Positions 1 to 64,000 of a stretch of DNA of 64,000 bases are shown in pieces; position 1 is the first letter of the stretch, and each line of letters begins with the position of its first letter. Origin of the DNA: Parietichytrium sp. I65-24A. Taxonomy: Eukaryota; Sar; Bigyra; Thraustochytrida; Thraustochytriidae. Location: assembly GCA_012862575.1 (NCBI GenBank), contig BLSF01000010.1, positions 620,001-684,000 on the forward strand, given 5' to 3'. The position numbers and the translations under genes are program-made. The notes beneath the pieces were generated by a model that searched no databases, had not been told where the DNA came from, and was given only the letters and a program-made list of their open reading frames with translations.

Positions 1-2
1 TC

Positions 3-611
3 ATCATCACTAGAAAATTGTACCACCTGCTTGCACTTGCTCTTTTCGGGCCTGCGCTAGTGATCGCTCCGGAATTTTTGGCGCTCTCCTTGGGCATCGC
101 TTGTGCATTGCTTCTTACAATCGAGTATGTTCGTATTTGCCGCATCCCCCCCTTTCGAAGGTGGCTTCACTACTACCTGCGGAGTTATACCGATTCGAGG
201 GACGAAGGTACAACAATTTTAACACACATCTATTTGCTTCTCGGATGTGCTATCCCGCTCTGGCTTTATCCGTGCTGCGGAAATTTCGCATCCTTTGCTG
301 GCTTAGTCATTCTTGGAACTGGAGACGCTGCAGGAGCTATGGTCGGATCCACATGGGGCAAAATCCGCTGGCCTGGCGGCCGCAAGACGGTAGAAGGAAC
401 TGCAGCAGCACTGACCTCGGCTCTTTTTTGCCTGGCGCTTTTCTCACTGGCTATCGCTGAGAACCCGTTCGATCCAAAGCGCTGGTCTGCATTCTTCTTC
501 GCGACGTTCCTTACCTGCATTTTGGAGGCATTTACAAAGCAAATTGACAACCTGATCCTGCCGCTCTTCTTCGCAGCCCTTCTAGCTGGAATCCCAACTG
601 CATCGTCTTGA
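3..611 (+). CDS. DOLK: Dolichol kinase, C-terminal part (5' end outside window)
   Basis: Reading frame 3 is open to the window edge, so only about the last 200 residues of a longer membrane protein are present. The visible part starts with the family motif TRKLYH, continues through several hydrophobic segments, and carries the conserved block GDAAGAMVGSTWGK followed by GGRKTVEG, then a final EAFTKQIDN segment. This order is typical of SEC59/DOLK, the ER enzyme that uses CTP to phosphorylate dolichol and so supplies the lipid carrier for N-glycosylation, GPI anchors and O-mannosylation. The charged/Gly CTP-binding loop and the C-terminal Glu-Asp segment are intact. The stop is TGA at 609-611. 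The nearest downstream gene is an unrelated ArfGAP on the same strand. Family assignment is confident; the start cannot be seen. Confidence 0.85.
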   Translation: MITRKLYHLLALALFGPALVIAPEFLALSLGIACALLLTIEYVRICRIPPFRRWLHYYLRSYTDSRDEGTTILTHIYLLLGCAIPLWLYPCCGNFASFAGLVILGTGDAAGAMVGSTWGKIRWPGGRKTVEGTAAALTSALFCLALFSLAIAENPFDPKRWSAFFFATFLTCILEAFTKQIDNLILPLFFAALLAGIPTASS

Positions 612-1335
612 ACCATAGTTCCTTGGAAGGGAAGACATTGATCCTGGTACTAGTCCCAACATTCAATCATGACCTCTTTTGTTCAATCTCCAAACCACAT
701 CAAACTTCCGGCTTTCCAGCAGCAGCACAACCTCCACCTTGGTTCCGCTTCTAGCTCTCAGCTCTTAGCTTTCAGCATGCTGGCACTCACTCACTCCTCA
801 CTCATTCACTGACCTTGAGAGCATAGAGCATATGCATCGGTTCCTTCCGTCCATAAACCCCAACCTCCTCTCCATCCACTCCATCTCGCCAATTTTCTTG
901 CCATGATAACCAACCCCACATCGAGAGCATCGAGCAAGCCAAGCCACAGCACTATCGCATGCGCTAAGCTTATTTATCATCACAGCACATCACATCACAA
1001 CACAACACCACCTCTTAGCGAATACAGAGAACATGATACAATCAATCAGCAGAGACAGCAAGAGTAAGCAGAGCAAGCAGAGTATCGACGACATAAAGAG
1101 ACAGCGAGAGCAACAGAGGATAGAGGATAGAGAGAGACAGGGCAGTGGGCACAGTGGGCAGACAGTGGGCGAAGCCAAAGTCGAAGAAGGAGGTCTTGTC
1201 ATTGCCGGCCACATCATCACAAGACCGCAAAGCGAAGGTCGACCGATAGCTGAAGGCTGTGAAGGGACGTGCAGATAGTGCAGATAGAGGTGAGAGACTG
1301 TCGAAAGGCGAAGAAGTGCTGGAAAGGACCAAAAG
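612..1335. other. Intergenic region and 5' leader of the ArfGAP gene
   Basis: No gene is supported in these 724 bases. The sequence has C/A-rich runs such as repeated CACATCA and CACAACA around 984-1012, and from about 1030 a purine-rich AGAGACAG-type leader that runs into the ArfGAP start codon. Short frames here show no recognisable domain. Confidence 0.5.
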
Positions 1336-2799
1336 ATGGGAGACGACGCGGAGAAGGTGAAGAAGGCGCTGAGGGCGCTGCTTAAGATGCCGGAGAATCG
1401 CTTGTGCGCGGACTGCCCAATCAAAGGCCCGACATGGGCGAGCATCAACCTTGGCGTGTTTCTATGCCTGCAGTGCTCTGGCATACACCGCAACTTGGGC
1501 GTGCACATATCGCAGGTGAGGTCCACCGAGTTGGACACGTGGAAGCAGCCATGGTACGAGAAGATGAAGGAGATCGGTAATAAAAAAGCTAACGTGTTCT
1601 GGGAAGCGAACATGCCCAAAGATTACAGTGGCAGGCCGTCCGCTGAGGAGTGTGAAGCGCTGTCATACAAGATGAAAAAGTTCATCACTGACAAGTATGA
1701 AAAGAAGCTCTGGGTACCAAAGGAGGGCGCCTCGGGTGGCAAGGACGCAAAGAAGAGCAAGAAAAGCAAGAGTAAAAAGGCACAGCAGTCCGACAGCGAC
1801 AGCAGCTCCGATTCGGATTCGAGCTCGTCTTCGTCGTCATCATCATCTTCTTCGTCGTCGTCAGACGCACCTCCTGTCAAGACGACCAAGAAAAAGTCCG
1901 CTAAAAGCAAGAGCTCCAAGAAACCCGAAGCGGCGAAACCGGCGGGACTTGTCGCGAAGAAGAAGGAGGAGGAGGAGGATTTATTCGGAGATTTTGTGGG
2001 CGGCGCCTCATCTTCTCCTCAGACTAGCCATGCCGTACCAGCCCAACGCCAGGGTGTCGTTGATGGTTTTGCTAACATGAGCCTTGGCGGCCCGCAACAG
2101 CAGCATCAACCTCAAAATCCGGCGCCCTCTGCCCCCCCACCTGCGCCACAGCCCTCGAAGGGTATCGACTTGGCATCCCTTTACTCGCAGGGCAGCGGGG
2201 CAGGGACCACTTACGGCCGTGGGAACGGTCTCCAATACGGAATGCAACAACAGTACCCATCTCAACAACAGCAGTATCAGCAACAACCACAACAGCCATT
2301 CATGCAACAGCAGCCCCAGCGACAGCCGCAGCAGCAACAGCAGCAGTTTTACCCTGGACAGCAACCTCAGTCCTTTGGCCAACAACAGCAGAACCCTGGC
2401 ATGTATGGTAGACCTGCGCAAATGCAAATGCCATCGCAGCAGCAAATGTATCCGCCGCAAATGCAGCAGCAAATGCGTCCGCAGCAACCGTCACAGCAGG
2501 CTATGCAACATCCGCAACAGCAAGGCATGCAACATCAGCAACAACCAAACGCGCAGAGAATGATGCAGGCTCCCCAGCAGCAAATGGGAAACATGCCGCA
2601 GCAAATGAACGGCTCCCAACATCAGCAACAAATGTGGCCGCAGCAACCCCAGGCCCAAATGGGTTATGGTAATATGCATCAGCAGCAGATGCATCAACAG
2701 GGTGGATACCAGCAGCAGCAACAGCAGCGCCCGCCTCAGCAACAACAGCAGCAACAGCAGAAGCCTCAGTCCTTTGATCCATTCTCGAGTATCATGTAA
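1336..2799 (+). CDS. ArfGAP of the SMAP/AGD5 type with Gln-rich adaptor-binding tail
   Basis: 487-residue GTPase-activating protein for Arf, expected to act on clathrin-coated membranes. The N-terminal ArfGAP domain (about 8-130) has the zinc finger C24-x2-C27-x16-C44-x2-C47 and the arginine finger R52 in GIHRNLG. Residues from about 130 are Lys-rich, then there is an Asp/Ser tract ending in a run of serines (about 152-178). DLFGDF at 215-220 resembles a clathrin/adaptor-binding element, and the rest is Gln/Met/Pro-rich low complexity. The protein ends SFDPFSSIM; a DPF motif is a known ligand of the AP-2 alpha ear. The ATG at 1336 places the domain close to the N-terminus, as in the family. 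The gene converges on the jouberin gene with 138 bp between stops. Catalytic identity is firm; the adaptor motifs are inference. Confidence 0.88.
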   Translation: MGDDAEKVKKALRALLKMPENRLCADCPIKGPTWASINLGVFLCLQCSGIHRNLGVHISQVRSTELDTWKQPWYEKMKEIGNKKANVFWEANMPKDYSGRPSAEECEALSYKMKKFITDKYEKKLWVPKEGASGGKDAKKSKKSKSKKAQQSDSDSSSDSDSSSSSSSSSSSSSSSDAPPVKTTKKKSAKSKSSKKPEAAKPAGLVAKKKEEEEDLFGDFVGGASSSPQTSHAVPAQRQGVVDGFANMSLGGPQQQHQPQNPAPSAPPPAPQPSKGIDLASLYSQGSGAGTTYGRGNGLQYGMQQQYPSQQQQYQQQPQQPFMQQQPQRQPQQQQQQFYPGQQPQSFGQQQQNPGMYGRPAQMQMPSQQQMYPPQMQQQMRPQQPSQQAMQHPQQQGMQHQQQPNAQRMMQAPQQQMGNMPQQMNGSQHQQQMWPQQPQAQMGYGNMHQQQMHQQGGYQQQQQQRPPQQQQQQQQKPQSFDPFSSIM

Positions 2800-2937
2800 T
2801 ATTACGAAAATGTTCAGGTCCTCCCTCCAACCTAATTTTGTCGTTCCCACGCGATTTGATTAGCTTTCTTTTTTTACAGTTAACTAAAATAGCCCAGATC
2901 CAGAAGTTATGTTCAAAAGCAGTGTTTCTGTTTTTCA

Positions 2938-5900
2938 TTACAAATCTTCGTCAGAATTCTCCGATTCGCTCTGCTCGCTCGAATCTCTCGAAGCCTTTTC
3001 GCTCGAGAGATTGGAAGACCGAAGCTTTGCAAGTCTTTCGCGCAAAGAATCCAGGCCTTTGACCTGTCCTGAAGTTAGTGCTCCATTCTTCTCGGATTCG
3101 TTCGCGTCTGCGCCCGCGTCGGAATCGTGGCCCTCATCATCACTGTTCAGAATTGCGCTCATTGTTGTCGACATTCTACGCCGTTGAGACGTGCTCGGGG
3201 TAGTAGGAACCGGGTCCTTCTTGGCTGCTGTGGAGCGAAAAACTGCCAGGGTGGATGTGAGGATTTCCGTGTCCCTGGCTTCCTCCTCTTCTTCCACCTC
3301 CGCCGCCGTCTTGAGAGGCTTTGCGCCTATTTCCCGCGTATCACGCAGTGCCTCGTACAGCAAGATAGGGCAATTCCCGTTAAAGGAACAGAGGGCCAAG
3401 AGATGCTGCTCGGGGTGCCATGAAAGCGACGAAATTGGCTTAGGAAAGCCGTACTTCCAAGTGGAGCCGGAAAGCTGCCCATCGTTGGTGGACCACACAA
3501 AAGGTTTGCCACTCTCACTTCCAGAGACAACGTACCGCCCATCAGGAGAGAACGAGGCACGGATTAGACTTTGAGAAACAGGAGCGCCAATGAAGCCTTC
3601 GTGGACCTTGGTATATCTGCGCAATTCGAAGAGGCGAATAACGTTTTGTTGAGCAGAAACAAGAAGAAGACGCTCAATCGGGTGAACTTGAACAGTAGTG
3701 ATTGCCCTTCCCTTCAATTCTGGGTCCTCGATCTTTCGAGCGACGTGCCAGGCGTCCGGGTTGGACGCTTGGCGGCCAGTCTCCAGTCGCCATACTATTA
3801 CGATTCCGTCTGCATCACCTGAAATCAATCGATTCCCATCATTCGTGAAGCACAGCGAGTTTATGTTTGCCTTGTGGTGTGCCCTCCCAAAGTCCAATTG
3901 ACCACTTTTCCCCAGAGGTTTCCCAGTCGAAGCATCCCATAGACGTACAAAGCCGTCGTATGATCCTGTCGCGACAACTGCAGGGTCCTTCGACGACGGA
4001 TGGAACTGCGCCGTGTAAACATATGTGGGTGGGAAATGTTGCAGGACGAACTCGCAGTGTGCCGTCCCTACCCCTCCACTGCCCTCACTTCGTGTCGCGC
4101 GAGCGTGCTTGTTATAAGACGCCTCTTTCCTAGCCTTTTCTTGCTCACTATTACCTCTTTTCGCACGACTGTTCTCCTTCTCTTGGTCGTCACTTCCATT
4201 CGGACTCTTGCTTTCCGTCGCAAGCTTACTTTGGCCACATGGAATGTACCATATTTTGCTCGTGCCATCCGCCGAAGCAGAAACAAGTCGAAGACCATCA
4301 TCGGCGCTATCCTCGTCCACCATTTGCCACGAGAGCTCGTATATGAGCTCATGATGACCATGAAGATTGTATCTTAGACTGAACGTGGTGGTCTCGAAGA
4401 TCTTAATTGAAAATATTCGCCCTTCAGCACAAGCCGCAGCGAGATACTGTCCATCTGGGCTAAATTGAACATCAAAACATCCTTGAACCCCGGTCGCAAG
4501 CCGACCCACAAGATGGTGAGGAATTATGCAAGGCTCGTGTTTCATGCGATGTCGCCGCGCCACCAACAAGGCAGACTCGGACTTGAATTTGTTGCCGGCA
4601 TCGGCTGCGGAAGCGTTCCCGACGTTTCCTGCCAAGAGGTCTTCTAGATCAAGCTCCCCACGCTCCACTTCTAAGGAGTGCAATGGTCTACGCTCCACGA
4701 CGGTTTGATCACCCATACCCGCGGCTGACACTGCGACTTGAATGCAAGAAGGGTATCTTGTCCGCCTCAATAAACGGTACGCATGAAACACTTTTGGCCC
4801 ATCTCCTGGTGTCGTTTCGCGCTCCATCATGTTTGACACGGCTCGGTACGCCCACGTGCTCGACGGATATTTGAAGAGCTGCAAACGAGTTGCTTTTGGC
4901 TCTTCGTCAGGTTTAAGGCCAACTGCGAAATTAGGTGTTCCAGCAGAGCTGACAAGCTTTAAGAATCCCCAAGCGATCTGATAAAAGCCGTCACCCTGAA
5001 GCAAGACGTCCTGGTCGATGGAAGGGCCAAAGTCAAGCACTTCAAAGAAAAGAAGTGCATTTGGCCTGGTCAAGTGCTCCACAGGAACATTGAAAATGAG
5101 AGGCGCGTGTGACTTCCACTCTGCGCTAAAATTATCACCCTTGCTGGACCTCAAGTTGCATGGTTCTGTAACCTGTGGTGGGATCACCGCTGTGCGAGTA
5201 GACTCGCGATGACACCGAAAAGCCGATTGTTTTTCTTTCTGAGTTCCAGAAGCACGCGAACTGGCCTTCGAGCTACCTTCTAAAGTGTTTACGGCTGCCA
5301 CTTTCGCTCTTGCTTTCGAATAATATCGCCCGGTGCAACCGTCCACAATACTCACTCTTACGACCGGATGGTTTATCCATCCGTCCCCCTGAAGACTTGG
5401 GACGCTGTGGACATGAACCCGAAGAACAGCGGTGTCATGTTGCGCAACCTTGTCGAAGGAATCTGAGCTCTCGTCCGTAGGCATAAGCGGCCTTAGCCCG
5501 ACCCCAGCAATAAAATCTGCAACCCCGCCCAACGTGTTCGATTGCAGCGCTTTCCATAAAAGATTCGTCGACACCTCTGACACGCAAGATGATAAACTAA
5601 ATCTCTGCATTGACTGAAATACTGTGCGCGTCCCAACTTGCCCACCACCCACGTTAGACCCTTTCAGGTGCTCTCGCTCTTCATCAATCTGCTCATCTTC
5701 GTCCTCCTCCTCTTCGTTGTCGTTATTCGTCCCCTTCTTCCGGCTCTTGGCTCGTGCGCGGGAATCCTCTCCGCTGCTCTTCTTCTTCTTCTTGCTCTTT
5801 TTCATACTGGAGCCAATCTCTTTCTGCTTTTCCGCCGTGTTCCCAACTCCTTCGTCCAGATCCTCGTCATCATCTAAACCTGGCCTCGGCAACTTTCTCC

Positions 5901-6039
5901 GAGACTCGCCAAGCTCTTCATCACCGTTTTTCCTTCTGCTCTCCTTCCTCCTGCTGCTCGACCGCTTCTTGTTGCTGCTCGACTTGCTCCTGCCGCTTGA
6001 CGTGCTGCTCCTGCGGCTCTGCCGTTCCACGTCCTCCAT
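2938..6039 (-). CDS. AHI1: Jouberin/AHI1-like ciliary WD40 protein
   Basis: 1033-residue protein read from the ATG at 6039; the frame is open a little further up but only from a GTG. Residues 1-130 are Arg/Ser/Lys-rich and disordered. A C2-like region (about 205-465) contains LLFFEVLDFG, close to the matching region of AHI1. Seven WD40 repeats follow (about 505-890), starting PHHLVGRLATGVQGCFDVQF and including GHHELIYELSW, as in human jouberin. The C-terminus is an acidic/Ser tail and lacks the SH3 domain of vertebrate AHI1. AHI1 works at the ciliary transition zone with the NPHP/MKS modules, so this gene implies a ciliated life stage. The 5' side carries an 8-bp tandem repeat close to the start. 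Other WD40 families lack the N-terminal C2-like part, which supports this call. Confidence 0.82.
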   Translation of the reverse strand: MEDVERQSRRSSTSSGRSKSSSNKKRSSSRRKESRRKNGDEELGESRRKLPRPGLDDDEDLDEGVGNTAEKQKEIGSSMKKSKKKKKSSGEDSRARAKSRKKGTNNDNEEEEDEDEQIDEEREHLKGSNVGGGQVGTRTVFQSMQRFSLSSCVSEVSTNLLWKALQSNTLGGVADFIAGVGLRPLMPTDESSDSFDKVAQHDTAVLRVHVHSVPSLQGDGWINHPVVRVSIVDGCTGRYYSKARAKVAAVNTLEGSSKASSRASGTQKEKQSAFRCHRESTRTAVIPPQVTEPCNLRSSKGDNFSAEWKSHAPLIFNVPVEHLTRPNALLFFEVLDFGPSIDQDVLLQGDGFYQIAWGFLKLVSSAGTPNFAVGLKPDEEPKATRLQLFKYPSSTWAYRAVSNMMERETTPGDGPKVFHAYRLLRRTRYPSCIQVAVSAAGMGDQTVVERRPLHSLEVERGELDLEDLLAGNVGNASAADAGNKFKSESALLVARRHRMKHEPCIIPHHLVGRLATGVQGCFDVQFSPDGQYLAAACAEGRIFSIKIFETTTFSLRYNLHGHHELIYELSWQMVDEDSADDGLRLVSASADGTSKIWYIPCGQSKLATESKSPNGSDDQEKENSRAKRGNSEQEKARKEASYNKHARATRSEGSGGVGTAHCEFVLQHFPPTYVYTAQFHPSSKDPAVVATGSYDGFVRLWDASTGKPLGKSGQLDFGRAHHKANINSLCFTNDGNRLISGDADGIVIVWRLETGRQASNPDAWHVARKIEDPELKGRAITTVQVHPIERLLLVSAQQNVIRLFELRRYTKVHEGFIGAPVSQSLIRASFSPDGRYVVSGSESGKPFVWSTNDGQLSGSTWKYGFPKPISSLSWHPEQHLLALCSFNGNCPILLYEALRDTREIGAKPLKTAAEVEEEEEARDTEILTSTLAVFRSTAAKKDPVPTTPSTSQRRRMSTTMSAILNSDDEGHDSDAGADANESEKNGALTSGQVKGLDSLRERLAKLRSSNLSSEKASRDSSEQSESENSDEDL

Positions 6040-6093
6040 TTCCACGACCCAACTCACCTCTTCTTCCTTTCCGTTCCTTCTTTCTCTCTTTCC

Positions 6094-6138
6094 TTCACGC
6101 TGTCACGCTGTCACGCTGTCACGCTGTCACGCTGTTAC
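6094..6138. repeat. 8-bp tandem repeat (TCACGCTG) upstream of jouberin
   Basis: Five near-perfect copies of the octamer TCACGCTG lie about 55-100 bp upstream of the jouberin ATG, followed by a diverged copy with TTACGCG. A CAAG/CAGG tetranucleotide run follows at about 6161-6185. The region is probably in the leader or core promoter. Confidence 0.8.
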
Positions 6139-7105
6139 GCGTGGGAGAGAGTGTGCGAGCACCAAGCAAGCAAGCAAGCAGGCAAACAAAGCAACCAGCT
6201 CTGCTTTGAGCTCAGGCAAGCCGCGCAGACGACGCAAAGAGATGGAGAGAGAGGTCGAGAGGTTGGGATCGCGTGCGATGCTGTCGGTGGTGGCCCAAAG
6301 CATCGAAGACGACGAAGACGACGAAGACGAAGACGAAGAGAGGGTCAGATGCAGCCGCGTGGAAGAAATATGGACGCGGTTGCTTCTGACGGCTGCTTGC
6401 CTTCGCGAGTCAATGAGTTTTTCAGAGAAAAGAGGGAGTGAACACGGACGTGGAGCGCACAAATGGCTGCGAATGGAATCGAAAGTGAGTGAAATGAGAA
6501 GAGAAAGGCTTTCGATGAACGTTTGCTTTTGACTGACAGATTATATAATCCATTCGGGTCGTACAAGTAGAGCGCAGAAGAGTGTTGGTGTCATGGAGAG
6601 AGAAAAGATTGGGCCTTCAAGGTCCGACTGAAACGCAATCATTCATAACGTTGAGCTTTCTTCTTCATCTCGAAGACACGAAACGAAACGAGATAACAAA
6701 TACTCCCAAAAAGTTCTTTCTCAATCAATGAAAAGCCAAATGAACTGAATTTTGATTTGCTCACAGTCAATCAGTCAATGCTGTTCTCAAAGACACAAGA
6801 ATCGACCTCGCGCCAGTGTAACCATGTAATTTCTCACCGGTCAAAAACGAACCTTCCTTGTTCGCGAACAACCGAACTAAACCTCCTCCGCACTGCCGCC
6901 GGTGCTAGTAACCTTCGCGCCACCGGTTTGGTTGGTTCGCCTCACGACTCTTTGCATTCTGTTCATTCTATGAATGTGGAAAAGAGCACACGTAACGTAT
7001 GAAGAGTGTCCTCGAGTACAGACTTGCGCAAGAGTGCTGTGGGATTAGAATTGAATAGAGGCTTGCCTTCGTGAAGGAGTTAGGAGGGCGTGGACAAGGA
7101 GAAGA
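6139..7105. other. Divergent promoter region between jouberin and PDCD2-like genes
   Basis: These roughly 970 bases separate two divergently transcribed genes. They include a purine tract of GACGAAGACGAAGA type around 6305-6340 and ordinary mixed sequence elsewhere. I see no further gene, although several short open frames cross the purine tract. Confidence 0.5.
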
Positions 7106-8470
7106 ATGGTGGAAGGAGAGATGGACAGGGTGGAGCTGGGGTTTCTGGAGGAAATAGCACTGGAAGGCGACGAAGACTTTGACGGTGACTTTGTCATGCA
7201 TGAAGATGGGAACTGGACAAGATGGGGAGATGGGCTTGCTGGGGGCGAACCTTCGTGGTTGTACCCCTTCAAGGACGAATCGACTGCGGCTGAAGCCGTG
7301 AAATGCGAGAAATGTTCCAAGCCGATGTCGTTCTTGGTGCAGTTTTACGCGCCTCTCGATGCAAAGCAGGCGTTCCATCGAAGCTTGGTGCTCTTGGTGT
7401 GCAGAAATAGCGGTTGCGAAGGACAAGCAAAGGCGCTGCGGGCTCAGCTGCCAAGAAAAAACCCTTATTACGATCCTGACTGCGAAGACGAAGACGAGGA
7501 TGTTGATCTTCTCTATGATCTTCAGAATGCGCCTAGGGTTGCCCTTGGAGCCCCGTTTAGACGGCTCAAAATTGTCACAGAAACAGAGGCAAATGATGAG
7601 GAAGAAGCACTCAAGCACGAGTGCAAAGTTTGCAAGAAGCCTAGCTCGGTAAGGTGCCCATCATGCAAAGCTGCATACTACTGCAGTGCAGAACATCAGA
7701 TGAAGGACCTGGCAGCGCACGAAGCTGCCTGCAAGGCCAGTGAGGATAACAAGCACGTTCTTGCGCAAATGCATAACATGAATGTGGATAGCGACAGCGA
7801 CGAAGACACAATGGAGGTCGCGGCCTCAAATTCTGAGAGTAAGAAAGGCGCATCATTAGCTGATAAAAAGTGTAACGTGTGCCTGGGACCCGCAATGTCA
7901 ATGTGCAGCGAGTGCAAATGCACACACTATTGCTCGAGGGAACACCAGACCGAAGACTGGCCAAAACACAAAACCTATTGTAAGAATCTAAAGGAAGCCG
8001 CGCAAGCGGGTGGTGATGGGGCGAAAACAAATGGTGATGGCAAGTCGGACGAGGATTTCACCCAGGAAGATTTTGACGAGCTCATCGTTCAGGGGCAGAG
8101 CAAAGAGGTGAAAGAAAAAATGAAGCGTGATCCAGTATTTGAAGCGTTTCAGGAGCGGATATCCAGAGAGCCAAGCCAGTGCATTCGGTATTGTCGATGG
8201 ACAGAGGCCAAAGCCGACGCAGACGGCGAGTGTGGCAATGCTTTGGGGCCACTGTGGGTATCCTCCACAAGTCAGTGCAACGATGCCCCAGCTTGCTCAA
8301 AATGCGGCTCAAAGCGACTATTTGAGCTTCAAGTCTTGCCACAGGCTCTGCATTTCTTGGGTGAGTCCGACTTGGACTTTGGTACGATTTGCGTTTTTAC
8401 TTGCTCAAAGAGCTGCGAGCTTCAAGACAAAGAGCACGCAGCTGAATACGCGTACGTGCAGCCTAGTTGA
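7106..8470 (+). CDS. PDCD2/TSR4-like ribosome-assembly protein with two MYND fingers
   Basis: 454-residue protein of the programmed-cell-death-2 family (yeast Tsr4, fly Zfrp8), cytosolic chaperones for the small-subunit protein uS5 (Rps2). The N-terminal part has the typical LGFLEE start, a GGEPSWL motif near 46-52 and a CxxC pair at C67/C70. Two MYND zinc fingers follow: C173-C209, with YYCSAEHQ, and C256-C292, with HYCSREHQ. The PDCD2 C-terminal domain (about 342-454) has further Cys pairs such as CSKC at 397-400, and ends near the stop as in homologs. Most PDCD2 proteins have one MYND finger or none (TSR4, PDCD2L), so the second is unusual; an acidic linker (228-235) separates the two. The ATG at 7106 is the first Met of the domain. 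Confidence 0.85.
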   Translation: MVEGEMDRVELGFLEEIALEGDEDFDGDFVMHEDGNWTRWGDGLAGGEPSWLYPFKDESTAAEAVKCEKCSKPMSFLVQFYAPLDAKQAFHRSLVLLVCRNSGCEGQAKALRAQLPRKNPYYDPDCEDEDEDVDLLYDLQNAPRVALGAPFRRLKIVTETEANDEEEALKHECKVCKKPSSVRCPSCKAAYYCSAEHQMKDLAAHEAACKASEDNKHVLAQMHNMNVDSDSDEDTMEVAASNSESKKGASLADKKCNVCLGPAMSMCSECKCTHYCSREHQTEDWPKHKTYCKNLKEAAQAGGDGAKTNGDGKSDEDFTQEDFDELIVQGQSKEVKEKMKRDPVFEAFQERISREPSQCIRYCRWTEAKADADGECGNALGPLWVSSTSQCNDAPACSKCGSKRLFELQVLPQALHFLGESDLDFGTICVFTCSKSCELQDKEHAAEYAYVQPS

Positions 8471-8839
8471 ACGTACGTTCTAAACGGCAGTTTAGGCATG
8501 CAAGACTTTGAGTTTTTTTAAGCAGGAACAAAATTGTATCTGCGAAGAAAGGAAGGGATGTGACAAACAATATTATACATACACGTATTTGACTGAGTAG
8601 CTAGCTAGCAGGCCAAGAAAGAGAGGCGCTGCAATCAATGTACGAGACGAGTTAAAAAAAAATCAAAAATGCACAAACAAAGGAACAAATGTCAAACAAA
8701 TCCGGGTTCATAGTCGAAACCACACTGGGCTCTGCTCCGCGAGCGCAGTCAAATACCGTGTCTACAGCTTTTCGAGAGCATGGGTCTTTCTCAATGCGCG
8801 CCCACGCTGACTCTCTCAATGCTGAAGGTGAGGCGCATA
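8471..8839. other. Convergent intergenic region
   Basis: About 370 bases between two convergent stop codons. There is an A-rich stretch near 8650-8670 and a GCTAGCTAGC run near 8600-8610. No gene is seen. Confidence 0.5.
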
Positions 8840-10111
8840 TTACAATCCATTGCTATCGAGGGCACCAAGCCGCTTGCGTTGTTTTGTCTTCTTGTTGACC
8901 ATCGTGTCAGTGGACTGAGAGGCGGTTGCAAGCGCCTCTTCCAATTTTCGAATTCGATCTTCCTTGGACTTGAGCATGCAGTCTTTTTCCTCAAGCTGTC
9001 TTTGCAGGTCCGACAAAGTTTGAGAGTACGAAGTGGGAGTCTGGTCCTTCAAGGACGTCGCGCTTTCTACTCGATCATAAGCACGAGGTGCTCCATTAAG
9101 ACTACAGTTTTCTTTCGAGGTTCCGGAAACAGCTTTGGGCTTGCGTGAATGACTTTTGGCTTTCCCAGTAGTACTCTTATTCTTCGACTTTGCCTGGAAA
9201 TTTGGCGGAATTCTCGCAATCGGGTAATCTGGCAGCGCCAGAGGTGCGCGATAGGGGGTTTGAGTGGAGCTGCTGCTGGGCAGAGGCAACGTTGCGCTCC
9301 ACTCGGGCAAGCTAATTGCAGAGCTGTGAGCTGCATGCAGAGTCGGGTTTTCCTGAAGCGAGAGGAGCAGCTCGACTGCATTTCCATGATCAACAAGGGT
9401 CGGCGGTTTGGGCAATGGAGGCGGGTCCGCCTCAGTCTTTACGACAGTGCTAGCTTCTTTTTTTGGCGCGGGAGAAGATGGAGCAGGCGACGGGGAAGCT
9501 GCAGGAGTTGTGACTTGGATTGGTCCAAAGAGTCGATTTACTAGACTTGCATTGCCTTCTTGATATTGCTGCATCGCCACAGCCATTAGGGGCACCGGAA
9601 CAGATGGTGTCGCGATCACCATCCTTTTGCCATTATCCGCCATAAAGGAATCAGTAGGATCATCCCCCGAGCGAAAAGGTAAGAACCTGCGCAGACGGTG
9701 TCTTTTCACTTCGTCGAATGTCTTCTTCTTGTTAGGCTTGGACGACTCCTTCACATACTCGGACTGGTCCCAAAATCTGCTGGGAAAGTGCACCCACCTC
9801 ACGAAGTAGTGATAGCGCAAAAAGTTGGGCTTTCCCAATTCAGATTCGGCTATTCCCAGATGCTTCAGCCATCTCTCGCGGACTCGGATTCCGCCGGTCA
9901 CTCTTTCTGGTGGTGGCAGCAAGAACAACTTGGAGTGCATGCCATGGTCTTTGAGCATCTGGTCAAGTTGCCTACACACGCTCTCGCTGCCTCTAAAAAG
10001 CTCACAAAGACAGCAAGATTTCCCCGAACGTCTTCTTCCAACGCGTTTGCCCATCAAATCGCCATCGTCTGCAGCGATGTCTCGCGCTTGCTCCGCGCTC
10101 GCACTTTCCAT
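8840..10111 (-). CDS. Unrecognised protein with Cys-rich N-terminus and C-terminal coiled coil
   Basis: 423-residue protein whose family I do not recognise. The N-terminus is basic (GKRVGRRRSGK, 21-31) and then has a Cys cluster (C33, C34, C36, C46) followed by a His/Trp/aromatic segment, including FLRYHYFVRWVHFPSRFW at about 97-114. This could be a small zinc-binding or DNA-binding fold. Its FP...W pattern recalls THAP fingers, but the THAP C-x2-H pair is not evident. Residues 200-345 are Pro/Ser/Thr-rich and probably disordered, with a basic stretch rich in KSKNK. Residues about 370-410 (LSDLQRQLEEKDCMLKSKED) predict a coiled coil. The very basic ends suggest a nuclear protein, which is inference. 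The ATG at 10111 is in good context and the frame is uninterrupted. Confidence 0.7.
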   Translation of the reverse strand: MESASAEQARDIAADDGDLMGKRVGRRRSGKSCCLCELFRGSESVCRQLDQMLKDHGMHSKLFLLPPPERVTGGIRVRERWLKHLGIAESELGKPNFLRYHYFVRWVHFPSRFWDQSEYVKESSKPNKKKTFDEVKRHRLRRFLPFRSGDDPTDSFMADNGKRMVIATPSVPVPLMAVAMQQYQEGNASLVNRLFGPIQVTTPAASPSPAPSSPAPKKEASTVVKTEADPPPLPKPPTLVDHGNAVELLLSLQENPTLHAAHSSAISLPEWSATLPLPSSSSTQTPYRAPLALPDYPIARIPPNFQAKSKNKSTTGKAKSHSRKPKAVSGTSKENCSLNGAPRAYDRVESATSLKDQTPTSYSQTLSDLQRQLEEKDCMLKSKEDRIRKLEEALATASQSTDTMVNKKTKQRKRLGALDSNGL

Positions 10112-12651
10112 AGCTCCTTCACACTCTCACTTTCGCGAGCCCATCCACGCCTTCAGCACGCGCGCTCTGCGGCCGGAAACAATACTGCTGCTTCACAACC
10201 ACGGATCTTCGGGTTTCCAATCCTTTAAATGCGCTGAGCCCCAAGTCGGAAGCCAACACGGGTATGGAAACGCACACCTTTGCCGTGCTGCGTTGAGTTT
10301 GCAAGTTGCGACGGGCGTTTGGCGGCCCAGTATGCAGAGTGGCCGGGCTTATTTTAATGAGAGAGATAGATGAGGCTACTCGAGGACGCTTTCGGGCATT
10401 TCCCCTCCTTCTTTCCGCTCAATAGGAGCTTTCTCTCTCGGTCTCTCTCTCTTCCTTCGACCTTTCTCCATACTAGAAGAGGACAGCAAATTACACCGAT
10501 GGAAGCTTGATCTCGCGACCAAGTGCGAGATCTGACTCCCTCGATCTGCGTTCGAGGGGCTGTGTTCAGAACAGCGCGCTGTTCAGTGGCGGTCATTTGA
10601 AGCGCCTTCCGCAAAATCATGAATAGTGTGCTCTCTACACCCCAAAGCTACCTCTGCCACGTTTGCTTGTTAATATGAAGGGGGTAGCGGGAGAGTATAT
10701 CCAAAAGTTCGGGGTTGATCGGCGTCCTCGTAACGGTAAAAACGGTAACTAGACGCTAGCCAGTCGGCTGCACAGGGGTATAGAAGAAAGTGCGAAAACA
10801 GCGCCAAAAAAGAGAAAGAAATTGCTTCTAATTTTACTCCAGAGTCGTGCCAATTACAAGCGCGATATCTTTCTCGTTGAAGGGCAAGCAGCGCTTAGCC
10901 TTTATATAAACGAGCGCCAAGATCCAAAGTTTGACCCCCGAAAGAAACGCAGCTGTTCACCTCCTTGAGTGTATGTATCCTTGTCCTTGCCGAAAGAAAC
11001 AAAGCGAAGTTAGCGGTGACTTTAATATGTATCCATCCATCCATCTATCATCATGATCCACCCAGACAACAAGCTCCTTTCTCCTTCTCAATGGACATTC
11101 TCCCGTGAATTGAACGCGCGGGGGTCGTCAGAACAGATGAGTTAAGAACAACCAACATCAATCAACCAACCTGAAGAGAGCATGGATGATAACTTACTGC
11201 ACTGACTGTGAGTCGCTCGCGCGAGAGACTGACTGACTGACTGTGAGATGTGTTTGCACATTAATAAAGATGTGTACAAGATGTGCGCGATTTGTGAGAC
11301 GAGGAATTCGAGCACCGCGTTCACCGCATTCATTTCCTCGTAACATCTCCTCGGCAGGTGCTAGTGCCCAGTAAAGATGCACGTAGTGTCAACTTCAAAC
11401 ATTCGATTCTCGCATCCCATACCATCCCATCAGAGGTCTGGCAGAAAATAAACTAGCACAGAACTAGTAGTCATAGGATCCTCGTCAGGTTAGTTTAGGA
11501 AAGTTCATTGCTGCTGGAATAATTCTTTCCCACGAACATTTCCTTGTTATCATGCTCATCATGAACAGAACAGTGAACACGAGTGACTGCCAAAGTTCTC
11601 AACAATGAAGGCCCAAAATTCAAACCAAAAGTGAAGTAAGTTTATTCTTCGCCACCCAGTCTACCCAGCCTCGCCCGGAGTGTTCATTTATTCAAATGTT
11701 CCAAATTCCAGTCCCCAGCGTCCTCTTGACAAATAGTAGGAACCATACTAATACGTCTATTCAAGTCCTAGCATTGCCTCCGCTTCTTACCAGCCACGTA
11801 GGCTCCCTTAGAGGCATACACTACTCTGGCAGCTAACACGATCTACTGCCTGGATAGGTTGGATAGGGATGGTTCCTGAAGCTCTTCCTATAGGTCTGGC
11901 TAACAAATTCAGTAAACTCATTTCGAGTATCTCCTTGCCTGCACTACCACCTCTTATGCAGCGTCTATCACCGGCTGCTAAGCTCTTCATAGACGTAAGG
12001 CTACGATCCTTGTGGGACCAGGGCAGCAAAAGTGGCAGCGCCAAAGATAGCCCGGAGACAACATTACGGGTAAGCCTATGCCAAACAGTAGTAGTTCCAC
12101 CGGTCGGAGGAAGAAGAAGGAAAAAGCGTTGATTCATATGGGTGGCCAATTAGCGAAAGAGAGTAGGTAGCTCCTAATGAGCCTGAAACATTTCCTAAAC
12201 AAATAATTAAAATTCCTTTTTCCTCTTTTGGAATTGGCAGTGCATTGACAGCGAGTTGAACGCGCGGGAAAAGGGAGAGACAGAGCAAAGAGCGAAAGTG
12301 AGGGGGCGCGGCGCGGACACGATCTGCGAGCGCTACAGGACGGCGTTTTCGAAGGTGATTGGACGACGCGATAGCCGCGGCCGAGAGCTTTCCGGCGATC
12401 TGAGGCATCTTGAACTGGGGCTAGATCTGGACAAGTTGCAGCCATCCGCGCGCGCGACGCTCCAAGGCACTTGAGAGACTTGCGCCTTTCGGAGTGGAGA
12501 AAGAAGGGCGGACTTGGAAGAAGATTTGGGGCTGTTGGAGCTCTCTCTTCTGCTTGCCTGGCAACGGACAGTGAGCATCTGGGAAGAATCGAGGTTACCT
12601 AACCGTCACGTAAAGCACAGGCTGTGAACAGAAAAAAATTGTGCGGAAAAG
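10112..12651. other. 2.5 kb divergent intergenic region
   Basis: No coding gene is supported between the coiled-coil gene (-) and the stathmin-repeat gene (+). Contents are a hairpin cluster at 10509-10584, a TATATAAA box at about 10904-10911 that could serve an unseen transcript, and a short GACT repeat near 11228-11241. The frames around 11.8-12.4 kb show no domain. Confidence 0.45.
10509..10584. other. Cluster of three perfect hairpins (possible structured RNA)
   Basis: Three inverted repeats follow one another within 76 bases. Hairpin 1 pairs GATCTCGC (10509-10516) with GCGAGATC (10525-10532) around an 8-base loop. Hairpin 2 pairs CCCTCGA (10538-10544) with TCGAGGG (10552-10558) around a 7-base loop. 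Hairpin 3 is the 16-bp perfect palindrome GAACAGCGCGCTGTTC (10569-10584). Together they look like a folded RNA or a regulatory element. I could not match them to a tRNA, 5S rRNA or a known snRNA. Confidence 0.4.
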
Positions 12652-15600
12652 ATGGAGACGCCGACGAAAAAGAGCCCTGTGGTGGAAAATACAGAAGTGA
12701 TGGAGGTCGACGTCAACAACTTGACCCCTCGCAAAGGGGTGCAATCTCCCGGAGGACCTGCAGAAGTGATCGAGGTGGATATTTCGGACTTTACTCCTCG
12801 CTCCGGGAAGAGGAGCCCTGGAATGAGGATGAGCCCAAATAGCAGACTGAGCCCAGCTGGCCGGCTGAGCCCGAACCGCATGGGCATGATGAGTCCCACC
12901 GTGGAAGATATCGAAAGCAAGCTCCGCCGAGCAAGCTTGAATCGCGAGGAAATCTTGAATGCCAAGAAAGGGAAGGCAAGCGAGAATGCTGCCCGCCAAC
13001 AGAGGGTGTCTGAAAATGTGGAAAGGACCAAGGAAGAGCTTGCCGAACAGATTGAAAAGAAGATGGAAGACGCCAACGAGCGCAGAGCCGAGCTTTTGAA
13101 GAAGCAACAGGCCTCGGCCGCTGCGAATGTAATTTACGCTCGGGAAGTTCACCTGAACAATATTGCGTCATTGGCCACGGAGGCCGAGGAGAGACGCGCG
13201 AGTATTGGCGACAAGATTGAGCAGGCTAGCAAGCGCCGCGAGTCGTATTTGGGGAACCTCACAAGCCATGCCGTCAGCTCAAACTCGAGAGTTTCTGACG
13301 CTCTGGAACGTGAGCAGGAGCTCCGCAACGCAAAGCTCAGCACAATAGAGAAGAAACTCAGCTCTGCCGAGGAATCTCGCAGACAATCCATTGATGGCAT
13401 TCGCAGCAAAGCGCAAGACGTCACCGGCCGTGTGGCCATGGCAAATCAGCAGCTCATCGATGGTGCTGAAACCCTCAGGAGCGAGATTGGCAACAAGTTG
13501 AGCGATGCAGAGAAGCGACGTGACGAAGTTCTGCAGAGCACCGTGGGAAAAGCTTCTGCGTCCCTCAGGAAGGTTGAACAGGCTCAGCGTGACTTGGCCA
13601 CCATAGAAAGCTTCAGGCGGGACTCGATCAATCAAAAGCTTGAGAAGGCGGAGGAGTCTCGCAACCAATGCCTGAGCGCTCGCAAGGCCAAAGCCGTCGA
13701 AGACACCGAGCGCGTTTCCTCAGCATTGCAAAGAGCCGAGCAAATTGCCGATGAGAAACGCGACACAATTGACGCCAAGCTCCGCCAGGCCGAAGACCAA
13801 CGCGGTCAATTTCTCTCCGAGAAGCTGCAACATGCTGCCTCAGACTCAAAGCGTGTCGCCTGGGTCCAAGAGGAGGCGGAGAAAACAGCCGCTAAGCAGC
13901 TCGAGGACATCAACGCAAAGTTGGAAGGCGCAGAGGCAAACCGGTCTTCCATTTTGGACGAGAAGCGCTCCAAAGCGCACCAATCTTCTGAAAAAATTCT
14001 ACGCGTGCAGCAAAATTCGGAAGATATTCAGACTCGCCGCCGCAAGAGTTTGGATGCGAAAATGGCCAAGGCCGATCAACTCCGCGAAGAGGCGCTCAAC
14101 GAGAAGGTCGTGAAAGCATCGCGCTCCACACAGAAGATCGCCGAAACCAACGAATACTTTGAAAAGGAGGCGGAGAAGCGACGCGAAAGTATCGAGCGTA
14201 AGCTCGATTTTGCTGCTTTCAGCCGCGACCAAATTCTCTCTGCGCGCAAAGAACGCGCCTCCCTCAGCGGAGAGCGTGTGGAAGAAATCAAAAAGTCCGC
14301 ACAGGAGAAGGCGGATGATCTGCGCCAGAACCTTGAAAAGAAGCTCGAGAGCGCAGAGCAAGCTCGGCAGGCGCAGATCGCAGAGGTGCAGAACAAGGCC
14401 AGTACTGAAGCTGCAAAGGTGGCAGCCATCGGTAAGGAGTCGAAGCGTCGTCTCAACGAAGACGCAGAACTCGCTCGTGAGCAAATTGAGTTTCGCATGG
14501 ACCAAGCTGCTGCCCAGCGAGAGTCCGCGCTTTCTGAAAAAAGGGAGAAGGCCGCTCGTGCAGGAGAGAGGGTCAGCGAAGTCTCACGCCGGACGGACCT
14601 TCAGACAAAGGAGATGCAACGGCAGCTGGAGACGCGTCTAGAAGAGGCTGCAGAGAAGCGTTCTTCGCAGATCTCCGGCCGCCAAGCAAAGGCTGGCCAA
14701 GAGACATCCAAGATCGCCGCTGCCTCTGCGATGCTCAGCGAGCGGGAGAAGGCGGAGGCCGAAACCAAGCTTCGAAATCTCGAGATTCGCCTAGGAAACG
14801 CTTCCAAGGCGCGGGAGATGTATTTGGGCAGCGTTAAAGGGAGGGCGCTCCACGATCTTCAGCGCGTGGACCAAGTCACTGCAAACTCCGAAGAGCGAAC
14901 CGAGGATTTGCGTCGCACCATGGACCAAAAACTCGCTATTGCTTCCGAGTTGCGGGAGTCTTATCTTTTGTACAAACAATCGAAGGCGACTCAGCAATCG
15001 TCCAAAATCGCCGACGCAAGTGTTGCTCTCAAAGAGCGCGTTACCTTTCTCTCCGAGACGAAGCGACGCGCCCTGGAGAAGAAACTCAACATGGCTGAAG
15101 AAAACCGAAGCTCTGCGTTGTCCGAGGTAGTTGCCAAGGCTGCCCACACAAGTGCAAAAGCAAAGAATGTGGTCGAGTCTCTTGAGCAGCGGAATGAGTC
15201 CCGCCGTGCTGAGATGGACCGTAAACTTGACCAGGCCGCCGGAAACCGGGACTGTTTTCTTTATTCCAAGCAGAACAAGGCTGTGTCTCACGCTGCGAAG
15301 ATTGAGGCTGCCTCAGAGACATTGAAGCGGGTCAACAAGCAAGAGTCTTCCAGTCGCCGACGTACAATGGATGACCGGCTCTTCAACGCTTCGGCTGCTC
15401 GCGAGGCTGCGATCGAAAGCAGGAAACAGAAGGCTGCGCAGCGCTTGGAGAAGGTCGCTCAGGCAGCCAACTCGGCCCATGCAGAGCAGGAGAGGGTGGC
15501 GCTTGCGGACCGAATCAACAGCAAACTGAGTGAAGCAAACATTCGTCGAACGAACGTAGTCGAGGAAACTCGCGAAAAGGCTGCGTTCAATAACAAGCAC

Positions 15601-15771
15601 GTCAAGGATGTGGTTGAGCAGCTTCACAGTGAAGAAATGGAGAACTCTTCTGTGAAGGCCGAGGCGATCGGACGCAAGCTTGACCTTGCTGCAGAACGCA
15701 GAACTGAACACCTCGCTCTGAAAACAAGTCCTACCAAGGGCCGCCGCACGCCAGCTCGTCTTATCGAATAA
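12652..15771 (+). CDS. Stathmin-like repeat protein: twenty 47/51-residue coiled-coil repeats
   Basis: 1039-residue, highly charged coiled-coil protein. Residues 1-86 are disordered, rich in SP/TP sites, and contain a duplicated element (EVMEVD...LTPR then EVIEVD...FTPR). From residue 87 to the end I count twenty tandem repeats, each beginning with a core like IEKKLxxAExxRxxxL. Repeat lengths are 47 (R1, R3-R10, R12, R14, R16), 51 (R2, R11, R13, R15, R17, R19) and 49 (R18); R20 is partial. The core resembles the KLEAAEERR segment of stathmin, whose two tubulin-binding repeats are known to be 51 residues apart. A microtubule or tubulin role is therefore plausible but inferred. The tail (TSPTKGRRTPAR) adds more proline-directed sites, so cell-cycle phosphorylation is likely. 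Alternatives are a flagellar-root or other structural filament protein. Confidence 0.8.
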   Translation: METPTKKSPVVENTEVMEVDVNNLTPRKGVQSPGGPAEVIEVDISDFTPRSGKRSPGMRMSPNSRLSPAGRLSPNRMGMMSPTVEDIESKLRRASLNREEILNAKKGKASENAARQQRVSENVERTKEELAEQIEKKMEDANERRAELLKKQQASAAANVIYAREVHLNNIASLATEAEERRASIGDKIEQASKRRESYLGNLTSHAVSSNSRVSDALEREQELRNAKLSTIEKKLSSAEESRRQSIDGIRSKAQDVTGRVAMANQQLIDGAETLRSEIGNKLSDAEKRRDEVLQSTVGKASASLRKVEQAQRDLATIESFRRDSINQKLEKAEESRNQCLSARKAKAVEDTERVSSALQRAEQIADEKRDTIDAKLRQAEDQRGQFLSEKLQHAASDSKRVAWVQEEAEKTAAKQLEDINAKLEGAEANRSSILDEKRSKAHQSSEKILRVQQNSEDIQTRRRKSLDAKMAKADQLREEALNEKVVKASRSTQKIAETNEYFEKEAEKRRESIERKLDFAAFSRDQILSARKERASLSGERVEEIKKSAQEKADDLRQNLEKKLESAEQARQAQIAEVQNKASTEAAKVAAIGKESKRRLNEDAELAREQIEFRMDQAAAQRESALSEKREKAARAGERVSEVSRRTDLQTKEMQRQLETRLEEAAEKRSSQISGRQAKAGQETSKIAAASAMLSEREKAEAETKLRNLEIRLGNASKAREMYLGSVKGRALHDLQRVDQVTANSEERTEDLRRTMDQKLAIASELRESYLLYKQSKATQQSSKIADASVALKERVTFLSETKRRALEKKLNMAEENRSSALSEVVAKAAHTSAKAKNVVESLEQRNESRRAEMDRKLDQAAGNRDCFLYSKQNKAVSHAAKIEAASETLKRVNKQESSSRRRTMDDRLFNASAAREAAIESRKQKAAQRLEKVAQAANSAHAEQERVALADRINSKLSEANIRRTNVVEETREKAAFNNKHVKDVVEQLHSEEMENSSVKAEAIGRKLDLAAERRTEHLALKTSPTKGRRTPARLIE

Positions 15772-16085
15772 AGACTCGCAGTTTCTCGTCCATATACACG
15801 CATGCACACCTCCACTCAAAGGCTTTGGTCCCGTGCCTGGAACGAACATAAAACGTTACAGTGATAAATTTTGCTATTCCCCTTGAGCGTTGTGGACGCG
15901 AAAGAGGAACGCAGAATGGCGCCATCGACCAGGCAATACACAATCTTTATCATCAAAATAATATACAAGAGAAGAATTTACAAGCGTTTTAACACTACAT
16001 GTGGTCGACTACGATCTCCAGTCCGTCAGCAGCACAAGTTTGAACAACTTTTTTCTGTGCAATTTCACTGAACACTCCCAATCGA
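15772..16085. other. Convergent intergenic region
   Basis: 314 bases between the stops of the stathmin-repeat gene (+) and the Ulp1 gene (-). AT-rich around 15945-15990. No gene or strong repeat is seen. Confidence 0.5.
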
Positions 16086-18134
16086 CTACAAAATGGAAGA
16101 GTCAGAGGCCAACTGCGATGAATCCCCCTTTTCGTCTCTTGCTAGATCTGCAAAACTCAGAAAGTTTGCCAAAATGACCTCGCGGAACATTCCGAGGCGA
16201 GTCGGTGACTGGGGCTTTTGCGAGGACTGTGATGGCGAGGTGACGTCAGGCGGCGTCAGTGCCTCCACAATGCTGCCCCAGGTATACCCCAAGGTAAACA
16301 TGGCAGCCGCAACGCAAACAAAGACACCGCAGTCATCGCTGTTCTGCTGCTCAACATCATTGTGAATGTTGTATCGGAAGGCAACCTTCTTTCTGCCAGT
16401 TTGTGGGTCGCGATCCGGCCACACTCGAAATAGACATTTGCGGATGATGTCCTTGACTGCCTTGTTGAGTGCAGGATCACAACCTGGAAAGCTGTTGTAG
16501 ACATGCAACACACATGTCTCCACCTCCCCATTCCTCCGGAAGACGAGGCCGCGGCAAAGGACCCAGTGCTCGTTGCAGTTGAGCGGAAACAAAAAGGTGT
16601 CCACTTCATCGCGCAAAGATGCAGGCTTACCATCAGCATACTTGATGAACTTTTTTTGCAGCTGCTTTACGCTCTTCTCGTTTGCAAAAGTGCTATCCGA
16701 AGATCTCTCCGTGAGCATCGCGCTAAAATAGCTCTTCAAATAGACTGTGTTGCCATCAGAATATTCGTCATCCTCGCAATTGTGCGACTGGCGGTATATT
16801 GCGAGGATTTCAAAGAACGGATTGATTACTGCGTCACTTAGCCAATGCGATGCCGCAAGCTGCCAAGCCGGAATGGAAAGCCCAAACTGATTCATGCGCT
16901 GCGAGTGCCTGGTTTTTTTCTCACAGAAGAACTGGGATACCCGCAGGTCGTGCTCTAGCGAAAGAGGGATCTCGAGGAAAGGCTTGAACCGGCTAAATTT
17001 GGCAAGGTCTTGGCGAGGGAGGCTCCGTCGACGCATCTCCATCTTTCGGTTCTCTATCAAACTCAATTCGCTGCTCCCTTTGGAGGTTTGCGAAGGCTGC
17101 GCTACTTGAGCTTTTGCCAAAACTTCAACGCTAGGTGTAGACTTTGACAACTGCGAATGACTTATGAGAAACTCCTGCCTGGCGATACTATCACAAGAGC
17201 GTTGGGATGCTTGTTTCCCTGAGCTCGCGGCATCGCTCGGTTTGCTTAATTTTTTCCTGCCTGAAGGCGATTCAGACTCTTCGTCGTTTAACGTTCCCTG
17301 GCTACTCTCTACCTCCGAGGCGGACGCCTTCAAACTTGCTTGCTTCCGAGACCCTTCACCCGCCTCTATCGTTTCTAGTTCCCCACCGTTGTCTCCACGT
17401 GCATCTATTCCTCCTGCGATCTCCTCTTCGCTGTCCTCCTCATATTCGTAGCCGTGAAAGTTATCCATCACATACGATTCCTCTTGAGATTTCAGATCTT
17501 CCTCCTCTTCTTTCTGAGAGCTCAGAGCAGCAAACTTGGCTGACAGGTTTTGAGAGATATGCTCGTGCCGTGCATGCTTGACTGGGACCGTCTGATGCTC
17601 CGACGGCGTATCCGCATCCCGCTCCGTCTTGGACGAGTCAGGCTCCCTGCGCGTTGGCGGAACCCGGCGTGGTGTTTTCGTTGGCGTAGCGGTCAAGTCG
17701 GCCTTATTGCAATCTAGCACAGCTCTTGCAAGTCGCAGAATCTCGCTGCCCCTGCCCCCTTCCACCACCGCCGTGAAGTCCACAGCCGCCAGAATGGACT
17801 TGCACAGTCCGATATTCCCCGCCGCCACCGCGCGCTCCAGCATGGTCCGTCCGAAGCGCTTGAGAGCTAGCTCCGCGCACTGCGTTTCCCCATTGGCCAG
17901 CAAATTCTGCACCACCCGCTCGCAACATTCCGCGCCAAGGTCCTCTGCCGTCAAATTCCCGCTCTCGAGCACCTCCTCCAGCAAGCTCCAATTCGCTAGC
18001 TTGGAAATGTCGCACACCATTTCCGCGAGGACTGGCAGAGGCATGGCCCTGCTCCTCTTGGGGCGCATTTCATCCTGCCGAGGACACGTGTCCTCGCGCT
18101 CGCGCTTCGCGCCGACGAGCGGTTCCTTCATCAT
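16086..18134 (-). CDS. Ulp1/SENP-type (C48) ubiquitin-like protease
   Basis: 682-residue cysteine protease, taken from the ATG at 18134; the frame is open to 18335 but that start would be GTG. The N-terminal two thirds are disordered and Ser/Glu-rich, with an acidic patch (YEYEEDSEEE). The C-terminal Ulp1 domain (about 420-640) has the catalytic His in NEHWVL (H523), the oxyanion Gln (Q596) and the nucleophile in DDCGVFVC (C602). The usual Asp of the triad is replaced by Asn in HVYNSFPG (N547). Such enzymes cleave SUMO or related modifiers from targets or mature their precursors, mostly in the nucleus. The Asn may still orient the His, as Asn does in papain, or may reduce activity. Which modifier it uses cannot be told from sequence. 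Confidence 0.85.
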   Translation of the reverse strand: MMKEPLVGAKREREDTCPRQDEMRPKRSRAMPLPVLAEMVCDISKLANWSLLEEVLESGNLTAEDLGAECCERVVQNLLANGETQCAELALKRFGRTMLERAVAAGNIGLCKSILAAVDFTAVVEGGRGSEILRLARAVLDCNKADLTATPTKTPRRVPPTRREPDSSKTERDADTPSEHQTVPVKHARHEHISQNLSAKFAALSSQKEEEEDLKSQEESYVMDNFHGYEYEEDSEEEIAGGIDARGDNGGELETIEAGEGSRKQASLKASASEVESSQGTLNDEESESPSGRKKLSKPSDAASSGKQASQRSCDSIARQEFLISHSQLSKSTPSVEVLAKAQVAQPSQTSKGSSELSLIENRKMEMRRRSLPRQDLAKFSRFKPFLEIPLSLEHDLRVSQFFCEKKTRHSQRMNQFGLSIPAWQLAASHWLSDAVINPFFEILAIYRQSHNCEDDEYSDGNTVYLKSYFSAMLTERSSDSTFANEKSVKQLQKKFIKYADGKPASLRDEVDTFLFPLNCNEHWVLCRGLVFRRNGEVETCVLHVYNSFPGCDPALNKAVKDIIRKCLFRVWPDRDPQTGRKKVAFRYNIHNDVEQQNSDDCGVFVCVAAAMFTLGYTWGSIVEALTPPDVTSPSQSSQKPQSPTRLGMFREVILANFLSFADLARDEKGDSSQLASDSSIL

Positions 18135-18804
18135 TTCCCGCGCCGCGGCACACGACTGTGCGCGGCAAAGGCAGAGACAAGTTCTCAAACTGAGCAGCTC
18201 GATACCAACGAGCACGTCCGCGCCGAACGAACCGCGTGCAAGTGACCTGTTCCACTCCCTGCGCTTCCGCGTTAGGGGTCTGCCGCATGTGCGAAACTTC
18301 GATCTCCGTTCTGGTTCTTTTCCGCGATCACTCACTCTTCCCGTTTTTCCCCATTGTCCTGCATTACAAAATCCAGATCTTATGGTTATTGCCGACTCAC
18401 AGACTAGGAGTGTGCAACTCAGTTCTGCGCATTGGCTACGTGAAACGGCTGAGTGCCACTAGGAGTCTCGCGGGCAAGCAAGGCCGGCAACCCAGTGGCG
18501 AACAACCCGTGATTGCTAGATTTTGAGATAGATGGAACGGTAAGACGGTAAGCGGTCGTGCGTTTCGGAAAGACACGAAAGAAACGCAATACGCGGCCGG
18601 GAACCCAGCCGGAGGGGAGAACGGCTCGTTGTTCCTTTTGCTGATCAGTGGGTTCTTCTGGTTCTTCTGTGGAAGGGGAAGGAGAGCATGGAAAGAAAAT
18701 TGAGGAATGAAATTGATTCCGAATGTCCGATTTTTAAGCTCAGCAGCTGCGCGCGATGAGGGAAAGAGTTGTGAAATATTAGAGGAGATTTTGAAAGAGC
18801 GCGC
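18135..18804. other. Intergenic region between Ulp1-like and GPCR genes
   Basis: About 670 bases, 5' of the Ulp1-like gene and 3' of the GPCR gene, both on the minus strand. Part is the upstream non-ATG extension of the protease frame (18135-18335). No separate gene is seen. Confidence 0.45.
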
Positions 18805-21297
18805 TTACTCGTTGATGGAGTAGATGAGCCCTCGGCTTGGAGCTTCGCTGGCCAGATTGCGGATGGCAGATCCTGATCCTGATGTGGGCGAAACGTTGGT
18901 GGTCTTGCTCTTGGAAACGCCGTTGGAGTTGCTCGAATCGATGATGGCTACATAGTATAGCTTCGGGACGACCAACGAACAGACTATGGTAAGTGCGGTG
19001 ATCACGAGTCCAATAATAGAAATGAAAGTAATAGCTGCGGGCTCGCTCACAAGTCTAGAAATCCCGACAGAGAATGAGCCAAAGAACGCCAGGTTATAAA
19101 CCGCGAAAGCGATTCCTCTGGACTCGTTAAATTCGGACACAAAGTTCCTGGAAAGAAATGAAAGGACCATGGCTGCGATGATCATCAGAATTTTATCAAG
19201 CATGATGATCGCCATCCAGTAACCACTGTTTGAGGTGCAGACTGTGGTGTACTGATACGTTTCGACCCAGTGCAGCTCTGCATGCACGGGGTCCATGACT
19301 GACCAGACCAGAAGAATCGCACTTTCGTACACCAGCAGCGCGCATATGATGTAGCCGAGATGCTTGTTAGACAAGCGCAGCGCTCGGCCCTTCACGGTGT
19401 CAGAGCTGTGCTGAGAGAAAAGATAGACAATGCGGTAGGTCTTCAAAAGCAGACTACCGAATGCAATGCACCACCCAGTGCTCACAAGCCAAATTCCGAC
19501 GAGGCACATTGAGGAGAGGGTTTCGATTGATGCTCCGCTGTCCAAGTCCACAACCAAGGTGAAAGCAGAAGCGATGGATATCATTGCACCAACGATAATT
19601 AGACCCAAAAACACTGGAGAAGCTGCCTTCATTACCCTTGCCTTTCGGTACTTGAACACGAGCTTCAATTGGAAGAGGCAACACAACTCAGCGATGACTC
19701 CGAGCGCTATTCCAGCTGGCTTGGCCCAACCATTCCCGACATACACGTCCTCCTGAAACTTGATTGTGAAAGACGCTTGACCAACCGTGGAGTCCTTCAG
19801 CCCATCTTTGACGCTAAATGCATTAACAGTAAACATTCCTTCCGCCGAGAGAGTGATCGGGCCGGTGAACCTGGCGGAGTATTTTGTAGGCTGGGTTCCG
19901 TCAAGCGTGTAGTACGTTTCCGCTCCATCGGTCATACAGGTTATGTTGAAAGTGATCGCTGAGTTGTAAAATCCGCCTTCCAAGGAGAGTTTTGGCTCGG
20001 CAACCTTACCAAAATAAATTTGGCCGCGAAAAGACTCCAAGTCCTCAAGAAGGTCCAAGTAGCTTTCAGGTGCAGCAAAGAACTTGTCCAAGTTTGTGAG
20101 AAGTTTTGCGGCCATTGTGGGATTCATATCTCTGTCTATGAAATGGAAAAGCATGTCCGATGACTCCAGCATAGCCCAACCCTTCAAAGTAATCGGATCG
20201 GTGATGTACTTGGTGGCGTTTTTGTTGCTCGGAATTGCAGTTTCGTTGAGCCTTGCGACCTGATAATCCACAGATCCTAGATACTCCACTAAGCGCTCAG
20301 CGAGTGCAATATTTTTTGAGTTTTTCGAGATAAGGACGCCGTCCGATGGAGCGTCTTCACCTATTTTCAAGCTGGTATCGATGATGGGGAAGCGAAAAAA
20401 GTCTAGTTTTTGCTTGTCTTGCTCATCAAGATGTCGCCTGACAAAGTCGCCGATAAGAGAAAAGGCTGCTGTCTTGCTCAGGAGCTCGTCCTGGACAAGC
20501 GTCCACCTGTTTGCAGACGCTTTCTCGTAAGTTGGAAAGTATCCCAAGTCAATGAGCTCTTTCCATCGAAGGAACACGTTTGCAATCCGTTCATCAGTAA
20601 ATGCTATATCTCCCAAGAAAACTTGCATATGAAACTCTGGTCCGTTTACTCTCATGTTGAGATAGTCAAACCAGCCACCGAGGGGCCAGTTCTCCTTCGA
20701 TCCGATGACGATTGGTTGCACGCCATTCGCCTTTGCCAGTGCGCATGCAGCAAGAAAGTCGTCATAAGACTCTGGGATGCTAATCCCAAGTTCTTCAATG
20801 AGTTCTGCGTTGTAGTAAACACCCCAGTGATAGCTGTCCGTGGGAAGCACGTAGGGTGTGTTGTTCGCATCAGACACCATGTGAAGCGCAAGTTCGGATA
20901 TCTCTTCCGACAGCCCACTTCGATCGAGCATATCGGTCAATGGATGCACCAAGCCGGCTTCTATCAAGTTGCGAGATACTGCTCCACCAGCAAACCACCC
21001 AGCAACGTCTGGTCCGTTCTGAAGATGAAGCAGGTGTACTATATCATTTTTTTGCTGCTCCTGAGAATTCCACTTGTAAATCAACGTCAGGTTGCTATTG
21101 GCTTCCACGAACGGAGCAGTCATCTCCAAGTCCGTCTGAGCGTTTTCCCCGACAAAACTCAGGTATGTAATCGTTTCGCCCCCCGTGCAGTCCACCACGC
21201 CGGCTGCCCCGAATGTAACAGCGCTGCTGCAGAGCACCGCGATGATGACAGCAAGCGCTCCTCCATTTCGCCCGAGTCTACAGTGGCCCGGCTCCAT
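18805..21297 (-). CDS. Class C GPCR with bacterial-type sugar-binding ectodomain
   Basis: 830-residue receptor from the ATG at 21297; the longer frame starts with GTG. Order of parts: a signal peptide (about 15-33); a bacterial ABC-transporter family-1 solute-binding domain (about 42-425), with hallmarks such as HWGVYYNAELIEELG and NWPLGGWFDYLNMR; and a chitobiase/CHB_HEX-type beta domain (about 433-513), with ETYYTLDGTQPT. Seven membrane helices follow (about 527-549, 561-583, 595-618, 647-667, 692-716, 729-749, 755-778). The 7TM part is class C/GABA-B-like: loop 2 carries LLKTYRIVYLF and helix 7 ends VPKLYY. The architecture implies an outside sugar sensor coupled to G proteins. The ligand is inference; the bacterial relatives bind mono- or oligosaccharides. 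The cytosolic tail is short and Ser-rich. The gene precedes C2CD3 with about 990 bp between. Confidence 0.87.
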   Translation of the reverse strand: MEPGHCRLGRNGGALAVIIAVLCSSAVTFGAAGVVDCTGGETITYLSFVGENAQTDLEMTAPFVEANSNLTLIYKWNSQEQQKNDIVHLLHLQNGPDVAGWFAGGAVSRNLIEAGLVHPLTDMLDRSGLSEEISELALHMVSDANNTPYVLPTDSYHWGVYYNAELIEELGISIPESYDDFLAACALAKANGVQPIVIGSKENWPLGGWFDYLNMRVNGPEFHMQVFLGDIAFTDERIANVFLRWKELIDLGYFPTYEKASANRWTLVQDELLSKTAAFSLIGDFVRRHLDEQDKQKLDFFRFPIIDTSLKIGEDAPSDGVLISKNSKNIALAERLVEYLGSVDYQVARLNETAIPSNKNATKYITDPITLKGWAMLESSDMLFHFIDRDMNPTMAAKLLTNLDKFFAAPESYLDLLEDLESFRGQIYFGKVAEPKLSLEGGFYNSAITFNITCMTDGAETYYTLDGTQPTKYSARFTGPITLSAEGMFTVNAFSVKDGLKDSTVGQASFTIKFQEDVYVGNGWAKPAGIALGVIAELCCLFQLKLVFKYRKARVMKAASPVFLGLIIVGAMISIASAFTLVVDLDSGASIETLSSMCLVGIWLVSTGWCIAFGSLLLKTYRIVYLFSQHSSDTVKGRALRLSNKHLGYIICALLVYESAILLVWSVMDPVHAELHWVETYQYTTVCTSNSGYWMAIIMLDKILMIIAAMVLSFLSRNFVSEFNESRGIAFAVYNLAFFGSFSVGISRLVSEPAAITFISIIGLVITALTIVCSLVVPKLYYVAIIDSSNSNGVSKSKTTNVSPTSGSGSAIRNLASEAPSRGLIYSINE

Positions 21298-22288
21298 GCT
21301 GTACCTGCTGCTTGTGCACTGGCGCCGCGCGTCGTGCACAGTTCAGCATGCAGAAAGGAATTACTTCCCCCCACAACGAACGCAGGGAGGCATACCTTGG
21401 TACGTTTTGTGTCTGTGAGTGAAATTCCCACTTACTGTTCAACATTTTCTTATTATAGCAACGAATCAAACATTTATTCTACCAGACATCTTCTCTTGCC
21501 CCGAAGATCATCCGCCGAAACAAGTAGACATAATGTCCCGGCGGCTGGCTCTTAGTGACGACTCGCTGCTGCCTCCTGAATATGGGTTCAAAACTTGTAC
21601 CAAAGTGTCTTGAAGAAGGCTGTCTCGAAAATAGAGCACGTTTTCTGCAGCCTCACATCTACGACTATCAAGTAAGGCTGTTGGCTTGCAAACTGGCAAA
21701 GACAAACTCTTTCCAACAAAATTCTGCACCATCCCGCCTCTCATATTCGCTCCTGCTTGCATTTGCGACATTTATCGTAGCTTAGGGAGTACCTCGCGTT
21801 CGGCGAGAAGCTTTAACTTAACATTCACAAGTTCTGAATTATTTTAAGAAACAAAAAGGTCCAACTTTACAGTCAAATTAGACAATTTCGAGCTTGACTG
21901 TGAGTTCAACCAAGCACAGAGGCCGAGTCAAGTCGCCAAGGGTTCAATTTCAACAAGTGCCAACAAGGTCAAGTGAAGTTCAAGTTCCAACTCAAGAGAT
22001 GATAAGGCTCAAGGCTTGAACGCTCGCCAACGGACATAAATGCTCCCATTCAGATCGTAAAGGATGTTAGTGGGATTCGAGTAGTCTTACCGCCGCGTAG
22101 AAACTTGATCGTAGTATTCACGCAAACTGACTACGAGTGTTCGTTGACAGCACGAAACAATCGAAAGGACTCCGAGTGAGCACCGTAACCCCTTCTCCAC
22201 CACAAGCCTACAAGCTCCGCCATGTCGCAGCAGTTACCGTTGGACAACAACCTCGCCCGGGGCACGATGAGGCTGGTGAGAGGGAGGT
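21298..22288. other. Intergenic region upstream of the GPCR
   Basis: About 990 bases between the GPCR start and the C2CD3 stop, both minus. A GTAAGT donor on the minus strand near 21433 could belong to a 5'-UTR intron of the receptor gene, but no partner acceptor is convincing. Around 21880-22020 there are imprecise repeats of GTTCAA/CAAGTTC type. No other gene is seen. Confidence 0.4.
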
Positions 22289-25200
22289 CTACCAACCCTT
22301 CAAGATGCGTGCAATCCGAGCTGTCTCGGCGTCCATCCATTGTTTCCTCTTAGGTGACTGATTCGGCGATTCGGGGGCAAGAATGTGACCTGGCGGAAAT
22401 CCCGCGGAGGATAAAGGCGTCTCAGAAAGCTGGTTGTAAAACGTGCTTGCTGTGACCCTCTGGACTAAACTTGTCGCGAGACCAGAATATAGTCCAGTGT
22501 TAGAGTTATCGCCCTGTAGGCTAGGGGCCACTTGCTCGAAAATTTCTTGTTCGGTTTCGACTGTTACCCCGCTTTCCGTGCTTGAACCAGAAGTGTGCTC
22601 TAATAGCATGCCTCTATCTTCCAAAACGTCTTCAGCGTTGAGGTCTATTGACACAGATTGTTCCTCCAAGGGAAGGTCGTCCATTGTTTCCGAGACGAGG
22701 ATATCTTCTTCCTCTTTTGGCTCCTCAGTGGGAGTATTCTTCAGAGTTTCAACGAAAAACTCGCTGTTTTCTTCCGTCGGCGAGGAGTGCTCTTGAACCA
22801 CTAAAATTGCCTCGATTTCAAAGTTCGAAGCGTCTTGTTGAACATTGTAGTCCCTCGAGCTTGTTGCTTGAATGTCGTCTGACTTGGGAGAAAGGTCTCT
22901 AGGACTCTCATTCTCTAAATAACCTACGGCCTTTTCTGAAGTAGAACCTTGGTTTGGAGATTTTTCGCTTTCAGATCTTGGATCTTCGACGGCAGCCGCT
23001 GCTCCCACGAGGATCTCCGATTCTTGAGCAATATAGTCCACATTCGTGACATCAAGCGCAGTGAGCGTTGCTTGCCCTTCGACGTTTTCTGCGTGAGTCT
23101 GCTCGTATGGGTGCATGCGGGTTTTGGCAAATGCCTCGACCACATCAACAACATCTCTGAGGACGCTTGTGACCTCTTCTTCAATAGTTTTCGGGTCGTC
23201 ATCCAAAGCTTGATGCGAGAGCTCCGCTTTTTTGCTAACGGGGGTCGATAATGGTGAAAACTGTGCATCAAAGTCGAGACCATCGAGGCCTGCAAAGATG
23301 TCTTCTGCAGCAGGGAAGTCTTCGTCTCTCTCTCTCTGAACCTCGTCAAGCGTAGGATTTTGCGAATAAATAGCGGAGTCGAGATGGTCAGCGGCAGTAA
23401 CCGGGCTAATCGAATGTTTCGAGGCAGATTCAAGGTCAACCACATCTGAATGGTTCGAAAGACCAGTTTCTGCAGAACCAGCAGAGTCTTGAACATCATT
23501 AGCGATCAAAGTGTCTGCGGTCGCCACATCTTCAGCCTCAACGTGACGTGCTTGATCTGACGGTTCTTCTAATACCAGCGATCTAGCTTCGCTTCCAGTA
23601 CTCCTGCCGCTGTGGCTACCAGTCTCCAAAGCAGCTAAATCGCTGCTTTCCACACTGAGAGAATCGTTCGGGGCGGCACCGCAAGTTTGCTCGTCGGCAA
23701 TATTGTCAAGCTTTGTATGCTCTGCGCCCTGAAGTTCGGCATCGTTCACCACGCGTCCGACCCAATTTTGGGGCTCCCCGGGCTCCGCGCTCTTGTCTTT
23801 AGCTTTCATACTCTCCTCTTTTAAGTCGGCAAGCTCACCCACTTTTGAAGCAAGTGTTTCGTCGGCAGGCACGCCTAATTCTTCCACCTCGTCACTTCCA
23901 AGCTGACCTAATCTCGCCAGTAGCTCGTCATCGAGCAAGCGAAGACTTTCTAAGGTTTGACGGATTGATTCGTCTCCATTTCCGTCTCCGTCGTCATTCA
24001 GATAATCAGATTGTGGCAGTGTAGTTTTGTCGGGCTCAGATTCATGATACGTCTCGCTGTGCTCAGGAAACTCCGACTGCTCCCGCGCTACCGCAGCGGT
24101 GTCTTGCCAGCCATCAGTTGATTGCGAAGAGGCTGGCCTAATCAGGACCTTGACTTGACCCACGCGACGCTGTTCGTCGTCAATGATATGGTACCAGCCA
24201 TGCACAGTGTCGATTCCCACAAACAAATTGGAGAAATCCACCACCGCAGTACCAATTAAGATGTCTGTCAAGCCGTACTCGCTTTGCATGTGGTATGGCA
24301 CTGGGTCCCTTCGTGCACCTATCCCATACGGATCGTAGTCAAGACCCGGTTGCCCAAATTGCAGTGAGTCCGGCGACAGCTGGTGCGCATTCTCTGAACG
24401 GTAATATGTGTGGTGCCACACGTGAATTCGCAAGACTTTGGGAAGTGAGTCTTCCACACGCAACGTAAAGGTATCCGCCCATTGAGGGTTGCACGTTGGG
24501 CTGTTGTGTGCTATTTGACCTTTGAACGACTGTTTGGCAAGGCGGTAGTCAAACCGGACTGTGGCGTACGGTGCCGGAAGCACAAGGTTTGAACCCGTCT
24601 GAATCATTGGCAAGTGCATTGCACTTTCAACTTGAACGTGAATCTCACTTGCTGCAGGGATGGGTTCCTGTAGAACCGCAGAATTCATTTCTAAAGTCCA
24701 CTCTCCCTGTCTCTCCTCTTCGTTTGAATGGGAATCCTGTTCCGCTCTTCTGGAGTCTCCTCCATCTACTGTTTCTCTACCTCTGTCGTTGTCCATATTT
24801 TCACTTTCTCTTTCCTCGCTTCTCAATAAAAAATACTCTTCCCCACGGTTCGCATCGTTGCTCTCGTCCTCAGTCAACGCCCTTTTTTCGCTAGTTTGTA
24901 TAATTGTGACTTCTTCAGCACTTTGGTTGGCTAAGGATTCCGGCTCGTCATTTGAAGACTCCCCTCCGTCACCTGTCCCAGGACCGCCAGCCTCTGGGTC
25001 TTCCCTTTCAACAGTGTCGTAGAGAGGAAGGACTGGTGAGGGCTTTGGCACAAAGAGCTGTGCTTGTTGGCGGTGGTGATCGAAGAATACAGAGACCTGC
25101 AACGTTGCCGCACGCTGGGACACTTCGGCGGCATTCGGTGAGATGATGTGCACGTCGGCTTGCACTCCTCGATCGGAGAGGAGCAAATCGCGAAGCGGGA

Positions 25201-28200
25201 GCCGCCCCTGTCCCAAAAGCACCTGCTCAAAGTCTTGAAATCCATCTTCAGTGTGCCCTGGGAAGCGTGAAATTGGCTGATTGTGCCAGACGGAAAAATT
25301 TAGCGTAGCGTTTACGAGTGCCTCCAACAAGGCCGGTTCGAGCTTCAAACTGAGCTGAAACTCTTCTTCTAAAAGGCAGCCAAAAGTGCGGACTTTCACA
25401 TCCGTGGAACCGCTCAGCTCAGCTCGTTCTCGAAGACTCTTGTCCTTTGCATCGCTACCAAGCTCAAGGTCAACACTAACAGATGGATTCACGCCGACAG
25501 CAGCAGACAAGTATAAAAAGCTTTTGTTCAAGGCGTGCTGAGCAGCAAGCCGCGCAAGCGGCTGCAGATCTTTTATCCGATTGAGCTGAACACACAGTAG
25601 CGTCCAAGCTGCATCGAGGTGATCCTCGGATATGCGAGTCGTGAACGGAGCTGGTGGGCTCGCATCGTCATTTTTCGCAGCCGAGGATGTCAAGAATTCT
25701 GGTTTGGCTGCCCTCGAGTCAACCGCCTCGTATCTCTTGTAGGTAATCCGCACTTTCAGAAACTCAATTTTGCGGGCTCCGTTCTTGGACAGTGCAACGC
25801 GATAAAGGTGTGAAGACGCTTTCGTTTGCATGAAGAGCTGAGTGTCTGAAACCCCGACCTCGCCAGCGGAAGGGGCAGTCTCTTCCGCATTCGAAACAAG
25901 CTCGACTAATTCGTAGCCAGCAATTGAGCCAACAGCTTCCAACTGAACGTCATCAGGTCTCGGATCGTCCTTTGACCTGGCTGGACCGATCACTGAAAAT
26001 GCGAGCTTCGAATAGTGCGGGGGGAGAAAATCTAGCACGCTTTGCCCGACTTCCGTTTCGATCAAATGTCTGGCCACCGTGTTGTTACTTGAAGCATGAC
26101 TATCCCACCACAATTCGTGCGAATGAAGACGAGCGCCGTCGGCTTCCCATGTGTAAGGAAAGTTGTACGCCACTAATAGCCCGCTCACGTCATGACGATG
26201 GCAGCGATTCACTATTTCAATCGTGAATATGTGCTGCTCTTTTGCCCCGACGCCACTTTCGAGGGCAAGGTCTTCAGAATCGCGAGTCGTAGCTTTCACT
26301 TCACCGCCGTCGGATGAGTTCTGATGCTGGGATGTCTCGACGGAGGAAGGCTTCTCCTCCTCAGACTGGCTGTGCATGTCTTCCTTCGCAGGTGAGGACT
26401 GGGCGCGCAGTTCGGGATCAAGAGTTTGCTCCGTGGGATGCAGCAAAATTTCCTCATCGTCTACAGCAACGGGCCGATTGTTCTCCTCCTGTGCCGCGGG
26501 TGCGTGCTGAACACCACTCATGTTGTCACTATAAGATTCTTCGCGAAGAGTGGCCCCTTGGGATGTCGGAGCAAAATCTTGGTCGAAAAGTTTGGACTGG
26601 CCACGTGGGCAAACTGAAAGCCAAAGCTTTGTGACAACAATACCCGATCGCGGGTCTTTTACTGGCACCCAACCAGCAAAGGGCTGTGTATAGATCCTTG
26701 CAAGCCCGACAAATACACTTTGCGTATCATAGACCTCCACAACGGGGGCGAATTGTTCTTCGAGGTGGAAGTGAAAAGGCACTTGCACCAAAGGTTCGCT
26801 TACGACCACACACGAGTGCCGATTGATCCGAAGCCGAACCTGGCCGCGATATTCCCGGAAGCTGACCTCCAAATTACAATTCGAGACCTCTGGCTCAGGT
26901 CGAGCTATCTCTGAGGCATCGACTTGCCGAGTCTCATCTCTGCTAGTCCGGTGCTGTGCGGAGAGTTGATTTGAAAGCGCATCTCGCAAAAAGTCTTCCG
27001 CAATTGGGTTTGTGGAAGAAGCCAGATTTAATTGAAGGTCGATTTTCCCGAGGAGGCGACTCTGTGTCGTTGATGCTCCGCCGATTGACTGCTCGTAAAG
27101 CTGGACACTGTTACAATACAACAAGCCATCAGAGATGAGCACGTACTTCAACGGCACGCTTCCCTGAGCGATGACTTGCGGCTCTGGAGCCTCAGTGGGT
27201 CTACAGATGCGTATGAGTACGCTCCCACGAAGCCATTGATCAGCAAGATTTGCGTCGAGCGTGATCGGCCAGGTGGCCTCGGCTTGCAAAGTGAACTCCT
27301 TCCACGTATTCTTGGACCCTTTCGAAGCGTGCTCGCTCGTTGGAGCTCGCCATCTGTATTGAGAGTTTCGCTTCGGCGGCTGCTCCTTTCTTGGAAGCTC
27401 AGCATCCAGAACTTTGAAGTGCGTAAAGCTTGGAGCCTCATCATGGCCCACCTTGGATCGAGGAGGAGGCAATCGAATCGTCAAGCTCACGGAAGTTTTT
27501 GAGCTCTCGAGTGCATGACTAAGCTCTGAACACACGCATAAACCGGAGAGACTCGCGGTTGCTGACGCTACTTGCGCGACAATTTGTGCGGTGTCAGAAA
27601 TGAGAGGATCCGAATCTGGGCTGCCCAACTCTAGACTCCAGAGGTCCTCTGCTGCACCACCACGTTTCACATCATCACTCGCCACGCTATCCTGTGTCGA
27701 AAATTGAGACGGGTTGCTACTTCCCTGCTCCAAAGCCCCGTCCAATTCCTTTTTTAAGCGGGCAGCTCTCTCTAGAACGGCTTGCAGAATTTGCGCACCC
27801 TCGCTAACCCCATCCGTCGAAGGCTTCGCAAGCCCCCTCTCTTGTGAAGGTGGTCGCGTTCTGTCCCATGATTGAGCCTCGGACGCTTTCGAGACGCTGA
27901 TTCCCTCGCTCGTCTTCTTAGAGAATTCCTTTCTCCGCTCTACCGGGGAAGTCTTTCGCAGCGATTTAATTAGTTTCAGGGCATTTTGTCTCTCGACCCG
28001 CTTCTCGGCTTGGGTAGCGAAATTTGGCAAGTTTGGATCCCGAGGCGAGTCCATTTCCAAGTTCGGACTATAAACTCGCTGCCTATTTACAATTGGACTG
28101 GAGGGCCCCATCCCTTCATCAGAAATTGCTCTTATTTCGTTGAGTAAGAACGATGCCATCCGTGGATCGCTGCCTCTATCAGACGATGCTGCTGCTCCCG

Positions 28201-28858
28201 TGCCATGCACGTTTAGGGGACCAACGCGAAGAGGAGGATCGTCGCTGTTTTCGATTACATCTTCCTCCATCTGCATAAGCTTACTGTGTTCAATGCCCAT
28301 GCGAATTTTTATACATATGTCCACGTCTGCGATCTCTTCAAAGGGGGGCTGTATTGTGGTCACCGGGAATGTCCCTTGCACAACTATCGGCGAGGTTGTC
28401 CCTGGCTCCACATCAAGACGTATTTTAACGATGCCCAGAGCCTTGCCATACAGCTCTACGCGAAACTCCACCGCGCTAGCATCTTTCAAATAAGTCAGCA
28501 GCTGCTGTTCTCCAGTCTCAACAGGAAACCACACCTCCATTTCTCCATTTCTCGCGTCAGCCAACTCAAAAGCGGTCTCCTGTTCTTCGTCCTGACCCCA
28601 CCACCTCAAAACCAGCTTCGCGTCTTCCATTTGCCCGTTCGCCAAGACTCCATGCAGATCATCGCCCCGGCCCCTCATCAAATTTCCCCCACCTCCGCCA
28701 CCTCTCCGTCGAACGACCCCATGTCTCCATGCATTCTCTGTCCTCCAAGCGACGTTGCGTCTCAACCTCAGAGGCAACGCCACTGCAACGCACACTTCGC
28801 CCAGCAGGCTTCCGCGCACTTTCGGCGGCAGCACAGGGCCCGTCCGCGCCCTCTGCAT
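22289..28858 (-). CDS. C2CD3: C2CD3-like centriole distal-end protein with multiple C2 domains
   Basis: 2189-residue protein in one uninterrupted frame. The N-terminal domain begins LPPKVRGSLLG and includes LVLRWWGQ near residue 83, matching the start of animal C2CD3. Further C2-like domains lie at about 436-636, 659-756, 873-1006, 1082-1259 and 1400-1575; the last has APYATVRFDYRL, NPQWADTF and a closing VGQVKVLIRP. Residues 1575-2189 are acidic and disordered, apart from a short basic C-terminus (MDAETARIARILKGW). C2CD3 sits at the distal centriole and is needed for distal appendages and for starting cilia. With the AHI1 gene in the same window it supports a flagellated cell. Total length is close to the roughly 2350 residues of the human protein. 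Domain limits are estimates by eye. An early Gly/Arg insertion (residues 47-66) might hide a mis-called start. Confidence 0.75.
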   Translation of the reverse strand: MQRARTGPVLPPKVRGSLLGEVCVAVALPLRLRRNVAWRTENAWRHGVVRRRGGGGGGNLMRGRGDDLHGVLANGQMEDAKLVLRWWGQDEEQETAFELADARNGEMEVWFPVETGEQQLLTYLKDASAVEFRVELYGKALGIVKIRLDVEPGTTSPIVVQGTFPVTTIQPPFEEIADVDICIKIRMGIEHSKLMQMEEDVIENSDDPPLRVGPLNVHGTGAAASSDRGSDPRMASFLLNEIRAISDEGMGPSSPIVNRQRVYSPNLEMDSPRDPNLPNFATQAEKRVERQNALKLIKSLRKTSPVERRKEFSKKTSEGISVSKASEAQSWDRTRPPSQERGLAKPSTDGVSEGAQILQAVLERAARLKKELDGALEQGSSNPSQFSTQDSVASDDVKRGGAAEDLWSLELGSPDSDPLISDTAQIVAQVASATASLSGLCVCSELSHALESSKTSVSLTIRLPPPRSKVGHDEAPSFTHFKVLDAELPRKEQPPKRNSQYRWRAPTSEHASKGSKNTWKEFTLQAEATWPITLDANLADQWLRGSVLIRICRPTEAPEPQVIAQGSVPLKYVLISDGLLYCNSVQLYEQSIGGASTTQSRLLGKIDLQLNLASSTNPIAEDFLRDALSNQLSAQHRTSRDETRQVDASEIARPEPEVSNCNLEVSFREYRGQVRLRINRHSCVVVSEPLVQVPFHFHLEEQFAPVVEVYDTQSVFVGLARIYTQPFAGWVPVKDPRSGIVVTKLWLSVCPRGQSKLFDQDFAPTSQGATLREESYSDNMSGVQHAPAAQEENNRPVAVDDEEILLHPTEQTLDPELRAQSSPAKEDMHSQSEEEKPSSVETSQHQNSSDGGEVKATTRDSEDLALESGVGAKEQHIFTIEIVNRCHRHDVSGLLVAYNFPYTWEADGARLHSHELWWDSHASSNNTVARHLIETEVGQSVLDFLPPHYSKLAFSVIGPARSKDDPRPDDVQLEAVGSIAGYELVELVSNAEETAPSAGEVGVSDTQLFMQTKASSHLYRVALSKNGARKIEFLKVRITYKRYEAVDSRAAKPEFLTSSAAKNDDASPPAPFTTRISEDHLDAAWTLLCVQLNRIKDLQPLARLAAQHALNKSFLYLSAAVGVNPSVSVDLELGSDAKDKSLRERAELSGSTDVKVRTFGCLLEEEFQLSLKLEPALLEALVNATLNFSVWHNQPISRFPGHTEDGFQDFEQVLLGQGRLPLRDLLLSDRGVQADVHIISPNAAEVSQRAATLQVSVFFDHHRQQAQLFVPKPSPVLPLYDTVEREDPEAGGPGTGDGGESSNDEPESLANQSAEEVTIIQTSEKRALTEDESNDANRGEEYFLLRSEERESENMDNDRGRETVDGGDSRRAEQDSHSNEEERQGEWTLEMNSAVLQEPIPAASEIHVQVESAMHLPMIQTGSNLVLPAPYATVRFDYRLAKQSFKGQIAHNSPTCNPQWADTFTLRVEDSLPKVLRIHVWHHTYYRSENAHQLSPDSLQFGQPGLDYDPYGIGARRDPVPYHMQSEYGLTDILIGTAVVDFSNLFVGIDTVHGWYHIIDDEQRRVGQVKVLIRPASSQSTDGWQDTAAVAREQSEFPEHSETYHESEPDKTTLPQSDYLNDDGDGNGDESIRQTLESLRLLDDELLARLGQLGSDEVEELGVPADETLASKVGELADLKEESMKAKDKSAEPGEPQNWVGRVVNDAELQGAEHTKLDNIADEQTCGAAPNDSLSVESSDLAALETGSHSGRSTGSEARSLVLEEPSDQARHVEAEDVATADTLIANDVQDSAGSAETGLSNHSDVVDLESASKHSISPVTAADHLDSAIYSQNPTLDEVQRERDEDFPAAEDIFAGLDGLDFDAQFSPLSTPVSKKAELSHQALDDDPKTIEEEVTSVLRDVVDVVEAFAKTRMHPYEQTHAENVEGQATLTALDVTNVDYIAQESEILVGAAAAVEDPRSESEKSPNQGSTSEKAVGYLENESPRDLSPKSDDIQATSSRDYNVQQDASNFEIEAILVVQEHSSPTEENSEFFVETLKNTPTEEPKEEEDILVSETMDDLPLEEQSVSIDLNAEDVLEDRGMLLEHTSGSSTESGVTVETEQEIFEQVAPSLQGDNSNTGLYSGLATSLVQRVTASTFYNQLSETPLSSAGFPPGHILAPESPNQSPKRKQWMDAETARIARILKGW

Positions 28859-28870
28859 CCTTCACTTTCT

Positions 28871-28925
28871 TTTGCACTTTGCACTTTCCACTTTGCACTT
28901 TCCACTTTGCACTTTGCACTTTGCA
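28871..28925. repeat. GCACTTT/CCACTTT heptamer repeat at the C2CD3 start
   Basis: About eight 7-bp units alternating GCACTTT and CCACTTT lie immediately 5' of the C2CD3 ATG, so they are probably in its leader. They are followed at 28952-28993 by a second short tandem repeat. Confidence 0.8.
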
Positions 28926-28951
28926 GCAAACCAAACAATCCCTCTCCAGTT

Positions 28952-28993
28952 TGTCTCACTGTCTCACTGTCTCGCTGTCTCGCTGTCTCGCTG
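28952..28993. repeat. 8-bp tandem repeat (TGTCTCGC/TGTCTCAC)
   Basis: Five copies of an octamer with one internal base change, in the C2CD3 promoter side. Its unit length equals that of the repeats near jouberin (6094) and at the scaffold gap (29579). Confidence 0.75.
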
Positions 28994-29578
28994 GGAGGGG
29001 GCGTGGGCGCCGTGGCGTTTGGGGGAGCGCGTCTTGTGAGGGGTCGGCACTTTGCGCGTATGCCGCTCGGCAAAATTGGTCTACTGTATTGGGCGAAGAA
29101 GCAATTATTGGCTTTGTTTTGTGAGGGGGAAAAAAAATTGGTTTTCAAGAGATGGGATCGGACAGTTTTTGAATTCTCGAGCAGGTGGTTCGATGACAGA
29201 AGGTGCGAATTTTGTCTTGCGGAACGCATCTGTCTGTCGTCTGGACTATGCGAAGGTTAGCATAGGTTAGCGCTAATTAAAACAGATTATAAAGTGTGAC
29301 TGTGCTTATGGTGTTTCATGTGTTTCATGGTTAAATTGCATGGCATTCGCACGGCATGGCATGGCATCCCACCAACTTCTTTCGCTGGGCCCGTGCTTTC
29401 GCACTGTCTCGGTGACTGGGATTCTTTTGTCGAAAAACGGCGAACGCTGAGAGGGGACTACATGCCGCTTCGCCTGTGAGGATCTTCGTTACTCGCCCCA
29501 GCCGCCATCACCAATTCAGACTGCAAGCACTGGCTTCAACAATCATCTTGTCCTGAGTGGAAGAATCTCTAGAAACAG

Positions 29579-29745
29579 TGCATTTCTGCATTTCTGCATT
29601 TCTGCATTTCTGCATTTCTGCATTTCTGCATTTCTGCATTTCTGCATTTCTGCATTTCTGCATTTCTGCATTTCTGCATTTCTGCATTTCTGCATTTCTG
29701 CATTTCTGCATTTCTGCATTTCTGCATTTCTGCATTTCTGCATTT
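29579..29745. repeat. Octamer array (TGCATTTC)n, left arm
   Basis: About 21 perfect copies of the 8-bp unit. The array continues right of the gap (29793-29893, about 12.6 copies), so the true array is probably longer and collapsed in the assembly. Confidence 0.95.
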
Positions 29746-29792
29746 ACGAGTAGTGTNNNNNNNNNNNNNNNNNNNNNNNNNACACTACTCGT
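29746..29792. other. Scaffold gap (25 N) flanked by 11-bp barcode-like inverted repeat
   Basis: N runs from 29757 to 29781. The 11 bases before it, ACGAGTAGTGT, are the exact reverse complement of the 11 bases after it, ACACTACTCGT. From memory the latter equals a 454 Rapid Library MID tag (RL3). These bases are therefore most likely untrimmed library barcode at two contig ends rather than genome. Confidence 0.8.
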
Positions 29793-29893
29793 GCATTTCT
29801 GCATTTCTGCATTTCTGCATTTCTGCATTTCTGCATTTCTGCATTTCTGCATTTCTGCATTTCTGCATTTCTGCATTTCTGCATTTCTGCATT
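29793..29893. repeat. Octamer array (GCATTTCT)n, right arm
   Basis: About 12.6 copies of the same octamer as the left arm, in the same orientation. Confidence 0.95.
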
Positions 29894-31985
29894 CACTCAT
29901 GCTCATCGATCAGTCAATCGATCAGTCAATCGATCGTCCAAACAGATTTAGTTGACGTGAATGGGCGGAGACTTCAACACGCGCTTGTGCCTTGCTTTGG
30001 TGCACAACTTGCCCAAAGCTGTGCAGATTGAACAAGCTGGAATGCAAGTCAAGAACAACGGTGTGCATGCGCCGAGCTTGAACGTCCGTGGAGATGCTTG
30101 AGTTGCCAGAGCTGCCAGGGAAAAAATTAAGTCCATTCTTTCTGGCAATTTTCAAGTTCCCGAATTGCAGCTCCGCGCCGCGACCTGCATCTTGCCTGCA
30201 CTGCCAGAGTGCCGAGAACGTCGAGAACTTCAAGGTTCTCAGGCATCTCCAAGAAACAATTACGATCATCCAGAGCGTCTCGAGCGCATCCCAAAGGACT
30301 CCAGGAGTCTCGGTTCGCTGCATTCCGCGCTGCGCGAGAGCATCGTCATTTACATCATTCACACTTTTACTTGCGGAACGCTTTTCGGCGCGGAATGCTC
30401 TACGAGTTCTCTAGGATGTCATAAAACCTGTACACGCTGGTAGACTATGATACTGACAAGACCTATCGCTTGGATTAGATGAAAATTTAGAATGGGCTAG
30501 CAAACACTGTCACTTTTCAGAAAGAACAAGAAAGGAAGAAAAAGGCCTTTTGTTTCCACAAGATAAAAAGAAGAATAAACACAAAAATTACATAAAGGGG
30601 GACATTACAGAATTCAGAATTCAGAAAATGAAGGAGCCCCATGCATGGCAAAGTCAGTGTGCACCCAAGCCCCTTGGGACTAGCTGTGAGTATCTCCAAC
30701 CCGTTTTTCGCTCTCACGTATCGAAAATCAATGGCACGCGATCTTGACTCTCTTCCCAGCGAAACACAGCATGTTTTACCCATTTGCTGTAATCAGCAGT
30801 GAGTGTACTTTAGTGTGAACCCGCAGTCCTCGTACCGTCCTCCGCTCATCTGTTAGCGTAGCTGCAGTAGAGAAAGTGCTGAAGAAAGTAGAGCGCCATT
30901 AGACCCATCAGATGGCGCAATTTTGATCGCAGTGATCGATCAGATGAGCTCGCATCGCACGATAACCCCTCCTATCCAGCTCCCTCGTCCGAGTAATTCA
31001 GATTAGGCAGGTAACTTAGTCAAGACTGGATTGACTGTCGACTTGGATGGCGCGAATGGCATTAAAATAGCGACACGATTGACAGGATCTCAGGCTGGCA
31101 GTTGCTGGCAATCTGTTTCTACGAGCGACAGAGTGGGGAGTGCAGCTTGCCTCACTTATGCATTACTTAATAGGTAATAGGTACTAGTGACTCGCGTCCA
31201 CAGTGGCCAGAAGGATGAGCTTTGTTTTCGCTCGCTCGCAAGAGAGGTCGAATGGCATGTGAAACTTGTGAAACTGATGAACTGATGACTGTGAGAAGTG
31301 ATTTGAGTTCTTATGTGTTGCTTTGTTCATGTTCACGTTGATTGAATCAAGATTGACTGGGTCTTGAGATGAATGAAAATGTCAACTAGAAACAATCAAA
31401 AAAGTGTGAAAGTGTGCGAACGATGTGGTACTGGTAGCGCGTTGGCGCAAAGGAGCGCCAGTGCAGGTCCTGAAACTCCCCCTGTCCCTTCTTTGAGAAG
31501 TTGGTTGTCTTTGGCCATTGCAATCTTTGCAACCTTTAAACTGGGACTGCGCCATTCAGTGCATGGACAAGTGCTACTCTACCGCACTGGTGAGTGAGGG
31601 AGCAAAGTACATTATGATTTAGCTTGGGCATGAGAGGAGCAGAGCAGTAGAGCTATCAATCAATCAACAGACTGCCAACAGTTGGCGATTGCATTGGATG
31701 AGTGAATTCAGATCAGCACTCTTTGGCCAGAGTTGCAGACTCCAATCGAGATTGTCAATGCAGAGCACGGTTTGACAAGCGGCCAGGCGCACAAAGCAGA
31801 CGTCTCGATCGAGGTGTTGCGTATCGACTGGTGGGATGTGGAAGCGACAGAGTCACGGCTTCGTTTAGGTTGTGAAGGTGCTGGGTGTGCGGGTGGTGTT
31901 TCGGGAGGTTGTTGAGCGCGAGGTTGCTCAGGCGGGATTTGTGAAGGTTGCTGCGCGAAAAAGCGGGTGAATTTTGGCTGGAAAG

Positions 31986-33467
31986 ATGAAGCTCCCACCT
32001 AGGTTTCTCGTGTTTTCAGTGATCGTGAAGATCCTGATATATGGGTCAATCCGAATGATTTACCCTTTTCAAAATTTTTTGGTGGAAGACTGGGATATGA
32101 CCCGGGACCAGATGAGTTACGTTCTCGCAATTAGCGAGATTGCAGCCATACCAGGGGGGTTCATCACGCCATGGGCAGATCAACACGGCAACCGGATTTT
32201 TGGGATTGTTGCTTTCCCAGTTTTTGCTCTCGCTAGTGCCGCGATGTTGGTTCCACCAACCTTTGGAGGAATCGTTGCCAGCAGAATCATTACCCAGTTG
32301 TCAGGCACGATCTACCTCATCACCCTCAGCTCAACGCTGTTGACAATGTTCGAGTCACGCCCTGGCTGGGTAACGGGCGTATCTGAGCTAAGCTGGGCGC
32401 TGTCTATGTTCATTTTGCTCCCAATCCTCTCCGCGCTCTATTCGAACTTTGGCTGGCGATCCCCGTTCCTCTTTTCCTGTATTGCCTCTTTTGTGATATA
32501 CATCGAAATATTCTTCGATTTCCCCCATGACCAGCGCAAACTGACCAAGTTTAGTGCCAGCAGCCCAACAAAGGGTGCGCTAGCCAGCGATGCCGATGCT
32601 GTTGTATCTGAGGAAGGCGCTAGCGTGGAGCCCAAGATGAGCTTCAGGGATCAGAACACTACGGACGCCGGCGAAGGCGTCGCGGCGCATGGCGGCCAGA
32701 AGCCAATACCGGATGGGAAGGGATGGTCCCTACTCTCTGTGATCCGGGATTCTCGATACACCTACTGCTTCCTTTCCCCTGGACCACTCATGTACAACGT
32801 TGCGGGTGTGACGTACAACTGTGCCTGCAACCTGCTTTTCATCGTGCTCACGAACTGGCTTACCGAAACTCAGGGTGTCGACGAGAGCCGCATGAGTCTC
32901 ATCACTTTCGGAATTGGTGTATCTGAGATCATTGGTTCCTTAACGGTTATCTTCTTTGCGGACAAGGTCGGCCTGTTTCGGGGCCAGTACATTGCAGGCA
33001 CACTGAGCTTGGTTTTCATCTCTCTATTTGTGATTCTCCAAAACAGCTACTATGGTGGCTTGATTTCCGCCCTGATTGCAAACACAACTTTTGAATACAT
33101 GATCGTTACCCAGCTCGCCGTGCCGGGGTTGTTTCTAGATGAGGCGTATCGAACAACTCTGATTGGGATCTATTTGCAGACCCATTTCGTGGGGCGCGCT
33201 CTTGGGGCTTTGGCTGCTGAGCAGCTTTGGGCGTGGAAAGGTGCGACAGCGATCTGCGTTGCCGCTCTGATCATGGTCTTCATCTCTCTCGTTTTCACGT
33301 ACACTTCCGAAAAGTACATGCCAATCCGCACGGAGCAAGATGATATTGAGCAGCGTCACATCGAGGGCACTTTGGAAGGTCGCCCAGTCCCTATTGTGGA
33401 GCTTCCCCCGAGCGCCTCGATCAACACCAGCCAGCCAATTTCCTCTACCCAGGTCGTGCTTCAATAA
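31986..33467 (+). CDS. Major facilitator superfamily transporter
   Basis: 493-residue polytopic membrane protein from the ATG at 31986; the frame can be read from a TTG four codons earlier. It has about 12 hydrophobic segments split 6+6 by a hydrophilic loop (about residues 180-245) with acidic and Gly-rich stretches, the usual MFS plan. Helix 1 ends RMIYPFQNFL, a pattern seen in bacterial and protist drug- or sugar-efflux type MFS proteins, and loop 2-3 reads GGFITPWADQHGNR, a variant of the MFS signature G-x3-D-x2-G-x-R. Substrate cannot be deduced. The C-terminus is a hydrophilic tail of about 55 residues. The next gene on the same strand starts 880 bp downstream. Confidence 0.8.
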   Translation: MKLPPRFLVFSVIVKILIYGSIRMIYPFQNFLVEDWDMTRDQMSYVLAISEIAAIPGGFITPWADQHGNRIFGIVAFPVFALASAAMLVPPTFGGIVASRIITQLSGTIYLITLSSTLLTMFESRPGWVTGVSELSWALSMFILLPILSALYSNFGWRSPFLFSCIASFVIYIEIFFDFPHDQRKLTKFSASSPTKGALASDADAVVSEEGASVEPKMSFRDQNTTDAGEGVAAHGGQKPIPDGKGWSLLSVIRDSRYTYCFLSPGPLMYNVAGVTYNCACNLLFIVLTNWLTETQGVDESRMSLITFGIGVSEIIGSLTVIFFADKVGLFRGQYIAGTLSLVFISLFVILQNSYYGGLISALIANTTFEYMIVTQLAVPGLFLDEAYRTTLIGIYLQTHFVGRALGALAAEQLWAWKGATAICVAALIMVFISLVFTYTSEKYMPIRTEQDDIEQRHIEGTLEGRPVPIVELPPSASINTSQPISSTQVVLQ

Positions 33468-34345
33468 CATTCCGTCTTGGCGCGCAGCTCTTAAAATCAA
33501 ATTTCAAAAGAGGACCGAGCTTTTGTACTGACCAAAAGCGCTTTTCTCTTTTCATTAATTTGATATGATTTTATAGTCAAGAAAACGCAAATTTTGTTCT
33601 TGTGAACGGCCCTGTCGATGTGTTTTTAAATAATTGGGTTTAGGCGGACCTACTCTGTTCACTGTCAAAGAAAAATGCCAGCCAGGCCACCTTTATGTCC
33701 TATCGTTTGTTATGTGTATGGGCACCAAACAGAGTCGTGCACATCCCTGCAAGTAGAGAATCGAGCCTTGGCAAACAGGCAGCAAGTCTCTTCCAGCTTC
33801 GTTCCAAGCAGCAATGTCACTCTCCGTATATTTGCATGATTTTGCACGAGCTCGCACTCCATCGCCAATAGCACACAGGCCGTGCGTGGCATAACGAGGT
33901 GGGAAGGCAGCATCTCTTGAGCGTCAAAGCATCTCGTCTCTAAACGCTCTCTTGCAGACGCAATCTTCTTCACAATCAATCCGAGCCAACCAATCAACAA
34001 CCTACTGAGCTTTCAGAGCTTTCAACCGAACGACAACCATCTCGCCGAAAAGAAATCTTCCAGGGTGAGACTGAAAAAACCAACCATAGCAGAACTAACT
34101 GTAAGCTAAAGCAAATGGATCGGCAGTGCAAAAAGTGCAAAAGAGAGTTAGTTGCACAGACCCCAATCACTGTGCCACTGCCAAGCACCGCAAAGAGGTA
34201 GACGACTGTCTCGCGGGAGCAGCTGAGACCAGAGACCACAGGAATGCGAGGCATTGCGGGATACAAAGCCAAGCATTGAGACAAGAAGGGAAAGCAAAGA
34301 CAAAGAGAAAGAAAGAAAGAAAGCAAGAAAAAGGGGAGGAGCAAT
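33468..34345. other. Intergenic region and leader of the reductase fusion gene
   Basis: About 880 bases. From 34290 there is an AAAG-rich purine stretch that runs to the start codon. A 96-codon frame on the minus strand (33710-34000) has no known domain and is not accepted as a gene. Confidence 0.45.
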
Positions 34346-37300
34346 ATGTACCGCGGGGCTCAACATCGTCTGGGAGAGGGCCACTTCGATGTACTCGTGG
34401 TCGGCGCCGGGCCGGCCGGCTCAACGTGCGCATATTACCTCGCGAACCTCGCCCGCAACGTGTACGCAGGCACGGACTTGAGGATCGGGCTGCTCGAGAA
34501 GGCGACGTTTCCGCGAGACAAATATTGCGGTGATGCATGGTGCGCCCCTGCGTTGGACATTCTCGAGGACATGGGCGTGTTGCAAGAGCTGGAGAAGGAG
34601 GGGCTGGTGCGCGACTGTCTCAGCGGCGGGTTCGTGTCGCCAGCCGGGCACAGTTTCATCGCGAACGACCGGAGCACGCCAGCGAGCGAGAAGAACATGG
34701 CCACGAGGTGCTACGCAATCAAGAGGATGATCGCGGACGAAAGGATTGCGCGGAAAGCTGCCGAGCAGCCCGGCGTTGAGCTTATCGAGAACGCATGTGT
34801 GGAGTCGACCGAGTTGGATGAGAGTATCGGAGTGTGGACTGTGTCATGCCAAAATGGACGAGTTTTCAAGTGTCGCATGCTGGTTGCAGCGGATGGTGCA
34901 GCGTCGAATATTGGGAGGTCTCTTGGAATGGTGACCAGCCCGCCACAAGGAGTCGCTGCTCGGAGGTACGTTAAGCCCGGCTCGCACAACTTCAAGGCAG
35001 ACGGTGTGTTATTGTATCCAGACTACACCTTGCCTGGGTATGTTGCGCTCTTTCGGCACTATGACAACTCTGTAGACCTCGGCCTGTACCTCCTTCCCGG
35101 TGGGGCTGCCAAGGGGTCGGATCTCCAGGACATCTACGAAAACAAATTGATGAATGATCCGTTCGTGAGCCGAGCTCTGGGTTCCAAAGTCGAGTTTTCG
35201 GAGCGCCTCAAGGTGGCTTCTCTGAGACTTGGAGGGGAGAAGAAGTCCTATGGCAATCACATCGTGCTGGTGGGCGATGCTGCCGGCCAGGTCGACCCGC
35301 TCACCGGTGAGGGAATTCACACTGGACAGATTGCCGGCCGCCTCGCCGCAAAGTCGATAGCAGAAATGTTCCGTTCTGGCGACTTTTCTGAAAAGGCTTG
35401 CAAAGTGTATCATGACCGGTGGTGGACCGAATTCGGCAAAGACTTTCCAGTCTCAGACATCGCAGGTAAAATTGTATACCGTGCCCCTTTTCTCATGGAC
35501 GCCGTCCCAAAAGCATCTTCAGCGAAGGGAGGGAAGGAAGGGTCCGACTTTTTTGCAGATTTTGGCGCCGTTATGACAGGCGTGCTTCCCAAGACTACTT
35601 TTCTTCGGCCTAGCGTTGCCGTTCCTCTCGCGGTGGAAACGGTGAAACAATTCTTCAGCCAATACGTGCTCCGCAACGAGCGCAACTACTACAGCGACCC
35701 TGCCATGTTTCTTGACCGCGAAGTGAAACGCTTGACTAGCTGGGACGCTCAGTGCTTGCTTGATCCCTCAGAGCCGGCCGCGAAAGCTGGTTCAGAAAAG
35801 CAGCAGATTGTGGAGTTGGACGAGGTCTTCCAATTTGCAAATGACTCTCGCGTGCCGGTGCTAGTCTTATATGGTTCAGAGTATGGTTTCTCGCGCGAGA
35901 TTGCAGTGCAATTCTGCGAAAAGATCTCCTCCGAGGGATGTGTTTCGCCGCGGTGCTTGAACCTGAAGCACGCGGAGGTGGTTGACTGGTCGAAAGAGCA
36001 AGTCGTATTTATAATTTGTTCCACAGCTGGCGACGGGGACCCGCCGAACGACGCGATGCCGTTCTTTGAAGCTCTTCGCAACGGCGAGCTCATCGGCCGA
36101 TTGCGCCACATTTTATTCTCTGTCCTCGCCCCAGGGGATCGAGCCTACCCGAGATTTGCGCAAGCTGGAAAAGATTTAGAATCTTTATTGAAAGCTTCAG
36201 GAGCAACATCCTGTTGCGAATTGGCCACCTTGGAATCCGACCTTCTCGAAGACGCTTCTCTCTGGTTTCAGAGTTGTGCTTTGTGGTTGTCGTCTAACAC
36301 TGTTGAGCCACCCGGTTGGCGTCCAACTTTGGAGGACTACCTGCGTGGCCAAGTGCGCGAGAATACCCACTTATTTGAAGAACATAAGCCTGGGGCCACT
36401 CGGCGACGTCCGTTCGTTGCAAAGCTGGCAAAGAAAAAGCTTCTCACATCCTTACGAAATGGCTTGAACGACAAGGAGACTTGGCACATTGAAATCGATG
36501 TTTCTGCCGATACGAGTGGGTTGATGTCTTACGCTCCCGGCGATGCGTTAGGGATCGTGCCCGTGAATAACCCAGCCCAGGTTGATTCTATACTGCGTTT
36601 GCTCGGGCGTATAAATGACACCAGCCTTCGGGCAAAGCTCATCAAGTCGGATCTCAAAAATTCTCTCGAAGATCTTAAGGCAAATCCAGACGAGCATGTA
36701 ATCGATGTCTTGGAGAGACTTGACGGGACGCAAGATTTGCAAGACGTAATCGCGAGATTGCGACCCTTGGCGCCGAGATATTACTCGATCAGCTCGTCGC
36801 CTAGAAAAGACTGTAACTTGGTTCACTTGTGCGTTGCAGCAGTACGCTACGAAACCCTTGGGCGGAAGCGAGAAGGTGTCGCTTCCACGTATCTCATCGA
36901 CCGCCTTGGCGATGGCGATGAAATCGAGGTGTGGATTCAGCGAAATCCTGCTTTTCGAAAAGCCGAGAGTGCAATTATGATAGGACCGGGGACCGGGTTA
37001 GCGCCTTTCAGAAGCTTTATTCGCGATGGGCCGTTCAAACATGCAATCCTCTTTTTTGGTTGCAGGCACAAGGACGGAGACTTTCTGTACAGTGACGAGC
37101 TTCAAAGCTGGGAGAAATCCAAGCCTCATCACATGTTGGTTACCGCATTCTCGAGAGATGGGCCGGAGAAAAACTATGTTCAGCATCGTATGCTGGAAGA
37201 GGAGAACAAGGACAAGATATGGAACATTTTGTCTCGAAAGGACGGTGCACCTGCGCAAGTTTACATTTGCGGTGAAGGCCATCACATGGCAGGGGACGTA

Positions 37301-37402
37301 AAAAAAGCACTGTACTCTATCCTGAGTGAGCGACTGCCACCGACCGAGAAACCAGAACAATATCTGCGCGATAGGCTGCATCTCGACGTGTGGGTATCGT
37401 AA
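34346..37402 (+). CDS. Geranylgeranyl-reductase-family oxidoreductase fused to a diflavin (CPR-like) reductase
   Basis: 1018-residue single-frame fusion. Residues 13-440 are a geranylgeranyl reductase family FAD enzyme: Rossmann motif DVLVVGAGPAGSTCAYYLA (15-33), FPRDKYCGDAW (55-65) and GDAAGQVDPLTGEGIHTGQ from 310. A linker of about 60 residues leads to a flavodoxin-like FMN domain (about 503-650; LYGSEYGFSREIA, STAGDGDPPND). An FAD/NADPH reductase follows: RYYSISSSP at 811 for FAD, GPGTGLAPFRSF at about 880 for NADPH, and the C-terminus LDVWVS, close to the DVWS end of cytochrome P450 reductase. NADPH electrons could thus flow through FAD and FMN to the N-terminal flavin, which in this family saturates prenyl double bonds. 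The substrate (polyprenol, geranylgeranyl lipid or other) is unknown. No plastid or ER targeting helix is obvious. It converges on exportin-4 with 233 bp between stops. Confidence 0.88.
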   Translation: MYRGAQHRLGEGHFDVLVVGAGPAGSTCAYYLANLARNVYAGTDLRIGLLEKATFPRDKYCGDAWCAPALDILEDMGVLQELEKEGLVRDCLSGGFVSPAGHSFIANDRSTPASEKNMATRCYAIKRMIADERIARKAAEQPGVELIENACVESTELDESIGVWTVSCQNGRVFKCRMLVAADGAASNIGRSLGMVTSPPQGVAARRYVKPGSHNFKADGVLLYPDYTLPGYVALFRHYDNSVDLGLYLLPGGAAKGSDLQDIYENKLMNDPFVSRALGSKVEFSERLKVASLRLGGEKKSYGNHIVLVGDAAGQVDPLTGEGIHTGQIAGRLAAKSIAEMFRSGDFSEKACKVYHDRWWTEFGKDFPVSDIAGKIVYRAPFLMDAVPKASSAKGGKEGSDFFADFGAVMTGVLPKTTFLRPSVAVPLAVETVKQFFSQYVLRNERNYYSDPAMFLDREVKRLTSWDAQCLLDPSEPAAKAGSEKQQIVELDEVFQFANDSRVPVLVLYGSEYGFSREIAVQFCEKISSEGCVSPRCLNLKHAEVVDWSKEQVVFIICSTAGDGDPPNDAMPFFEALRNGELIGRLRHILFSVLAPGDRAYPRFAQAGKDLESLLKASGATSCCELATLESDLLEDASLWFQSCALWLSSNTVEPPGWRPTLEDYLRGQVRENTHLFEEHKPGATRRRPFVAKLAKKKLLTSLRNGLNDKETWHIEIDVSADTSGLMSYAPGDALGIVPVNNPAQVDSILRLLGRINDTSLRAKLIKSDLKNSLEDLKANPDEHVIDVLERLDGTQDLQDVIARLRPLAPRYYSISSSPRKDCNLVHLCVAAVRYETLGRKREGVASTYLIDRLGDGDEIEVWIQRNPAFRKAESAIMIGPGTGLAPFRSFIRDGPFKHAILFFGCRHKDGDFLYSDELQSWEKSKPHHMLVTAFSRDGPEKNYVQHRMLEEENKDKIWNILSRKDGAPAQVYICGEGHHMAGDVKKALYSILSERLPPTEKPEQYLRDRLHLDVWVS

Positions 37403-37635
37403 CGAATTCTGCTTCGTAAGACGTGCAGCTTGGCGGAAAGTAAAGAGGTGTGGGAGGGACGCGTGTTACAAACTACCTTAACTTTTTGCATAATTTTGTA
37501 ATCTATCCAAACTCTAAATTTTTAATCGTCAACTACTGAGTGAATACGAAGGAAAAACAAGGTAAAGGGGAAACGACATCGAAACGCTCAAAAGAGGTTC
37601 ACACTTCTCACACAGAAAGGGAAGCTAACACATGT

Positions 37636-40600
37636 TTACCTCTTGCGCATGAATCCACGCACCTCATTCACAAAGCTCAGCAAGTTGGCCTGGAAAGTAT
37701 TGCGTGTTGCGCGTTGGAGAGACAGGCTCGCTAAATCTCGACTCGTGAGTTGCTGAAAGGAATGCATCAAACGCTCGCGCAACTCAGGTTCTGGCTGATT
37801 AAGAACCATCTGATTCACCATGGACTCGTAGTTTTGTTGCTCACACAAAATCAGTGCAAGCATGGCATTTGCAGCCGGGCTCAGAAGACCGGAGGGAAAA
37901 CTTTGAAAGATGATGAAAGAAAAGGCCTGCTGCAACAGATGCAAAAACACACTGGGGCCTCCTTGCCCGAGGGCGTAAAGATTATGGCCAATACCTGGAC
38001 CTTTGCGCTCCGTGATTGCTTCATAATGCAGCTGCGCCAACTCTGAGATGGCCTCGAACGATCTTCGAGACACTTGCTCTCGGTGATCGGTCATGCCAAA
38101 CGTTAGGGCAGTAATGATCGGGCGAAACATTTCCGTGGTCAAGGTGGCAATCTCATTTGGATAGCTGTGAACCATCGCGGTTAAAAGAACAAACAGCTGC
38201 TCCGTAATTTGTGGGATCTGCAGCAGCTCGTCTGTGAGCAATGGAAACACAAGGGAAACCCCTTGCAAAACCACGATGCTTGAGCGGTCTTCTTTCGGGG
38301 AACCCGGGGTAGTGTCTTCATCGGCGAAGTTGAATCCTGACCACTCTGAAATACAAGTGAGCATCTGAAGAATAAGCAACACATCGGCAGCCCAGTCCTC
38401 CTCTTCGAACTTGGTGACATTCTTGCTGCTTGCAAGAAGCTTGTAGTACTCGCCATACACGTGAATGATCTTTTCGCATCCTTGAAGGAGGTTTTGCGCC
38501 TGTGTTGGATTAGCCGTTGGCAGCGTGTTCTTTACCACAGCGGCAATGAGGTCAAGCACCGAACGGATGATACGCAACGAGCTGGTAGATGCGGAAGACG
38601 CATTCGAGAGGCCAACATTGTGCAAGAAATAGGCGGCAGCAGTCGCCATATTGAGCCACGCAGAAGCGAAGGAGTGCAGAATGACATTTCTTGTCCAGGA
38701 CGCGAGGGGTCCGCAGTCAGCCGCGCGAGACGCCGAAACGTACATGTTTTGCAACCGATCAAAGTCTTGCATCCAGCGAGGGTCCGACAAACAGTGGGGT
38801 TGTGAAGCTTTACCTCCCTGTGCGCTTTGCTCCAACAGAGGATTTGCGGTGCTCATGAGCCGGTTGGAGACGGGTGCGAATAGCTGCTCAAATTGGGCGT
38901 TGCAGAGTTCGATCTTTTTAGCAGGCGCTTGGGCAGCGACTGCAAGTTTATACAACAACACCTTGAGAAGAACGCCTTGCGATTGCGGCGTGAGTCCGGA
39001 GAGCGGGCTCCACTGCTGGTGTTGTGCAGAGTGAATAAAAGCAGCGCAAAGCTCATCCCACGTGGCGGACTGGCTCAGCAACTTTTGAGCAGCACTGTTC
39101 TGAGCAATGGCACTCAGGAGTTCCAAGGCAGCGTCGCAAACTGCCTCTTCTGTTCCCCACGAGGAGAGGTAAATGCTCGACGCCTTGACCAAGAAGTCAA
39201 TGATTTGCTTGCCTTGATCAGTTGGACCAAAGCATATCTGAATAGAAACCGGGAGCCCCGGAGTCAGCTTGGTGTTATTCCTCGTTGCGTAGATGACTGC
39301 TTCGGGTGCGAGGTACGACGCTGACCATCTGGAAACGGCGACAAGAGCCTTTTCAGCAAGTAGAGGGCTGAGCCGTTCATCGTTGCCGCGGCTTGCGAGC
39401 AGTCTCTGGGACTCAAAGTCAACAAAGCGAAGCAGACACCACGAAAGCTGGACGACGGGATCTTGCAAAGCCAGATCTGAACTAGACGACATGGTAAGCT
39501 GGTGCGAATCAGAAAACGCTTTGGAGATGCGAAGGATGGGTTTTGGAATCATTGGCCTTTCCCCTTCGGCAGGATCCGCAAGAAAAAAAGCAGTTAACAA
39601 CACGAGCCAAAACAGCTCTTCGGACAGCATCGTACTCTCTTTTAAGACCGCTTCGTTGAAAGGGGCTTCCATGGCCTGACTAAGTCGAGCTTGATAAGTC
39701 TTGAACGCGTTTGTGAGAAAAGGCGCATTGTTGGCTGCATCAACGCGTGCGATGACAGCAATGGCGGACAAGTGATCGTGCAAGACTGTGGGATCTTCAA
39801 AATCTTCCTGAGCTGCAAAATCGGATTCTTCACCTTCCAGTTCGATTGCGAGGCGAGCAAGAGACATGCGCTTTTCGGTGTAGTACTGAAAGACATAAGA
39901 AGATACCGATTGGAGAGTTTCCCTGGCGGATATGTCTTGAGGATTGCCGTCCGAGCTCCCGTATGCTGCCCACGAGCTAAGGGTGACCCAAAAATCTAAA
40001 ATCTGACCAAACGCGTCCATAATCCATGAGCTGTCAATATCAATCGCATCGGATGCCTTTGCGCTGATGAGAGCGCCGTCCAGCAACGCTTTGCAAAGCT
40101 CCACTATCCGTTGAACACTCGAACTAAAGTTGGGAACAAGGACGAATTTGGACGCTTCAAAATTTTTCACCACCCGGCTCAGCAAAGTGCACATATCAAG
40201 ACATTCGGCCCCGCCAGCAGCACAGAAGGCAGCGTGCGTTTCTTGGGAGCCGCTGCTTTGGGTTTCGGTGACACCCGCGGCAACGTGAATTGGCGCAATG
40301 GGATTCGCAATGATACCAAACAAACTCATCTGCAGAATGCGCTCCAAGTAAACTATCTTTTGATTGTCATCGACAAAGATGGCCCCGTTCATCGATGCAA
40401 GAAGCAGTAAAAGCTGACGAACTAGGTGGGGAACTTCGTCTGCACCGCGAGGTCCGGAGGAATATGACCAACTACGTATTTCCATGTAAAGCCGGTGCAG
40501 GGTCTCCATGAGCAGCCTTTCACCCAGAAGAAAGTCCCTCCATTCCGCGCTGGGGCGTGACTCGAGGTTGGTGGAGATGTGGCCGCTTGACTGCGCAAAG

Positions 40601-41364
40601 TTGGACTCCACTTCGAATACCCTACCGCCGGAATCAGTGACGGTACTCGTCAGGAATTTCCAGGTCAAGCACTTTTCAAGCAGGGAAAGGCAGGACCTCA
40701 GCACATTGACACCAAGTTCGCCATTGACAATGCCGACATTTTGCGCCACGCTTGTGATATGGTTTACAGTAAAAGAGAGGGTTTCCTTGAGCCCCGCCTT
40801 TTCAAAGCTTTCGTGACATCGCCGGTGAAAGCCAAACGACATTCCGATTGCAGTCGTCTTATTCGAAGAAAAGCTGAATTCATCCACGAGTGCGTTTAGG
40901 AACTCGAAGGTGATCAGGGCGTTCATGGTTAGCGGCTCGTTCGGCCTCATTTGGAGCATTGCGGACAAGTTTTCGAAAAGTTGGTTCTTGGACTGTGCGA
41001 GACTCGGGTCGTCCTCGTCAAGCCAGCCGCGTTTCCACATGATGGCGGAGGTGTACAGCAGCTGATTCCAGACCACCTTTTGCATGGACGACGCTCTGTT
41101 GCACACCATCGCGAAAAGTTCCTGCCTCAGCGCCGATCTTCCCTCGGGGTTCATGGCGGCCCATTGGTCCACGGCAGCCTGCCTTAGCATCAGCGCGGCG
41201 TGGAACTGCGCCATGGCATTGGGCGACTGCTCCAGCACCTGCTTCGCCGCGGGTATCGCAAACACCGACTTGCGCAGCTCCAGCAGCTTTTGCTCCGATG
41301 CATTCTGCGTCACATCCTGGCACGCTTGCACTAGCTCCGTTGCCACTTGTTCCACGCTCGCCAT
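37636..41364 (-). CDS. XPO4: Exportin-4 (karyopherin-beta)
   Basis: 1242-residue nuclear transport receptor built of alpha-helical HEAT-type repeats. The match to XPO4 is seen along the whole length: MWKRGWLDEDDP near 109-120, LVDEFSFSSNKTTAIGMSFG around 160-180, a FADEDTTPGSP segment in the C-terminal third, then SLVFPLLTDELLQIP, and a C-terminus ending in FVNEVRGFMRKR. Exportin-4 carries cargoes such as eIF5A and Smad3 out of the nucleus with RanGTP and also imports some factors. The length is similar to the roughly 1150 residues in animals. The ATG at 41364 gives the expected N-terminal helix pair. Yeasts lack this exportin, which argues against a yeast-like fungus. Confidence 0.9.
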   Translation of the reverse strand: MASVEQVATELVQACQDVTQNASEQKLLELRKSVFAIPAAKQVLEQSPNAMAQFHAALMLRQAAVDQWAAMNPEGRSALRQELFAMVCNRASSMQKVVWNQLLYTSAIMWKRGWLDEDDPSLAQSKNQLFENLSAMLQMRPNEPLTMNALITFEFLNALVDEFSFSSNKTTAIGMSFGFHRRCHESFEKAGLKETLSFTVNHITSVAQNVGIVNGELGVNVLRSCLSLLEKCLTWKFLTSTVTDSGGRVFEVESNFAQSSGHISTNLESRPSAEWRDFLLGERLLMETLHRLYMEIRSWSYSSGPRGADEVPHLVRQLLLLLASMNGAIFVDDNQKIVYLERILQMSLFGIIANPIAPIHVAAGVTETQSSGSQETHAAFCAAGGAECLDMCTLLSRVVKNFEASKFVLVPNFSSSVQRIVELCKALLDGALISAKASDAIDIDSSWIMDAFGQILDFWVTLSSWAAYGSSDGNPQDISARETLQSVSSYVFQYYTEKRMSLARLAIELEGEESDFAAQEDFEDPTVLHDHLSAIAVIARVDAANNAPFLTNAFKTYQARLSQAMEAPFNEAVLKESTMLSEELFWLVLLTAFFLADPAEGERPMIPKPILRISKAFSDSHQLTMSSSSDLALQDPVVQLSWCLLRFVDFESQRLLASRGNDERLSPLLAEKALVAVSRWSASYLAPEAVIYATRNNTKLTPGLPVSIQICFGPTDQGKQIIDFLVKASSIYLSSWGTEEAVCDAALELLSAIAQNSAAQKLLSQSATWDELCAAFIHSAQHQQWSPLSGLTPQSQGVLLKVLLYKLAVAAQAPAKKIELCNAQFEQLFAPVSNRLMSTANPLLEQSAQGGKASQPHCLSDPRWMQDFDRLQNMYVSASRAADCGPLASWTRNVILHSFASAWLNMATAAAYFLHNVGLSNASSASTSSLRIIRSVLDLIAAVVKNTLPTANPTQAQNLLQGCEKIIHVYGEYYKLLASSKNVTKFEEEDWAADVLLILQMLTCISEWSGFNFADEDTTPGSPKEDRSSIVVLQGVSLVFPLLTDELLQIPQITEQLFVLLTAMVHSYPNEIATLTTEMFRPIITALTFGMTDHREQVSRRSFEAISELAQLHYEAITERKGPGIGHNLYALGQGGPSVFLHLLQQAFSFIIFQSFPSGLLSPAANAMLALILCEQQNYESMVNQMVLNQPEPELRERLMHSFQQLTSRDLASLSLQRATRNTFQANLLSFVNEVRGFMRKR

Positions 41365-41650
41365 CGCCGACCGGGGCTCGCACTTTCAGCCTTTCAACGC
41401 TCTCCCCAACACAACCAAGTTCTCAACTACACAAGCACACAAGTACACAAGTACACAAGAATCCGCCAAACTGCTGCTTGATCAAAATGCGTGATCCTAC
41501 TTTTCCTTCCTTCTTGCTCTTCTTGCTCTTCTCCTCTTCTGCCGACCAAACCAACTGCCTTCCTCTCCCCTGGCCCTCATGCGCAGCACTATCGCATGCT
41601 ATCACCTATCTATAACTCCTCTCTGCCTCTCTGCGCACTACCTATCCCCT

Positions 41651-41654
<4 letters not shown>

Positions 41655-41695
<41 letters not shown>

Positions 41696-41849
41696 GTCTC
41701 TTTTTCTATCTCGCTAGCTAGGGCCTNCCTCCTCGTCTCTCTCTCTCTCTCTCTCTCTCTGACTCTCTGTCTCTCTGTCTCTGTCTCTGTCTCTGCAAGG
41801 TTTGCTCACGCACGAAACTTGCCGCTCTCCCACTCACTCATCCCACTCA

Positions 41850-41894
<45 letters not shown>

Positions 41895-41919
41895 TTTTCT
41901 ATCTCGCTAGCTAGGGCCT
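41655..41919. repeat. CT microsatellite with a duplicated CTAGCTAGGGCCT junction and one N
   Basis: Two copies of a block CT(n)-TTTTTCTATCTCGCTAGC followed by TAGGGCCT end at 41726 and 41919, about 193 bp apart. The single ambiguous base is at 41727, exactly where the copies diverge, so the array was probably hard to assemble. Confidence 0.8.
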
Positions 41920-42140
41920 AGTACTCAGTACGAAGCTACCAGAGATAGCTAGCTGGGTTACATGGCTTAGGTATAGTACTTGTTTTATAGGGACTCGGTA
42001 ATGGTATCCTATTTGCGAGGAAGGGAGGGAAGGAAGGCGATGAGCTGAGCGAATAAACGATATTTTTTGAAAAATTGAATTAATTTTTAAATAAAAATGC
42101 ATTTTTTTAGGGAACTGTAAAGGAAAGTGAAAGTAATAGC

Positions 42141-42299
42141 TCGACAAAATATTTTTTGTCGATCGAAGCTGGCAGCATCGGTTGGCAGAGATGACGATGT
42201 ATGGATTGGGATGTATTGGCAAACGGACGGCAGCTACGGCGGCGCTTCAACCAGTTGTCGTATATGTAAATACGAAAATCGTATTTCGATATCGAAATA
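42141..42299. promoter_or_regulatory. Two strong inverted repeats upstream of CMC1
   Basis: The first pairs TCGACAAAA (42141-42149) with TTTTGTCGA (42154-42162) around a 4-base loop. The second is the 18-bp perfect palindrome TATTTCGATATCGAAATA (42282-42299), preceded by a small TACGA/TCGTA hairpin. They lie 320-480 bp upstream of the CMC1 ATG. A dimeric factor site or cruciform is possible; no factor is known to me. Confidence 0.35.
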
Positions 42300-42618
42300 T
42301 ACAATTTCCCTCCTCAGTAAAGTCGCGTTTTGCACGCACTACACTCACTCATACTCCTCTCTCTGTCCATTGCTAGAAGCCAAATATTACAAGATCAAGC
42401 CTGCCCTCTCGGCACATTACCCTCGCGTATTTCACGTACTCTACTACTACATTCCTAACCAGTGGCTCTACATCCGCACACATCTGTGCTCCGTATTTGC
42501 CGATATCGTACGTGCGGGGTAAGGTGGACGTACGCCGGAGTCGGTTTCTGTAACGGTCTTTGAGGAAAGAGGAAAGACGAAAGAGGAGCGTATCCGTTGG
42601 CGCAGTTGTGGGAAGAAG

Positions 42619-43444
42619 ATGGGGGACGAACAGGTGAAAGATGGCGCGGCGGAGGAGGTCAAACCACAGCGGTGGTCAAAGGCAGCAGACGAGGTTAGTT
42701 TCTTTCGGGGCGCAGAGATTGTGAATTGTGGATTGTGGATTGTGAAATGTGGATTGTGAATTGTGAATTGTGGATTGTGGATTGTGTTGGCGGATGGATG
42801 GCGTCTGGGACAAACGTTTGCTGTGTGCATTGAATCATTTGATTTGATTTGATGTGATGTTCTGGTTTTGGTTTTGGTTTTGGTTTTGGTTTTGGTTGTG
42901 GTTTTGGTTTTGGTTTTGGTTGTGGTTTTGGTTTTGGTTGTGGTTTTGGTTTTGGTTGTGGTTGTGGTTTTGGTTTTGGTTGTGGTTCGCAGTTGCGAAT
43001 TTGAAGGTTGGGCATGTGCGCTGACTGTTGTGGTGCGGTTACGGTTGATTTGGGAGCTCAGAAACTGCGAAAGATGTTTTTGGCAGAGGCAAGGGGAAAG
43101 TGCGAGCACAAGGTCCGCGAGTTTGTGGAGTGCTCGAAGAGGGAGGGGATCAAAGTTGTGTTCAATTGTAGGGAAGAGAACAAGGAGATGAACGCATGCG
43201 TAGCGCAGTACACTTCGCCGGAGCAGTTTAGCTCTTATAGGGCCGAGAAAATTGTACGTTGAAGCGTCCTTTTGTCAACCCTTTTGAAACGGAGAGAATT
43301 TCTAACCTTACGCCCGTGTATGATCTCCTTTTCGGCTCTTTCACGCTACTTTTGACATTCCATGCTCTGCTACAGGCACAATTCTTGCGTGAGGGAAAGA
43401 TCATCATAGACTCTGACGCCGCGCGCGTTGGCCCGCCAAAGTAA
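42619..43444 (+). CDS. CMC1: CMC1-like twin CX9C protein (three exons)
   Basis: Spliced gene: exon 1 42619-42693, exon 2 43062-43253, exon 3 43376-43444, giving 111 residues. Donors are GTTAGT and GTACGT, acceptors are CTCAG and TACAG, and both introns are phase 0. The protein has the twin CX9C pattern C39-x9-C49 and C61-x9-C71 that is oxidised by Mia40 in the mitochondrial intermembrane space. Sequence around it (KLRKMFLAEARGKCEHKVREF) and the length fit CMC1, which supports cytochrome c oxidase assembly by stabilising COX1 with COA3. The C-terminus reads FLREGKIIIDSDAARVGPPK. Intron 1 is 368 bp and full of short tandem repeats; intron 2 is 122 bp. The next gene on the same strand starts 630 bp downstream. 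Exon joins are inferred from the sequence only. Confidence 0.83.
42716..42992. repeat. Intronic short repeats: ATTGTGG-type and (GGTTTT)n
   Basis: Within CMC1 intron 1. From 42716 to 42786 there are about eight degenerate 8-9 bp GATTGTGGA units. From 42865 to 42988 a GGTTTT hexamer array is interrupted by GGTTGT units. They leave the splice sites intact. Confidence 0.85.
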
Positions 43445-44077
43445 ATCAGCGCGATTTATTACTACCTCGTTAATTTGAAGCAGGCCCATGTCAGTAGTTT
43501 GTTGAGATGAAGCAACTTAGATCTGATCTAGTGAAAAATTGTCTTACATAGTTCATCTTTCTCCTTCAGATCAGCCCGGAAATTGGGCACCACCAGCTTT
43601 TGCAGCCAAGGCAGTTGACGCGCAGACAAGGCCGCCAGATCCCTGCTCGACTATAAACGATGTATAGATCGCTGGCTCAAACAAACGGCCGCCAGTCTCT
43701 TCTCGGGCATTCGTCAGATCGAACGACCAAGCAGAGAGTCGAGACTCAGGAATCGAGAATCGCGCACGAGCCGAAATGCAACTTACTTTTCCGTCCCGCC
43801 CGTTTCTTGCCAGTCCACTTGAAGTCGCAATTGACATGTGACAACTCTAATGGCAATCTCTCATCATCAGCGCTACTCACCCAGCTATCAGCACCCATAG
43901 CAAGCACATAAGCGGGAATCGAAGTTGGGTTGCTGGGTGCCACCTTTGTACTGCACGCGCGAGAGAGACCGAGCCAAGTGGCCAAGCAAGGAGCGAGGAA
44001 AGGAAGAGCGAACAGCACGGGACAACATTTGAATGTAACTAGATCGAAAGGTGCTTGGGCAAGTTGGATATTCAGCT
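43445..44077. other. Intergenic region between CMC1 and the Rieske reductase gene
   Basis: About 630 bases. On the minus strand two frames (43571-43837 and 43746-44018) contain possible donors and could be parts of a small spliced gene, but no family is recognisable, so no gene is called. Confidence 0.35.
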
Positions 44078-45864
44078 ATGGTATTCCAAAAAGTAGCCGG
44101 CGCCAGCGCTCTGGGAGCTGACCGACAGAGGCTTCACGTGGTAAGTTTGGAGTGTTTGTGCGCGTGTTTTGGGATTTCATGTTCGGAGTTAAAAGCTAGG
44201 TTCATGGCGCAAAGCGGTAAACCGCGCAACTGTATTGGAATGGAAGCGACGCGAGGTGCTGACTGACGGGCTTGCTTGCACGTGTGGTGGCGGGACTTGG
44301 GCAGTGCGTGGAAGGCAGATATGTGAGCGTAATTCGGCACAAGGGCAAGCTCTATTGCATAGACAGCACATGTTATCACACTGGCGGACCGCTGGGAAAT
44401 GGCGACATTGAAGATGTTCAAGGCGAGGCGTGTATTACGTGCCCATGGCACATGTACCAGATCACTCTGGAGGATGGTGCCAAGTTGTACGAGTCACTCG
44501 TACCTGGGCCCAATAACAAACTTGTTCCCGGAGGGTGGAAAAAGAAGGCGCACGCGCAGCGCGTCCACGCCGTGGAAAGGCGTGACGATGGAATCTACGT
44601 TGAGCTGAATCTTGATGGCCAGTGGGACAGCGATGTTTACGGCACTTCGGCAATGTGCGGAAGCAAGCTTCAAGGCAATAGCGGCGGGCGTCAGAGACAA
44701 TCCAACGAGGGCAATATACACTCGAGATCGCCGTTTGGCGCTCCGTTGCCGCAGCGTAGCGGACACATTTTGAATCCAAATTCTCCGTATGCGAAAAACA
44801 GCGCGCCGTCGACGGGCCTCCTGAATTTAACGACGCCAGCGTCACCTGCACCTGCTCCGAAGAATTCGTTCTCGGAGGGCGAGGAGGATTCTGACGACTT
44901 TCTCGACGATGAAGAACTTGGCGACGACCGCAATCTTGCCAAAGTAAACACCTACGTGGCATTTAGAATAGACAGCATTGAAAAGGATGGCCAAAGTGGC
45001 CTACGCATGCGCCTGTCACCCAGTGATGCAGGGAGCAGAGGTGCCATTTTTCACCAGCTAACTGGGCTTGATCCAAGTCTTTCGCCGGAGAGTCACATGC
45101 AACAGGCAATGGTGGAGCCAGGCTTTCTGTTTAACACCTTTCATGTCAGTATTGGCATGGAGATTGATGGAGAGATAGTAGAGCGGCCCTTCACCCCCAT
45201 CGTGTCTGCACTGCGGATGCTGCAACAAGTGCAGAAGAAGCCGGGCGATGGGCCGGACTCAAGCTTGATAGAGTTGGCGATAAGGACGTATGAAAACGGA
45301 GCGTTGACAAGTAACTTGAGAAAACTGTATGCGAACGACATGATCTACGTCGGAAAAGGCTCCGCGGCGGCGCGCACCGTAGTAAATCCGAGCATAGTAC
45401 CACCGAGCGACTTGACAACTCTTTTCTTGTTTGCGGGGGGAAGCGGGGTGACCCCGCTTCTGCAGATTTTGCAAAATCTAATTGACGCGTATGCGATGAA
45501 CCCAGATATGCTGCAAAGCCTCTCTTCAGTCGTGTTCGTCTGTGCAAATAAGTCTGTGAATAGGGCTTTGGCGCTGGATAGGTTGGAGTCTATGTGTAAG
45601 TCTGCAGAAGGCCTAGGTTCAAAGATCCACATCCTTCACTTGCTCGGTGAAGAGCCGCCCATGGGCTTGGTCCCCGTGCACGGGGAGGTGCGGGCAAACG
45701 TGCCAATTGGTGACGAGAAGCTGTTGGAAGAGCTCGGTGTTGGGAGTGGACCTGGCCAGGTGTTTGTGTGGTGCGGCCCTCCGGGCTTCAACGAGGCCTT
45801 GCGCAAAAGCCTTTCGGAGTACTTTGACATTGCCCCTGCACAGTGCATCGAGTACGCTGGCTAG
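44078..45864 (+). CDS. Rieske [2Fe-2S] domain fused to a cytochrome-b5-reductase-type module (two exons)
   Basis: Spliced gene: exon 1 44078-44140, intron 44141-44304 (GTAAGT...GGCAG), exon 2 44305-45864, 540 residues. Without the intron the frame has no ATG because a TGA lies at 44260-44262. With it the Rieske fold is complete: KVAGASALGADRQRLHV joins CVEGRYVSVIRH. Ligands are C44-x-H46 and C67-x2-H70. A disordered Ser/Pro and acidic linker (about 135-240) leads to an FAD/NADH reductase domain: RPFTPIV (315-321) for FAD, AGGSGVTP (398-405) and CGPPGF (511-516) for the nicotinamide nucleotide. Electrons could pass from NAD(P)H via FAD to the 2Fe-2S centre and on to an unknown acceptor. The plan is like Ncb5or, with Rieske replacing cytochrome b5. 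No targeting peptide or membrane anchor is seen. Confidence 0.84.
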
Positions 45865-46068
45865 ACAGCTGCTCGCAACCGTGTTAACCTATAAATCTCG
45901 CACGCTTCCGGGAGCAGGAAAAGAAAGATAGACGCATAAAGAGAGAGGGGAGAGGGAGAGAGAGAGAGACGGAGAGGGAAAACTAGAAGAAGATAAAATC
46001 GTTCACTTGGAAAGACATATACTGTACACGTCAACATTTTCGCTGTTTTTTTTTTCATGGCTTGACAC

Positions 46069-46272
46069 TTACTCCGTCTTATCTGTTGGCTTGGATTCCG
46101 CCTGCGCCACCATTTCAAAAGCGTTGTTCCACCTCGCCAACACTTGCACCGCTTGAGCAGAGATCTCGTTCATCTCCTCGAATGACTCACAGGCTTTTTC
46201 TAGCTGCTTTGCCACTCCCGCAGTGGAGTCGCGCAACACGCGAAGGTGCTCCAGCTCCTCTAGTTTTGACAT
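46069..46272 (-). CDS. Small Dad2-like DASH kinetochore subunit
   Basis: 67-residue helical protein starting at the ATG at 46272. Its sequence MSKLEELEHLRVLRDSTAG, followed by a helix to QAVQVLARWNNAFEMVAQ (about 40-57), has the spacing and residues of the Dad2 family, including the conserved VLA-x-W-x-N core. DASH/Dam1 rings couple kinetochores to microtubule ends. DASH is best known from fungi but occurs patchily in other eukaryotes. The gene converges on the Rieske gene with 204 bp between stops. The short length makes the match uncertain; any small coiled-coil protein could share part of the pattern, but the Trp-Asn core is telling. Confidence 0.5.
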   Translation of the reverse strand: MSKLEELEHLRVLRDSTAGVAKQLEKACESFEEMNEISAQAVQVLARWNNAFEMVAQAESKPTDKTE

Positions 46273-47047
46273 GTTGTGATATCTCCCCCGTCGGGCCCCG
46301 CTTCTCCAGGCTCCCAATTGATCCCTCCGTTCCTCAGCGACTTTTTTCCTTTTGCGCCGCGTGCTTTCCCTGGCTTACTTGGCTTGGGTCTGACTAAAGT
46401 TCACGTCGAAGTGGACTGCGCTCTCGAGTGAGACTGCGTGTGCCCGCCCACACCTGCGACTTGAAGCTCGATTGACTCTGGAATTTCACAATGAGCTTGC
46501 AGCTCGCTCTTTGCTTTCGCTTCCGCCTTTGCTGACACGGCGACAGAGACAGAACACACAACAACAGAGAAAGAAACACTCGTTTTTCGAAAGAGAGTCA
46601 ATTTTGAGTGTTGAGTTTTGTTGTTCAATGAATTTTGATAAAATAAACGAACGTCAAAGTATCGAAGCTCGATTTGATCGTAGTGAGCGGCGTAGCCAGG
46701 TGTAGGCGAAGTAGACTCTGCCAACCACCTGCCAGAGCGGTGTGTGAGTGAGGTATGAGAGCAGAGGTAGCAGAGGTATGCAGAGGTCCCGTGGATGCAT
46801 GGGGAAGGAAGAAAAGAGGGACGGTTTTGGGGCTCAAGAAACAGCAAGCAATCACAGAGAATGGTGTTTTCTTTCAGCTCGCTCACGTAAAAGCTCGGCA
46901 CAGGGGATTCCAAAATTGGAGACGTGGTCAGGGCGGCAAGTTTGGAGAACATGTCCAACTTGGGTCCTGATGGTCTTGAGTTTGGACTGATTCACCATTT
47001 TTCGCGGCAAATGTTTGTTCATAAAAGCGTTGTTGTTTCCTTCTGGT
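46273..47047. other. Intergenic region upstream of the Dad2-like gene
   Basis: About 775 bases between the start of the Dad2-like gene and the stop of the trypsin gene. A GCAGAGGT run is repeated near 46761-46788. No gene is seen. Confidence 0.45.
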
Positions 47048-48112
47048 CTACACCCAATTGTCTACGCGAGCAAGCATGCCGAGAGTTGCGCTGAGGAGCA
47101 AACCCGCTTGCCGAGCTGCGCTAGCATTGTCCAAAATCGTTGGCGTGATGGTGGGCTCCAGCTCTTGGCCCTCCTCGGGCATCGAATAAGTGTCGTAGCC
47201 GCTATCTTCGCTCAGGTCCTCGACATCGTCCTGTGGTAGGGTCTCGCCCCGGCTCTCTACGGATCCAGAGGACTGGAGGAAAGAGATGTATTCTATTAAG
47301 CCAGGGCTGACCTTTTCCAGGCGGGTCTCTCCGATGTGCTGCGCGATCCAAGGGAGATACTTGCTTACTCTTGTGTATACGCCGTACTTTTTTTTAGCAG
47401 CACAACCTTCCCCCCATGACACGATCCCAATGAGCACCGCCTGCGAATCTGAGCCTGCGCCATTGACGACGAGCGGGCCACCAGAATCGCCTTGGCAGGC
47501 GTCCTTGCCCCCGCTCTTGAAACCTGCACAGAGTGAGGTTGGAAATATAAGGTCTGACGAATAGGAGCCCTTCTGGGTGCATACCTTGTTGGAGACAACG
47601 GGGACATCGACTTCACGCAAAGGCGACACCATCTTTTGACCTTCCTCCGTGGTTCCCCATCCTAAAACGGTCGCTTGGGTGCCTGCGCTGTCCACGTCAC
47701 TTGTCACCGGAAGTGAGATTGGCCGAGTGCCCTTGATGGGCGAACGGAGCTGGACGAGAGCAATGTCATTTTCGATCTTGAATGGATCATACGCATGATG
47801 TCTGATCACCCTGCGCACTTTGCGCGCACGCATCGTCCGCTCTCGTGGGCCACCTTGGTCCATCTGGCCGAGAACAACTCTGGTCGCTGGGGTCTCTACG
47901 CAGTGTGCAGCAGTGACTACCCAATTGTTCGCCAACATCGTCCCTCCGCAAATGTGAGCGTTGTTTCTTTGCAGGCTGACTATCCACTTGGCAGACTTTG
48001 CATCCTCGACCAGCTTGCCACCAATGATTCTGCTTTCGGCGTTCTTCTCTTGGCTGGTGACTCCTTGCGCAGCAAACAAGAAGCCCCACACTACTGCGTG
48101 CGAGAGTCGCAT
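47048..48112 (-). CDS. Secreted trypsin-like serine protease (S1A)
   Basis: 354-residue protease from the ATG at 48112; upstream reading would need a TTG start. A signal peptide (MRLSHAVVWGFLFAAQG, cleaved near 20) is followed by an activation site R28/IIGG. The catalytic triad is complete: H70 (TAAHC), D116 (ENDIAL), S210 (GDSGGP). D204, six residues before the serine, predicts cleavage after Arg/Lys. Cys pairs fit the usual disulfides. After the fold ends (about 265) there is an acidic tail of about 90 residues, with a final hydrophobic stretch (GLLLSATLGMLA) that might be a GPI or membrane signal, though it is followed by charged residues. Likely role is extracellular digestion; osmotrophic protists secrete such enzymes. 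A GTAAGT donor on the minus strand near 48306 suggests a 5'-UTR intron. Confidence 0.88.
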   Translation of the reverse strand: MRLSHAVVWGFLFAAQGVTSQEKNAESRIIGGKLVEDAKSAKWIVSLQRNNAHICGGTMLANNWVVTAAHCVETPATRVVLGQMDQGGPRERTMRARKVRRVIRHHAYDPFKIENDIALVQLRSPIKGTRPISLPVTSDVDSAGTQATVLGWGTTEEGQKMVSPLREVDVPVVSNKVCTQKGSYSSDLIFPTSLCAGFKSGGKDACQGDSGGPLVVNGAGSDSQAVLIGIVSWGEGCAAKKKYGVYTRVSKYLPWIAQHIGETRLEKVSPGLIEYISFLQSSGSVESRGETLPQDDVEDLSEDSGYDTYSMPEEGQELEPTITPTILDNASAARQAGLLLSATLGMLARVDNWV

Positions 48113-51100
48113 CGGTCCTGGGCAGCTTGCCGAGCTGTGTTGTGCGTGGTCTCGCTCGGTCTCGCTTGCACGTGATACCTTGTCGTGCTCTAGTTGCAGT
48201 TCTGGCGTACCTTTCCGCAACTTACGAAAAGGCTTGCCACTTTCTTCTATGATAAACGCTGTACTCGAACTCTTTTCATTCTTTCACAACACGGCAAATG
48301 ATTACTTACCTTTCAGACACTCCCACTTTCAAAGCGAGACGACTCTCGGCCGCGTCCGGAGCCACAGCTGACTTTTAAAGCGGATATACCTACCATGTAT
48401 AGCTTCACCCTATGCCCGACTTGCCTCGAGATGTGTTTCTTCTCCCTCTCCATTTCATTCATTCACCTTTCAATCATAGAAACGCACAGCACTCGCATCG
48501 CGCGAGCTCTTCCGTCGACCTTACCACACATCATCTCTGCACTCACTGTCAACCCATGCAATTTCTGCACCTGCTAACCTAGATCACGTTTCCGGGAAAC
48601 TGGTCCTACTCGAAGCGATAAACGCGAACTAGGACACCTTGCACACCCCAAAATAACCGAGTCTGGGCGGGGGACTGACTGACTGACTACTCACAGTGAG
48701 CAACATTTCTGATCTGAATTTGAGCAGAGTGGCGTGGAGTACTTTCGTGGAGAGTAAGTAGGCGAAGGCGTAATGTGCGTAAGGCTTTGGCTGTTGAGTC
48801 ACACGTGCTGGCGACCACGAGTGAACGCAGTTTTGCGGCATTGGTCGCCATTGATTTGATTAGACCCGCGAGATGCCGCCGTGGTGAGACGAGGCTGTTT
48901 CAAGAAGGCGTGGCAGTCATGCTTTGGGTTTTGAGACGCACGGCTTGTACGCATTTCAGTCGTCTTTGTCCATGCATATCCGTGCATCCATGCATCCATC
49001 CACAGCCAAGTGAATGTTTGGATCAATTATCGCCTCGAATGTATTTACGAGCTCCGCGTCCATCGTGCGCATTCTCTTCGTCAGCCATGGAGCAGTTTAT
49101 CTGGACCAAAAGGCACTAGAATCCGCGCGGAAGGGTCGCCACAGAGGTCTGATGTTTACTCTTCTGGTAGCTGGTGGAGCAAGGCGGGTTGTTGGATGCC
49201 ATACACTCCGTCATAGGTTTCAACGTTGGTTTATCCGTACAGAGTATCTTTCTTCACGTTTCGGTTTGGCCACGCGCAGCAGGGCTTGGCTCGAGGAAGA
49301 TGGTGCCACTCGTGGACGCACGCGGTCCGATAAAGGGCAAGGTTGGTGGCACTCCTGCTTCCGCGAACTCAGAATCACTTGCAAAGAGTGATGATGCAGA
49401 GTAGAAGCGCTTCTTTCTTTGATTTGTCATGGACTTGACTGCCAACGAGGGTGTGGTTTGGTCGTCGTGCCAAAATGATCGGCAAGATCCCGCCGTGGAC
49501 ATTATAAAGTTGAAACATCCAACAAGCTTTAGGCATCGACTGGCAGGTATCGCTGTCAGGCGCACGAGTTTAGTGTCACACGTCTCTTCGAAAGAGACAA
49601 CTTGCAAGCAGCGCGGTTCCATCAACAGGAACAGCAAGGTCTTAACATAAGAAGGACAAGAACATCATGAAGAACAAGAAGAAACGACATCAAACATCGA
49701 TTGCGCACCGTCTCGCGACTCCAACACGCGCAGAATTACGCAGAGCACGTTGGTATTCAATCAATCAAGCACTTCCCATCCAGCGAACACTGAAGAGCAT
49801 ATTTTGTTCCGTTCCGGTGGGTAGCGGCACTCCTAATTGAAAGCTCTAGCCATCTAACAGACTTATAGCCCCATTAGGGATAATCAGTAAGCATGGTCCC
49901 TCACTATGCAATGCTAAGCCCACCTTGGTTGTAACGCTCGTACGAGGGCGAGTACAGAACTGAGTACCGGTACATAGTAAACTCAGTACCACAGTTATTC
50001 TTGTGAAAGCGACGACTCCGCAAACCACAGCTCGGGCTGAACTCAAATGTGACTAAAAATCTGTATGATGAAATCTGTATTCTTATTTTTGAGTCTGACA
50101 GAGAAAGAGCAGTTGTGTTCATTTTCATGCCATCGGACATGATCTTTTCCGGTAGGCGCTCGTTGTTGGGAAAAGAAGAAAATGAATTTTTTTTTTTGCG
50201 AGTCTTGCGAGTAAAATTTTCACTTTCCAAGTTCCACTGAGGGGGAAAATGGGGGTGGGTCTAAGTGGCTGGAGAGCCTTTTCCGTACAGTATTCATTAA
50301 CAAGGTCATAAGTGCACTCTCCTCACCCGAAGTTACTCTCCCCTTCATCGTACCCCATTGCGAGCCAAAAGCGCAAATAGAGCTCTCTGCCCTCTCACAG
50401 TCCTCTGCTTGGAAGCTGCGTGGCTTTGTCCAATTCGGTCTACACAGCACCAAAATTTCTAGAGCGAGCAGGAGAAATAAAGCTGTTCCCTTTGTCACCG
50501 TGCTTGTAGTTTCATTTGGGCACCCAATCTCCAAGAAATATTTCAGTTACGTGCGGTAACACTTTGGGGTGTAGCTACTAGTTGTAGTGTCCAGATAGCT
50601 AGCTCTACTAGAGCTAGTAGAGATAGTACGGAGGAAGAATTTGCAAATGTTGTTCTGTTCGTCAGTCAGGAAAATTCGGAGGAAGCATCTTTGCTCTGGC
50701 TCTCTCCATTCACCCCCTTCTCATTTGCAAAGACCAGGGCTAGCTCTTACTAGCGCCAGGGCCTATCCAGCCTCACAGAAACGCTATTCCAAAGCGTGTC
50801 AAAATGTCCAAATAGTCTAAATCCAAACTTCAGAGGGTTCTTACTAGAAGGCTGTGAGACAGTGAGGAGGATGGAAGAGGAAAGCGTGTTTTGTGCCTTC
50901 TCGTGTCGTCGCTTTCCCATTCGCAAGAGCTGGAAAGAGCGGAATGGAACTCAATTGCGTCGAGGAAGAAGGCGCGAATGTGACGCAAGCGGTGGCCAAC
51001 GAAACAACGTTTCCCTCTTCTCTTTCTTTCTCCTTTCTCCCCTCTCTTTTCTCTTTGTTTCCTTTCTGCTGTTGCTCCTTCTCGTCTGACTGATTCCAGG

Positions 51101-53238
51101 ATTCTTTTATGCTAGTCGATTTCCCGCAGTATCATAAAGAAGGAAATTTGTAGCTGTCCGTAGACCTTACTTCTTCCCCATTCACGAGAAGTATGTAAAC
51201 AAGTTTGTTGCTCAAAGAAGTTTGCCAATCGCATTTTTTGGGGAAGCTTTTGAACAAGAGGGTACTGGTTGCTATTATCTTATTCCGCACATATGCACTC
51301 TCCTACAAGTGGCGACTGATCTCGAATTCCAGCTCAGAGAGAAATAGTTTTGAAAAAGTTGAAAGAGAGAGAGTTTGGCTCACAGTGAATTTTGACTGTG
51401 CAGGAGAAGTGCAAAGCGCAGCGATTCAGCAGCGATCAAAGTCGTTCTTCCACATTTCCAAATATCAAGAGCACACACCAATCCATCCAAACGTGCTTAC
51501 AGTGAGTTTCGGATTTCTTTGTCAGATGCTCTCAATCAATCATAACATCTCACACGCCAAAGAACGCACCATCGCAAATTCTCTCGCCCCTACCCGCATG
51601 TGTTGGTACTCGTCTCAGGTACTTACTTATAAAGAATAAAGTCAGGTGCCAGCTTGACTTACCCCCTCAAAAGTCCCAAAGGGCAATTTTTGCGTTTTCG
51701 GACAGCAGCTCGGCAAACTGCGCAGTTTGTGTCAAGTCCAAGTTGCCTTGCGGGCGGCATTTTTTTTTCCTGTCCAGAGCCACCTTAGCGGTCGTTAAGT
51801 TCTTATTAACGCTGTTCACCACGAGAGCGCCGTTTTTGCCTTGCCTGCCCCCTATGCACCCTCCCTCCCTCTTCCGCCTGCCTAACAACCTTCTTTTCTC
51901 TTATTCCAGTGGGAAAGCAGTGAGAGGAGGGCAGGTGAAGCCCCGCGAGAGCGCCGGAAGGAGTGAGAAGCAAATTGGGCCTGTACTTGCGGGACGCAGC
52001 TTTTAGGAGGTGCTGAGGAGTTACTACGAGACTCCGTTTCCTTTCCAGAGATTTCGAGCATAGAGCTTGAACCAATCGATTGTACACTAATACTAATCTT
52101 GACACTAAACACACAATAACTAATAACAATAAAGGAAAAGAAGAAATTACGAATAGGTGGGAAAGCAAGGTTTTCCCGAGAGGGGGACCTGGCATATGTA
52201 AAAGCAGAATTCAGAACGCGTCTCATCCGGAGGGCAGCACGCTCGCCCCTTCTTTCTCCCCGGCTCGGCGATTCTCGATTTCGGCGTGTTACACACCCCG
52301 CGCCACCAAAAAATAGAAAAAAGTTGTCCTTCCATGCAGAGGAGAGGGAGACGTTCTCCACTCTCATCTGTGCAAATCTCCTAAAGAAAGACAATATGCC
52401 TCGTCAAGGGAGAAGGTAGAAATATTACCGCTCTGAAATACTATAGTAAGCCATAAGCTCTTGCATATAGGCCTGGATGTTTGCGCAGTTGACGCTTCCG
52501 AGCTCGGTCCAACATCACCCCCCACAATTTGATTAGGGAAATCCGTAGACCTTCCGGTTCTTTCGGCGCTGTCTCGGACTGAAAATCACCGGTGTAGGCA
52601 TATCACAGCATCTAGCTATTTCACTAATGTGCGGTAGGAGGTGCTGTATGCGAGGTTGTCGAAGAAATGGAGGCGGTGGCAGATCACAGAGTACTAACCC
52701 AAATCACTATGTCCAGTACAGGGTATTGTCGTAAGTGAATGCGTAGATCACGCTTATGCCAATGGTAGTAAGTGGTGGCAGGTTCAAAAGTGATAGTGCT
52801 CACAGTACTCACTCTGAGTACGGTACTTGTCCAATTCATCGATTCACAGTCAGAACAGATCTTCTCTTCGCTGGACGCGAGATCAGTTTTGAAAGTTATT
52901 TTTCCCTCTGACCTCAAAAAAATGTTTTTTTACACTTTTACATAGAAGCACTTTTTTTTTCTCCCATTCGAATAGAGCCATTGGTTGAGCTTGTGAGTGA
53001 AGTGACTCACAGCCAAGTTCACTCTTTGGGAGATTTAGAAATTGCCCCTTTTCGCCGGCCACGTCTGAATCCGCGGCCATAGCGCTTTCCGCAGTAGCTC
53101 GACTGGTAGCCAGGAGTTGCCATACAAGCTGCTAGCTCTTGCTCAAGACACACTTTGTTCCAGAAATGCAGCCCTAACTGCACACATTGAACTAGCTAGA
53201 CTAGTATGTGTAGACTAGGAGGCCGTTCGTTCATGCAG

Positions 53239-53338
53239 TTCGTCCCCTTTCCCTTTCCCTTTCCTTTTCCTTTTCCTTTTCTTTCCTCTCTGAATTCTGA
53301 TTCTGATTCTGATTCTGATTCTGATTCTGATTCTGAAT
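53239..53338. repeat. CCCTTT/CCTTTT array followed by (GATTCT)n
   Basis: About seven 6-bp pyrimidine units (53245-53285) are followed directly by about seven copies of GATTCT (53291-53338). Confidence 0.85.
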
Positions 53339-55735
53339 CTCTCAGCTCACCAAGTGGTGGAGGATGGCGCACGCGAATCACACTGGAGAGAGAAGGAAAA
53401 AGTTTACCACAGACAATCGAGTCGAGAGTTGTGGGGGGGATGCAGTTCTGCAGCTCTGTAGGCATATCAGTGTTACTCTTACGTACCTAATATGTGTAGG
53501 CTCCATGTGAGCCATCTTTTTCTGTCCAACTTTTGAGGCTCAACAATTTCAGCACAGCAAGGGGCGAGCTCGTCGCAGCATCGCGTGGTGAGTTTTGTCT
53601 GAGTGGACTGAGTGGACTGAGCGGCGCAGCGCGCAAAGCACAAATGGCGCTCCTTCAAGTAAAAAATGCGCTAATTTGCTGAGCGCACGGACCCCAAAGG
53701 CTCAAAATCTCAGTTAGCGTTTTGAGTGCCTTATAATCAAGAACCTTAAATAGCGCTTGTGGTGGGGCATTTGCAATTTAGCGAAAACCCCGACGGGGGG
53801 TTAGTACGGTATGAAGGGTCCTGAGCGAACGCATAGGTCCATACTATATGTTCTATGACTGTTTTACGCAATTTACTGGCAAAACAGTGTAAGATTGAGA
53901 CTGTTTTTTGACTGATTTAGTTGATTGCTTGATTGATGTTCAATCATCAACAATGATTGATGATGAAAAATTGGTTTCAGTTTGAAAGAAATAGAAAGTG
54001 AAGAAGGGCAAGTTAATTTAACGATTGCGGCTCCACGAAAACAGAGATTCGAATTTGCGCAGTTTTTTTGACTGTAGAACACTGTGACGAGAGAGTAAAA
54101 TAAAACCACGATGTATTAAGGGAGGAGCGCTGGCTTGCACTTCCCCTCTCTTTGGAGACGCTGTTCCGATTTTGAGAGCACACATCTCTGAACATGTAAC
54201 ACGAACGCTGGTCCAAATTTTGACCTGTTGATGGGTTGTTGTTCAATCAATGAACATCAGCTGTTAACACTTTTTCTAAAGTCGACAAGAACTGGTAAGG
54301 CGAGGGTCAAGCTGTGCAAAAAGAAAAAGAAGAAGAAGAAGAAGAACACCAACTCGCGTATTTCAAGATCAGATCTAAAAAAGAGTGTAGAGCTTTTCAG
54401 TCAAGTATTTTTGATTTACATTTTCCAAGTGAGAATTGACCGAAGAAGACACTGTCAATCGATTGGAAGCATGGCCGCAGCCGCACCACATTCGCAAATT
54501 TAGTAACGGGAGGAAGCGCGCTATCGCAAGACAGGAGAGGCTTTTCTCGCACATGCTATCAGAAGAGAAAATGCAGAATTCAGAAGACCGCAACCTATAA
54601 CTTACAAGTTGCGGAAAGACCAACCAGCCAGCCGTGCCTGCGGGAGATGTTTCCGACATGCTCACCTGGCCAGAACGTAACGTGCAATAGCTATGTGTGC
54701 GCAAAAGTCGACAACCCGCGAACGCGCGCGCTCGCGGTCAAGGATGGAAGGAAGAATCGGCGACTCGAATTTCGCAATTTACTTTATTTACTTAAAAGAT
54801 GCGGTCTTCGCATTATTGCGCTGCGTTGCGTTGTCTTGTCTTGGGGCCAATCAAGGACCTCATCTCTTTCCTCTTGATTTCAATTTGATGATGATGCCAT
54901 ATCAATCGAAAGCAGAGCCCCAAAGCTGCTTAATTGGTTGTTAACTGTAGCTTATTAGTATCTCTAAGCTCGTGCGATTGACGAGCTCCCTCGCGCTCTC
55001 GCCTTTGGGGAACGGGAAATTGCCGATCCTGTTAGTGTTCCTGAGTGACTTGCCACGGCGAGTGCGCCTCTCAGAAACAAGAAAATTCAGAGGAAATTCA
55101 GAAATTCAGCAGACGCGGACGTGAGAGATGTCTTTCTTCTCACAGCGCAGTGAAAATGAGCTTTCCAGAGGGACTTGCTCCTCTGACTGAGGAGAATAAT
55201 CACAAGTTGGCTCATGTCGCAACCAGCACATGTAAGTGCATCCTCTAGCAGTCGTTACTTTCGTCGGGGAAATGCGGGCATGAGGGGAAGCGCTTAAGGG
55301 AGAGTGATAAGCTTCCCTATGCAATCTGCTGTAGCCCATTTTTCGCGGATTTGAGCCACCAGCAACTGGTTGCCAAAAGGGCTTACCAGAGGGAATAGCT
55401 GGGAAATAATTCCTGGACACTTTATTACCGTAGGGCCTCGAGCGAGGAAAGAAGGTGAAAGAAGGAGGAGGAGGGAACTGGCCGATCCCGGGAGTTCTAC
55501 GGACACAAAAGTAATGCAGGTTCACTTCATTTTTCTAAATCTCACTTTTCAGAATTCAGCTTCTTTTCTACCCGACAGTCAAGTTCTCAAAGATTTTCCT
55601 TGTTTCCAGTGTGGCGAGACGTGTCCCAGCTGGCGAAATGACAAGATAGAGGAACAAGCTATAACTGGTTGAACTGGCGTCGAATACTGCGCTCACTGTC
55701 AAGGCTAGTGTGCGTGAATCATCATCATCACCATC

Positions 55736-55803
55736 ATCAGAATTCAGAATTCAGAATTCAGAAAAAAAGAGAAATCAGAAAAAAGAGAAATCAGAATCAG
55801 AAA
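55736..55803. repeat. CAGAATT tandem and AGAAATC units
   Basis: Three or more CAGAATT heptamers (from 55738), then degenerate GAAAAAAGAGAAATCA units. The heptamer shares its core with the CAGAATTCAG motif found across this region. Confidence 0.8.
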
Positions 55804-57780
55804 ATACGCACCGCAGTCTTTTGGCTCTGGATTCCAGACTGGCCAATTATCGAACTCCTGCTCAGTAGCTCACTTATTGTAAGCTACTGATGCTGTACCG
55901 GCACTTACAGTTGAATGAGCCTAGCACGCTCACTCAGCTTTAGACTTTCTGCATCCGCTAAATCGTTGACTGTAACGCGGATGCTCTTTTCGCAGAGGTG
56001 CAGGAGAGAGAGACCGGGAAAATTGCTCACATGCCCACCCTCCTCCCTCCTTCTTCCTTCCTCTCTCCTCCCATTTTCCCCTGCCTTTCAACTTTCGCGG
56101 GAAAAGACTCCTCTCAGGAAGTGATTCCGACGTTCACGACTCCACGAAGCCCGCGCACACGAAAAGGCGAAAAGACGAAAGGAAGGGAAAGAGGCCACAC
56201 GAGAAGAGGGGTTGAGAGGGAAAGCGTTGGACGGAATCACTTTTGCGGTGGCTCCAACATTGCAAATGAGTTGGTGGGATCTTTTTGCTTCTCCGCGTTC
56301 CTCTGTTTCCGTTCCTTTGTTTCCAATTCCCCCTCACAGACGGCGAATCAAAGATCTTACTTTCTCCCCACGTTCTCGGGAACTGCTTTTGTGTGGTGGA
56401 TAGTGCGCACCACCTTAACCTGTAAAGGGTGGGTGATATCTCCCCAGTCTTCTTCTTTCTTCCCGAACGCTCCCCTTCCTCCTCCCAGCATCTGAGACAC
56501 TTCCCCTCGGGAAATCCTCCAGTCCGAGAACTGTCCGGTCTCCAGCCGCTCCTATACCCGGCCAATAGTAGAGAAGTAACCCTTCTTCCTCCCTCCCTCC
56601 CTTTGAGTTTGCGAGAGGAGCAAAACTGATGAAACGTGGGCGTGGAGCAACAGCCAGCATTGCATAGTTGAGGGCGCGACGATATCGCTCTGTGACTCTT
56701 TTGATCCATCGCCACGACTTGCGCTAGCTGAGCATCGGCTAAAAGCGCTGTTTGTTGAAACTTGACGCCAATTCAGAGGCAGAGAGGGAAAAGGAGGGCG
56801 ATTGGCAATCGTACTACTAGTACCACCCCTCACCAGCACCGGCTGAGAGTAACAAGTGCATCCATTCTTCTTCCTTCATTCTTCATTCTTCATTCCGCAC
56901 CGGCACTTTACTTTTTAAATTCCCGGCTCGTCTGTTTGTTTTGTCTGTTTTGTCCGCAAAAATGCTACAGTAACTGGTGCTGCTTCAGTATGCTTCATGG
57001 AATTAAACAGAACTTGCTCTGTACCTGTACTCACACTCAGTAAATTAATCGTCGACTCTGCAGGTCGATACTAGTCTTCCTGAGTTTCCAGTTACAGATT
57101 TGGATAGTGTAGAATGTAGAAAATCGAGAGCTGTGTGGGCACGGCTCGTGACTACCACCTCGGGCAGATTGCATACTCAGAGTCAGTACGGCCTCTCCTC
57201 ACCACGTAGGACGTAGGACAGTAGGCTGTACCTCGACGATTAAAGTTATATAGAAATGGATTGACAGTGATTTCAACCCACTGTACTGAGTATTGTGCTT
57301 TGATCGTTCTGTTGAAACTTCTTCTTCTTCTTTTCTCATTCAGGATTCAGGTGTTTGTCGGGAAAACTCACTGCTGAGTACAGATTACTGTACTGCAGCC
57401 GTTGCAGCGGTGTAATTTCTACTGTACCCTGTATTCACTCGCCACACTCGCCCATCGTTTGTCTGCCCAACCAGCCGCAACCTTAGAGGTTGTCGCAGTT
57501 TGCGACGCCGCGAGTGCCAACAGGGTCCCATTGGAAATACCGCGCGAGACTAGCAGCGGCAGCTCTGGATTACACTCGCTGTTGCAAACTCGTATTGGCT
57601 CGCAGAATAAAAGGATGGGCCGGCCGTATTGGCATGTATTGGCATAGCATGTATTTGCCCGTCGCCATGGTGGGGGGTGGGGGAGGAGGGCACAATGCAC
57701 CTCTTTGCCGGACACGTAAGGAGTGATGGATTACAAGCTCACGTTGGTTTATTGCTGTGTTCAAGTTCTCTCCAAATCCC

Positions 57781-57848
57781 CTGAATTCTGAATTCTGTAT
57801 TCTGTATTCTGTATTCTGATTTCTGATTTCTGATTTCTGATTTCTGTT
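57781..57848. repeat. CTGAATT / CTGTATT / CTGATTT heptamer array
   Basis: About nine 7-bp units that change stepwise from CTGAATT to CTGTATT to CTGATTT. The order suggests successive local duplications of mutated units. It is the reverse complement class of the 55736 repeat. Confidence 0.85.
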
Positions 57849-60800
57849 TCCATCTGTGGGCAAAATCGTTACACGCGCGATGGCGGAGAATTGTGCGAGC
57901 CAATTTATTGTTTCAGAACAGGAATCAAATTTCAGAGCGAGTTGTGGCCTTCGCAAGTCTCACCAGTCTCGTTTTGTAAGAATTATAGCACCTACAGTTC
58001 TTCCGAGTGGCTCTCAGTGAGTCACGGAACGTGAGCAATGTGAGCAACGCATTTTCCCGTGGCCATTTATTCCCCGACGCCAGCTACGCTAGTAGAGTCT
58101 GGGAATATTTCACTACCTCTCTATTTAGCTAGGTAGCTATAGTAGAAGATCTATAAAGGCTGCACCAACAGTAATTTGTGAAGAACAGCACGCGACACGA
58201 AGGAACAGAAGTCAGGTCCAACCCGCAGATTTTGAAAGCGTTTCTCCAGAATGCTAATGAATGAAGAGCTTTTGATACCGGTACGATGACTGGGACTCTT
58301 TGTTCCTTGCTCTCTGCTCGCTGCTGCGCTGAGAAGGGGAAGGAGAGAGAGAGAGAGGGAGTGAGAATGAGTGAGAGCTATTTTTCCTACGCTTTACGTA
58401 GAAGACTCTTACTATACTAGCGTGTATCATGCTCCTTCCTATCAGTGGTCTAAGCAGCTTTTGGGACAACCGTCGAAGGAATTAATTATTTCTTTCTCCT
58501 CACAGGACATCAAATGACCCTATCTATTTCTATCCTTCCGTTCATCCTTTCCAGCAGCTCGGACGCACTGTACGAAAGCGGCGTTTGACAGTCTTGATGG
58601 GCGCGGATGGACAGCTGCGGCGCACACGATGCGTGATTTCTGTGGCTCACCAAACTGAGCGAGCGTGTGGTATGAAAGTGGTGAAAGAAGATGCGCCTGA
58701 CCGTTTTAAAAAGACCTTAAAAGTTTATGCCATGTGGTTCAGAGCTGTCAGCGACGAAGAAGGAGGAGGAAATAGCGAGCAGCTTGGGGGAGTGCTAGCA
58801 AGTTAGGAAGCCAGATGGTTGTGGCGCTTACATCGCAATCTGCCGCTCCCTACAGTTCCGGCAGTCCTTTTTGCTATTGTCAAGCGATTGCTGTTGCTGA
58901 TAAGTAAATGAGTTTTCTCAATTCTGAAAAATAGCACGTGATTAACAGCCAATGAGTCTTCGTGCTGTTCTGAATGTTCTGAACACTGAACTCTGTTCTG
59001 CAATTTGGAATTTGGAGACTTTGAGAAATTTGCGGAATTCGCAGAACAGAATGACAGGACAGTAAAATGTAAAAATTTTTAGTTGAAAATGTTCTCTGTC
59101 CTTGCGTTCATCCCAAAGTTTCCCTTGCGTTCGCCATCACGATCATTGCCGTTGGGCAGCGTGCGGGCCCCCGGGATACGGTCAGGATATTGATATCATG
59201 CGAAAGTTTGCGAATGAGAGAGAGATCAGAACTTGAGCTCTTCGCAGACGCGCTGCTGGCAAAGTGCTGAATTCTTCTCAACACTCTTTTCCTCTCTATT
59301 CGATTCTCTTCTCCGTTTCTCTTCTCTTCCCTTCCCCTGTTTTGCGCTCCTCAGGCAACCACCATATGAAGGAAAACCTTAGCCTGCAGTACCGGTACCA
59401 ATCAGGACTGGGTGAAATGACCGAGTAACAGTGACTCAGTCTGCGGCCAAACACCAGCCACGCTCGGCAACAGTTTCACTTTCGTCGCGCGCGAAAGCAA
59501 AAGTCAGAATAACGAACTTTCAGAATTCAGAACTCAGAAGAAAAGTTGGAATAAGATATTCACGGTTCGATGGAAGGTTCATGGATGGCAACGATCATGA
59601 GACGTGGCACTAATCAAAAGAATCAGAATTCAGAACAGAATTCTGAATTGTGGACCAGATCAACTGACTGTGAAACCAATTGGCTGTGATTTGAAATGCT
59701 AATGCAAATGAAAAGGAAATACATTGGCATGTGGAATGTGAAATGCGAAATGTGAAATGAGCTCACAGTCAAACCGCCTCGGCGTCTCGAGACCCCATCC
59801 AAGTAACTGGAATAGTGATAGCATCATATAGCGTAGCTCTTAGCAGTTCGGAGGCATACGTTGCGCGACTCAGGCGCTGCAGAGTCTGTGAGAGAAGACT
59901 GAGAGTGAAGCGATGGTGGCGGTTGTCCAGAGAAGAGCGAAAAAGCAAAAGGGACAATTGTTCGGAGTTGATGCTTGGTGTTTCTACTCTGGTGGATCGC
60001 AATTTGTTTCCACCGAGGGCTGTCAGAGGCACGAAATCTGGAAGTTGTAGCTTTCCAACGTGCATCAGCTTTTCTAGGAGGCGTCAACGACCAAATGAAC
60101 TGTAAATAAGACAATTTGGCGAAATACTTTTGCGAGATTGTCCTCGGCTGTTGTTCGTTCGATTTTGAGTGCGTTTGGCCACGGCTGAGAGTGCTGAGAG
60201 GCCAAAGGGGAGAGTGAGAGTGGAGCGGAGAGAGAAAGGATCAGAGGGAGCAGAAAGGGAGGTAGGAAAAAATTCCTTTCAAATGGCCCTATTACCTCAC
60301 TGCTATCGTTGAATTATGTAGGGGGTGGACAGCAATTGATCATACATCGGGAAAAAGCAGGGGGCATTTCCCCGTGAGGGACGTTCTGCACCTGGGCGGA
60401 AAATAGCACACGCTGTGAAGCCCATCCACTTTTTTCTCTCCGAGAGGAGACACACCTTCTTGTGAGGAGACTCACCATCTTGTGAGTGAATGCGACTGAT
60501 GTCCAAGTCACCTTCAGACTCCCTTGCTACCGTCTGGTATAACACCACTTTCGCTCTGCTCCCTCCCTTCGGTGAATCCTAAACCGACTGGCTCTCCTCG
60601 GAAGAACGAACGAGTTGATCTAATTCGTGTTTCCCCTGCGTCGGCCTAAACTATTAGCTTTTATATGCACCTAGTGGCGCCGAGAGGGGCTTTCGCCACC
60701 CTCCTCCCGCCCAATCCACCGATCACTCAAAAACGCCCTCCTCCTTCCTCCTCCTTCGCCTCCCTTTTGCCGTTCGTTCCCCACTGCGCATATTTTAATC

Positions 60801-61528
60801 CTTTCGCCCTCCGCCTCCCTCCCTCCCTCCTTCCCCCTCCCGCGGCAGGCCAGATTCCTTCTCTCTTTCCCTCCTTCCCCTTCCCGAGCGAGCTTCCTGC
60901 AGTAGTCTCACGACGCCACCTCCCACACACAGCGCAGGGAAGAAAGAAAGAAAGAAAGAAAGAAACAAGGAGGCTAACCGAAAGTAGAAGGAGGAAGAAA
61001 GCAGCAGGCCCAGAGGCGAGAGGCGAAAATTCAATCCACTGTTCGTTTCATTCATTCTCATTCAATGAACATTCATTCACTGTCAATGAAATCAAACATC
61101 CCCAATCGAGTCACTCAATTCCTCACAGTCTCGCCATCCGTCCAACAGTCAACCTGCCAGTCAAATCCCTTTTGCAATTAAAGCTGCGCCGACACGCACG
61201 CACTCACTCACACTCACCCACTCACTCACTCACTCACGCCGACACGCTCTGACTGTGATTGTTGAGAGACCCTGCGCGCGTAGACCTCCTTTGACAAGGC
61301 GTGCAGCACAGCGAAACCAAACCACCAAGTAAAAGTCACACGGCGAAAGTGAGAAACGCGGCAAGGAGAAAACTTTGGAGCATTGGAGCAGACGAGGAAA
61401 GAGGACAAGACGGCGCACTGGATCGTGTGGCCGTGTTGTGTTTGTGATTGTGATTGTGTTAGTGTTAGTGGGGTTTGCGTTCAATCAGGTGGAGAGAAAT
61501 TAGGATCCAAAACACGCACGCGTTCCTC

Positions 61529-64000
61529 ATGTCGGGGCAAGCCATGGCGAGGGGAGATAGCGAGGACGATCCAGTGGAAGATGGGCACTCGGAAATGGGC
61601 ACTCGGACTTCTTCCGCAAACGATGGAGATCAGGACTCTCTGAACGACAAATCCGAGTCCAAGGACGATGCGGCCTCGAAGGAAAAGAAAATGAAGCGCA
61701 CGTGCGAGAACTGCACCAAGGCCAAGCTAAAGTGCGAAGGCTACCCGGTGTGCATTCGATGCCAGCGGAAGAGCATGACCTGTACTTTTAGAGAGCAGCA
61801 CAAACGCGGCCGGAAAAGGCAGATCGATGTCAAAGGCGCGCTCGACAGACTGCCAGGTGGACTGGGTGATATGTCCGCCGGACACCCCAACGTGATGATG
61901 GCCCGCAGAATGGGGGCCCAGCCACAAGACCTGTTAGGCAGACAGTACATGATGGATCCTTCCACGGGCCTGCCTTTCTTCATGGGGCCCCAAAACCCGC
62001 TCGATCAACCGCAAAACCTCTTTCCCGCTTCACTCGCCATGCTCAGCGGCAGTGCACAACAGCAGCAACAGCAACAAACACTTAATTCACTCATGATGGG
62101 CGGCGGTGCCCACCTAGGCACCCATTTTGGCTCTATGCAAGATCCTGCATCTCTGTCCTTCATCAAACAGGAAAACCAGGTGCCGTCTCTCCGCGGCATG
62201 GGGTACCCCGCGTTTCCTGGGCTTGGTGCGGGCATTCAGGCCGACTCGGCCTCCTCTGATATCTTGCAGCAGCGCTTGCAGCAACAGCAGGCGATGCAAA
62301 ACATGTCCCTGCGTGGCCTGGACGGTATGGCATATGGCAAACTTTTCAACTCGAACAATGAGCAAAAGCCGTTCCTTATGGAGCTCGAGCGCCAACAGCA
62401 GCAGCAACGTCAACAGCAGCTGCAGTTCCTGGCGCAGAGGAATTCACCCCCGAACGGTTTGAGACAAAACTTTGGCGTCGTCAATCATCTCGGCCCCACT
62501 CTCGCCAGAGGAAATAGCGACGACTTGATCCGGCGCATGCAAGCGCAGCAGCAAGGCGAGAAACCGAGTCAATCGTCGCTCATGCAGCCTCTCACGCAGC
62601 AGCACCGCTCCAGGTCCAAGCCGGAGCCACAGCCGAGCACCATAGCCCTCGAGGAGCGTGAAAAAATGCAGGAAAGGTCCATGCCCCAAACCCGCGTTCT
62701 AAACAACCCCAGCATGCCGGACGCGGTTCCACAGACTGTACATCAGTCTCCGGCGAGTGGGAGCCCCTCCGTGAGCAAGAACGGCCACCCGATGCAGGGA
62801 AGCGCGTCAACAATGGGCAAACCGCTGACGACTCTCTCCCCTCTGAGAGCGCCTGTGCAAGCTCCGCTTCCCGAGCCAGAGGCCGGGCTTAGTAGGGGCG
62901 ACAGGACCGTCATCGAGACCTTCTTACTCGCACAACAGCAATTTTGCAGTTCCTACTCGGGCCCGAAAAGCACCTTGGACTATATTATGTCCAACAAAGT
63001 GGAGACCTTGTTGAAGAACCTTGGCTCATACTTTGTGTCCGCGAGCGACATGGAGTCGCTGAAGGTGCTCCAAAAGTGGTCCAAAATGTATGGATTTGAC
63101 TTTCCTCAAAAGAATTTGTCGTCCATCCCTGACGCTGGATCCATTCCTTCTGACCAGCGCAATGTGCTCTTCATCTCCGAAAATGCCATTGCAAGATCGT
63201 ACTGTGACTGCGGACCCGCTGCTCGTAACGTCATGGATGCGAAGGTGCCTTTGACATCGGCGACATGGTCCGCCTGCAGTCTTGACAGCTCGTCCATATC
63301 CCCAGGCCTGTGCGCCTTGTACGGTTTGAGCACGGGAACGGCCGAGAAAGTGGTGCGAGATGCCATGAAAACTACGCCCACCTTCAAAATTTCCTGGTTC
63401 ATGCTCAAGAATGGCGGCCCTGCGTTCAGGTGCTTTATTGACATGAATCGGACCGTTAAGAAGCGGTTTGGCATCTTGCTCACTGACAGGGTCGAGTCAG
63501 CCAACATTTCCATGTTGCCATTCGGTATGGATTCCCTCTGTAAAATGTGCGATAGCGCCCCGCAGATTTGTGAACTTGCGAAAACGTTCCAGACCCGGAT
63601 AGAGTCCAGTATAGAGCGGGGCGACTCTAAATCTGCCGTTCATGAACCACCTAAAAAGAGAGCTCGTAACAGCAGTGGAGGCGACATGATGGAGGAGAAG
63701 ACCAGTGGCGCAGCTGCAAGCCACCCTCTTTTTAGCGCCGCTGTGAAGAGCGAGTTCCTCATGGCAGACCTCATGGATTGTGTGTGGCGCAATGAAAGTG
63801 AAATCAGCGTTGCCAACAAACCATACTTGTTGGCCCAGACCCTTGTAACTTCGCTCCACCGCATCAAAACCACCGCCGACAACATTATCGCAGGCGAATC
63901 TCTTTTTGTGTTCAAGGAGGTGACCTGCAAAGAGCAGCAGGAGCAAGTGGCTCGCACCTCTTTTTCTTCCGAGAAGGATTCAGAATGGATGGAAGCTCGC
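61529..64000 (+). CDS. Zn2Cys6-type transcription regulator (3' end outside window)
   Basis: At least 824 residues from the ATG at 61529, still open at the window end. The N-terminal 50 residues are acidic. The binuclear cluster is C59-x2-C62-x6-C69-x5-C75-x2-C78-x6-C85 (TCENCTKAKLKC...CIRCQ), followed by a basic KRGRKR element at 92-97 that may contact the minor groove. Residues 130-430 are Gln/Met/Pro-rich and likely an activation region. From about 460 a folded part begins (VIETFLLAQQQFCSSY), with no fungal-type transcription-factor middle domain that I can recognise; a Lys/Arg stretch near 710 (PPKKRAR) is a likely nuclear signal. These regulators bind CGG-type half sites in fungi. Here the target is unknown. 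Confidence 0.85.
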   Translation, partial: MSGQAMARGDSEDDPVEDGHSEMGTRTSSANDGDQDSLNDKSESKDDAASKEKKMKRTCENCTKAKLKCEGYPVCIRCQRKSMTCTFREQHKRGRKRQIDVKGALDRLPGGLGDMSAGHPNVMMARRMGAQPQDLLGRQYMMDPSTGLPFFMGPQNPLDQPQNLFPASLAMLSGSAQQQQQQQTLNSLMMGGGAHLGTHFGSMQDPASLSFIKQENQVPSLRGMGYPAFPGLGAGIQADSASSDILQQRLQQQQAMQNMSLRGLDGMAYGKLFNSNNEQKPFLMELERQQQQQRQQQLQFLAQRNSPPNGLRQNFGVVNHLGPTLARGNSDDLIRRMQAQQQGEKPSQSSLMQPLTQQHRSRSKPEPQPSTIALEEREKMQERSMPQTRVLNNPSMPDAVPQTVHQSPASGSPSVSKNGHPMQGSASTMGKPLTTLSPLRAPVQAPLPEPEAGLSRGDRTVIETFLLAQQQFCSSYSGPKSTLDYIMSNKVETLLKNLGSYFVSASDMESLKVLQKWSKMYGFDFPQKNLSSIPDAGSIPSDQRNVLFISENAIARSYCDCGPAARNVMDAKVPLTSATWSACSLDSSSISPGLCALYGLSTGTAEKVVRDAMKTTPTFKISWFMLKNGGPAFRCFIDMNRTVKKRFGILLTDRVESANISMLPFGMDSLCKMCDSAPQICELAKTFQTRIESSIERGDSKSAVHEPPKKRARNSSGGDMMEEKTSGAAASHPLFSAAVKSEFLMADLMDCVWRNESEISVANKPYLLAQTLVTSLHRIKTTADNIIAGESLFVFKEVTCKEQQEQVARTSFSSEKDSEWMEAR

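Follow-up and report, generated by a model that had tools for sequence, protein, structure and literature searches.

A single gene of the protist Parietichytrium sp. I65-24A, lying within the 64,000-nucleotide stretch of DNA analysed here (the window), joins a flavoenzyme domain of the geranylgeranyl reductase (GGR) superfamily to what is, judged by its conserved segments, a complete CysJ/P450-reductase-type FMN-FAD-NADPH module. The same fusion is present at seven bacterial loci (L025, L026, L027, L045, L053, L054 and L055), and was probably formed in bacteria and passed on to the protist. We modestly favour reading the protein as an NADPH-driven, self-sufficient reductase of isoprenoid C=C bonds, whether in a terpenoid, a polyprenyl or a sterol side chain.

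To our knowledge, it is not settled which donor supplies electrons to many of the GGR-superfamily enzymes outside archaea. The natural fusion puts forward one candidate, a CysJ-type diflavin module, and makes the matter approachable with one protein and NADPH. If active, the protein would be a self-contained biocatalyst for isoprenoid saturation. The gene is also probably a redox fusion of bacterial origin that resides in single copy in a eukaryote. It further draws attention to a subfamily whose substrate motif is altered; two of the members adjoin genes of a type that serves the breakdown of terpenes and sterols without oxygen.

Reading frame and domain order

The gene is a single ATG-to-stop frame of 1018 codons, the features of which are collected in Table 1. 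This frame had the highest codon score of all six frames in 23 of 24 sliding stretches, including those over the junction between the two halves; as the frame runs on through the junction without a stop and is coding there by score, two adjacent genes are unlikely. Because the complete fusion recurs in bacteria with an identical plan, it is neither a chance arrangement nor an assembly join, and an artefact of either kind is ruled out. The TIGR02032 and Pfam matches along the frame bear out an earlier, sequence-only reading of this DNA, which placed NADPH, FAD, FMN and substrate-flavin domains in one chain. The parts it named were right but were listed in the order of electron flow, and the GGR-like part is in fact N-terminal. 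The linker, which it put at residues 440-503, is moved to ~475-502, since the standalone homologues L046 and L047 end at an ACLxDP segment that lies at ~469-474 in the window frame. A structure prediction made from four sequences gave a pLDDT of 45.8.

Table 1. Features of the fusion gene, with positions in the window
Feature	Position	Strand	Evidence
Whole ORF: GGR-like flavoenzyme and diflavin reductase	34346..37402	+	ORF, domains, same architecture in bacteria
GGR-superfamily flavoenzyme domain, residues ~12-474	34379..35767	+	TIGR02032; 52-57% identity to the GGR part of 7 bacterial fusions
Cys61 in PRDKxCGD, equivalent of the archaeal GGR active-site cysteine	34526..34528	+	16/16 members
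PGYVALFR, residues 230-237, in place of the canonical YxWxFP substrate motif	35033..35056	+	Family-specific
Inter-domain linker, residues ~475-502	35768..35851	+	Aligns poorly across fusions; follows the end segment of L046/L047
Flavodoxin-type FMN domain, residues ~503-650	35852..36295	+	PF00258 E 5.7e-18; FMN-loop segments
FAD domain with shortened connecting region, residues ~690-849	36413..36892	+	PF00667 E 1e-24; RYYS, GVAST segments
NADPH domain, residues ~875-1018	36968..37399	+	PF00175 E 3.1e-16; GPGTG, SRxxxxKxYVQ, ICG, C-terminal DVW segments

In the C-terminal half, the FMN, FAD and NADPH segments are all present and in order, with an aromatic residue near the C terminus, and the FMN-loop segments YGSEYG, STAGDG and PGDRAYPRF align with those of the bacterial fusions. 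The Pfam matches cover residues 507-629 (flavodoxin), 764-849 (the strongest stretch of FAD_binding_1) and 878-986 (NAD_binding_1). The best PDB match of this half is 6efv, and its nearest solved relatives are the sulfite reductase flavoprotein and P450 reductase. The module measures 515 aa in the window protein, compared with 569 in L045 and 585 in L053, and its score with the CysJ equivalog profile (306.3 bits) is below the cut-off of 668.15. Its identity is 33-36% with the reductase of the bacterial fusions, 30% with E. coli CysJ and 24-32% with the protist's own diflavin enzymes.

Class and motifs of the N-terminal half

The best NCBIfam family for the N-terminal domain is the GGR superfamily profile TIGR02032 (residues 14-338, E 9.5e-45), which matches 16 of 16 family members at E 1e-10; the window protein falls narrowly below its cut-off of 158.8 bits, with 153.5 for the whole ORF and 156.2 for the domain alone. 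The next GGR-type families, menaquinone reductase MenJ (102 bits) and the chlorophyll-type reductases BchP/ChlP (69.4 bits), leave the window protein far below their cut-offs of 700 and 343.3, and we know of no fused forms of either.

Among solved structures, the closest relatives of this half are FixC and halogenases. The 16-member subfamily profile is headed by FixC 7koe (1.4e-25), level with a halogenase (halogenases from 1.5e-25), and finds the archaeal GGR 3oz2 at 4e-20; 3oz2 ranks first (4.8e-47) only when ordinary GGRs are included in the profile. Although halogenases rank high against the subfamily, an FADH2-dependent halogenase finds no support from motifs or domains: members carry PRDKxCGD and not a cysteine-free segment of the PR-x-H-IGES type, and the GGR cysteine is missing from the three halogenases aligned with the family. 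Squalene epoxidase is without Pfam domain support, no squalene epoxidase (SE) domain being among the 15 Pfam families matched by the window ORF, and a Pfam match to the haem P450 domain was likewise absent from the ORF.

The FAD motif GxGxxG is present as GAGPAG (residues 20-25), with G9, G11 and G14 of alignment A3 invariant in the 16 members, and Cys61 aligns with the cysteine in the CGEG segment of 3oz2. At the position of YxWxFP, PGYxA(L/F/I)FR occurs in 16 of 16 members and in none of six outgroup sequences; YxW is found in 0 of 16 members, the window protein reading YVALFR. The GGG/GEG motif is present as G321-E322-G323, where the glutamate is nearly invariant but L054 has GAG. According to PMC6309074, all GGRs proven on prenyl substrates have both the cysteine and YxWxFP, and PMC10821996 describes archaeal paralogues in which the full YxWxFP motif is poorly conserved, yet Y, W and F are well kept.

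Because the cysteine is kept and YxWxFP is replaced, placement of the N-terminal half in the GGR superfamily is supported by its profile matches and motifs, whereas membership among the proven prenyl reductases is not. On the same grounds the domain is not a canonical GGR; it represents a subfamily with an altered substrate motif, distinct from ordinary GGRs. The name geranylgeranyl or prenyl reductase, given in the sequence-only reading, is supported at the level of the superfamily, which is the best match, and is less secure beyond it, given the absent YxWxFP, the TIGR02032 score just short of its cut-off and the rank of FixC and halogenases above 3oz2. For the window enzyme we would use 'prenyl reductase' as a putative name. 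With Ala in place of Trp and Arg in place of Pro, the substrate motif suggests that the pocket may be roomier and have a cationic side, and that the substrate may be bulkier or acidic compared with geranylgeranyl diphosphate.

Relatives in bacteria

Short exact peptide patterns were scanned over 84,980 prokaryote species and gave 24 pattern matches, three of them relatives. All three are full fusions: L025 comes from a MAG that bears the label Geobacter sp., L026 and L027 from Sterolibacterium MAGs. Their GGR parts are 54-57% and their full chains 45-46% identical to the window protein. Profile searches returned matches in at least 1 of 399 genomes from the order of G002 (E 1e-60), at least 4 of 249 from its family (E 1e-30), at least 11 of 377 from the phylum of G001 (E 1e-30), 4 of 79 from the order of G933 (E 1e-60) and 4 of 4 from the genus of G425, the last with five copies. 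These counts are lower bounds because the genome sets overlap, those for the G002 order and family and the G001 phylum were drawn from larger groups, and in these three sets 4 to 6 candidates were scored per genome. Two of the 12 matches in the G001-phylum search (G929 and G763) are ordinary GGRs.

The fusion occurs in all four genomes examined of the genus that includes the two Sterolibacterium MAGs, and two further genomes that have it are from a different phylum, so that it belongs to a bacterial fusion family and is not peculiar to the protist. Eight members (L044 and L046-L052) are standalone, i.e., without the reductase module. Scored with a profile derived from four fusions (GGR part), whose own scores are high by construction, fused members reached 717-870 bits, L046 and L047 656-676, L048-L050 ~545, and L044, L051 and L052 400-417, while ordinary GGRs reached at most 131. 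Pattern-based scans of viral contigs found no relative. In plasmids, 29 records match the GGR part and none of them covers 80% of it; six of the 29 were inspected individually, and the top-ranked match has 31.7% identity over 69% and one short match 43.2% over 16%.

The fusion in the protist genome and its origin

The protist assembly (42.5 Mb, 172 contigs), in which the window is C10:620001-684000, contains one full-length copy of the fusion among nine matches. The remaining eight cover parts of the reductase half and fall at five other genes when three pieces on C35 are counted as one, and by eye these five resemble NDOR1, P450 reductase, sulfite reductase alpha and beta, and a tandem-flavodoxin protein. 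Across the genome, TIGR02032 gives the fusion gene 157.3 bits and the next of 17 matches 61. Bacterial contamination is unlikely, as the gene sits on a 767 kb contig amid eukaryotic-type genes (ArfGAP, PDCD2, C2CD3-like and a weak exportin-like match in the window) and has neighbour-like codon use, correlating at 0.81 with its pooled neighbours, where single neighbours, themselves in the pool, give 0.50-0.88.

In a GGR-domain tree of 22 rows, the eight fused rows lie on one side of a branch with support 90/91, and the window gene forms a long end branch at the base of the fused group. L046 and L047 come next outside the fused clade, and the other standalone members lie farther out as successive outgroups. 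The reductase tree had 13 rows, including E. coli CysJ and four of the protist's own diflavin enzymes (own_tandem_L005, an overlapping piece of the L008 gene, was left out of the reductase trees), and also keeps the eight fused rows together (92/96; 87/96 without CysJ). A topology that groups CysJ with the bacterial fusions to the exclusion of the protist is rejected (p-AU 0.0154), a result to be taken with caution given the long branches. As each half groups with its counterparts in the bacterial fusions, the most economical explanation is a single fusion event in bacteria, after which the protist probably acquired the entire gene; supports below 95 leave doubt in this reading, and its eukaryotic comparison is this protist alone.

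Gene neighbourhoods of the bacterial members

At L054, a fused locus, the gene order is SDR, amidohydrolase, SnoaL_4, a 94-residue frame, the fusion, CrtO-like beta, alpha and a second alpha; at L047, a standalone locus, it is SnoaL_4, the GGR-like gene, alpha and beta. These genomes belong to different phyla (G933 is in the order of G001). Between the two loci the alphas are 53.6% and the betas 56.5% identical, and the SnoaL_4 proteins show weak similarity (29% over 79 aa). In the alphas, the segment GFRGNTHA agrees with the covalent-flavin consensus that PMC11061730 gives for limonene dehydrogenase CtmAB and delta24-steroid desaturase; the betas have only the NTHA end of this consensus. The pair was assigned by this motif together with weak matches to CrtO profiles, far below cut-off, and CtmAB and delta24-desaturase were compared by published motif, not by sequence. 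In PMC11061730, delta24-desaturase is given as being without similarity to phytoene desaturases. That the L054 pair is delta24-desaturase itself is not supported: in G002, G003 and G425 there is a different adjacent pair, with 27-29% identity to the L054 alpha, and judged by eye this pair agrees better with the published subunit sizes.

The alpha gene was surveyed in 39 genomes, of which 13 have a family member; the 26 that lack one were taken, by the investigator's choice, from the top of the negatives in the G933-order and G002-family searches. A close alpha (>=54%) was found in 3 of the 13 genomes with a member (G425, which is the query source, G933 and G729) and in 0 of the 26 without; at E 1e-20, with distant kin included, the counts were 7 of 13 and 5 of 26. 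In G729 the alpha/beta pair and the fusion are on different contigs, and the protist has one distant match to the CrtO-like alpha (27%).

At three of five Sterolibacterium-group loci, the fusion is divergent from two MFS genes, which are followed by the start of narG. NarK was identified by profile for four of six MFS genes (below curated cut-offs) and narG by profile for L055, the rest by eye. This divergence from nitrate-respiration genes hints at use without oxygen, and oxygen-independent sterol degradation is described for the Sterolibacterium group in PMC7411048. In the protist, the MFS gene upstream of the fusion has no NCBIfam match at E 1e-6 and so is not of NarK type.

The members in G770, G1010, G808 and G972 have acyl-CoA ligase, acyl-CoA dehydrogenase or PfaA-like genes in their vicinity. 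An acyl-CoA ligase is near the member in L048 and, by eye, adjoins it in L049 and L050, of which L050 also has an acyl-CoA dehydrogenase and a PfaA-like fragment; in L046 an acyl-CoA dehydrogenase adjoins the member. For these standalone members, neighbours of acyl type do not favour an isoprenoid substrate. An L-lactate-dehydrogenase-type gene is also found near some standalone member.

Proposed mechanism and alternatives

Following what is generally known of diflavin reductases and GGRs, the electron path through the fusion is well supported by its domain content. Hydride would pass from NADPH to the FAD of the CysJ-type module, single electrons would move from this FAD via FMN to the FAD of the GGR-like domain, and the latter would saturate an isoprenoid carbon-carbon double bond. 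We infer both the direction, from NADPH to substrate, and the isoprenoid class of the substrate, the class because of the GGR superfamily and the two neighbourhoods at L054 and L047. A bolder reading, which we offer tentatively and doubt more than we credit, is that of a new enzyme class, i.e., a single-chain enzyme that uses NADPH to saturate bulky or acidic side chains of isoprenoids, which would have arisen by a single fusion in anaerobic terpenoid- or sterol-degrading bacteria and been taken over whole by the protist for its own lipids, with a donor of CysJ type, not ferredoxin, fixed by the gene. Two places in the protist genome resemble plant DWF1 (38% and 40% identity, the query being an approximate DWF1 sequence), so the fusion need not be the protist's only sterol delta24-reductase, and that role is less likely.

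The main rival, which we consider unlikely, is a flavin monooxygenase (hydroxylase or epoxidase) that carries its own reductase and would thus combine in one chain what squalene epoxidase and P450 reductase do as two proteins. Squalene epoxidase does take its electrons from a diflavin donor, and the UbiH-type hydroxylase profile TIGR01988 finds the window protein (59.6 bits) as well as all 16 members. TIGR02032 nevertheless matches far better (153.5 bits), the squalene epoxidase domain is absent from the 15 Pfam families, all 16 members have the GGR cysteine, and the position opposite nitrate-respiration genes in three loci hints at O2-free use. A reductase of unsaturated acyl chains, of fatty or polyketide type instead of isoprenoids, appears improbable: the ligase, dehydrogenase and PfaA-like genes beside L046 and L048-L050 speak for it, but L048-L050 are more distant, unfused members and the fused loci are, by eye, without such neighbours.

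We regard as very improbable an electron-transfer hub, in which the GGR/FixC-like domain would accept electrons from a CtmAB/delta24-desaturase-like enzyme and the diflavin module would pass them to NADP+ or another carrier. Such a role would suit the members that adjoin a CtmAB-motif gene pair in L054 and L047, the place of FixC 7koe at the top of the solved-structure matches, and the electron acceptor of delta24-desaturase, drawn as unknown in section 11 of PMC11061730. It is at odds with the normal direction of diflavin modules, which run from NADPH, with the close alpha found in only 3 of 13 genomes with a member, with the protist match of only 27% and with the eight standalone members that have no diflavin module.

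Comparison with known systems

P450 BM3, in which the catalytic domain is N-terminal and the diflavin module C-terminal, has the same plan as the fusion, whereas the catalytic part of the fusion is a flavoprotein and no P450 domain. CysJ and NADPH-P450 reductase have the same FMN-FAD-NADPH module, here attached to a GGR-like domain. The archaeal GGRs (SaGGR 3atq, TaGGR 3oz2) have in common with the fusion the superfamily, GxGxxG, FAD, the active-site cysteine (Cys47 in SaGGR, Cys45 in TaGGR, Cys61 in the window protein) and the position of the substrate motif, which reads YxWxFP in the former and YxA(L/F/I)FR in the fusion family. As the sequence-only reading had stated, GGRs with known partners use separate donors, e.g., ferredoxin for the archaeal enzymes (PMC6309074 and PMC10821996), whereas here a donor is fused. 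Its further statement that it knew of no characterised enzyme with this plan agrees with the open-access full-text literature, in which we found these known domains but not their conserved combination, subscription papers and protein-database annotations being outside this scope. CtmAB and delta24-steroid desaturase are no kin of the fusion and are separate proteins; it is the neighbour pairs at L054 and L047 that share with them the covalent-flavin motif and the two-gene layout.

Additional observations

A class C GPCR gene of the window encodes two further domains ahead of 7tm_3, one of the bacterial solute-binding-protein type and one that is chitobiase C-terminal-like. A soluble Rieske-type ferredoxin domain is joined, in another gene, to an NAD-binding reductase domain that matches weakly, and this gene has a weak match to NirD too.

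A diflavin-type reductase encoded elsewhere in the protist genome carries tandem flavodoxin domains. Near a standalone geranylgeranyl reductase (GGR)-like gene lies a fragment of a PfaA-like polyketide/PUFA synthase. The GGR-family protein encoded on a Rhodococcus plasmid has a long C-terminal extension which, judged by eye, resembles polyprenyl synthetase, and a polyprenyl synthetase gene adjoins it; this protein is perhaps a further GGR fusion.

CrtO-like genes form adjacent pairs in the bacterial genomes G002, G003 and G425, and these pairs are possibly the published delta24-steroid desaturase. A TAA falls within the match of one gene of the G425 pair.

Locations of the genes and fragments described
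Feature	Location	Strand
Class C GPCR gene	window 18805-21339	-
Rieske-type ferredoxin gene	window 44272-45864	+
Protist diflavin-type reductase (L005, L008)	G000:C35:82515-85719	
PfaA-like fragment	L050:3-794	
Plasmid GGR-family protein	L020:2914-5052	
CrtO-like pair	G002:C106:30644-33886	
CrtO-like pair	G003:C70:17750-20969	
CrtO-like pair	G425:C1:2930163-2933403
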